From contig JACQZS010000058.1 of NCBI GenBank assembly GCA_016213725.1, forward strand, positions 1 to 42,186: DNA of 42,186 nucleotides, written 5' to 3'. Of the stretch, positions 1 through 42,186 are shown piece by piece. Origin of the DNA: Acidobacteriota bacterium (lineage in GTDB: Bacteria > Acidobacteriota > Terriglobia > Bryobacterales > Bryobacteraceae). Numbering within the stretch: the first letter of the stretch is position 1; every line of letters starts with the position of its first letter. The notes under the pieces were generated by a model. The model saw only the letters and a program-made list of their open reading frames with translations, searched no databases and was not told the origin of the DNA. The position numbers were made by a program, and so were the translations under genes.

Positions 1-1110
1 ATGGGAGCGACGGCGGTCTTGTCGATGGAGACGCGCCAGAGGTGTTTACGATCGATGTCGGCCTGGTTGGAGGAGACGATGAGCGACTGGCGATCCGGGG
101 CGGGCTCGACGAACTCCACCTCGAACTCGCCGGGGGTGAGCAGGCGCGCGGGTCCACCTGAAGCGGGGACGGCGTAGAGGAGTTTCCAATTCGTCTTTTC
201 CCAGGGAAACACCAGGAAGCCGGAGGGGGACCAGAATAGGGAGGGGCCCACGGCGACTGGCTGGAAGACGCTGCCCCGGCCGGCGTCGGCGCGAAACACC
301 TCCCGGGCTGCGCCGGTGGCGACGTCGGCCACGCGGAGGCTCCAGGGCGAGGCGGTGCGGCGGGCGCCGTGGGGGGGCGGCGGGACGTTCAGAGAGGATG
401 CGGAGGAAAGCGACGGACTTGCCGTCGGGGGACCAGGTGGGGAGGAGGTCTTTGTCGGTGGAGGGATCCAGCCAAGTGATGGACTGGGCGGCGAAGCTGT
501 AGACGCCGATGAAGGAGTGGTCCGAACGGGTGGATGTGAAGGCGAGGAAGGCGCCGTCGGGGGAGAGCGCGAGATCGGAGGCGGAGCCGCGGGCGCGGAA
601 AAGGATGGCGGGCCTTGCGTCCGTGGAAAGATCCGCAGACCAGATGTTTCCACCGCGCAGCCAGAGGGCACGTTTGCCATCCGCGGAGAGCAACGGAGCG
701 CGGCCTTCGCCGAGGCGGCGCGGCTGGCCGCCTTTCCATTCGACGAGCCAGACGGACTGGTCAGCACCTTTCACGTTGGAGCTGGGGTTGGGCGACTCGC
801 CGCCGCGGCCGGCGGAGCCTCCGCGGACGAAAAGGAGCCGCTCGCCGTCGGCGGACCAGGCGAGTTCGGAGATCTCCTGCCCGTCCTCCGTTTTGAAGGA
901 CGTGGCCTGGCGGCCCTGATAGGCGGGGCCCTCGGCGAGCCAGACGTTCCAGTCGCCGTTGCCGGAGACAACCCAGGCGACGCGGTTAGCGCGCGCGGCG
1001 GAGGCGATTTCCCAAGGGAAGGACGAAGAGAGGACTTGCTCGACGGTGAACTGGGCGGAGGCGGTGAAGGTGAAGAAGAAGACGCAGGCGAGAGGCGAGC
1101 GAAGCGGCAT
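1..1110 (-). pseudogene. S9-family peptidase / DPP-like beta-propeller protein, frameshifted and truncated by window edge
   Basis: N-terminal signal peptide then 'FTVEQVLSSSFPWEIASAARANRVAWVVSGNGDWNVWLAE...', 'LAWSADGERLLFVRGG', 'LPTWSPDGKSVAFLRI' (WD40/TolB-like repeats). After 'VAFLRILSERPAAPP' the ORF becomes Arg/Pro-rich nonsense. Removing one C from the 7-C run (plus-strand G run 371-377) restores 'HGARRTASPWSLRVADVATGAAREVFRADAGRGSVFQPVAVGPSLFWSPSGFLVFPWEKTNWKLLYAVPASGGPARLLTPGEFEVEFVEPAPDRQSLIVSSNQADIDRKHLWRVSIDKTAVAP', open to the window start. Confidence 0.75.
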
Positions 1111-1113
1111 ACT

Positions 1114-2526
1114 TCAGGGTAGCTCGAAGCTGACGAAGTGGAGCTTGCCGGCGCGTTCGACCTGCACGGCAACAGAGTCGCCGGACTTCATCTTCTTGAG
1201 CAGGGCGCGGAGTTCGGCGGCGGATTTCACGTTGGAGCGATTGATGGCGTAGATGACGTCGCCAGTGCGGAAGCCTTCCTCGAGCATGGGGCCATCGGCG
1301 TGGCGGGCGGCGACGAGGACGCCGCCCTGGTCCTTGCGGATGGGGGCAACCTGCTCGCGCAGCGCATCGGTGAGATCCACGGCGAAGATGCCGAGTTCGG
1401 GGATGAGGTTCTCTTCGCGGCTGGCAAGGTCGGAGTAGGTGGAGGCCTCCTCATGGCGTTCGGTGACCTGGACCTTCAGGGAGAGGCTGCGTTTGCCGCG
1501 CCGGATCTCCAGCTGAACGGTTTCGCCGATGACGGGGCGGTAGACGTTGACGTTGAACTGGCGGGCGTTTTCCATCACCTTGCCGTTGAGGGACAGGATG
1601 ACGTCACCTACGTGGAGGCCGGCGAGGGAGCCCTGCCCGGCGGGATCGACATCGGCGACGACGACGCCCCAGTCCTGCGGCAGCTGCCAGCCGGAGGAGA
1701 GCGCCGGGGTGATGGTTTGGGTGGTGATGCCGATATCGCCGCGGACCACACGGCCGGACTTGCGGAGCTGATCGACGACGTTGAGCACGATGTTGGAGGG
1801 GACGGCGAAGCCGATCCCTTCACTGCCGCCGGACTGCGAGAGGATGAGGGTGTTGATGCCGACGATGGCGCCATCGGAGTTGACCAAGGGTCCGCCGCTG
1901 TTGCCGGGATTGATGGGCGCGTCGGTTTGGATGTAAATCATGGGATCGTCCGGGCGGAGCTGCCGGGCGGGGGAGCTGACGACACCCATGGTGACGGAGT
2001 TATCGAGGCCCATCGGGCTGCCGAAGGCCAGAACGAGCTGGCCCTGCTCGACGGTATCGGAGTCTGCCAGGGGCAGGAAGGGCAGGGATTTTTCGTTAAC
2101 CCGGAGGAGGGCGACGTCGGTTTCGAGGTCGAGGCCGACGAGTTCCGCGCGGACGGCGCGGCCGCTGGGGCGCACGGCGGAGCGGCGGGTGGAAGTGACT
2201 GAAGGCGAGGCGGGGAGGGTGACCTGAACGCGCTGGGCGCCGATGACGACGTGGGCGTTGGTGACCACCAGTCCGCCGGCGTCGATGATGACCCCGGAAC
2301 CTGAACTCTGCTGGCGGGCGGCGACGCCGCGTTCTTCGCTCTCCTCCTCTTCCAACTGGCGGTAGCCGATGGCGGTGACCTTGACGACGGACTGGTGGAC
2401 GCGGCGGCTCAGTTCCTGAAAGCTGCTGCTGAGCTCGCCCAGTTTCCGGGAGGCGGCCGAATCAGGCGATTGCGCCGGCGCGAGCGCCGCGGCGGCCAGA
2501 AACAATGTGAGAAATTTGCGAGTCAC
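1114..2526 (-). CDS. HtrA/DegQ-like trypsin-fold serine protease with PDZ domains
   Basis: Signal peptide; 'GSGVIIDAGGLVVTNAHVV', 'LETDVALLRV', 'INPGNSGGPLVNSDGAIVGINT', two PDZ-like segments ('VDPAGQGSLAGLHVGDVILSLNGKVM', 'MLEEGFRTGDVIYAINRSNV'). Confidence 0.95.
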   Translation of the reverse strand: MTRKFLTLFLAAAALAPAQSPDSAASRKLGELSSSFQELSRRVHQSVVKVTAIGYRQLEEEESEERGVAARQQSSGSGVIIDAGGLVVTNAHVVIGAQRVQVTLPASPSVTSTRRSAVRPSGRAVRAELVGLDLETDVALLRVNEKSLPFLPLADSDTVEQGQLVLAFGSPMGLDNSVTMGVVSSPARQLRPDDPMIYIQTDAPINPGNSGGPLVNSDGAIVGINTLILSQSGGSEGIGFAVPSNIVLNVVDQLRKSGRVVRGDIGITTQTITPALSSGWQLPQDWGVVVADVDPAGQGSLAGLHVGDVILSLNGKVMENARQFNVNVYRPVIGETVQLEIRRGKRSLSLKVQVTERHEEASTYSDLASREENLIPELGIFAVDLTDALREQVAPIRKDQGGVLVAARHADGPMLEEGFRTGDVIYAINRSNVKSAAELRALLKKMKSGDSVAVQVERAGKLHFVSFELP

Positions 2527-2594
2527 GGAAAGGTCCCCGATTTGCTTTATTCTATCCGTTGAGGATCACTCAGAACATAGGGAGGGCAGGCAGG

Positions 2595-3554
2595 ATGCAG
2601 AGAAGGACCTTTTTGCAGGCGGCGGCGTTGAGCGCCGGGGCCCGGATGAAGATTCTGGCGGACACGCCGATGCCGATGGCGACACTGGGCAAGAGCGGGC
2701 TGAAGGTGTCGAGGTTCGTGGTGGGCGGCTACCACATGATGGTGGAAGGCGAGGAGACGGCGACGCGCATCATTCACCGGGCGATGGACCTGGGCGTGAA
2801 TTTCTTCGACAGCGCGAACCTGTATCACAAGGGAAAGAGCGACGAAGTGTACGGGCGCGCGCTATCCGGCGGCCGGCGGCAAAAGGTGATGCTGATGACG
2901 AAGTGCGAGAACTACTCGCGCGACGGGGCCATGAAGTTGCTGGAGGAGCAGCTGAAACGGATGAAGACAGACTACCTGGATCTGTGGCAGTGCCACCAGG
3001 TAAGCGAGCAATCGGAGGTGGACCAGATCCTGGGGCCACAGGGTTCTCTGGAGGCGTTCGTCAAAGCGAAGAAAGAAGGCAAGGTGCGGCACATTGGATT
3101 CACCGGGCACCGGGATCCGGCGATCCATCTGCGACTGCTGGCGGCGACGGAGGAGTGGGAGACGGTGCAAATGCCGATCAACCTGATCGACCCGCACTAC
3201 CTGAGCTTCATCACCAACGTGCTGCCGGAAGCGCGCAAGAAGGGCCTGGGCGTGCTGGCCATGAAGTCCAACGCGATGGGCTCGATCACGAAGAACAACG
3301 TGGCGAAGATTGAAGAGTGCCTGCGATTCACCTGGAGCCAGGACATCGACACGCTGGTTTCGGGCGTGCAGACGACGGGCCAACTCGAGGACAACGTGCT
3401 GGTGCTGAAGACGCTGCAGAAGCTGTCGAAGCAGGAGATCAGCCTGCTGCTGCACAAGACGAAGCAGGGCGATACGGGTTCGAAGATCGAGAGATACAAG
3501 CGGCCGGAAGGGAAGAGCGGAGTGCGGATGCACCGGGACGGCGAGGCCGTGTAA
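2595..3554 (+). CDS. Aldo/keto reductase with N-terminal Tat-like signal
   Basis: 'MQRRTFLQAAALSAGA' start, 'LGKSGLKVSRFVVGGYHM', 'ALSGGRRQKVMLMTKCENYSRDGA', 'DYLDLWQCHQV', 'GKVRHIGFTGHRDP'. Start set at 2595 rather than the ORF-track 2559. Confidence 0.9.
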   Translation: MQRRTFLQAAALSAGARMKILADTPMPMATLGKSGLKVSRFVVGGYHMMVEGEETATRIIHRAMDLGVNFFDSANLYHKGKSDEVYGRALSGGRRQKVMLMTKCENYSRDGAMKLLEEQLKRMKTDYLDLWQCHQVSEQSEVDQILGPQGSLEAFVKAKKEGKVRHIGFTGHRDPAIHLRLLAATEEWETVQMPINLIDPHYLSFITNVLPEARKKGLGVLAMKSNAMGSITKNNVAKIEECLRFTWSQDIDTLVSGVQTTGQLEDNVLVLKTLQKLSKQEISLLLHKTKQGDTGSKIERYKRPEGKSGVRMHRDGEAV

Positions 3555-3566
3555 CGGCCGGGCAGT

Positions 3567-4568
3567 TCACACGGATTGGCACGCGAGAAGGCGCTCCATG
3601 TGGAGCGCCTTCACCTTTTTGCGGTCGAGTGCGGTGACGATCGAGTGGAGTCCGGCGGCATCTTCGGTGAAGGAGTGGCGGGTTTGGAAAGCGGCGTCGC
3701 CCGGCTCGAGCCGGATGGTTCCGCGCTTCCATTGGAAGAGGTGGGGATGCGTGATGGTGAGGGCGGCCAGAGAGTCGTAGGGCCGCGGGAGATAGCCGGG
3801 AATCGGGTTTTTGGGACGTGTGCGGACGAACTCGACCCAGCGGCGCATGGATGGGGCGAGGAATTTCATATGGGCGCAGGGAGATTGCAGGCACCGTTCG
3901 TATTCCTCGGAGTCCATCTGGTTGTCGACGCCGATTTCTACGGGCAGGACCCGCAGCGGGATGCCGGAGGCGAGGAGGTGGCGGGCGGCGACGAGATCAT
4001 TGCCGACGTTGTAGGGGTCGATACCCTTGCGGAAGTCGTAGCCCATGAGGGTGACCGTGTCGAGACGGTCTGCCAGCGTGGGGTCTTTGAGCAGCGCGAG
4101 GGCGAGGTTGGTTTGAGGGCCGACGGAGAGGATGTGGCGCGGGCCGTTGGGTGCGCGGGTGGCGCTGAGGATGAAGTCGACGGCGTGTTGCGGAGAGAGG
4201 GGAGGAGCGGCGGAGAGGTTGTCGTCCGGAGTTTCGGTGGCAAGCGGGAGCTGGCGGAGTTTGGCGTCGCTGCCGCGGAAGAGCTGAGAGGAGGGGCGGG
4301 GCGCCAGGGGCAGAGGGCATCCGGCAAAGCAGGCAACATCGGCGGCCTGCAGCACAGCGAGAAACCGGCTGGCGTATTGTGCGCGGCTGCGGGTGTTTTG
4401 AAAGACCGTGGTGACGGCGGCGAGGCGGATTTCAGGGGAGCGGGCGAGGATGGCCAGCGCGATGGCGTCGTCCACGTCGGCGCCAATATCGGTGTCGAAG
4501 ATCAGCGGCAGCGGGGAGGGCGCGGCGAGGGCGGCGGCGGGCGCGGCAAGAAATTCGCGGCGCTGCAT
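3567..4568 (-). CDS. Nucleoside hydrolase (inosine-uridine-preferring family) with Tat-like leader
   Basis: 'MQRREFLAAPAAALAAPSPLPLIFDTDIGADVDDAIALAILARSPEIRLAAVTTVFQNT' (DTDxGxDxDDA motif), 'HILSVGPQTNLALAL', 'VTLMGYD'. Start set at 4568. Confidence 0.93.
   Translation of the reverse strand: MQRREFLAAPAAALAAPSPLPLIFDTDIGADVDDAIALAILARSPEIRLAAVTTVFQNTRSRAQYASRFLAVLQAADVACFAGCPLPLAPRPSSQLFRGSDAKLRQLPLATETPDDNLSAAPPLSPQHAVDFILSATRAPNGPRHILSVGPQTNLALALLKDPTLADRLDTVTLMGYDFRKGIDPYNVGNDLVAARHLLASGIPLRVLPVEIGVDNQMDSEEYERCLQSPCAHMKFLAPSMRRWVEFVRTRPKNPIPGYLPRPYDSLAALTITHPHLFQWKRGTIRLEPGDAAFQTRHSFTEDAAGLHSIVTALDRKKVKALHMERLLACQSV
3587..3620 (+). terminator. Rho-independent terminator for the aldo/keto reductase gene
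   Basis: Near-perfect hairpin gaaggcgctcca-tg-tggagcgccttc (3587-3612) followed by acc then T5 (3616-3620), 33 bp after the stop codon at 3554; lies inside the convergent nucleoside hydrolase CDS. Confidence 0.75.
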
Positions 4569-4570
4569 GA

Positions 4571-5200
4571 TCACGGCGTGGGGCGCAGCAAGGCGCGGGC
4601 CGGGGCGCCGTCGGCGCCGGGGATGAGCAGCGGCAGGCAAAGCAGCTCATAGGAGCCGGGGAGGACGTGCGCCAAGCGCAGTCCTTCCACGATCCAGATG
4701 CCGGCGCCGAGCAGGATTTCATGGGTTTCGCGCAGGTCCTGACGGAAGCCGCCGACGGAGAGGTAGTCGATGCCGACCAGCGCCGCGCCGGCTGTGGCAA
4801 GGGCGTCTGCCGCGTCGCGTCCGATGAAGACGAAATCCTCAACGAATTCCGGCCGCAGGAGGTGGTGGGTGGAGTTGCGGGTGCGGAACAGGATGCGCGC
4901 CGCGGGGGGCAAACCGGAAGGAATGTGGCGGGCGCGGACGGCCCGCGGGTCATCGACGTCGATGACGAGAGCAGGGCCGGCCATGAGCGAGAGCGGCATG
5001 GTTTCCATCCCCGTGCCGTTGCGCAGGAAATGGCGCGGCGCATCCATGTGTGTGCCGGTGTGGGCGCTCATGGCCAGGCGCGTGAGGTTGTAATCGTCGC
5101 CCGCCTCGATCGACATGGTCTGGTGGACGGAGACGGGGTCGTCACCGGGCCAGACGAGCATGGCGGAAGCGATTGGCGTAGAGATGTCGATCCAGGCCAT
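4571..5200 (-). CDS. Cyclase family protein (kynurenine formamidase-like)
   Basis: 'WIDISTPIASAMLVWPGDDPVSV', 'LTRLAMSAHTGTHMDAPRHFL' (HTGTHxDAPxH motif), 'GIDYLSVGG', 'LVLPGSYELLCLPLLIPGADGAPARALLRP'-like C-terminus. Confidence 0.92.
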   Translation of the reverse strand: MAWIDISTPIASAMLVWPGDDPVSVHQTMSIEAGDDYNLTRLAMSAHTGTHMDAPRHFLRNGTGMETMPLSLMAGPALVIDVDDPRAVRARHIPSGLPPAARILFRTRNSTHHLLRPEFVEDFVFIGRDAADALATAGAALVGIDYLSVGGFRQDLRETHEILLGAGIWIVEGLRLAHVLPGSYELLCLPLLIPGADGAPARALLRPTP

Positions 5201-5203
5201 GGG

Positions 5204-5956
5204 CTAGCGCTCGGGGAGTTCACCGATGGGACGCCAGTAGAGATTGCGGAAGGCGACGGGGCCGTGATCGCCCTGAATCATGATGGGGTTGGTGGCTGCC
5301 TCGGGAATGTCCATGTGAGCGCGCGTGGGGTTCGGCACTTCGACGTTGTCGTGGATCATGACGCCATTGAACATGACGCGCACGAAGCGAGCGTTCTCGA
5401 TCTTCTTGCCGGAGGCGTCGAAGCGCGGGGCGCGGAACCAGATGTGATAGGCCTGCCACTCTCCGGCATTCTTCTCCGCGTTGACGCGGGGCACTGCGCC
5501 GTTCTTCGGCTTGCCGTTGACCCATTCGTGATAGACGGCGCCGCAATCGCCGGTGGTGAGGTCCGCGATGCCGAAGCGATCGAGGATCTGGATTTCGTAG
5601 AGGCCGTGGAGGTAGACGCCGGAGTTGGCGCCGCGGGGGATCATGAATTCGACGTAGAGTTCGATGTCGCCGAACTTCTGGTCGGTGACGAAATTCTGCG
5701 TTTTGCCGTTCTTGCCGTTGATCATGCGGTCGCCGGAATCAGCGGTGAAGGAGAGGGCTTTGGGCGAATACATGCGGTCGAAGCGAATACCGCGGGCGGC
5801 TGCCCATTCGTGGGGCTTGGAGGGATCCATGGCGTGCCATCCGGTGAGGTCCTTACCGTTGAGCAGGGGAGTCCAGCCCGGCTGGATGAGGTAGGGTGCG
5901 TCCTGGGCGAAGGTGGCGAGGCCGAGGGCGAAGAGGAGCAGAGCAGCGCGCTTCAT
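5204..5956 (-). CDS. DUF1080 protein (3-keto-disaccharide hydrolase domain), secreted
   Basis: Signal peptide; 'GWTPLLNGKDLTGWHAMDPSKPHEW', 'FGDIELYVEFMIPRGANSGVYLHGLYEIQILD', 'GPVAFRNLYWRPI'. Confidence 0.93.
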   Translation of the reverse strand: MKRAALLLFALGLATFAQDAPYLIQPGWTPLLNGKDLTGWHAMDPSKPHEWAAARGIRFDRMYSPKALSFTADSGDRMINGKNGKTQNFVTDQKFGDIELYVEFMIPRGANSGVYLHGLYEIQILDRFGIADLTTGDCGAVYHEWVNGKPKNGAVPRVNAEKNAGEWQAYHIWFRAPRFDASGKKIENARFVRVMFNGVMIHDNVEVPNPTRAHMDIPEAATNPIMIQGDHGPVAFRNLYWRPIGELPER

Positions 5957-5968
5957 GCGGCTATTATT

Positions 5969-8794
5969 TCACTGCGGCGGTTCGGCGGGAGGCGGGGTGA
6001 CATCGACATCGACGGAAACCACGTGATAGGGCGTGGCTTCACGCGGGTCCGGCAGAAACCAGCCAGTGCCTTCCGTGTTGAGGACTTCGAAGTAGTACTG
6101 GAGATCCCAGCGGGCGTCCACTTCAGCGGCGGGGATGGTGAAGCGGGCGCTGTGCGGGGCTGCGTCGATGATCTTCCAGCCGGCGAGCTGATTCAGTGGG
6201 CGATAGTGAAGGCGGATTGTCTTTACCTGCGTCTGGGGCCACACCTGGAGTTCGAGCACGAGCGGCCGGGCCGCCATGGTGCGGGCGGGCGGATGGTGCG
6301 TGAAGGCGGGTTTGGCGAGGGCGCGCGGCCAGCGTTGGACCGGTGCGGGGGGCGGGCCGCCGGAGAGGAGGAGTCCGCTGAACTGCCAGGTGCCCTCGGG
6401 CAGGGGGACGTCGAGCGTCCCGCTGCGCGCTTCGAGTTGGAGGGTGAGATCGGAGCCGTCGGGTTTGAGCAGGACGGCGCGATAGGGGCCGTCTGGGGCG
6501 AGGACGCGGAAGAGCTGCGGACCGGAGCCGGAGATGGAGTCGCCAAGCAGGACGTTGGGGGGCAGGTGAGAGGGCGAGGCGCTGACGGCGCGGACTTCGG
6601 CGTAAGGGGTAAGGGGCAGGGCAGTGACCTGCCGGGGTTCATGGGACACCCAGCCGGCGCCTGATTTCTCCGAGAAGCTGGACTCCGGCGAAATTGCCGT
6701 GAAGCCCGGCTCGACGGTGTTGGCGACGGCGGAAGCGTTCAAGCGGTAGGAGCCAGGCCGCGGCGCGGCGGCAGGCGCGCCGAAGTCGAAGGCCTGCGTG
6801 AAGCCGCGGTGCTTTTCGAAGAGGGCGATGCGGGCATCGATGGTCTTGAGGTCGTGTTCGAGGTAGGGCAGCTTGTCCTTCCAGTGGCCGACGTCCTCGG
6901 GGCCGAAGGCCATGTTTTCGGGGTAGAGGCCGGAGGTGAGCTTGACGAGTTGCTGCCAAAGCCGGAGGGCGCCGAGAACCTCCCGGCGGGCGGGGAGAAG
7001 CGCATCGAAATCGCCCGTGGCCTGGAACCAGGCGAGGCCGTCGGCGGCCATCTGGCGGCGGCCATGGAAGCGGGCCAGCAGCGCGAGCACTTCGAGATCG
7101 GGGCGCGTGCCGAGCCACTCGCGATGCTGGTCACCGAGGAGCTTGTGGGCGCGTTCGAGGGCCTGTTCGGTTTCCAGCGCCCAGGCATGGAAGCGCTCAG
7201 AAGTTTCGCTGGGGCGCTGTTTGGCCGAGGCGACGCCATGGAGGCGATTGAGAGCATTCTCCTGGAAGCCGGCGATCATGCGGAAATCGCTGGGCCGGAC
7301 GTCGACATAGGAGTCGATGAGGCCGCCGGGATTGATCTCCGGCCAGATGTACATGTTGGGATCGGCGAGGTGGACGGCGACGATCTCGTTGAGGACCTTG
7401 CTGGCAGAACGGACGGCCTGTTCGACATCGGCGGCGGCAGTACCGAACCGCGCCTTGAACTCGTCGGCCCACAGCCGGTCCGGCTCGGCGGGATTGTAGG
7501 ACAGACGGCCCCAGAGGAGGTAGAAGAGCCAGTAGCGCTGGAATTCGTATTTCCAGAAGACGCGCTGCTGCTGGCTTGGGTCGAAGACGCCCCAAGTGCC
7601 GGGCCGGTTGCCGAAGCCCTTCTGGGCGAGGGGCGGATCGATCTCGAAGCCTTCGGAGCCGCTCATGGCGAAGGTGGGGACGGTGCGGCGCACGTAGTCG
7701 GGATCGCCCCAGAGGAGGAGGCGATGGGAGCCGAGTCCCCAGAGTTCCCAATAGAAACTCCACTTGCGGTTGCGCTCGGAGACGCCGGGTTTCTCCAGAA
7801 AGTTAAGGAAGGAGTAGTTGGGCCAGGTTTCGGCAGGCGGGTAGGGACGGCCGAGGTCCTCGGCCCAGTATTTGCTGGAGAGGCGCAGCGGAACTCCGGA
7901 TTGCAGCGCCGCTTCCATGAGGCCTTTCTGCATGAGCCAGCCGCGCAGGTCGAGTTGCACGAGGCGGCCGGAATCTTTGAGCGCTTTGAAGACGTAGTCG
8001 CGATAGAACTCCACCTGGCGGCCGGCGGGGATGCCGGATTCGGAGTTGGTGCGCATCTGGACGCTGCGGATGGCGGGGCAGGCGGCGAGGACCATTTTCA
8101 ACGCGGCGTAGGAATAGGGCCCGAGGTTCTCCGCGGTGAGGCCGTCAACGCTGGGCGTCATGCCCTTCTGAACGTCGTGCTCCCAAACACCGAGGGTGAA
8201 ATCGATGCCGTATTCTGTGGCTGTTTGCGAAATGAAGCGGAGGGTGGACAGGTTGCGCTCGCGGTCGTGTTCGGAGAGGCCTCGGGCGCGGACCTGAGGG
8301 AAATCCGGGACATTCACCAGGAAGGGATAGGGTGGGGCGAGGTAAGCGGTCTGGTGTGCGAATACGAGGTTGAAGCGGTTGAAGCGATTGCGGGCGAGCA
8401 TTTGGAAGAAGGAGTGCCAGTAGTCGCGGTCGTGATACCAGGATTGTTCCAGGTCAGCATTGTGGAGGAACCAGCGGATGCCACGAAGGCTCGTAGCGGG
8501 TTCCACCTTGACGGGCGAGAGGTGCCCCTGACGGCGAATCTGGTCTGCGGCTTCGAGCAGACCGTACATGAGGCCGCGCTGGCTGCCGCCGCGGATCAGG
8601 TTACCCATGATGGAGAAGCCGTCGTGCGGCAGCACCATGGAGTATTCGGGCAGTACCGGGTAGGCTTCGGGCTTGAGGCCGCGGGCTTCGAGTGCCTGGC
8701 GGTACTGCTGAAGGCCAAATTCGAGTGGGCCGGCGGCGAGGACCGGAGCGGCGAGGAGGGCTGCGAGAGCGGTCAGTTGTGAGAGATGGACCAT
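5969..8794 (-). CDS. Large secreted glycoside-hydrolase-like protein (zincin-like N-domain, GH20/GH67-type barrel)
   Basis: Signal peptide from M at 8794 ('MVHLSQLTALAALLAAPVLA'); 'NLIRGGSQRGLMYGLLEAADQIRRQGHL', 'RGIRWFLHNADLEQSWYHDRDYWHSFFQMLARNRFNRFNLVFAHQT', 'YGIDFTLGVWEHD'. Family is a by-eye guess. Confidence 0.7.
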   Translation of the reverse strand: MVHLSQLTALAALLAAPVLAAGPLEFGLQQYRQALEARGLKPEAYPVLPEYSMVLPHDGFSIMGNLIRGGSQRGLMYGLLEAADQIRRQGHLSPVKVEPATSLRGIRWFLHNADLEQSWYHDRDYWHSFFQMLARNRFNRFNLVFAHQTAYLAPPYPFLVNVPDFPQVRARGLSEHDRERNLSTLRFISQTATEYGIDFTLGVWEHDVQKGMTPSVDGLTAENLGPYSYAALKMVLAACPAIRSVQMRTNSESGIPAGRQVEFYRDYVFKALKDSGRLVQLDLRGWLMQKGLMEAALQSGVPLRLSSKYWAEDLGRPYPPAETWPNYSFLNFLEKPGVSERNRKWSFYWELWGLGSHRLLLWGDPDYVRRTVPTFAMSGSEGFEIDPPLAQKGFGNRPGTWGVFDPSQQQRVFWKYEFQRYWLFYLLWGRLSYNPAEPDRLWADEFKARFGTAAADVEQAVRSASKVLNEIVAVHLADPNMYIWPEINPGGLIDSYVDVRPSDFRMIAGFQENALNRLHGVASAKQRPSETSERFHAWALETEQALERAHKLLGDQHREWLGTRPDLEVLALLARFHGRRQMAADGLAWFQATGDFDALLPARREVLGALRLWQQLVKLTSGLYPENMAFGPEDVGHWKDKLPYLEHDLKTIDARIALFEKHRGFTQAFDFGAPAAAPRPGSYRLNASAVANTVEPGFTAISPESSFSEKSGAGWVSHEPRQVTALPLTPYAEVRAVSASPSHLPPNVLLGDSISGSGPQLFRVLAPDGPYRAVLLKPDGSDLTLQLEARSGTLDVPLPEGTWQFSGLLLSGGPPPAPVQRWPRALAKPAFTHHPPARTMAARPLVLELQVWPQTQVKTIRLHYRPLNQLAGWKIIDAAPHSARFTIPAAEVDARWDLQYYFEVLNTEGTGWFLPDPREATPYHVVSVDVDVTPPPAEPPQ

Positions 8795-8886
8795 GGCGTC
8801 CGGACCAATTCCCGATAATACCCGCTTCGAGGCTGCGGGCAAGGGGCATTGCATTTTGGCCGGAGGAGTGGTTAGGTGTGGTGGTG

Positions 8887-9282
8887 ATGAGGCCTGGTAG
8901 CCTTTGGGGCGCCCTGTTCTGCGCCGCCCCGATGTTCGCGGTGGATCACCCCGTGACGGCCACGAAAGAGCGGCTGTGGTGGATGGAGCCACATCTGCAA
9001 GCGGCGGTGGAGTATTACGGGCGTCCGGTGACGCTGGTGAATTCGGGCGAGCCGTCGAGATTCCGGATCTACCTCCTGCCGCGGTTTGAGACGCGAAGTG
9101 CCCGGGTGTTGTACGAAAAGGCCACTGGCCGGAGGGAATGCACGCGTCTGGAGTTGTGGGACCCGCAGGCGCGGCGCGTGGTGGTGAGTCTGGATTTCGT
9201 GCAGGATACTGACGAGTACACTCGGCGGCGGGCGGCGTTCCGATTCATGGAGCTGGTGAAGCGGCATCTCCACAGCCCTTGA
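8887..9282 (+). CDS. Small secreted protein of unknown function; paralogue of the 12035-12436 product
   Basis: 'MRPGSLWGALFCAAPMFA' signal-like start, then a C-terminal half alignable with the 12035 product ('VLYEKATGRRECTRLELWDPQARRVVVSLDF'). Start set at 8887. Confidence 0.65.
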   Translation: MRPGSLWGALFCAAPMFAVDHPVTATKERLWWMEPHLQAAVEYYGRPVTLVNSGEPSRFRIYLLPRFETRSARVLYEKATGRRECTRLELWDPQARRVVVSLDFVQDTDEYTRRRAAFRFMELVKRHLHSP

Positions 9283-9308
9283 CACGCTGAGGCGGGTACA
9301 GATAGGTT
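9279..9308 (+). promoter_or_regulatory. Candidate sigma70-type promoter for the Gfo/Idh/MocA gene
   Basis: TTGACA at 9279-9284, 18-bp spacer, weak -10 TAGGTT at 9303-9308; ATG at 9319. The -35 overlaps the TGA stop of the preceding gene. Confidence 0.35.
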
Positions 9309-9318
9309 AACGGACGAT

Positions 9319-10560
9319 ATGAATCGCCGCCACTTCTTCCAAGGCGCGCTGACCGCAGCCGGCGCAACACGAGTATTCGGAGCAAACGACCGGATTCACC
9401 TGGGGGTGATCGGCCTAGGGGGCCGGGCCCGCTGGTTACTGAAGAACGAGGAGTTTCCCAACGCCACGTTCGATGCCTTCTGTGACTGCAATCCATCGCA
9501 ATGCCAGAAGGCGGCTGAGATCCGGCCGTCATACAAGTCCGCGGTGCACTATCAGGACTACCGCAAGATGCTGGACAAGGCGAAGCTGGACGCGACGTTC
9601 GTCGAGACGACGACGCACGCGCGTGTGCTGATCGCCATCCATGCCCTGCAGGCTGGCCTGGATGTTTACGCGGAGAAGCCTTTGACTTTGACAGTGGAAG
9701 AGGGGCGCGTGCTGGAGCGCGCCGTGAGGAAGTACAACCGCGTGCTGCAAACCGGCACGCAGCAGCGGTCCATCCCGATCAACGCCTGGGCGAGCAAATT
9801 CGTTCGGGAAGGCGGGCTGGGCAAGATTTACGAAGTGGTCGCGTGCAATTTCGAGCCGCCCAAGAAGTGGACGCCGAAGCCGGCGCAGCCCGTGCCGGAG
9901 GGGCTGGATTGGGACATGTGGTGCAACCAGACGGAGCTGCGCCCGTATCACCCGGACCTCCACCTCCGCTGGTCGTGGTGGTGGGACTACGACGACGGCG
10001 GGCAGAGCTGGGGCGTCTCCGGCTGGGGCACGCACGCGCTGGACCAGGTACAGTGCGCGCTGGGCACGGACGAAACGGGGCCCGTGGAGTTGTGGCTGGA
10101 AGGGCGTCCGCCTGAGCACCGCCCGGAAGAGACGCCGGTGATGATGCGCTATGCATCGGGCACGATACTGAAGTGTACAGGCGCCAAGCGTCCCGATCAC
10201 TCCGATCTTGGCGCAATTTTCTTCGGCGAGAAGGGCTCGCTGGAGATCAAGCGCGGCACGCTGGGCGCCAACCCCGGCAATCTGATTAAGGACAAGCCGG
10301 CGGACACCCCCGAGGGGCCGGGTGAGGATAAGTGGCACATCGAGAATTTCCTGGACTGCATCCGGACGCGCAAGCGGCCGAACGCGGATGTGGAGATCGG
10401 CCACCGCTCGACTTCTCTGTGCCACCTCATCACGATCTGCCGCGACCTGAACCGCAAGCTGCAGTGGGATCCCAAGGCGGAGAAGTTTGTGAATGACGCC
10501 GAAGCGAACAAGTTCCTGTCGAGGCCGCGGCGGAAGGGTTACGAGCTGCCGAAAGTCTAG
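9319..10560 (+). CDS. Gfo/Idh/MocA-family oxidoreductase with Tat-like leader
   Basis: 'MNRRHFFQGALTAAGATRVFG', 'IHLGVIGLGGRARW', 'VETTTHARVLIAIHALQAGLDVYAEKPLTLTVEEGRVL', 'NRVLQTGTQQRS'. Confidence 0.95.
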   Translation: MNRRHFFQGALTAAGATRVFGANDRIHLGVIGLGGRARWLLKNEEFPNATFDAFCDCNPSQCQKAAEIRPSYKSAVHYQDYRKMLDKAKLDATFVETTTHARVLIAIHALQAGLDVYAEKPLTLTVEEGRVLERAVRKYNRVLQTGTQQRSIPINAWASKFVREGGLGKIYEVVACNFEPPKKWTPKPAQPVPEGLDWDMWCNQTELRPYHPDLHLRWSWWWDYDDGGQSWGVSGWGTHALDQVQCALGTDETGPVELWLEGRPPEHRPEETPVMMRYASGTILKCTGAKRPDHSDLGAIFFGEKGSLEIKRGTLGANPGNLIKDKPADTPEGPGEDKWHIENFLDCIRTRKRPNADVEIGHRSTSLCHLITICRDLNRKLQWDPKAEKFVNDAEANKFLSRPRRKGYELPKV

Positions 10561-10582
10561 CAGGCTGCTACAATGGCGGGCC

Positions 10583-12004
10583 ATGGTGCGCGCATGGGAT
10601 GCGGCTGAACTGGTCCGCCGCCACGAGGAACTGCTGTTCCGCAGGGCCTATCCGAAAGATGAAGGAGAGGCGCAGGCTGCCGACGCCGAACTGGTAATGC
10701 TAGGCCAGGTGGTGGCGGAACGCCGTCTGGCAGGGGAAGACCTGACCGAACTGGAAGAGGCCGAGGTGTGCGGCATCGCCGGATCGGGAATGACGGCGGT
10801 GTTCAGCTACGGGGTGGCCAGGCACCTGGCTGGTACGCACGGTAGAGCGGTCTCCATCGCCTGGGATGCCTATGAGAGCCAGGAGCCTTTGGGGAGGCTT
10901 CTGCCGGATCTGCTGCCGCTCAGCGACGAAGACGCGCAAGTGGAAGCGCATGTGCCCTATGCGGACTGGGTGCACGCGGCAGCGGGGCGCCGGCCGGAAC
11001 TCGACTGGCTGCTGGGCGCCATTGCCAGGCGGTACTCCAGCCCGCGCGAGCAGGCCGTGCGCTACGATGCCCTGCAGTTGCCGCTGCATTGGGAGTTCGG
11101 TCAATCCACGGCGACGCGGACGTTGATGCGGCTGCCCTGCCGGCAGTTCTTTGCCCACGATGGCGCGCTGCTGACGCGGCGCGAGGTATCGCTCGACGAG
11201 ATTCCGGATTTGCCTCTCCTGCCGGTGAAGCGGGTGTCGCGGGAGTGCGGCCGCACGGTGCTGGCGCTGGCGCGCGACACTTCGGCGGCACGGTATCGCG
11301 AACTGCACGGGTTCACCTGGGGCGACGCCAGCCACGTTTACTCGATCGATGCCGGACGCGGCCTGCGTTTCTTCCTTTCGGGAGTCGGGCCGAAGTGGCG
11401 CCTGCCTCTCCGGGCCTACCATGCGCTCTCCCTGTGGAAGAACGGCGTACCGCTGGGGTATTTCGAGGGACTTTCGTTGTTTGAGCGGATGGAGGCGGGT
11501 TTCAATCTCTATTACACTTTCCGGGCCGGGGAGACGGCATATCTCTATGCGAAGATCCTGCAGGCGATGCGGCAACTGCTGGGAGTAACGTGCTTCGCGG
11601 TGGATCCCTATCAATTGGGGCATGAAAACGACGAGGGCCTGAAATCCGGGGCGTGGTGGTTCTACCGCAAACTCGGGTTCCGGCCGGCCAGCGCAGAGAT
11701 GGCGGCCATGGCGGTGAAGGAGGAGCGACGGCTCGCCAGCCAGCCCGGGGCGCGGACTCCGGCGAGCACGCTGAAGAAGCTGGTGCAGGCGCCGATGGTC
11801 TATGAGTTCCCTGGCACGGGAGGCGGCGCGTGGGATGGGTTCCGATTGCGGAATATCGGGATGAGGACCGCCCAGCGGGGTGGATTGGCGTTGCCACCGG
11901 CGCTGGCAGCGGCCAAGAGTGCAGCTGAGGAAAGCCGTTATCTGGAGACCATGCGCCAGGACGCCGAGTTCCGGAAGCGCGTGCTGAAGTTGGGCAGATT
12001 TTGA
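10583..12004 (+). CDS. Uncharacterised protein (473 aa) with GNAT-like C-terminal segment
   Basis: Long ORF with start at 10583; 'KNGVPLGYFEGLSLFERMEAGFNLYYTFRAGETAYLYAKILQAMRQLLGVTCFAVDPYQLGHENDEGLKSGAWWFYRKLGFRP' resembles acyltransferase core elements. Confidence 0.75.
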   Translation: MVRAWDAAELVRRHEELLFRRAYPKDEGEAQAADAELVMLGQVVAERRLAGEDLTELEEAEVCGIAGSGMTAVFSYGVARHLAGTHGRAVSIAWDAYESQEPLGRLLPDLLPLSDEDAQVEAHVPYADWVHAAAGRRPELDWLLGAIARRYSSPREQAVRYDALQLPLHWEFGQSTATRTLMRLPCRQFFAHDGALLTRREVSLDEIPDLPLLPVKRVSRECGRTVLALARDTSAARYRELHGFTWGDASHVYSIDAGRGLRFFLSGVGPKWRLPLRAYHALSLWKNGVPLGYFEGLSLFERMEAGFNLYYTFRAGETAYLYAKILQAMRQLLGVTCFAVDPYQLGHENDEGLKSGAWWFYRKLGFRPASAEMAAMAVKEERRLASQPGARTPASTLKKLVQAPMVYEFPGTGGGAWDGFRLRNIGMRTAQRGGLALPPALAAAKSAAEESRYLETMRQDAEFRKRVLKLGRF

Positions 12005-12034
12005 AACAGCCCCGGCGAAACCAGAATCCTATCA

Positions 12035-12436
12035 GTGATGAAACGAATTCTCGCACTGTCGACACTTGTGGCCGGATTGGGGATGGCTTTGCCGGCCGCG
12101 GCGGAAGGCCGCAAAACCGTCTTTCTGGACAGGATGGGCGGGCTGGAAGCGTACATTGAAAAAGCGGCGGCGCTACAGGAACTGCCGATTGAGTTCATCG
12201 AAGAGGCCGAGCACCCGGATCTGAAGGTGCTTCTGGGCAGGAAGTTCATCTCCGTGCAGGCCGAAGTGCTGTACCGGAAGAATACGGGGCGGACGGAAGA
12301 CACCACGCTGGAAGTGATCGATGCGAAGACGAAGAAACCCATTCTGAAGTACGACTTCAAGTGGGCGGCAGACGGCGCGGCCCGCAAGGGAGTGGCGGCC
12401 GAATTCGTCCGGCAGCTCAAAGATAAGTTGAAGTAG
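12035..12436 (+). CDS. Small secreted protein of unknown function; paralogue of the 8887-9282 product
   Basis: Signal peptide 'MKRILALSTLVAGLGMALPAAAEG'; 'VLYRKNTGRTEDTTLEVIDAKTKKPILKYDF' aligns with the 8887 product. Confidence 0.75.
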   Translation: MMKRILALSTLVAGLGMALPAAAEGRKTVFLDRMGGLEAYIEKAAALQELPIEFIEEAEHPDLKVLLGRKFISVQAEVLYRKNTGRTEDTTLEVIDAKTKKPILKYDFKWAADGAARKGVAAEFVRQLKDKLK

Positions 12437-12445
12437 GGCGCTCGC

Positions 12446-13546
12446 CTATTGCAGGCGGGCGTAGAGGTTGTGGACGAAGGCGGCGTTATCGCACTGCGCA
12501 TAGTGCATCTCGCCGCCCATGCGGGAGAAGCTCTTGCAGAAGCGGAGGTAGTAGGCGGCGTTGGTCTTGGGTGGCTCACCCTGCGTCCAATCCCACTGTC
12601 CGCCGTCCTGCAGATCCACCACGTAAATAGAATGGCCGCCGACGGTAGGGCGTCCCGCGCCGATGCGCAGGTTGTTGACGGAACTCAGGCTCTTTTCGAA
12701 GACCTGGGGCGCCATGATGGCCGAGCCGACGGCCAGCGTGACACCGCCATCGAGAGTTTCCACGGAATCGCTGAAGAGCCGGAAATCGAGGGCCGCGGCC
12801 CGTCCGATGAGACCGCCGTTGTAGACGGGGTGATTGACGATGATGTCGTAGCCGATGCCGGGATGCACTGTCATGGGCACGCTGTGGCGGAAGGCTGAAG
12901 CGAGGATGGAGGACTGTTTCCACGGGTGAAGGAGCGGGGCGGGTCCTTCGGGAACATGGTGTTCGACGATGGCGCGCAGCAGGTCTGCGCGCGCGGCGGT
13001 CAGCGGGTGAGAGGGTTCCGCGGCGATTTGGGCGGCGAGTTGATCTCGAGTGGGCAGAGTGGTGCCGCCCTCCTCGATATAGCGGCCTAGCGCGGCGCCA
13101 TATCCTTCGCCGCGGAGGCTGCCTGCAAAGAGCGCCATGTGGATGTTCCAGGCCGTTTCCTGCCAGGCGCCAAAGGTGCCGGTGGCGACGTTCTCCCGCA
13201 CGCTCTCGGTACTGCGGCCGAACCAGGAGTACTCCCAATCATGAATGGTGGCGGCGCCGTTGGTGGCCAGATGAGTCAGCCAGCCTTGTTGCATCATGCG
13301 GTCGAGAATCGGCGCGGCGCCGTTGCGCAGCAGATGGGCTCCATACATGAGGATGACGCCGGAGCCGCGACTGTGCGCCGCACGAATCTTCAGGGCGCAG
13401 GCATCGGCATGCCGGGCGGCTTCATCGCTCAGAGCGGGCGGCTGGGTGTCGGGCGAACGGAGAATCTGCTCAACGGAGGTGAGGCTCTTGCGCTCGGCGA
13501 GAGGAAAAACGCGCAGTTTGGACCAGTCCTGGGAAACGAGTTTCAT
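12446..13546 (-). CDS. Uncharacterised conserved protein, possibly distantly deoxyhypusine-synthase-like
   Basis: 'GSGVILMYGAHLLRNGAAPILDRMMQQGWLTHLATNGAATIHDWEYSWFGRSTESVRENVATGTFGAWQETAWNIHMALFAG' and 'MTVHPGIGYDIIVNHPVYNGGLIGRAAALDF'; family link is tentative. Confidence 0.7.
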   Translation of the reverse strand: MKLVSQDWSKLRVFPLAERKSLTSVEQILRSPDTQPPALSDEAARHADACALKIRAAHSRGSGVILMYGAHLLRNGAAPILDRMMQQGWLTHLATNGAATIHDWEYSWFGRSTESVRENVATGTFGAWQETAWNIHMALFAGSLRGEGYGAALGRYIEEGGTTLPTRDQLAAQIAAEPSHPLTAARADLLRAIVEHHVPEGPAPLLHPWKQSSILASAFRHSVPMTVHPGIGYDIIVNHPVYNGGLIGRAAALDFRLFSDSVETLDGGVTLAVGSAIMAPQVFEKSLSSVNNLRIGAGRPTVGGHSIYVVDLQDGGQWDWTQGEPPKTNAAYYLRFCKSFSRMGGEMHYAQCDNAAFVHNLYARLQ

Positions 13547-13602
13547 TGACGGTATCTACGGCCAGCATATCGCGATGGCACTGCCGGATAGAAGCGACGC
13601 AA

Positions 13603-14547
13603 TCAGATGGTGGAGTCTTCCGCCACCGCGCCGGAGGAGCGCAGGGCGCGGATGTCGCGCATCGGAGGCTGGCCGAAGAAGCGGCAGTATTCGCGGCTGA
13701 ACTGGCTGGGGCTTTCGTAGCCCACCTCATACGCGGCCGAGGCGGCATCGAGCCCGCCGGACAGCATGCGGTTGCGCGCCTCGTGCAGCCGGATCTGCTT
13801 CTGGTACTGCAGCGGGCTCATGGCAGTGAGCGCGCGGAAGTGGTGGTGGAGCGTGGAGACGCCCATGCCGGCGAGGTGGGCCAGGTCGTCCACGCGCAGC
13901 GGCAGCGCATAGTTGGTTTTGATCCAGGCCACGGCTTTGGCGGTCCTCTGGCTCTGGTCGCCCAGCGTGGCAATAGAGCGCAGCCGCGCGCCGGCCTCGC
14001 CCTGTAACACGCGGTAGATGATCTCGTTCTGGATCAGGCTGCTGAGAAAAGGGATGTCGGCCGGCGAGTCCAGCAGGTTCACCAAACGAGCACAGGCTCC
14101 GAGGAATTCGGCCGTGACCCTGGCAGTGGCCATGGCGGGTGTATCGGCCAAGGCGGGGTGTGGAGCGATCTCGCCCCGGCCGAGGAGTTCGCGGACGACG
14201 CTCATGTCGAGTTTGAGCAGCAGGGCCAGCCAGGGCTTGGCTTCGCTGGCTTCGATGATGTGGCTGACGATGGGCAGGTCGAGGGAGGTGAGGAGGTAAC
14301 GCGACGAGTCGTAGATGAGGGTGTTGCGGCCCAGTTCCACCCTTTTGCGGCCTTGGACGATGACGGCGATGCTCGGCTCATAGCTGGCGCTGCAGGGCTC
14401 GCTGCAGGCGGTACGCCGGTGGAACGAGAGGCCTGGAATGGGGGTTGTCAGTTTCTCTTCCGTGCCGATGGCGGAGGAAATCTTCCGAACGAGTGCAAGT
14501 TGTAGAGGATTGGACGGCATGCGGCGATTTGCGAGGCTCCTGTTCAT
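13603..14547 (-). CDS. AraC-family transcriptional regulator with AraC_N (YqhC-type) domain
   Basis: 'LTTPIPGLSFHRRTACSEPCSASYEPSIAVIVQGRKRVELGRNTLIYDSSRYLLTSLDLP' (AraC_N) and C-terminal HTH 'LRVDDLAHLAGMGVSTLHHHFRALTAMSPLQYQKQIRLHEARNRMLSGGLDAASAAYEVGYESPSQFSREYCRFFGQPP'. Start could be 14547 or 14520. Confidence 0.93.
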   Translation of the reverse strand: MNRSLANRRMPSNPLQLALVRKISSAIGTEEKLTTPIPGLSFHRRTACSEPCSASYEPSIAVIVQGRKRVELGRNTLIYDSSRYLLTSLDLPIVSHIIEASEAKPWLALLLKLDMSVVRELLGRGEIAPHPALADTPAMATARVTAEFLGACARLVNLLDSPADIPFLSSLIQNEIIYRVLQGEAGARLRSIATLGDQSQRTAKAVAWIKTNYALPLRVDDLAHLAGMGVSTLHHHFRALTAMSPLQYQKQIRLHEARNRMLSGGLDAASAAYEVGYESPSQFSREYCRFFGQPPMRDIRALRSSGAVAEDSTI

Positions 14548-14638
14548 TCTAAGGTTATGCGCAGGCCTTGGACGACGGAAAGGGATTTCGTCGGGAGCGA
14601 GAGGAATAGGCAATGAATCCACAGGATTGGGATACCGG

Positions 14639-14656
14639 GGTGGAGAGGAATCCACC
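14639..14656. promoter_or_regulatory. Candidate operator palindrome in the divergent AraC/aldo-keto reductase intergenic region
   Basis: GGTGGA-GAGGAA-TCCACC perfect 6-bp arms; GAATCCAC also occurs as a direct repeat at 14615-14622 and 14648-14655 (33 bp spacing). Confidence 0.3.
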
Positions 14657-14659
14657 TAG

Positions 14660-15691
<1,032 letters not shown>

Positions 15692-15727
15692 GTGCCGGTG
15701 GGCTCTGAGAACCTAACCAATTCCTTA

Positions 15728-15733
15728 GGAGGA
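15728..15733 (+). promoter_or_regulatory. Strong Shine-Dalgarno for the alcohol dehydrogenase
   Basis: AGGAGG, 7 nt upstream of ATG 15741. Confidence 0.7.
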
Positions 15734-15740
15734 GAAATCC

Positions 15741-16799
15741 ATGTACCAAGCGAAAGCATATGCTGCGTCCAGCTCAAGTTCCCGGTTGGCGTACACCACC
15801 ATCCAGCGCCGGGAACCCGGCGCCCAGGACGTTCAGATCGAGATCCTTTATTGCGGCGTCTGCCACTCGGACTTGCACCAGGCGCGGGACGAATGGAACA
15901 GCGTGATGCCGACCGTCTACCCCTGCGTGCCGGGGCACGAGATCGTGGGCCGCGTCACGAAAGTGGGGCCGGGGGTGACGAAGTTCAAGGCTGGTGACCT
16001 GGCCGCAGTAGGATGCCTGGTGGATTCAGACCGCACCTGCCCGGCCTGCCGGGCAGGGCTGGAGCAGTTCTGCTCCAACATGGTGCTCACCTATAACTTC
16101 CCGGACAAGCACCTGGGCGGCGTGACCTACGGCGGCTACTCCGACAGTGTCGTAGTGGACGAACACTTCGTGGTGCGTGTGCCTGCCAACCTCAGCCTGG
16201 CTGGCGCCGCGCCGCTGCTCTGCGCCGGCATTACCACCTACTCTCCATTGCGCCACTGGAATGTGGGCAGGGGTCAAAAGGTCGGAGTGGTGGGTTTGGG
16301 CGGGTTGGGGCACATGGGCGTGAAGTTCGCACACGCTCTGGGCGCTCACGTGGTGGTCTTCACTACGTCGGAATCGAAGAAGGAGGATGCTCTGCGGCTG
16401 GGAGCCGACGAGGTGGTGATCTCCAGGAACGCCAACGAGATGCAGCGCCACGCGTTCAGCTTCCACTTCATTCTGGACGCCGTTTCCGCCCAGCACGACA
16501 TCAACGCCTACATCCAACTCCTGGGCCGCGACGGCAACCTGACGCTGGTGGGCGCTCCGGAGAAGCCGCTGGCGCTGAGCTCCTTCGGCCTCATCTTTGG
16601 CCGCAAAAGCGTTTCCGGATCGCCCATCGGAGGCCTGGCGGAAACCCAGGAGATGCTCGACTTCTGTGGCGAGCACAAGATCACGGCCGACGTGGAGGTG
16701 ATCCCGATACAGAAGATCAACGAGGCTTACGAGCGCATGGTCCGTTCAGACGTGAAGTATCGCTTCTCCATCGATATGGCATCCCTGAAAACGGAATAG
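15741..16799 (+). CDS. Zinc-dependent NAD(P) alcohol dehydrogenase (cinnamyl-alcohol-dehydrogenase/YahK type)
   Basis: 'ILYCGVCHSDLHQARDEW', 'PCVPGHEIVGRVTKVGPGVTKFKAGDLAAVGCLVDSDRTCPACRAGLEQFC', 'VGVVGLGGLGHMGVKFAHALGAHVVVFTTSESK'. Confidence 0.97.
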   Translation: MYQAKAYAASSSSSRLAYTTIQRREPGAQDVQIEILYCGVCHSDLHQARDEWNSVMPTVYPCVPGHEIVGRVTKVGPGVTKFKAGDLAAVGCLVDSDRTCPACRAGLEQFCSNMVLTYNFPDKHLGGVTYGGYSDSVVVDEHFVVRVPANLSLAGAAPLLCAGITTYSPLRHWNVGRGQKVGVVGLGGLGHMGVKFAHALGAHVVVFTTSESKKEDALRLGADEVVISRNANEMQRHAFSFHFILDAVSAQHDINAYIQLLGRDGNLTLVGAPEKPLALSSFGLIFGRKSVSGSPIGGLAETQEMLDFCGEHKITADVEVIPIQKINEAYERMVRSDVKYRFSIDMASLKTE

Positions 16800-16907
16800 C
16801 GCGGGCCGGCGGCCTCACGTGGAGCGAACGTTACCCGCGGCTGCCACCGGGCGCCGCCCGGGACGAAGCGGAGGGCTTGCAGTTTCTTCGTGCAGCGGGC
16901 CGGGGAG

Positions 16908-17198
16908 CTATTCCGAGATCCAGCCGCTGGCGAGGAATTCCAGCCCGGCGTTCCGGAAAAAGAGGCCGCGGGTATGGGCCACCCGGGCACGCGCATAAAT
17001 CCCGTACGAGGGCACGGCGCACCACACAATCTGCCCCGCGCGGAGGAACGAATTGACCCGAACGGCCATGCCGGAGGCGTTGAAATTCACGGCAGTCGCT
17101 TTGACTTCGACCAGGCCGTGGTCGCCTTCCCAGCATAGATACGCAGGGCTAACCACCTGCTGCCGTTTTTGTTCGCGACGCTCTTCATTCCGGTGCAT
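16908..17198 (-). CDS. PilZ-domain protein
   Basis: 'RREQKRQQVVSPAYLCWEGDHGLVEVKATAVNFNASGMAVRVNSFLRAGQIVWCAVP' with C-terminal 'NAGLEFL'. Confidence 0.8.
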   Translation of the reverse strand: MHRNEERREQKRQQVVSPAYLCWEGDHGLVEVKATAVNFNASGMAVRVNSFLRAGQIVWCAVPSYGIYARARVAHTRGLFFRNAGLEFLASGWISE

Positions 17199-17432
17199 GG
17201 GGCTATTAGACCCTTTTGGGGAGGCGATGAGCCATCGAACGAAAGTCCCAAATCGGGTGGAGATGGTTCTGTTACCAAAACCTTAGCCTCGTCCGGGAGG
17301 GTGCCGGGACTAGGGCGGCCCATCCATTCCAGCGCAGTGCGATCCGATCCTGAGAGCTGTCGTCATTCCGCGTGGAGAACTGCGGAACTTCCCGCAAGTC
17401 GTTCTCGGGGCTGCCGATAAGGGAGTTGCAGC

Positions 17433-17633
17433 ATGAATATCGGCGCCATACACGTGGAAGAGGACGAACTGGAGCTGTACTGTCTCGGACGAGCCACGAG
17501 CATGGAACTGGCTCCGATTGAGCGGCACTTGCTGAGTTGTCCGGAGTGTCTGAGCAGGGCACAGGCGGTGCTGGAGTATATCGACACGCTCCGAGCCGCC
17601 CTACGGAGGCTGGAGGATGAGGCCGGCAAATAG
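17433..17633 (+). CDS. Small protein with anti-sigma-like zinc-finger motif
   Basis: 66 aa with 'IERHLLSCPECLSRAQAVLEYI' (Hx3Cx2C); 'aaggga' Shine-Dalgarno-like sequence upstream. Confidence 0.65.
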   Translation: MNIGAIHVEEDELELYCLGRATSMELAPIERHLLSCPECLSRAQAVLEYIDTLRAALRRLEDEAGK

Positions 17634-17749
17634 GGCCGGCAAACAGGACTTGAAGCTCCGGGCAACGGCTGCGGCCGATGATGGCTCCGGCGCTCCACTG
17701 CGGCTTCACCGCGCGACTCCGGCGGTCCGACCAGAGCCCTGGCCCTTGC

Positions 17750-18571
17750 CTATCGCATCTCCCAGGTGAGCGAGTTCTGGCCCGTCTCGTCGCTGAACCG
17801 GAGTTTGCCGTTCACAATCCCCACGCGATTGGCTGCGGCCAGTGCGGTGTGGAAAGCGGTTTCCAGGGCGGAGAGTTGAGGCGGCCCGGCAATCATCGTG
17901 GAGACAAACGGACCGGATTGGAGCCGGCCGGATTCGTCGACGGCGCACTTGCCCGAGAAGGTGTTCACGCCGGAGAATCCGGAACAGGCGCCGCCGGCAG
18001 CCAGGGTGATTTCCAGAACCGGTTGGCCAGGCAAGGCCACGCTCCTACCAGATGCCCTCAGTCCAGTGAGCGCCAGCTTCCGGCCGAGCCAGGGCGCCAG
18101 AGCCTGCGAGGGTGTGATGGCGGCGTAGACCAGCCGGGTTTCGCCGGATTCTGAGGAGAGCGTCAGCGTGCCGCCGATGAAAGTGAGGCGAGAGGTGCGC
18201 TCCAGCGACGAAAGGTATTGTTGCTCAAAGTCCATCAGCTCCTGCGGGCCTGCGCGGCGCGTGGAGAGAATGCCGGGCCTCTGCCAGGCAAAGGAGCCGT
18301 CCGCGGCGAACTGGATTCTCCCCTGGTATGAGTTCACCGGACCCTGGCCGGAGATGCGTCCACGGGCATCGAACACGATGCGTACCGCCGAGTTCTTCGG
18401 TACGTTGACCGTTGCGCCTTGAACGGTTGCCTGTTCCAACTGGAATGTGGCTCCCTGGAGTTGAGCCAGGGGGGAGGTAGTTGAGTCCTGCGGCATGGCG
18501 AAACCCGGTAGGGCCAGAGCGGCGCAAAGCAGGAGCTCGCCGGCGAAAGCGCGGAGGAGAGTCATGTCCAT
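17750..18571 (-). CDS. META-domain (HslJ-like) exported protein
   Basis: Signal peptide; 'LAQLQGATFQLEQATVQGATVNVPKNSAVRIVFDARGRISG' and 'EITLAAGGACSGFSGVNTFSGKCAVDESGRLQSGPFVSTMIAGPPQLSALETAFHTALAAANRVGIVNGKLRFSDETG'. Confidence 0.8.
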   Translation of the reverse strand: MDMTLLRAFAGELLLCAALALPGFAMPQDSTTSPLAQLQGATFQLEQATVQGATVNVPKNSAVRIVFDARGRISGQGPVNSYQGRIQFAADGSFAWQRPGILSTRRAGPQELMDFEQQYLSSLERTSRLTFIGGTLTLSSESGETRLVYAAITPSQALAPWLGRKLALTGLRASGRSVALPGQPVLEITLAAGGACSGFSGVNTFSGKCAVDESGRLQSGPFVSTMIAGPPQLSALETAFHTALAAANRVGIVNGKLRFSDETGQNSLTWEMR

Positions 18572-18712
18572 TAGAGTGCCGGCGCCCGCGGCGGGTTTCC
18601 TGCGAATGACGAGCGCGCTCCACTCCGCTACTGAAGGCCACCGACACTGGTCTTGGAGGCTTGGCTCCAGAATTTACACGAACAATTTCAGGAGCAAAGC
18701 GTCCGAAACATA

Positions 18713-21127
18713 ATGGCGCGCTTATTTACTGAGTTTCGACATGCCGCGCGGGCTCTTGTCCACTCTCCGGCCTTTGCCGTGGTTTCGATTCTGACGCTGG
18801 CGCTGGGGATCGGGGCCAACACGGCGGTTTTCTCGCTGCTGAACGCGGTCTTTCTGCGCCCGTTGCCTTACGAGGCGCCGGACCGCCTCGTGCTGGTTTG
18901 GGAAAGCGCGCCATTCTTCGGGTTGGATGACAGCCCCGTTTCGCCGGCCAATTTCGTCGACTGGAAGGAGCGCGCACAGTCGTTTGAGCAGATGGGCGGG
19001 CTGGAGGTCCGGCGGTATCGTCTGGCAGGGGAGGGGCCGGCCGAACTGGTGAAAGGCGCGGATGTGACGGCGGGAGTTTTCCGTGCGCTGCGGACGCGTC
19101 CGCTTCTGGGCCGGGTGTTCCGGGAGGAGGACGATCAGCTGTCGGCGCCGAAGGTGGTGATTCTAAGCGAGGGCCTGTGGCGGGCGCGTTTCGGGGCGGA
19201 CCAGGCGGTGATCGGCAAACGGATCCGGCTCGACAAGGTGCCGCACACCGTGATCGGCGTACTGGCGTCAGGCACGGAGCCGCCTTCGCCGTACTTGCGC
19301 AAGCTGGGCGATGTCTGGACGCCGCTCGGCGCCTCCTACTCAGCCCAGCAGTGGAACAATCGGGGCCGGCACAACTGGATGGTGATCGCCCGGTTGAAGT
19401 CCGGAGTGACGCGGGCGCAGGCCGACTCTGAAATGCGCGCCATCGGGCAATCCCTGGCCAAGCAGTACCCGGGAACCAATGAGAAAGTAGGGGCGTTCGT
19501 CGCGCCCCTGCGCGAGCACTTCGTGCGGGGCAGCCGGCGGCTGTTCCTGCTGCTTTCGGGCACGGTGGGGCTGGTGCTGTTGATCGCCTGCTCCAATCTG
19601 GCCAACCTGCTGTTGACCCGCTCCGCCGGCCGGAGCAGGGAGGTGGTGCTGCGGCGCGCCCTGGGTGCCGGGGCATGGAATCTGGCCAGGCAGTTTTTAT
19701 GCGAAAGCCTGCTGGTAACGGCCACCGGCGGGCTGCTGGGTCTGCTGCTGGCGCGGACGACGTTTCGATTTCTGGCGAACTTCGCGCCTTCCGACATGGC
19801 GGGCATGCAAACACTCACCATCGATGGCCGGGTGCTGGCGTACACGGCCGTGCTCTCGATGGCCGTGGCCGTCGCCTTCAGCCTCATTCCGTTGTGGCAC
19901 GTCCGCAGGCTTGACCTGATCGACTCGCTCAAGTGCGGATCGAGAACCCTCACGGCGGCGCATTCCAACTTCGCCCGCATGCTGCTGGCGGGCTCGCAGG
20001 TGGCCCTGGCGTTCACTCTCGCCACGGGCGCGGCGTTGCTCATCCAGACCCTCGTCCGCGTGCGCGGCGAGGAGACCGGATTCAGGACCGCGAATCTGCT
20101 GACGGTGGATGCCCCGCGCCGGGGCGAGTCCCGGCCCACGCCGGTTGAAATCGCCAACTGGCAACGCGATGTCCTGCAACGCATCCTCGCCATTCCCGGC
20201 GTCGTCACCGCGGGATTCACCAATCATCTGCCGATCGCCGCCAAGGGCGACATCACTTCGGTGAACACCGAGGGCCGTTCCGAGCGCGATCGAGTACAAA
20301 GCCGGGCAAGAGTGGCTGGGCCGGGCTATCTGGCAGCGATGGGCATGACGGTGCTGCGGGGCCGCGTCCTGGGCGAATCCGACGTGGATGGCGCGCCGCG
20401 CGTGGCGCTGGTGAACCAGGCCCTGGCGCGTGAACTCTGGCCGGGGCTGGACCCGCTGGGCCGGCGCCTGATCTTCGGCCGCGACAGCTCGGCCGAAGTT
20501 GTCGGCATCGTGAAAGACATCCGGCAGGAACGGCTCGACGAGCCGGCCAAGCCAGAGTTCTACGTCTCCTCGCTGCAGGCTGGATTTCACCCGAGCTCAT
20601 TGGCGATTCACACGCAGGTGCCGCCGGAGAGCATCGCCCGGGCTGTCCGGCAGGCGATTGCCAGCGTGGACCCCGAGCAGCCGGTGGCGGAGATTCTGAC
20701 CATGGACGAGGTACTCGACCGGGAAGTGGTAGAGCGCCGAAGACAAGGACTGCTGCTGAGTGTATTCGCCGGCCTGGCCGTTCTCATGGCGGCCCTGGGC
20801 CTTTATGGCGTGCTCGCCTATTCCGTAGGACAGAGCCGGCCCGAATTTGCGCTGCGCATGGCCTTGGGCGCCGCCCCGGGCACGCTGCTGGCGCGCGTCG
20901 TGGGGCGCGGACTGGCGCTCACCATTGCCGGGGTAGCCGCAGGCTGCGCGGCCGCGGCGGCGCTTTCTCGGTTGCTGAAGGCCTTTCTCTATGGCGTGGA
21001 GCCGGTGGATCCAGCCGCCTACGCCGCCATTGGCCTGGTCCTGCTGGGGGCCGCGGCGATGGCCAGCTATCTGCCCGCGCGCCGGGCGATGCAAGTGGAC
21101 CCGGCTGAAGCTCTGCGTGCCGATTGA
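18713..21127 (+). CDS. ABC transporter permease of the acidobacterial duplicated orphan permease (ADOP) type (MacB/FtsX)
   Basis: 'FRHAARALVHSPAFAVVSILTLALGIGANTAVFSLLNAVFLRPLPY', two FtsX-like halves, C-terminal 'LPARRAMQVDPAEALRAD'. Start set at 18713. Confidence 0.95.
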   Translation: MARLFTEFRHAARALVHSPAFAVVSILTLALGIGANTAVFSLLNAVFLRPLPYEAPDRLVLVWESAPFFGLDDSPVSPANFVDWKERAQSFEQMGGLEVRRYRLAGEGPAELVKGADVTAGVFRALRTRPLLGRVFREEDDQLSAPKVVILSEGLWRARFGADQAVIGKRIRLDKVPHTVIGVLASGTEPPSPYLRKLGDVWTPLGASYSAQQWNNRGRHNWMVIARLKSGVTRAQADSEMRAIGQSLAKQYPGTNEKVGAFVAPLREHFVRGSRRLFLLLSGTVGLVLLIACSNLANLLLTRSAGRSREVVLRRALGAGAWNLARQFLCESLLVTATGGLLGLLLARTTFRFLANFAPSDMAGMQTLTIDGRVLAYTAVLSMAVAVAFSLIPLWHVRRLDLIDSLKCGSRTLTAAHSNFARMLLAGSQVALAFTLATGAALLIQTLVRVRGEETGFRTANLLTVDAPRRGESRPTPVEIANWQRDVLQRILAIPGVVTAGFTNHLPIAAKGDITSVNTEGRSERDRVQSRARVAGPGYLAAMGMTVLRGRVLGESDVDGAPRVALVNQALARELWPGLDPLGRRLIFGRDSSAEVVGIVKDIRQERLDEPAKPEFYVSSLQAGFHPSSLAIHTQVPPESIARAVRQAIASVDPEQPVAEILTMDEVLDREVVERRRQGLLLSVFAGLAVLMAALGLYGVLAYSVGQSRPEFALRMALGAAPGTLLARVVGRGLALTIAGVAAGCAAAAALSRLLKAFLYGVEPVDPAAYAAIGLVLLGAAAMASYLPARRAMQVDPAEALRAD

Positions 21128-21128
21128 T

Positions 21129-21458
21129 TTACTGCCGGCCGGCGGGAGTCTGGTCGAGCTTTTCGAATGGCACGCGCAGGATGAATTGCGGATCTCCCAG
21201 GCCGGGACCGCGGTCTGACTGCGTGGCCATGTGCCAGACGTTGCCGTTGCGGCGGTCCATCAGGAGGATACCGGGCCGGCCATTCCGCATCCAGCTGGTA
21301 GAGAGAACCTGGACATAGTCGAAGCGGGATTCGGCGTGGGCTACGATGCCGGGTTCTACGAAGGGGCGAACGGCGATGATGGCGAGCAAGGCGGCGATTG
21401 CGCCCAGCAGGAGGCGCAGGCCGCGGGGCAGGTAAACGCTGACGACGGGTTGGCTCAT
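21129..21458 (-). CDS. Hypothetical single-TM protein
   Basis: 'MSQPVVSVYLPRGLRLLLGAIAALLAIIAVRPFVEPGIVAHAESRFDYVQVLSTSWMRNGRPGILLMDRRNGNVWHM'; start set at 21458. Confidence 0.6.
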   Translation of the reverse strand: MSQPVVSVYLPRGLRLLLGAIAALLAIIAVRPFVEPGIVAHAESRFDYVQVLSTSWMRNGRPGILLMDRRNGNVWHMATQSDRGPGLGDPQFILRVPFEKLDQTPAGRQ

Positions 21459-21615
21459 GTTTCCAGGATGAGTGTTGCCGCGGCCCCGATGCAAAGGCCG
21501 TCGCTGGGCGGTCCATCTTAGAGCGGCCTCTTTAGTACGGTACCCATGTGCCGCAGGTTCTAAGCGATCAGCTCGTCTGTTGCGCGGGGGTGGTTCCACC
21601 CGATGGAGGGGTGTG

Positions 21616-21726
21616 GTGACACTGATTGTCTTTCTGCTCTTTGTCGTTTCCGCCTGCTGGTTTGTCCGCGCCGTTCAGGACTTGAGCGCGAATTCGGGCA
21701 AGGGGAGTTCCAAACGCAAGAAATGA
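21616..21726 (+). CDS. Candidate small single-TM protein (about 36 aa)
   Basis: GTG start (21613 or 21616) after GGAGG at about 21605-21609; 'VTLIVFLLFVVSACWFVRAVQDLSANSGKGSSKRKK' = hydrophobic helix plus basic tail. Confidence 0.4.
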   Translation: MTLIVFLLFVVSACWFVRAVQDLSANSGKGSSKRKK

Positions 21727-21899
21727 TCTCTCCGCGGCGGCCGGCGCCTCCTGGCGGGGTGAGCCGCGCATCGAGGCCGAACTGCCGGCGAGGCCTCGGC
21801 GGGATGCGTGGGCGCGGTAGAGGGCCGGCCGTGCAGAGACAGTCCATCCGGCGGGAAAACGTCTGTGGGAAGAAAAGCGGGGAAGGGGCCGGGAGGGAA

Positions 21900-21975
<76 letters not shown>

Positions 21976-21996
21976 ATCACCTTGCGGCTAATGAAC

Positions 21997-22026
21997 AGTA
22001 TAGCGGACTCAACAGTGGACGGGCAA
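21997..22026 (-). promoter_or_regulatory. Candidate sigma70 promoter for tRNA-Lys
   Basis: On minus strand TTGCCC (22026-22021), 18-bp spacer, TATACT (22002-21997), upstream of the tRNA 5' end at 21975. Confidence 0.5.
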
Positions 22027-22146
22027 CAGGGCGGAACGGAATCCGCGGATGTCATTCCATGCCCGCAGAATCGCGTGCCGGAGCCAAGCAATTCTGCCGG
22101 ATGGCAGCCGCGGTGCAGTGCACGCCGGCAAGGTTCGCAGGCAAAG

Positions 22147-24897
22147 TCAAAGCTGGTTCAACGCATGAATGAGTGCGTCGGGAGAGAAGGGTTTTTGCAG
22201 TAGCGGGAACTCCGAAGCGGGCAGTTCACCGGCGAATCCGCTCATGCAGAGCACGGCGGCTTTCGGATGGAGCTGGAGGATCTGGCGTGCCAGATCGATG
22301 CCGTGCATTCCCGGCATGGAGAGATCGGTGAGTAGGATGTCCAGCGAAGGCAGCGAACGTGCGAGTGCCAGCGCGGAGGTGGCGTCCTCGGCTTCGCTGA
22401 CGCGGTAACGGTTGATGCGGAGGACTTCGGCGATATAGGCGCGGACCTCGGGTTGATCCTCCACCAGCAGGATCGTGGCCTGCGCCGGTGCCGGCGCGGC
22501 CGGGGTCTCGACCTCCGGCGTTGCGGTGTCGCCATTGCCTGCCGGCAGTTGGACGGAGAAACATGCGCCCTGGCCCGGCTCAGACTCCACGTGAATGCGT
22601 CCTCCGGACTGAGTGACAATGCCGTACACGACGGCCAGCCCGAGGCCGGTGCCGCGGCCCGGTTCCTTGGTGGTGTAGAAGGGCTCGAAGATCCTGTCTG
22701 CGATAGCCGGCTCGATCCCATGGCCGGTGTCGGCAACCTCCAGAATGGCAAAGCCTTTGCGGCCGCGGGTGCGGATGGTCAACAGGCCGCCGGCCTCCAT
22801 GGCGTCGCGGGCGTTCACGGCGAGGTTCATGAGCACTTGCTGCAGATGAGAGCGATCCATCAACACGGGCGGTGTTTGCGGATCGAACTCGAAGTGGATC
22901 GGGATGGTATCGCCGGTGAGGCTGGAAAGCACCGGCTCCAAGCGCAGGATGACTGCGGACAAGTCGAGCAACTCCAGCTGCGCGGGCTGCTTGCGGCTAA
23001 AGGCGAGCAACTGGCGCGTGAGATCGGCGGCGCGGTCTGCCGCCTCCACCACCCGTTGCAGGCGTTGACTGGCGGGATTCTCGCTGCTGATGTGCCGTTG
23101 CGCCAATAAGACGTTGCCGGAGATCACCGTGAGCAGATTGTTGAAATCGTGGGCGACGCCTCCGGCGAGCTTGCCGATCGACTCCATTTTCTGCGCCTGG
23201 CGGACCTGTTCTTCGAGGGCGAGCTCCTGCGTGATGTCCTTCTTCACGGCGATGAACCGCTCGATGCGGCCCTGGTCGTTGAAGACCGGCGAGATGGTGC
23301 AGTGCTCGGTGAACAATGAGCCGTCCTTGCGGCGGTTCGTGAGCTGGCCCGCCCAGGGCTGGCCGGACTGGAGACAGGACCACATCTTGGCGTAATAGTC
23401 GCGGTCGTGGGCGCCGCTTTTCAGCAGACGTGGATTCCCGCCGAGCACCTCGGCGGCTGAATAGCCGGAGACGCGCTCGAAGGCCGGGTTCACGTATTGG
23501 ATAGAGGCGGTGCTGTCCGTGATCACGACGGCATCGGTTGCCTGGGCGACGGCGGCCGCCAACAGCCGCATCTCGGCCAGAGCATCCGTGAGGTCGGTGA
23601 TATCGCGCTCGGAGCCCCGCACGCCGATCTGCCGGCCGCGTTCATCGCGAATCGGGCCCCAGGAAGCCAGCATTTGGCGCAGTTGGCCGTCCTTGCGAAC
23701 TAACCTGTAGGATTCGGCCGAGAACTCCTGGCCCAGGTAGAGAGCTTCCCAATGCGCCTTCATCCGGGCCGCGTCTTCGGGGTGGCACCATTCGATATAG
23801 CCTGCCTGCCGCAACTCTTCCGCGGAATAGCCGGTGAGCCGCTCCAGCGCCGGATTGGCGTAAAGCAGCAGGCGATCCATGTCGAAGGCAAGCACCATTT
23901 CCGTGAGTGAGTCAGTGACGTGGCGCAGATTGCGTTCGGCATTGCGGCGGGCGGTTTCGGCGCGGCGGGAGCTGTTGCGCTGCCGGCGGTAGGCGAGCGC
24001 CAATGCGGCGCCAAGCACGGCCAGGAAGGCGGCAAAGCCCAGCGCAAAGGCCATGATGCGCACCTGCCGAGTGGTGTGGACGATGGCGGTCAGGTCACCG
24101 ATCTCGCGCCGAGTGGTCACCCCCCGGCCGTAGAGCAGGCGGTCCACCGTTCCGTCGATCGACATGTTCTCAATCTCGTCGCGGAGTGCCTCCACCGCCG
24201 CCGCAGACTGGAAGGAGCCAGCCACCGCCAGTTCGGCCGGCGGCAAGTTCAAGGGCAGCACGCGCAGGCTCTTGCCCGGCAAGCCGGTGCCGTCCATCAA
24301 AGCGGCAACCAGCTTCAGCTCGTCTATCAGCAGAGCGTCCACTGTGCCGGCATCCAGCTCCGCGAGGCCCTCCGTCACGCTGTGGTGCGGCACGCCAGTA
24401 ACATTAGGCGCGAGGAGCTGGATGCGGTTGCTATTGATGGGCAGATCGTGATGGCCGACACGTTTCCCGGCGAGGTCCGCAAGCGATTTGACCGGTGAGC
24501 TGGGCAGCACAACCAGCGTGATGTAGTTGCGGAAGTACGGACTGGAAAAATGGACGTACGGTCTGCGCTCCGGAAGGACGGTGAGAAGTGGCCAAATGTC
24601 TACCTTTCCGCTGCGGATCGAGTTGGCGGAACTGTTCGGGCAGTAAATCCACTGCAGACGGATGCCTCGACGGCGGGCGGCTTCGATGATCAGTTCCGGC
24701 CCCAGTCCGCGGGGTTTCCCGTCGGGTCCCGTGAACATGTTGGGATCATCTTCCTGCCAGCCGATGCGATAGACGCGATCCTCTACTCGCTTCGGCAAGA
24801 GAAGCAGGCCGGCAGCGAGGGCGGCTCCGGCGAGGCCGCCGATCCACAAAATGCTAGAACCTTTCAAGAAAATCCCTTCCCCTTTGACTCGAACCAT
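22147..24897 (-). CDS. BvgS/EvgS-like hybrid sensor histidine kinase (solute-binding domain, TM, PAS-PAS, HisKA, HATPase_c, receiver)
   Basis: '[44 protein letters not shown]' (SBP_bac_3-like), two PAS segments, '[23 protein letters not shown]', '[25 protein letters not shown]', receiver '[18 protein letters not shown]...[18 protein letters not shown]...[10 protein letters not shown]'. Start set at 24897. Confidence 0.93.
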
Positions 24898-25009
24898 TCT
24901 ACTGCTCTGCCTGCCGGGCACCAACTTCCTCGCGGGGGCTTTCGCGCTCCGTGCGGGACTTGTTGTCTTGCTCCCGCGATGGTGCAATCATCTTTTCAGA
25001 GTCTAAACT

Positions 25010-25507
25010 ATGAACCGCACTGAAAGTATCCAACTCCTCAATCAGGCCGTTGCTGATGAACTTCAGGCCGTCCACCAGTACATGTACTTCCATTTTCATC
25101 TGGCTGACCAGGGCTTCGGTCCGCTCTCTCTCTTGTTCAAGCGGATCGCAATCATGGAAATGGGGCACGTGGAACTTCTGGCCGAGCGCATTCTCTTTCT
25201 GAAGGGCGACGTCGAGATGGTGCCCGCGGGCCCGGTGGCGAAGATCACCGAGCCGGAAGCGGTGCTTGCCAAGGCAATGGCCATGGAAGAAGAAGGCGTC
25301 ATCAGCTACAACCAGGCCGCGGTGAAGTGCGCCGCGCTGGCCGATTCGGCCTCGAAGCAGATCTTTGAACAGCTGGTCAAGGACGAAGAGACACACTACG
25401 ACCAGTTCGAGAAGCAGCTCGACAACGTGAAACGCTTCGGCACTTCCTTCCTGGTGCTGCAGTCCATTGGGCAGGGCGAGGCCGGCGGGACGCCCGCTGC
25501 AGGATAA
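25010..25507 (+). CDS. Ferritin-like / bacterioferritin-family protein
   Basis: 'LLNQAVADELQAVHQYMYFHFHLADQGF', 'AIMEMGHVELLAERILFLKGDVEM', 'QLVKDEETHYDQFEKQLDN'. Confidence 0.9.
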   Translation: MNRTESIQLLNQAVADELQAVHQYMYFHFHLADQGFGPLSLLFKRIAIMEMGHVELLAERILFLKGDVEMVPAGPVAKITEPEAVLAKAMAMEEEGVISYNQAAVKCAALADSASKQIFEQLVKDEETHYDQFEKQLDNVKRFGTSFLVLQSIGQGEAGGTPAAG

Positions 25508-25518
25508 ATCCAGTTCTC

Positions 25519-27285
25519 CTAGAGAGGCCGAACCTCGATCACCAGCGCTGAGCGTGCCGGAAGAGAGTCAATCCGGTAGACTCCGCGATGAGTGCCGAGC
25601 GCGGCGCCGGTGAAGTAATCCGTCAACTGGCACGTGCCGGCGGGCAGCGTCAACTCGCGCCTGGCAGGCGCATCCTCCCAATTCATGGCGAACAGCATCT
25701 CGCGGCCCTCCAGCCGCATGCGGCCCGTTTGCAGGTTGGGCGTGAATTGCGCCGCGCGGCGTGTGGGGCGGAGCTTGTCGAGCAGCGCTTTGCGTGCCGG
25801 TGAGATGCGCGTGAGATCGTCGCCGGAGAGCAGCATTCCGCCCGTGGCATAGGTGGCGGCGGCATGAAAACCGAACTCGTTTTCCGGCAACGCTCCCATA
25901 AGAACCAGGGCATCGGGATCGTTCCACCACAGCGCCTGGTTCTGCCACGCGCGGTGCAGGTTCTCAGCGGCCACACTTTTCACCGTCTTCCAGTTGCGCG
26001 AGATGTCGCCCGAGGAGCGCGACCCGTGGATGACGCCCAAGGAAGGCCACAAGGGGTGGTTGCAGCCCAGAATGAAGCTCTTGCCGGCGCCCCGGATGAT
26101 GGACTGCATTCCCAGGCGATAGGCCTCCACGCGCGTGGCCTTGGAATCGTGAAGGCGGGCCGAATGCATCGCGCCCCAGAAAATGGCATCCAGCTTGAAG
26201 TACGTCACGCCCCACTCGCGGTTCATGGTGCGGAATACCGACTCCAGAAAATTGCGCGCCCCCGGGTGCGTGCCATCCAGTGCGTACCAAGGGCCGCGGC
26301 GCCAGCCGCCGAAGGTGACCTTGTTGGACGGCAGCGGCTGGCCGCCGGCGTCTTTCATGAACCAGTCAGGATGCTGCGCGAACAGGTGGGACTTCTCTTC
26401 GGCGATGAACGGCGCCACCCAGATGGCGGGCTCGAAGCCGCGCTGCCGGATCTCTCTCAGCACGGCGCGGATCTCGCCGCCGAAGGCCGTGCCAGTCTCC
26501 AGCCAGTCTCCCATCGCGGGCTGGTATCCGTCGTCGATCTGAATGTAGCGCAGGTTGCGCGCGTTGGCGGCGATCCACTCGAGGTTTTCGGTTACCCGTT
26601 GCGCAGTCACTCGCGGGCCGAAGCAATACCAGGAGCACCAGCCTTCAGGCGGCGCCGGCCAGGCGAGCGGCCGGTGCTGCGCGGCGATCAGATGGCCGAG
26701 TTCGGCAAAAAGCGCCGGGCGGTCAGCGCCCTCCAGCCGGCAGAACTCTTCCAGCGTCCAACTCTCCCCCGGGCCCAGGGTCAACCCTTCGCAATCCAGA
26801 GTCACTTGAAGCGTCGACGCGCGCAGGTGGAAGCGGCCCACCCAGCGGCGCGATGAGGTGAACGCGAGGAGAGTGTGCGGCTGGCCGGCGGGAGAGAGGC
26901 ACAGCAGGTTGTAGAGCGTGGTAGCGTCTGCGGGCTCCGGGATCTTGTAGTGTTTCCGATCCGTGTAGTTGCCGATCTGCGCCGGCGCGGCGATGGTTCC
27001 GCCGGTCTGGCTCAGCATGGTGAAACCTTCGCCGTAGATGGGCGTTTCCGCGCCGCAGCCGTGGTTGCCCTCAAACAGGACGATCTCCCGCAAAGCCACG
27101 GGATTCTTGCCGCGGTTGGTGACTCTGGCGCGGCACAGCCTGCCCTGCCAGCGGCGCTCCACGCGGCACCCTGGGGCGGCCGAGCCGTCTGTGGCGATGG
27201 CCCGCGGCGGGGCCGCCATCCATTCAGGCGCCGGCGCGGCCGCGGCCAGGGCAGAGAGCGAAAACTGGCGTCTGGAGAGACTCAT
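25519..27285 (-). CDS. GH36/alpha-galactosidase-like glycoside hydrolase, Tat-like leader
   Basis: 'MSLSRRQFSLSALAAAAPAP', 'PPEGWCSWYCFGPRVTAQRVTENLEWIAANARNLRYIQIDDGYQPAMGDWLETGTAF', 'YFKLDAIFWGAMHSARLHD', 'VLMGALPENEF'. Start set at 27285, overlapping the upstream stop by ATGA. Confidence 0.85.
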   Translation of the reverse strand: MSLSRRQFSLSALAAAAPAPEWMAAPPRAIATDGSAAPGCRVERRWQGRLCRARVTNRGKNPVALREIVLFEGNHGCGAETPIYGEGFTMLSQTGGTIAAPAQIGNYTDRKHYKIPEPADATTLYNLLCLSPAGQPHTLLAFTSSRRWVGRFHLRASTLQVTLDCEGLTLGPGESWTLEEFCRLEGADRPALFAELGHLIAAQHRPLAWPAPPEGWCSWYCFGPRVTAQRVTENLEWIAANARNLRYIQIDDGYQPAMGDWLETGTAFGGEIRAVLREIRQRGFEPAIWVAPFIAEEKSHLFAQHPDWFMKDAGGQPLPSNKVTFGGWRRGPWYALDGTHPGARNFLESVFRTMNREWGVTYFKLDAIFWGAMHSARLHDSKATRVEAYRLGMQSIIRGAGKSFILGCNHPLWPSLGVIHGSRSSGDISRNWKTVKSVAAENLHRAWQNQALWWNDPDALVLMGALPENEFGFHAAATYATGGMLLSGDDLTRISPARKALLDKLRPTRRAAQFTPNLQTGRMRLEGREMLFAMNWEDAPARRELTLPAGTCQLTDYFTGAALGTHRGVYRIDSLPARSALVIEVRPL

Positions 27286-28367
27286 CTGGATGCCTCCAAC
27301 GCGCCGGTGGCGCGCAATTCGCGATAGAGTTCGCGGAAACAGAGAACGGATTCGGCCGCCTGCACGAAGGGGTTCTTCTCTTCGCCGAAGTAGGCGCGGA
27401 CGAAGGGGCCGAAGCCAACCCACGTTGTGTGCAGCATGCCGAGCATGCGGTTGCGCACCAGCGGCGTGGAGTGCGCCCGGGCGTCCCGAATCTGAGCCAG
27501 TTGTCCCAGCGCCACGGCCGGCCTGCGCCAGGGCGAACTCACCACATCGAATCCGGCCAGCGCGAAGCTGGTGGCCGTCGGATGGGCGGCTTCGTAATGC
27601 CAGTCGCACAGGACGACGTCGCGCGGCAGCAGGGCCAGCGCCGGCGCGGTCTGATTCAGGCTCGCCTCCCACTTGCCGATGCCTGTGGTTTCGCCGTCGA
27701 TCAGGCGGTCTGCCCAGATCCATAGCCGCCGGTTCCGGGAGGCGAGGTGATCCCGTATCGTCTTTACCTCGCCGGCGAACAGTTCCGCGCGGCTGCGTCC
27801 TTTGCAGCGCGGGCAGGCGTCTTCGCCGATCAGAAAAACTTCGTCCATTCCGGCATGGAAAACCTCTGCGCCGGTGACTTCCATCAGCTCGTCGATCAGG
27901 TCGAACAACAGCGCATGGACCTCCGGGTGCCGCGGGCAGTAGCTGCGGCAGTAGATGTCCGCGTTGTCGGGGTAGAGCCCCGGCGTCTCATCGAACTCGG
28001 GGTGTGAGCGCAGCAGGCCGAACGTCTTGCGCGCCCAGGATTGGTGCCCCAGCAGGTTGATCATGGGGATCAGTTGGACGCCCGCACTCCTGGCCGCCTG
28101 GCTGATCTGACGCAACTGGTCCGCGGCGAGCGGATCAGCATCGGCCACCTCCGGGTGGCGCTGGAACTGATAGCGGTAGTTGATCTCGAGCACCAGCACA
28201 TTGACGCCTTCCTTGGGAAGCGCCTCCGAGATGAAGCGCAATGCCAGCGGAACTTCATCCGGCTTGGGTGCGGCGAGGTGGATTCCCCGCACCGGCAGGC
28301 CCTGCCCGTCGGCGACGGAGCAGAAGGCGGCGGTAGCTAGAGCCAGGCGAAGGAGGACGTTGTGCAT
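27282..28367 (-). CDS. GH20-type (beta-N-acetylhexosaminidase-like) glycoside hydrolase, secreted
   Basis: Signal peptide; 'VRGIHLAAPKPDEVPLALRFISEALPKEGVNVLVLEINYRYQFQRHPEVAD', 'AGVQLIPMINLLGHQSWARKTFGLLRSHPEFDETPG', 'EVFHAGMDEVFLIGEDACPRC'. Confidence 0.8.
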   Translation of the reverse strand: MHNVLLRLALATAAFCSVADGQGLPVRGIHLAAPKPDEVPLALRFISEALPKEGVNVLVLEINYRYQFQRHPEVADADPLAADQLRQISQAARSAGVQLIPMINLLGHQSWARKTFGLLRSHPEFDETPGLYPDNADIYCRSYCPRHPEVHALLFDLIDELMEVTGAEVFHAGMDEVFLIGEDACPRCKGRSRAELFAGEVKTIRDHLASRNRRLWIWADRLIDGETTGIGKWEASLNQTAPALALLPRDVVLCDWHYEAAHPTATSFALAGFDVVSSPWRRPAVALGQLAQIRDARAHSTPLVRNRMLGMLHTTWVGFGPFVRAYFGEEKNPFVQAAESVLCFRELYRELRATGALEASR

Positions 28368-28396
28368 TGCGCGCTCATTCTATCGCGCGCGTTCCT

Positions 28397-29881
28397 CTAG
28401 CGCTGCGGCCGGTAGGAGGGTATCTGGGATACAGCCGCCAGAAGCACTCCCGCCAGGAGGGCGAGCCACGCGAACCAGTCGCCATAGCGGCTGTAGAAAG
28501 TGGTTTCCGGGATCCAGGCAAACCGCAGGCGGCCGGCAGCGCGCTGGAACTCCGGCAGAGCGTCCCACAGCCGTCCGGTGGGGTCGATCGCGGCAGTCAG
28601 ACCATCGTTGGCCGGGCGCAGCACCCAGCGGCCGTTTTCCACCGCGCGCATGCGGGCCAGCAGCAGGTGCTGGCGGCGGCCGAAGCTGCCGCGGAAGTAG
28701 CCGTCGTTGGTCAGGTTCACCAGCACCTCCGCGCCGTTGCGGGCGAACTGGCGGACGTAGTGCGGAAAGGCGGATTCGTAGCAGATGAAAGCTCCCAGCG
28801 TGTGTCGGCCGGCGGGAAACGTCTTGGCGCCGGGTCCGGGCGCGAAGTTGCCGGCTTCCGAAGAGATCTTCTGGATCCAGCCGAAGCCGGGCGGGATGAA
28901 CTCGCCGAAGGGAACCAGGTTGGCCTTGTCGTAGCGGCCCAGCAGCGCGCCTTCGCCGCTCAACAGTACGGCGGAATTCAGCGGTTCCCGCGTCGGCGAG
29001 TAGGCCACGCCCGAAAAGAGCAGGGGGACGCCCGCCAGGCGTGCGGTCTCGGTGACCTGCATGCGGAAGTTCGCGTCGTCGTAGTAGTAGAAAGGCGCCG
29101 GCGCCTCGGGCCACAGCAGCAGGGCGGGTTTGGGCTTGGCCGGATCCATGGCTTCCTGCAGCGTGCGCAGCGCGATCTGGCGCGTGGCGCGGATGGCCTC
29201 ATCCCGGGTCCACACCGTGTCGGCGCTGGCGTTGATCTGCATCGCGACGGCCTGCTGCTTGGGTGCGCGGTCCAGCGCCACCGGCGGCAGCAGCAGGAGG
29301 AAGGGCAGGTAGAGCAGCCAGGCGAGCTGCTTGCGGTCGCGCCGCAGCGCCACCAGCGTGATGGCGCAGGCCAGCGAAGCGAAGATGAACGAGACGCCAT
29401 AGACACCCAGCACGGGCGCGGCGCGCAGCGGCACGCCCATGGAGATGCCTGCGTTGCCCAGCATCAGCCACGGGAAGCCCAGGGGCGAGTGAGTGCGCTC
29501 GATGCCGGTCCAAAGCAGCGCCACCGCGGGAATCGCCCAGGGGCGTGGAAGGACGAAACCGGCGAGCCACGCGAAGGCGGCCGTGTGCAGGCCTTTCGCG
29601 GCCGCGAACAGAACCAGTGCCAGCCAGCTTAACGGGCCGTTCAGGCCGCCGTAGGAAGCCAGCACGTCTTTGATCCAGAAACAGGCGGAGGCCCAGTACA
29701 GAAATCCGGAGAGCCAGCCCCACAGGAAACGCTGGCCGCCCAGCTTCTGATGCGCCAGCGCGAACAGCAGCGGTGAGAGCGCAATGGGGGCGAGGTACGG
29801 TAGATCGATGGGCGGGAACAACGCGCCCAGCAGCAGCGCGGTGAGCACCGCGCCGGCCAGCGAAAGCGGCCAGGACTTCAT
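28397..29881 (-). CDS. lnt: Apolipoprotein N-acyltransferase
   Basis: Multi-TM N-terminus; nitrilase-like domain 'LLWPEAPAPFYYY', 'RYDKANLVPFGEFIPP', 'GAFICYESAFPHYVRQFARNGAEVLVNLTNDGYFRGSFGRRQHLLLARMRAVENGRWVLRPANDGLTAAIDPTGR'. Confidence 0.95.
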   Translation of the reverse strand: MKSWPLSLAGAVLTALLLGALFPPIDLPYLAPIALSPLLFALAHQKLGGQRFLWGWLSGFLYWASACFWIKDVLASYGGLNGPLSWLALVLFAAAKGLHTAAFAWLAGFVLPRPWAIPAVALLWTGIERTHSPLGFPWLMLGNAGISMGVPLRAAPVLGVYGVSFIFASLACAITLVALRRDRKQLAWLLYLPFLLLLPPVALDRAPKQQAVAMQINASADTVWTRDEAIRATRQIALRTLQEAMDPAKPKPALLLWPEAPAPFYYYDDANFRMQVTETARLAGVPLLFSGVAYSPTREPLNSAVLLSGEGALLGRYDKANLVPFGEFIPPGFGWIQKISSEAGNFAPGPGAKTFPAGRHTLGAFICYESAFPHYVRQFARNGAEVLVNLTNDGYFRGSFGRRQHLLLARMRAVENGRWVLRPANDGLTAAIDPTGRLWDALPEFQRAAGRLRFAWIPETTFYSRYGDWFAWLALLAGVLLAAVSQIPSYRPQR

Positions 29882-30822
29882 GGGGTGGCGCCTTCCGCGG
29901 CGGCGCGGGCGTGCACGAGGTCCGCCATGTAACTGGATCGGACGAATGGGCCGGCGAAGACGTTGGCGAGCCCGGCCTGCTCGCCGAAGGCGCGCCAGCG
30001 CTCGTAGCGGTCCAGCGGGACGTATTCGGCCACCGCCAGATTGCGGCGCGTCGGCTGCAGGTACTGGCCGATGGTGGCGATCTGCGCGCCGGCCGCGTGG
30101 AGATCGGCCAACAGCAGATTGACCTCCTCCTCGGTCTCTCCCAGGCCCACCATTAATCCGCTCTTGACCAGCGACTCCGGGCGGTGGCGCCGCGCGAAGG
30201 AGAGGACATCGAGCGACTGCCGGTAATCGGCCTGCGGCCGCACCTTCCGGTACAGGCGTTCCACCGTCTCCATATTGTGGTTGAAGACGTGCGGACCGGC
30301 CTCCAGAACGCGCGCCACCGCGGCATGGTCTCCGCAGAAATCCGGTGTGAGCACTTCCACCCGGGCCTCGGGCAGGGCGGTGCGCACCTGGCGCACGGTT
30401 TCAGCAAAGTGATGGGAGCCGCCATCGGGCAAGTCGTCGCGATTCACGCTCGTGATGACGACGTAGGAGAGCTTCATCTCGGCGGCCATGCGCGCCACGT
30501 TCTCCGGTTCGGCCGCATCCAGCGGCATCTCCCGCTTTTCGGGCGAGCCCTTCGGCACCGAACAAAACGTGCAGCCCCTGGTGCAGATGTTGCCCAGGAT
30601 CATGAACGTGGCCGCGCCGCGATGGAAGCACTCATGCATGTTCGGGCAGCGCGCCGATTCGCACACAGTGTGCAGATGCCGGGCGCGCATCCCGTTCTTC
30701 AAGGACTGGACCGCCATGTGGCTGGTCTCCGGCTTACGCAGGAACTCAGGCAGGCGCGGCCGTAACTTGGGTGCGCGGGGGTCCGGCGGCTGGTGGAGGT
30801 CCAATTGGACAAGCGAATCCAT
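29878..30822 (-). CDS. lipA: Lipoyl synthase
   Basis: 'LRPRLPEFLRKPETSHMAVQSLKNGMRARHLHTVCESARCPNMHECFHRGAATFMILGNICTRGCTFCSVPKG', 'VVITSVNRDDLPDGGSHHFAETVR', 'GLMVGLGETEEEV'. Confidence 0.97.
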   Translation of the reverse strand: MDSLVQLDLHQPPDPRAPKLRPRLPEFLRKPETSHMAVQSLKNGMRARHLHTVCESARCPNMHECFHRGAATFMILGNICTRGCTFCSVPKGSPEKREMPLDAAEPENVARMAAEMKLSYVVITSVNRDDLPDGGSHHFAETVRQVRTALPEARVEVLTPDFCGDHAAVARVLEAGPHVFNHNMETVERLYRKVRPQADYRQSLDVLSFARRHRPESLVKSGLMVGLGETEEEVNLLLADLHAAGAQIATIGQYLQPTRRNLAVAEYVPLDRYERWRAFGEQAGLANVFAGPFVRSSYMADLVHARAAAEGATP

Positions 30823-30870
30823 GACTGTGAGTGGGCGGCCGGCTCCAGCAGAGCCTGCGTGCAGCCGACT

Positions 30871-31527
30871 TCAGTATTTTACCGGGTATGGGCTCTTAAC
30901 GCCGATCTCGCCCAGCATGCTGCGTGCCGCGGCCATCTCTTCGCTATTGAAAGGGCCCAGGACGACGCGGCATAGCTCGGTCGATTTCGGCACCGGCGTA
31001 ACAAAGCCCTTCAGCTTCGTCTTCTCGGTGATGAAGGCCAGCATGGCGTCGGCCTCGGCGCGTTTGACGGCCGCTACCTGAAGATATGTGCCGGCTGGCG
31101 GCGTTTGAACAAAAGTGCTGGCCGGTGCCGCCGGTTTGGCTGGAGGAGTTGGAGCCGGCTTGGCGGGTGGAGCCTTGGGCTCAGGCGCCGGCGCCTTCTT
31201 CTCGGGTTCGGTTGCCGGCTTCGTCGCGGCTGCCGGCGGGTTTTCGGCTTGCGGTGGGGCGGATTCGGCGGCGCTGCGTTGCGGGGGAGTTGATTCAGCG
31301 ACGGGCGCCGGGCTCTGCGGTTCAGCAGAACGGTTGGTGGCGGCATCCACGGAGATCGGGATCTGTTCCCCATCCTTCTTCGCCACGACGGAACCGCCCG
31401 TGCTGCGTCCTGCCAGGAAACCCATGGCGAAAAAGACGCCCAGAAGGACTATGACAATGAACAAGACGCTGAGTAGCTGCTTGTTGCCCAATATCAGTTC
31501 GAATTCGCCGTCGTCTCTGCCTGCCAT
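30871..31527 (-). CDS. SPOR-domain membrane protein
   Basis: TM 'LLSVLFIVIVLLGVFFAMGFLAG', Ala/Pro/Lys-rich linker, C-terminal 'TYLQVAAVKRAEADAMLAFITEKTKLKGFVTPVPKSTELCRVVLGPFNSEEMAAARSML'. Confidence 0.88.
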   Translation of the reverse strand: MAGRDDGEFELILGNKQLLSVLFIVIVLLGVFFAMGFLAGRSTGGSVVAKKDGEQIPISVDAATNRSAEPQSPAPVAESTPPQRSAAESAPPQAENPPAAATKPATEPEKKAPAPEPKAPPAKPAPTPPAKPAAPASTFVQTPPAGTYLQVAAVKRAEADAMLAFITEKTKLKGFVTPVPKSTELCRVVLGPFNSEEMAAARSMLGEIGVKSPYPVKY

Positions 31528-31683
31528 GCTAGGATTCCCTATCCCCTTTCACACTCCATCGGCTGAAGAGGCCTCCAGGTTGAGACCGCTGCCCCTCACT
31601 GCAGAATAATCCCCGCGGCAGGGCCGGCACAAGGGGGCAAGCTGCCGATTGCGATCCGGAGACTCCTGCTATCCTGTTCAAAC

Positions 31684-32097
31684 ATGGACGGTTTGCGCTT
31701 CCAGTGCCAGCCCGGCTGCATTCGCTGCTGCGATGTTCAAGGCTTCGTCTACCTCTCGGAGAAGGACCTGAAGCAGGCGGCCCGATTTGTCGGAATGAGC
31801 GCCGCGGCCTTTGAACGCAAGTATGTTTACCGGACGCGGCATCTACTGCGCTTCCGTAAGCCGCGCCACCGCCAGTGCCCCTTCCTCACCGCATCCGGCT
31901 GCGACATCCATCCGGCCAAGCCCACGCAGTGCCGGCTCTTTCCCTTCTGGCCGGAGCTGATAGAATCGCGCTCGGAATGGCAGAAAACGGGCCGCATGTG
32001 CCCGGGGATCGGCCAAGGTGAACTGATCCAAATCGGAACAGCTCATGAAACGGCTTCTGAAATGAAACGCGCCTACCCGACGATGTATCCGGAATAG
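31684..32097 (+). CDS. YkgJ-family cysteine-cluster (putative zinc/iron-chelating) protein
   Basis: 'FQCQPGCIRCCDVQGFVYLSEKDL', 'CPFLTASGCDIHPAKPTQCRLFPFWPE', 'CPGIGQG'. Confidence 0.9.
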   Translation: MDGLRFQCQPGCIRCCDVQGFVYLSEKDLKQAARFVGMSAAAFERKYVYRTRHLLRFRKPRHRQCPFLTASGCDIHPAKPTQCRLFPFWPELIESRSEWQKTGRMCPGIGQGELIQIGTAHETASEMKRAYPTMYPE

Positions 32098-32180
32098 GCG
32101 CTTCGTCCTACACCCCACAATCTATTCATCCTGAAGGGGAAATTCCCACTCAAGAAATGCCGGCGGCCATCCGATGAGGT

Positions 32181-32196
32181 TGGCGATTCAGGTGCA
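32181..32196 (+). promoter_or_regulatory. Weak candidate sigma54 (-24/-12) promoter before flgB
   Basis: TGGCGATTCAGGTGCA: GG-N10-GC spacing, partial match to TGGCACG-N4-TTGCW; only about 16 bp before the annotated ATG at 32212. Confidence 0.25.
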
Positions 32197-32211
32197 AGTG
32201 TCATTGCCGGC

Positions 32212-32544
32212 ATGCAAACGGATCTGAGTTCCAAACTCGGCCAGTACATGGACCTGCTGGCCCAGCGGCAAAGGCTGGTGGCGGCGAATATGGCCAATGT
32301 GGACACGCCCGGCTACCGGACGAAGGACCTGGATTTCCAGTTCGAATACATGTCGCTCTCGCCCGGCGCCGCGCCGCAGGTGATTGAGCCGGCCGGACTG
32401 GTGGTGAAGAATGACGGCAACAACGTGAGCCTGGACCGCGAATCGCGGCTGTTGGCGGAAAACGCGTTGCGCTTCAACGTGGCGGCGAATCTGCTGCGCG
32501 GGGAGTTGCGCGACATCCGCAAGGCGATTGATGAGGGCCGCTGA
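32212..32544 (+). CDS. flgB: Flagellar basal-body rod protein FlgB
   Basis: 'LLAQRQRLVAANMANVDTPGYRTKDLDFQ', 'DGNNVSLDRESRLLAENALRFNVAANLL'; operon context. Confidence 0.94.
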   Translation: MQTDLSSKLGQYMDLLAQRQRLVAANMANVDTPGYRTKDLDFQFEYMSLSPGAAPQVIEPAGLVVKNDGNNVSLDRESRLLAENALRFNVAANLLRGELRDIRKAIDEGR

Positions 32545-32559
32545 GGATAGGAGCGCCGG

Positions 32560-32997
32560 ATGAGTTTATTCAATGTGATGTCGGTCAGCGCTTCGGGCAT
32601 GGCGGCGCAGCGGGAACGGGCCCAGGTGGTGGTGGAGAATCTGGCTAACGCCGAGACCACCCGGACTCCGGAAGGAGGGCCTTACCGGCGCCGCGATGTG
32701 GTCTTTGAGAGCGCGGCGCAGGATTCGCCCTTTGCGGCGGTCTTCCAGTCGGAGATGACTGCCGGGAACCTCGGCGTGGAGGTGGGCGAGGTGCGGGCGG
32801 ACTCGCGCGATCCCGACATGCGCTATCAGCCCGGCCATCCGCATGCCGACGCACGGGGCTATGTGGCATATCCGCGCATCAACCCGGCTGAAGAGATGGT
32901 GGACCTGATGGGCGCCACGCGCGGCTACCAGGCCAACGTGGCCGCGTTTTCAGCGGTGAAAGACATGATTTCCAAGTCGATTGAGCTGATGAAATGA
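32560..32997 (+). CDS. flgC: Flagellar basal-body rod protein FlgC
   Basis: 'FNVMSVSASGMAAQRERAQVVVENLANAETTRTPEGGPYRRRDVVFE', 'NPAEEMVDLMGATRGYQANVAAFSAVKDMISKSIELMK'. Confidence 0.96.
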   Translation: MSLFNVMSVSASGMAAQRERAQVVVENLANAETTRTPEGGPYRRRDVVFESAAQDSPFAAVFQSEMTAGNLGVEVGEVRADSRDPDMRYQPGHPHADARGYVAYPRINPAEEMVDLMGATRGYQANVAAFSAVKDMISKSIELMK

Positions 32998-33290
32998 CGC
33001 TCTCCGGCCTCGCTCCCATCCGCCTGCCGGAGCAGGTCGGGCAGCTCCGGTCCGCGGCTGCCGCCGGAACCGGCGGATTCTCCGAGGTGATGGCCTCGGC
33101 TGTGGAGACGGTGAACTCGCTCCAGAACTCGGCCGACGCCACAGTGCGGCGGTTTCTGAGCGGCGAAGGGGGGGAACTGCACCAGGTGGCGCTGGAACAA
33201 CAGCAGGCGCAACTGTCCTTCGACCTCTTCCTGCAAATGCGCAATAAGGCCGTGCAGGCCTACCAGGAAGTGATGCGGATGCAGTTGTAG
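32994..33290 (+). CDS. fliE: Flagellar hook-basal body complex protein FliE
   Basis: 'VETVNSLQNSADATVRRFLSGEGGELHQVALEQQQAQLSFDLFLQMRNKAVQAYQEVMRMQL'; ATGA overlap with flgC. Confidence 0.93.
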   Translation: MTLSGLAPIRLPEQVGQLRSAAAAGTGGFSEVMASAVETVNSLQNSADATVRRFLSGEGGELHQVALEQQQAQLSFDLFLQMRNKAVQAYQEVMRMQL

Positions 33291-33320
33291 GCCGGGACCG
33301 GCGTCTCAGGGAGAACAACC

Positions 33321-35039
33321 ATGGAGCAGATCAAGTCATTGCTGGCCAGCCTGACCACACGTCAGAAAGTGACGCTTGCCCTGGCGGCTGCGCTGGTGGT
33401 GGCTTTGATTGCCGGCGGCGTGCAGTGGAACAAGGAGCGCGACCTCAAGCCGCTGTACACGAACCTCTCGGCCGAGGATGCCGGCGCGGTGGTGGCCAAA
33501 CTGAAGACGTCGAACGTCGAGTACAAAGTGGCCGAAGGGGGCGTCGTGCTAGTGCCGTCGGCGCGCGTTGCCGAGCTGCGGCTGGAGATGGCTTCGGCCG
33601 GCTTGCCGCGCACTGGACGCATCGGCTTCGAACTGTTCGACAAGGCCAACCTGGGCACAACGGACTTCGCCGAGCATGTGAATTTCCGGCGGGCGCTGGA
33701 GGGCGAACTGGAGCGCAGCGTAATGGGCATCGGGGAGGTGGAGCGCGCGCGGGTGCACGTGACTTTTGCCAAAGACTCGCTCTATCTGGAGAGCCGGCAG
33801 CCGGCCAAGGCCAGCGTGATGATCAAGCTGAAGCCGGGCAGCCGGCTGTCGCCGCAGAATGTCCTGGCCGTGCAGCACCTGACGGCGAGCGCCGTGGAAG
33901 GGCTCGCGCCCGAGGCAGTTTCCATCCTGGACATGAACGGCAACCTGCTGAGCCGTCCGCGCCCGCAACAGGACGCCGAGATGGGTGCTTCCAGCGCCAT
34001 GCTGGAGTACCGCCAGGGCATGGAACGCGAGTATCTGGCCAAGATCCGGGCCACGCTGGATCCGCTACTGGGGCCGGAGAAGTACCGAGCCGGCATCAAC
34101 CTGGAGTGCGACTTCACCAGCGGCGAGCAGAGCGAAGAGTCGTTCGACCCGAACAAGAGCGTAATGGTGACCTCGCAGCGAACCGAGGACATTTCGGGCG
34201 CAGCGTCCACGGCGGGGGTGCCTGGGACGGGCTCTAATTTGCCACGGCCCGTGCCGCGGGGTGTCGGCGGCTCCGGCGGGGTTTCCCGGAAGACTGAAAA
34301 CACCACCTATCAGACGAGCCGCGTCGTGAAGCATCTGAAGCTGCCGCAGGGCGGAGTGCGGCGCGTCTCGGTCTCCGTACTGGTGGATCAGAAGCTGCGC
34401 TGGGAGGGAACGGGATCGAAGGCACGGCGGGTGCTGGAGCCGCCGAGCGCGGAGACACTGAAGGTAGTGAAGGACGTGCTGGCCGGAGTGGTGGGATTCT
34501 CGCAGGATCGCGGCGACCAGATCCTGGTGGAGACGCTCCCGTTTGAAGCCACTCTGTAGTCCGAGCCGCCGGAAGGCGCCGCTCCGGCCGGGCCCGCCGC
34601 CCCGGGCGGATGGGTACCCTGGCCCTGGCTGAAGCCCATCCTGAAGATGGCGCCGATGCCTGTGCTGCTGGGCGCTGCGGCTGCGCTGGGCGTGGTTTTG
34701 CTGCTGAGCCTGGGCTTGGTGGCCCGCGTGTTCCTGCGCAAGCGCAAGGCCCCGGCAGGCGCCATGACCGGCGGCACTCAGGCCTTGAGCGCGGGCAAAG
34801 GAGCTGCCGGACAATTACCCATGCCTGAGCAGCGCGGGTTTGAGGACAAGGCCCGCGAGGTGCTGGAGCGGAACAAGGCGGAGCAGGAGCGGCTGGAGAA
34901 TGAGACCTTGCTCTCGCTGCAATTGCCTCCGCAGACCAAGAAGTCCGAGGTGCTGAAGAAAGTGATCTCCGATCAGGCCAAGAAGGACGCCGCAGCCACG
35001 GCGCAGCTCATCCGCACCTGGATCACGGAGGGCCGCTAG
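33321..35039 (+). pseudogene. fliF: Flagellar MS-ring protein FliF interrupted by an in-frame TAG at 34557-34559
   Basis: 33321-34556 encodes TM1 plus the periplasmic part up to 'GDQILVETLPFEATL'; TAG at 34557-34559; the same frame continues 'SEPPEGAAPAGPAAPGGWVPWPWLKPILKMAPMPVLLGAAAALGVVLLLSLGLVARVFLRKRKAP...' (TM2 and C-terminal tail) to TAG 35037-35039. Called pseudogene only for lack of a better type; functionality unknown. Confidence 0.85.
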
Positions 35040-36080
35040 GTGATTACCAACGCAACACCCGACAAAGACCTCGCACCGCGCTATTCGGGCCAGCAGAAGG
35101 CGGCGGTGCTGCTGGTCACGCTGGGCGAGGAGTTGAGCGGCGAAGTCCTGAAGCATCTTGACGAGGATGAGGTGGCGCAACTCGGCAAGGAGGTGGCGCG
35201 AATCCCCTCCATCACCAGCGAGGACGCCGAAGCCATTCTCAACGAGTTCTACCAGATGAGCATGGCGCAGGACTACGTGCTCAAGGGCGGGCTGGAGTAT
35301 GCGCGGCGCATGCTCATCAGCGCCTTCGGACAGGAGCACGGCAAAAAGATCCTCGACAGGCTGGTGAAGCTGCTGGGCCACGAGACGGCGAGTTTTGATG
35401 CTCTGCAGAAAGCGGATCCACAGCAACTGGCCAAGTTCATCCACAGCGAGCATCCGCAGACTATCGCCTTGATCCTGAGCCACCTCGGCAGCAGCCAGGC
35501 GGCGGGACTGCTGTTTTCCCTGCCGGCGGAGATGCGCGCCGACGTGGCGCTCCGGATGGCGAGCCTGGACCAGATTTCGCCCGACATCATCTCGAAAATC
35601 GCCGGCATCATCGGGCAGAAGCTGAAGGCGCTGGGCGAGTTGAGCCGCGAATCCTACGGCGGCGTGCGGGCCGTGGCGGAGATGTTCAACCGCCTGGACT
35701 CCACCACCAGCAAGGAGATCCTGGACAAGATCGAGAACGAGGATCCGAACCTGGTGGAGACCATCCGGCACCTGATGTTCGTCTTCGAAGACCTGTTGCT
35801 CATCGACCAGGGAGGCATCAAAGAGTGCCTGGGGAGGGTGGACCGGAAGATCCTGACGGTGGCGCTGAAGGGCACCAGCGATCAATTGAAGAGCCACTTC
35901 CTGCAGTGCATGTCGCAGCGCGGCGCCGAAATGCTGCGGGAGGACATGGACGCGCTGGGGCCCGTGAAGATCAAGGAAGTGGAGGCGGCGCAGCAGCAGA
36001 TCATCTCCATCGTCCGGCAGCTCGAGGCGGAGGGCGTCTTGAGCCTGAAGGGCACGGTGGGCGAGCAATACGTGGTGTAG
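35040..36080 (+). CDS. fliG: Flagellar motor switch protein FliG
   Basis: GTG start directly after the fliF-tail stop; 'SGQQKAAVLLVTLGEELSGEVLKHLDEDEVAQLGKEVARI', 'EHPQTIALILSHLGSSQAAGLLFSLP', 'RESYGGVRAVAEMFNRLDSTTSKEIL', 'MFVFEDLLLIDQGGIKECL'. Confidence 0.97.
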   Translation: MITNATPDKDLAPRYSGQQKAAVLLVTLGEELSGEVLKHLDEDEVAQLGKEVARIPSITSEDAEAILNEFYQMSMAQDYVLKGGLEYARRMLISAFGQEHGKKILDRLVKLLGHETASFDALQKADPQQLAKFIHSEHPQTIALILSHLGSSQAAGLLFSLPAEMRADVALRMASLDQISPDIISKIAGIIGQKLKALGELSRESYGGVRAVAEMFNRLDSTTSKEILDKIENEDPNLVETIRHLMFVFEDLLLIDQGGIKECLGRVDRKILTVALKGTSDQLKSHFLQCMSQRGAEMLREDMDALGPVKIKEVEAAQQQIISIVRQLEAEGVLSLKGTVGEQYVV

Positions 36081-36084
36081 CCCC

Positions 36085-36777
36085 ATGGCGTCTAAAATCC
36101 ACAGGGCGGGAGAGGATCTCGCCTACGAGCAATTCCAATGGCGCCGGGCGGCCTCGGCGCTACCCGACGACCTGCGCTGCGAGGCTGCTCCAGCCACGCA
36201 GGCGATCCAGCGCGTGCGTTCCACCGATGCGGCAATCGAAGAGGGGCGGGCCCGCTTGGAGGCGCAGTTCCGGGGCGAGGCGGAGCAACTCAGGCGGGCG
36301 GCGTTTGAGGAAGGGAGGGCGGCGGGGCGTCAGGAGGCCCGGGCCGAACTGGAAGGCGTCATGCGGCAACTTTCGCACTCCATCGAAGTGCTGGCGGGCA
36401 TGAAGCCGAGGTTCCGCCAGGAGGTTGAACGAGAGGTGGTCAGCCTTTCGTTGAGCATCGCCCGCCGGATCCTGCGCCGGGAGATGCAGGTGGACCGCGA
36501 TGCCCTGCTCGGGTTGGTGAAAGCGGCGTTTGAGAACGTCTCGATGCGGGAGGTGACGCTGGTGCGGACGCATATCTCTCATGCGGAGCAGATTCGTCGG
36601 TACCTTTCGGGACTGGGCGCGCCGGAGTGCATCGAGGTCCGCGGCGACGCGTCACTGGAGCCGGGCGGAGTGGTCGTGGAGACGGCCCGGGGTTCGCTGG
36701 ACGCTTCGCTGGAGACGCAACTCGAGGAGATCGGCAACGGACTGTCGGATGTTCTCAATGGAGGTGGCGGGCGATGA
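36085..36777 (+). CDS. fliH: Flagellar assembly protein FliH
   Basis: Position between fliG and fliI; 'FEEGRAAGRQEARAELEGVMRQLSHSIEVLAGMKPRFRQEVEREVVSLSLSIARRILRREMQVDRDALLGLVKAA', 'DASLEPGGVVVETARGSLDASLETQLEEI'. Confidence 0.92.
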   Translation: MASKIHRAGEDLAYEQFQWRRAASALPDDLRCEAAPATQAIQRVRSTDAAIEEGRARLEAQFRGEAEQLRRAAFEEGRAAGRQEARAELEGVMRQLSHSIEVLAGMKPRFRQEVEREVVSLSLSIARRILRREMQVDRDALLGLVKAAFENVSMREVTLVRTHISHAEQIRRYLSGLGAPECIEVRGDASLEPGGVVVETARGSLDASLETQLEEIGNGLSDVLNGGGGR

Positions 36778-38120
36778 CAGCTCCCTGCTGGTTCAATCTG
36801 GCGCGGTACGAAAGCGTTGTGGCGGCCGTCGAGCCGATGCGCAGGTTTGGTCAGGTGACGAAAGTGGCCGGGTTGCTGGTGGAGTCCAGCGGGCCAGCGG
36901 CCGGGCTCGGCGAGTTTTGCGAGATCCTGCGGCCCGGGGGCGAGCCGGTGCGGACGCAGGTGATCGGTTTCCGGGACGGCGGCGTGCTGTCGATGCCGCT
37001 GGAGGAGACGTCCGGGCTCCAATTGGGCGACACCATCGTGACACGGCCCGGCGAGGCGCGCGTGGCAGTGGGGGAATCGCTGCTGGGCCGGGTGTTGGAC
37101 GGCTTTGGGCGCCCGATGGATGGCGGCCCGCCGATTGAAGCCGCCGCCCGTTACGACATCTATGCGACACCTCCGGGCCCGCTGGAACGCGAGCCGATCC
37201 GGGAGGCGTTGACCACCGGAGTGCGCGCCATCGACGGCTTTCTCACCTGCGGGCGCGGGCAGAGAGTGGGCATTTTCGGTGGCAGCGGCGTGGGCAAGAG
37301 CACGCTCCTGGGCAGCCTCATCAAGAACAACGACGCCGACGTTTGCGTCCTGGCGCTGGTCGGCGAGCGCAACCGCGAAGTGCGGGATTTCATCGAGCAC
37401 GAGCTGGGGCCGGAGGGGCTCAGGAAGTCCGTCATCGTCGTGGCCACTTCCGATCGTCCCTCGCCCCTGCGTGTGCGAGCCTGTTTCGTTGCGCTGGCGG
37501 TGGCCGAATACTTCCGGGATCAGGGCAAAGACGTCCTTCTGGTGGCGGACTCCGTCACGCGGCTGGCGATGGCGCAGCGTGAAATCGGGCTGGCTGCCGG
37601 CGAGCCGCCCAGCCAGAAGGGTTACACGCCGAGTGTCTTCCAGATGCTGCCGCGTATCTTTGAGCGGGCCGGACGATTCGCGCGCGGCTCCATCACCGGT
37701 TTCTTCACCGTCCTGGTGGAAGGCGACGACATGAACGAGCCGATCGCCGATGCCGTGCGCGGCATCCTGGATGGCCACATCGTGCTGTCCCGGTCGCTAG
37801 GCCAGGCGGGGCACTATCCGGCGATCGACATCTTGCAATCGGTCTCCCGGTTGGCTTCCCGTGTTGCCGGCCAGGAGCAAAGAGAGTACGCCAACCGGCT
37901 CCGGGAGACGCTCGCGCTGCTGCAATCCTCTGAGGACCTGATCCGGATCGGAGCCTACACCTCGGGTTCGAACTCGCGCCTGGACGATGCGCTACGCGTG
38001 GAGGATCACCTCAAGTCGTTCCTGCGTCAGAGGCCGGGCGAGAGTTGCACGCTGCCGGAGACGGCAGGGCGAATGGCGCAGCTTTGCGGCGCCGGCTCGC
38101 CCGCACGGAGAGGGGAGTGA
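36774..38120 (+). CDS. fliI: Flagellar protein export ATPase FliI
   Basis: 'GQRVGIFGGSGVGKSTLLGSL' (Walker A), 'VLLVADSVTRLAMAQREIGLAAGEPPSQKGYTPSVF', 'DGHIVLSRSLGQAGHYPAIDILQSVSRL'. ATGA overlap with fliH. Confidence 0.97.
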   Translation: MTAPCWFNLARYESVVAAVEPMRRFGQVTKVAGLLVESSGPAAGLGEFCEILRPGGEPVRTQVIGFRDGGVLSMPLEETSGLQLGDTIVTRPGEARVAVGESLLGRVLDGFGRPMDGGPPIEAAARYDIYATPPGPLEREPIREALTTGVRAIDGFLTCGRGQRVGIFGGSGVGKSTLLGSLIKNNDADVCVLALVGERNREVRDFIEHELGPEGLRKSVIVVATSDRPSPLRVRACFVALAVAEYFRDQGKDVLLVADSVTRLAMAQREIGLAAGEPPSQKGYTPSVFQMLPRIFERAGRFARGSITGFFTVLVEGDDMNEPIADAVRGILDGHIVLSRSLGQAGHYPAIDILQSVSRLASRVAGQEQREYANRLRETLALLQSSEDLIRIGAYTSGSNSRLDDALRVEDHLKSFLRQRPGESCTLPETAGRMAQLCGAGSPARRGE

Positions 38121-38566
38121 TGAAGAAGTTCAAGTTCCCTTTGGAGAAACTGCGGGGCCTCAGGCAGGTGCGGCTGGAGATGGTGCAGGCTCAGATGATG
38201 GCGTTGCTGGCGGAACGCTCGGCGTTAGAGCAGCGCCAGTTGATGCTGGATCGGCAGGAGTTGAACGCCCGGGACGAACTGCGCGTCAAGCGGGAGCTCG
38301 GCTTCGAAGAGCTGTCGGCGATGGAAGGCTTCCGGCGCTGGGCCGAACTGGAGCGCGAGCGCATGCGCCGCTCCGCGCTGCAGCTGAACGAGCGGGTTGA
38401 AGACCAGCGCAAGGCACTATTGGAGGCCCGGAGGGATGTGGAGGCGTTGAACCGGCTGCGTGATAGAAAGTTGACCGGCTGGCGGCAGGAGGTAGACCAG
38501 GAGATGGAGAGCACCGTGGCGGAGCTGGTCATCGCCCGCTGGCGCCGGGAGGGCGGAGCCGCCTAG
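38120..38566 (+). CDS. fliJ: Flagellar export protein FliJ
   Basis: Start 38120 overlaps the fliI stop (TGATG); coiled-coil 'MKKFKFPLEKLRGLRQVRLEMVQAQMMALLAERSALEQRQLMLDRQEL'. Confidence 0.85.
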   Translation: MKKFKFPLEKLRGLRQVRLEMVQAQMMALLAERSALEQRQLMLDRQELNARDELRVKRELGFEELSAMEGFRRWAELERERMRRSALQLNERVEDQRKALLEARRDVEALNRLRDRKLTGWRQEVDQEMESTVAELVIARWRREGGAA

Positions 38567-40573
38567 CTACTGTTTGAGGAACTTCAGAAACTCCTGCGGA
38601 TCCTTGGTCAGGCCGGGGAAGGAGCCCAGCACCTTCTCCGAGCCGTCCATCACGGCGTAGTAAGGGATGGCCACCGTCTGGAAGAGCCTGTCCTGCAACT
38701 GCTGGTTCTTCTCACTGACTTGATCTGTGCCATCGGTGTACAGTTCCACCAGGACGTAGCCGGCCAGCGCCTCGGCGATCTCCGGCCGCGGGAACATGTT
38801 GGCCTTCATCCAGTGGCAATTGGTGCAGGCGTAGCCGGTAAAGGCCACCAGAATCGGCTTGTTCTCGGCGGCAGCGCGCGCCTTGGCGGCCTCCAGGTCG
38901 TTCTTCAGCCAGCGGGGCGTGGAGGCGGCGCCGGAGCCCAGGCCGGGGGCGTTCTCCGAAGGCGCCGGAATATAGGCCTCGATCTCGCCCAGGCGGATGC
39001 CGAACATGCCCGGGATCAGGCTCAATGCAAAGCCCAGCAGCAGGATAGCCACCAGTAGCCGGCCGGGTCTTAACTCCTCATCCCGGCGGATGCCTTCCAT
39101 GGGCAACATTCCCAGCAGGTAGAGACCCGGCAGCGCGAACAGCACCGCCCATAGGGCCAGGAACCGTTCCCGGGTGAGCAGGCCCCACTGCAACACCTGG
39201 TCGATATTGGCGAAGTACTTCAGCAGTGCGGCCAGTACCAGGAAGCCGAGCACGATCTTCACGCGGCTCATCCACCCTCCGCTGCGCGGCATGCGCTGCA
39301 GGAAGGATGGGAACAGCGCCAGCATGAAGAACGGCGACGACAGCGCCGTGGAGAACGCCAGCATGCCAAGCACGGGCTGCAGCCGGTCGCCACCCACGGA
39401 GGCCGCCAGCAGCGTGCCCATGAACGGGCCCACGCATGCGAAAGAAGCCAGGCAGAACGTCAGGCCCATGATCAGCGTACCCAGCATTCCGCCCCGCGTC
39501 GAGGCCATGTTCAGCTTGGTGAGCAGACCGGTCGGCAAGGTGATCTCGAACGCGCCCAGCAGACTCAGCCCGAATGCGAAGAACACCACGCAGATTACGC
39601 CGTTCACCCACGGGCTGGAGGCCATCTGGACCACTGCAAACGGACCCAGCGCCGCGCTCAGCCCGAAGCCGATTGCCGTGAAGAGAACCACGATCCCCAC
39701 GCAGAACGTCAACGCCTGCCGAACCGCCGATCCACGGCTGGTACTGCCCTGTCCCAGGAAGAACGACATCGTGATGGGGATCATCGGGAAGACGCATGGC
39801 GTGAAGATCGCCGCCAGTCCGAAGCCGAAGGCCACCAGCAGGAATGTGCCCAGCGGCTGGTCCTGCGGCTTGCCGGTTGCGGGCGCCTTGGAGGCCGGCT
39901 TGGTTTCGCCGGAAACCGGCCCCTCAGCCGCCGGCTGGAACAGTTTCAAATCCGTTGGAATTGCCGCCGCTGCCGCCGGAGCACCCGGGACGATCTCAAT
40001 CTTCGCCGTCACCGGGACCTTCTTCGGCGGCAGGCACTCCTTTTCGGTGCAAAGCTGGTAGCGCGTCTGGACGGTCAACTCCAGCGGGCCCGGCTTGGCC
40101 TCGGCTGCCAGCTTGGCCTTGATCCAGAAAGTTGCTTCCTTTTCATAGGTTTCGGTCTGCAGATTGAAGTTCGGATCGAATTTGCTGGCCGGGGCGGGGA
40201 AATACACTTCGAAGCTGGCAACAGACGGGTCCTCGGCCACCCTGATGGTGGTGGCGGTGGGGCCGCCCGTGGGGCCGGGCTTGGGCGTGGTGAGCGAGTA
40301 CATGTGCCACGGCGCGTCGAGCTTCAGCTGCAGTTGGAGCGTGATTTCCGCGCCGGGCCCGGCCTTGGCGGCCGAGGGCTGCAGGGTCCAGTGGGCGGGG
40401 GAAGGCCGTTGGCCCAGGAGTGGAAGCGAGAGAAGGAGGAACGGGAGGCTAGCTTTGAAGAGCCTTGCCGTTCTGAGCCTGCCAGCGCTGAATTTCGGCT
40501 TCAATGCGGTCGTTGACCCGTTCAGAAGCTGATTCCGTGGCGACTCGGATGGCATTACGGATGGCGTTGTCAT
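38567..40573 (-). CDS. DsbD-like thiol:disulfide interchange protein with C-terminal thioredoxin-like domain
   Basis: N-terminal DsbD-alpha-like domain with '[24 protein letters not shown]', membrane domain '[27 protein letters not shown]', C-terminal '[17 protein letters not shown]'. The true start is probably downstream of 40573 (TTG near 40504 precedes a signal-peptide-like segment). Confidence 0.93.
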
Positions 40574-41477
40574 TGGATCTCCCGTGGCAGATGATGACGA
40601 CGCCTTTCACGCCCAGCAACGGAGCGCCGCCGTACTCAGAGTAATCCATGCGCTTGCGGAAGTCCTTCAGCGCCTGCTTGCTGAGGACATAGCCGATTTT
40701 GCTGGCTACCGTGGATTCGAACGATTCCTTGAGCAGGTGCTTGATCACTTCCACCAGCCCCTCGCTTACCTTCAGCGCCACATTGCCGATAAAGCCGTCG
40801 CAGACAATCACATCGGCGGTGCCGGTGTAGAGGTCGCGGCCTTCGACGTTGCCGATGAAGTTCAGCGACTGCTGGCGCAGGATGGCAGAGGCGCTCTTGG
40901 TCAGTTCGTTGCCCTTGTGCTCTTCCTCGCCGATGGAGAGGATGCCCACCCGCGGCGTTTCCGTGTGAAACACCAGGCGCGAGTACACGTCGCCCATCAG
41001 GGCGAACTGCGAGAGCATTTTGGCGTCGGAATCGACATTGGCCCCCACGTCCACCATCACGGCGGGCTTGCCTTTGATGGTTGGGAAGGGGTTGGCCAGC
41101 GCCGGCCGGTCCACGCCCGGAATCATTCCCAGCACGGTTTTGGAGATGGCCATCACCGCCCCGGTGTTGCCGGCTGAGACCAGTCCATCGGCCTCCCCGT
41201 CTCTGACCAGGCGGGATGCTACACGAATGCTGGAGTCCCGCTTGGTACGCAGCGCTTTGGCGGGGTTGTCGTCCATGGTCACCACTTCACTGGCGTGGAC
41301 GATGCGCAGGGGCAGCTTCTTCCAGCCGTCGTGCTTGGCGAGTTCTGCCTTGATGAGGTCCTCGCGTCCGACCAGGAGGATTTCGACGTCCTGTTCTTTG
41401 GCGGCCCGAACCGCCCCGTGAACCTCGGGAACAGGGGCGTGATCGCCCCCCATGGCATCCACAGCGATGGTTAGCAT
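40449..41477 (-). CDS. plsX: Phosphate acyltransferase PlsX
   Basis: '[28 protein letters not shown]', '[51 protein letters not shown]', '[19 protein letters not shown]', '[21 protein letters not shown]'. Confidence 0.98.
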
Positions 41478-41517
41478 TCAGTGGTGCGCAACTTGGTGAA
41501 ACCGGATCGCAATCGAA

Positions 41518-41700
41518 CTATTCTTGAACGACTTCAATCACTTCGCGCGTTTTGTACCACCCGCAATGCGGGCAGGCGCGGTGGGGCAATTTGGTGCCGT
41601 GGCACTTCGGGCACTCGCTCAGGCCAGCCCGGCTGAGGGCGTCGTGAGTGCGGCGTGCAGACGTGCGGCGCTTGGAGTGGCGTCGTTTGGGATTCGGCAT
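41518..41700 (-). CDS. rpmF: 50S ribosomal protein L32
   Basis: 'MPNPKRRHSKRRTSARRTHDALSRAGLSECPKCHGTKLPHRACPHCGWYKTREVIEV'. Confidence 0.98.
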   Translation of the reverse strand: MPNPKRRHSKRRTSARRTHDALSRAGLSECPKCHGTKLPHRACPHCGWYKTREVIEVVQE

Positions 41701-41877
41701 GGCTTCCTTCCTGTTGAGGCTACCGGCTGGCTGCGGGAGCCGGAACCGGAATGGCGGATATGACTTCTCTATTGTAATGGATTGCCGGGGGCGCTGTCAT
41801 CTTGAGGCCGCAGTTGAGTTTGCGGCCCGCCCGGGACGGACGTCGGCGGCCGTCGGAACGCCTATCAGCGCCGGGCG

Positions 41878-41903
41878 TTACTTCAGGTCCTTACTTCAGG
41901 TCC
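41878..41903. repeat. Perfect 13-bp tandem duplication (ttacttcaggtcc x2) at the yceD stop codon
   Basis: Direct reading of 41878-41890 and 41891-41903. Confidence 0.95.
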
Positions 41904-42186
41904 TTCAGCGCCGACCAGCGCGGATCCACCTTCTGCTCCGCGCAGTTGCAGGGCTTCTCGTTCAGGTTGGCGCCGCACTCCGGGCACAGGCCTTTGCAGT
42001 CCGGCCGGCAGGTTGTCTGCATCGGCACGCTGAGCAGGACGTGCTCCCGCAGGGCGTCGCGCAGCCCCACGCTGTCGCCTTCGTAGAACGAGATGTCGAT
42101 CTCGCCCTCCTCCAGATGCACTTCGGCGTGGTTTGAAGTCTTCACCACCGGCCGGTAGAAGAGGTCGAATTCATTCTCCACCGGGA
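41891..42186 (-). CDS. YceD/DUF177-family protein, C-terminal portion (continues beyond window)
   Basis: 'CRPDCKGLCPECGANLNEKPCNC' plus position upstream of rpmF-plsX; start probably outside the window. Confidence 0.85.
   Translation of the reverse strand, partial: PVENEFDLFYRPVVKTSNHAEVHLEEGEIDISFYEGDSVGLRDALREHVLLSVPMQTTCRPDCKGLCPECGANLNEKPCNCAEQKVDPRWSALKDLK

Follow-up and report, generated by a model that had tools for sequence, protein, structure and literature searches.

An in-frame amber codon within the fliF gene of a Bryobacteraceae draft genome

The flagellar genes of this Bryobacteraceae genome (Acidobacteriota; GCA_016213725.1) include a fliF frame that is interrupted by an amber codon. 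This raises the question of whether the MS-ring protein is truncated, split, completed by readthrough, or intact in the cell and misread in the assembly. We analysed the whole stretch of DNA around the gene (42,186 nucleotides, hereafter the window), which makes up the entire contig C319 of a draft genome (6.05 Mb in 341 contigs, 88.8% complete with 3.2% contamination). Judged from sequence comparisons, the stop is either a private CAG-to-TAG change in an ordinary fliF gene or an error in the consensus at that base.

Position of the stop within fliF

The fliF frame starts at ATG 33321 on the forward strand and ends at TAG 35037-35039. An in-frame TAG at 34557-34559 occupies codon 413; there is no frameshift at this site, and the frame is otherwise intact over 33321-35039. 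Codons 1-412 (33321-34556, forward strand) encode TM1 and the periplasmic ring domains. A Pfam search placed YscJ_FliF (PF01514, E value 1e-59) at residues 39-211 and YscJ_FliF_C (PF08345, E value 4e-33) at residues 246-408, and chains of flagellar M-ring proteins in the PDB matched the same stretch in a sequence search. Because the YscJ_FliF_C match ends at residue 408, the stop lies just past the periplasmic part of the protein. The site is a variable linker that follows directly on the periplasmic domain, about 30 codons ahead of TM2. The original prediction had placed the stop exactly before TM2; it does precede TM2, but at this distance 'exactly' does not hold.

The downstream 159 codons (34560-35039, forward strand) continue in the same frame through the rest of the linker, TM2 and the cytoplasmic FliG-binding tail to the normal TAG stop, and this part is present in every relative. 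When the tail was searched by itself against the PDB and Pfam, nothing relevant matched. The gene shares with the FliF family (PF01514, PF08345) both domains and the order TM1, periplasmic region, TM2 and cytoplasmic tail, and it lies within a flagellar operon. It differs from the family by one in-frame TAG before TM2, which intervenes between the first part of the frame and the segment encoding TM2 and the FliG-binding tail. By its domains and reading frame, then, the gene is fliF, but this allele does not code for the whole protein under the standard code.

Codon 413 in related genomes

The closest relative, a Paludibaculum sp. MAG of the same genus (G008, JARKQJ010000248.1), reads CAG at codon 413, and its fliF frame of 585 aa is open. 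Its FliF is 94% identical to that of the window over residues 1-412, and the two genes are 90% identical across the whole ORF, with CAG opposite TAG. Since this sister aligns codon by codon over the stop, the interruption is more than chance, and the amber codon does split a single fliF gene with both halves in one frame, as had been predicted. In other members of the genus the same linker column reads ACG, TCG, GCG, GCT, GCC or ACC, all in open frames, and fliF is uninterrupted in 8/8 same-genus genomes.

We also searched 237 family genomes using the sister's full-length FliF as the query. About 150 matches were listed, the weakest matches not being among them, and within this list the window's FliF was the only one with an internal stop. 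Two short matches, in G155 and G221, might have been natural truncations; on inspection both run into contig ends, and this reading was rejected. As the relatives' fliF frames are open here, the stop is not conserved, nor does it recur at this position. Thus, aligning fliF at the stop codon, the check proposed along with the original prediction, points to a point change: the closest relative has CAG and the family frames are open. A recent nonsense mutation and a sequencing error, two of the options offered there, both fit a change at this one base.

Two side observations came from this survey. A distant family genome, whose weaker match lies outside the approximately 150 listed, has an unrelated in-frame TAA about 133 codons before the codon-413 site (G017:C269, locus L127, fliF from base 697). 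This TAA sits inside the second periplasmic domain, and the downstream fliG also seems to be frameshifted. Additionally, two public MAG records named Arcobacter sp. (L035) and Bordetella parapertussis (L045) contain a Bryobacterales-type fliF; these names look wrong.

The downstream half of fliF and the neighbouring genes

Compared with the sister, fliF has a dN/dS of 0.043 over codons 1-412 and 0.112 after the stop, and the tail is more variable by nature in all relatives. The window's FliF and that of the sister are identical over their last 41 residues, a stretch that includes the FliG-binding end. Lineage-specific counts on the tail gave a p of 0.19 with one outgroup and a weak, uncorrected p of 0.03 with another. 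Long relaxation of the tail was rejected, as these counts give no firm sign of it on the window's branch. The tail is still under purifying selection, and the TAG either arose recently or is not a real change.

The neighbouring flagellar genes are in good order. Upstream, flgB, flgC and fliE (32212-33290, forward strand) are intact; downstream, fliG, fliH, fliI and fliJ (35040-38566, forward strand) have open frames, with Pfam matches for fliG, fliH and fliI. In a comparison of the window with the syntenic region of the sister genome (approximately 80% DNA identity), the only nonsense lesion in a real gene was that in fliF; other stops fell in antisense frames or upstream of start codons. The flagellar genes that were compared on two further contigs, C67 and C202, showed no nonsense lesion. 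We therefore reject general decay of the flagellar genes, in agreement with the earlier argument from the intact flgB-fliJ genes, as there is no further nonsense in the window (approximately 42 kb) or on C67 and C202.

A single copy of fliF, and no second, intact one, was found in the genome. Three congeners (G002, G006 and G007) carry an additional, more distantly related fliF and flhA, which suggests a second flagellar gene set in those genomes. The flhA domain PF00771 has no match in the window's genome and matches in 8/8 congeners. Loss of flhA was rejected; the region that holds flhA in the sister corresponds to the interval between the ends of two contigs of the window's genome, C202 (L119) and C67 (L118), so its absence is an assembly gap.

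How the stop may be explained

We consider it probable that the TAG is a real allele, produced by a recent one-base nonsense change from CAG at codon 413 of a normal fliF gene. Apart from this codon the gene is intact, and relatives lack the TAG. The change is likely to be confined to this genome, or to the dominant strain in its assembly. Translation would then end after the periplasmic domains of FliF, so that TM2 and the FliG-holding tail would not be made. The C-ring would be unable to dock without this tail, and cells carrying the TAG would be non-motile. In published work, TM2 of FliF spans approximately residues 445-470, and FliG is bound by the terminal segment of the cytoplasmic tail (PMC4768692). 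This segment co-folds with the N domain of FliG (PMC6079021), and it is on this published FliF-FliG work (PMC6079021, PMC4768692) that we base the expected uncoupling from FliG. The outer M-ring density is lost when TM2 and the tail are truncated (PMC8092281).

The allele resembles sporadic nonsense alleles of flagellar genes, in which a single private substitution lies in an otherwise intact operon; it differs from them in position alone. G017, too, has a stop in fliF, a TAA at a different codon. The FliF-FliG fusion of Chlamydia (PMC4768692) is similar in that FliF has a non-standard C-terminal part. However, the fusion is conserved across its family, whereas the form in the window is private and its tail sequence is retained. 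Our literature searches turned up no relevant case of a nonsense mutation in fliF or of a split FliF.

It is possible, though unlikely, that the TAG is instead a sequencing, assembly or strain-mixture error and that the living cell has an intact fliF. Because the genome is a 341-contig draft, with the completeness and contamination given above, a base error or a minority-strain base could have entered the consensus. The conserved tail and intact neighbours fit such an error equally well: the lesion stands alone within a conserved operon, and the downstream half is without clear relaxation. That G017 also has an isolated TAA elsewhere in fliF lends some support as well. Set against this, isolated base substitutions are an uncommon type of error in assembled short-read genomes, and there is no further nonsense lesion in the approximately 42 kb of the window.

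Production of full-length FliF by programmed amber readthrough or a suppressor tRNA is very improbable. The downstream half is conserved in frame, which counts in its favour, but release factor RF1 (prfA) is present with a score above the cut-off, fliE, fliG and fliJ all end normally in TAG, and the stop at codon 413 is conserved in none of the relatives among the approximately 150 matches listed. The search for a CUA suppressor that had been recommended found no such anticodon among 41 tRNA genes, a set that is incomplete, as is the genome, with several expected tRNAs (e.g. Trp) also not found. With RF1 present and no CUA tRNA found, amber reassignment or suppression is unlikely, and the original doubt about genome-wide reassignment is supported.

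We give equally little credence to a FliF that has recently become split or leaky, such that assembly still succeeds from separate products for the periplasmic ring and the FliG-anchoring tail, or with a low ratio of full-length protein. Least probable of all is a genuinely split MS-ring protein, with FliF-N ending at 34559 and FliF-C reinitiating at the first in-frame ATG past the stop (34647-34649, forward strand): TM2 and the tail would both be encoded by the 130-aa restart ORF, but no conserved stop-plus-restart layout was found among the approximately 150 relatives listed, the two short matches being contig-end cuts, and this option of the original prediction is thus unsupported. Reinitiation itself is unlikely because the ATG lies 87 bases downstream of the stop, no Shine-Dalgarno sequence or other ribosome binding site was found ahead of it, as had been anticipated, and the sister has CTG at this codon.

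In sum, we see no support for a novel type of split protein or genetic code, and a single stop in a draft genome should not be read as a split gene. The significance of a private CAG-to-TAG change is small outside the window's own genome. If the allele is real, it would mark a lineage that has recently become non-swimming through one base change, with its flagellar gene set intact.
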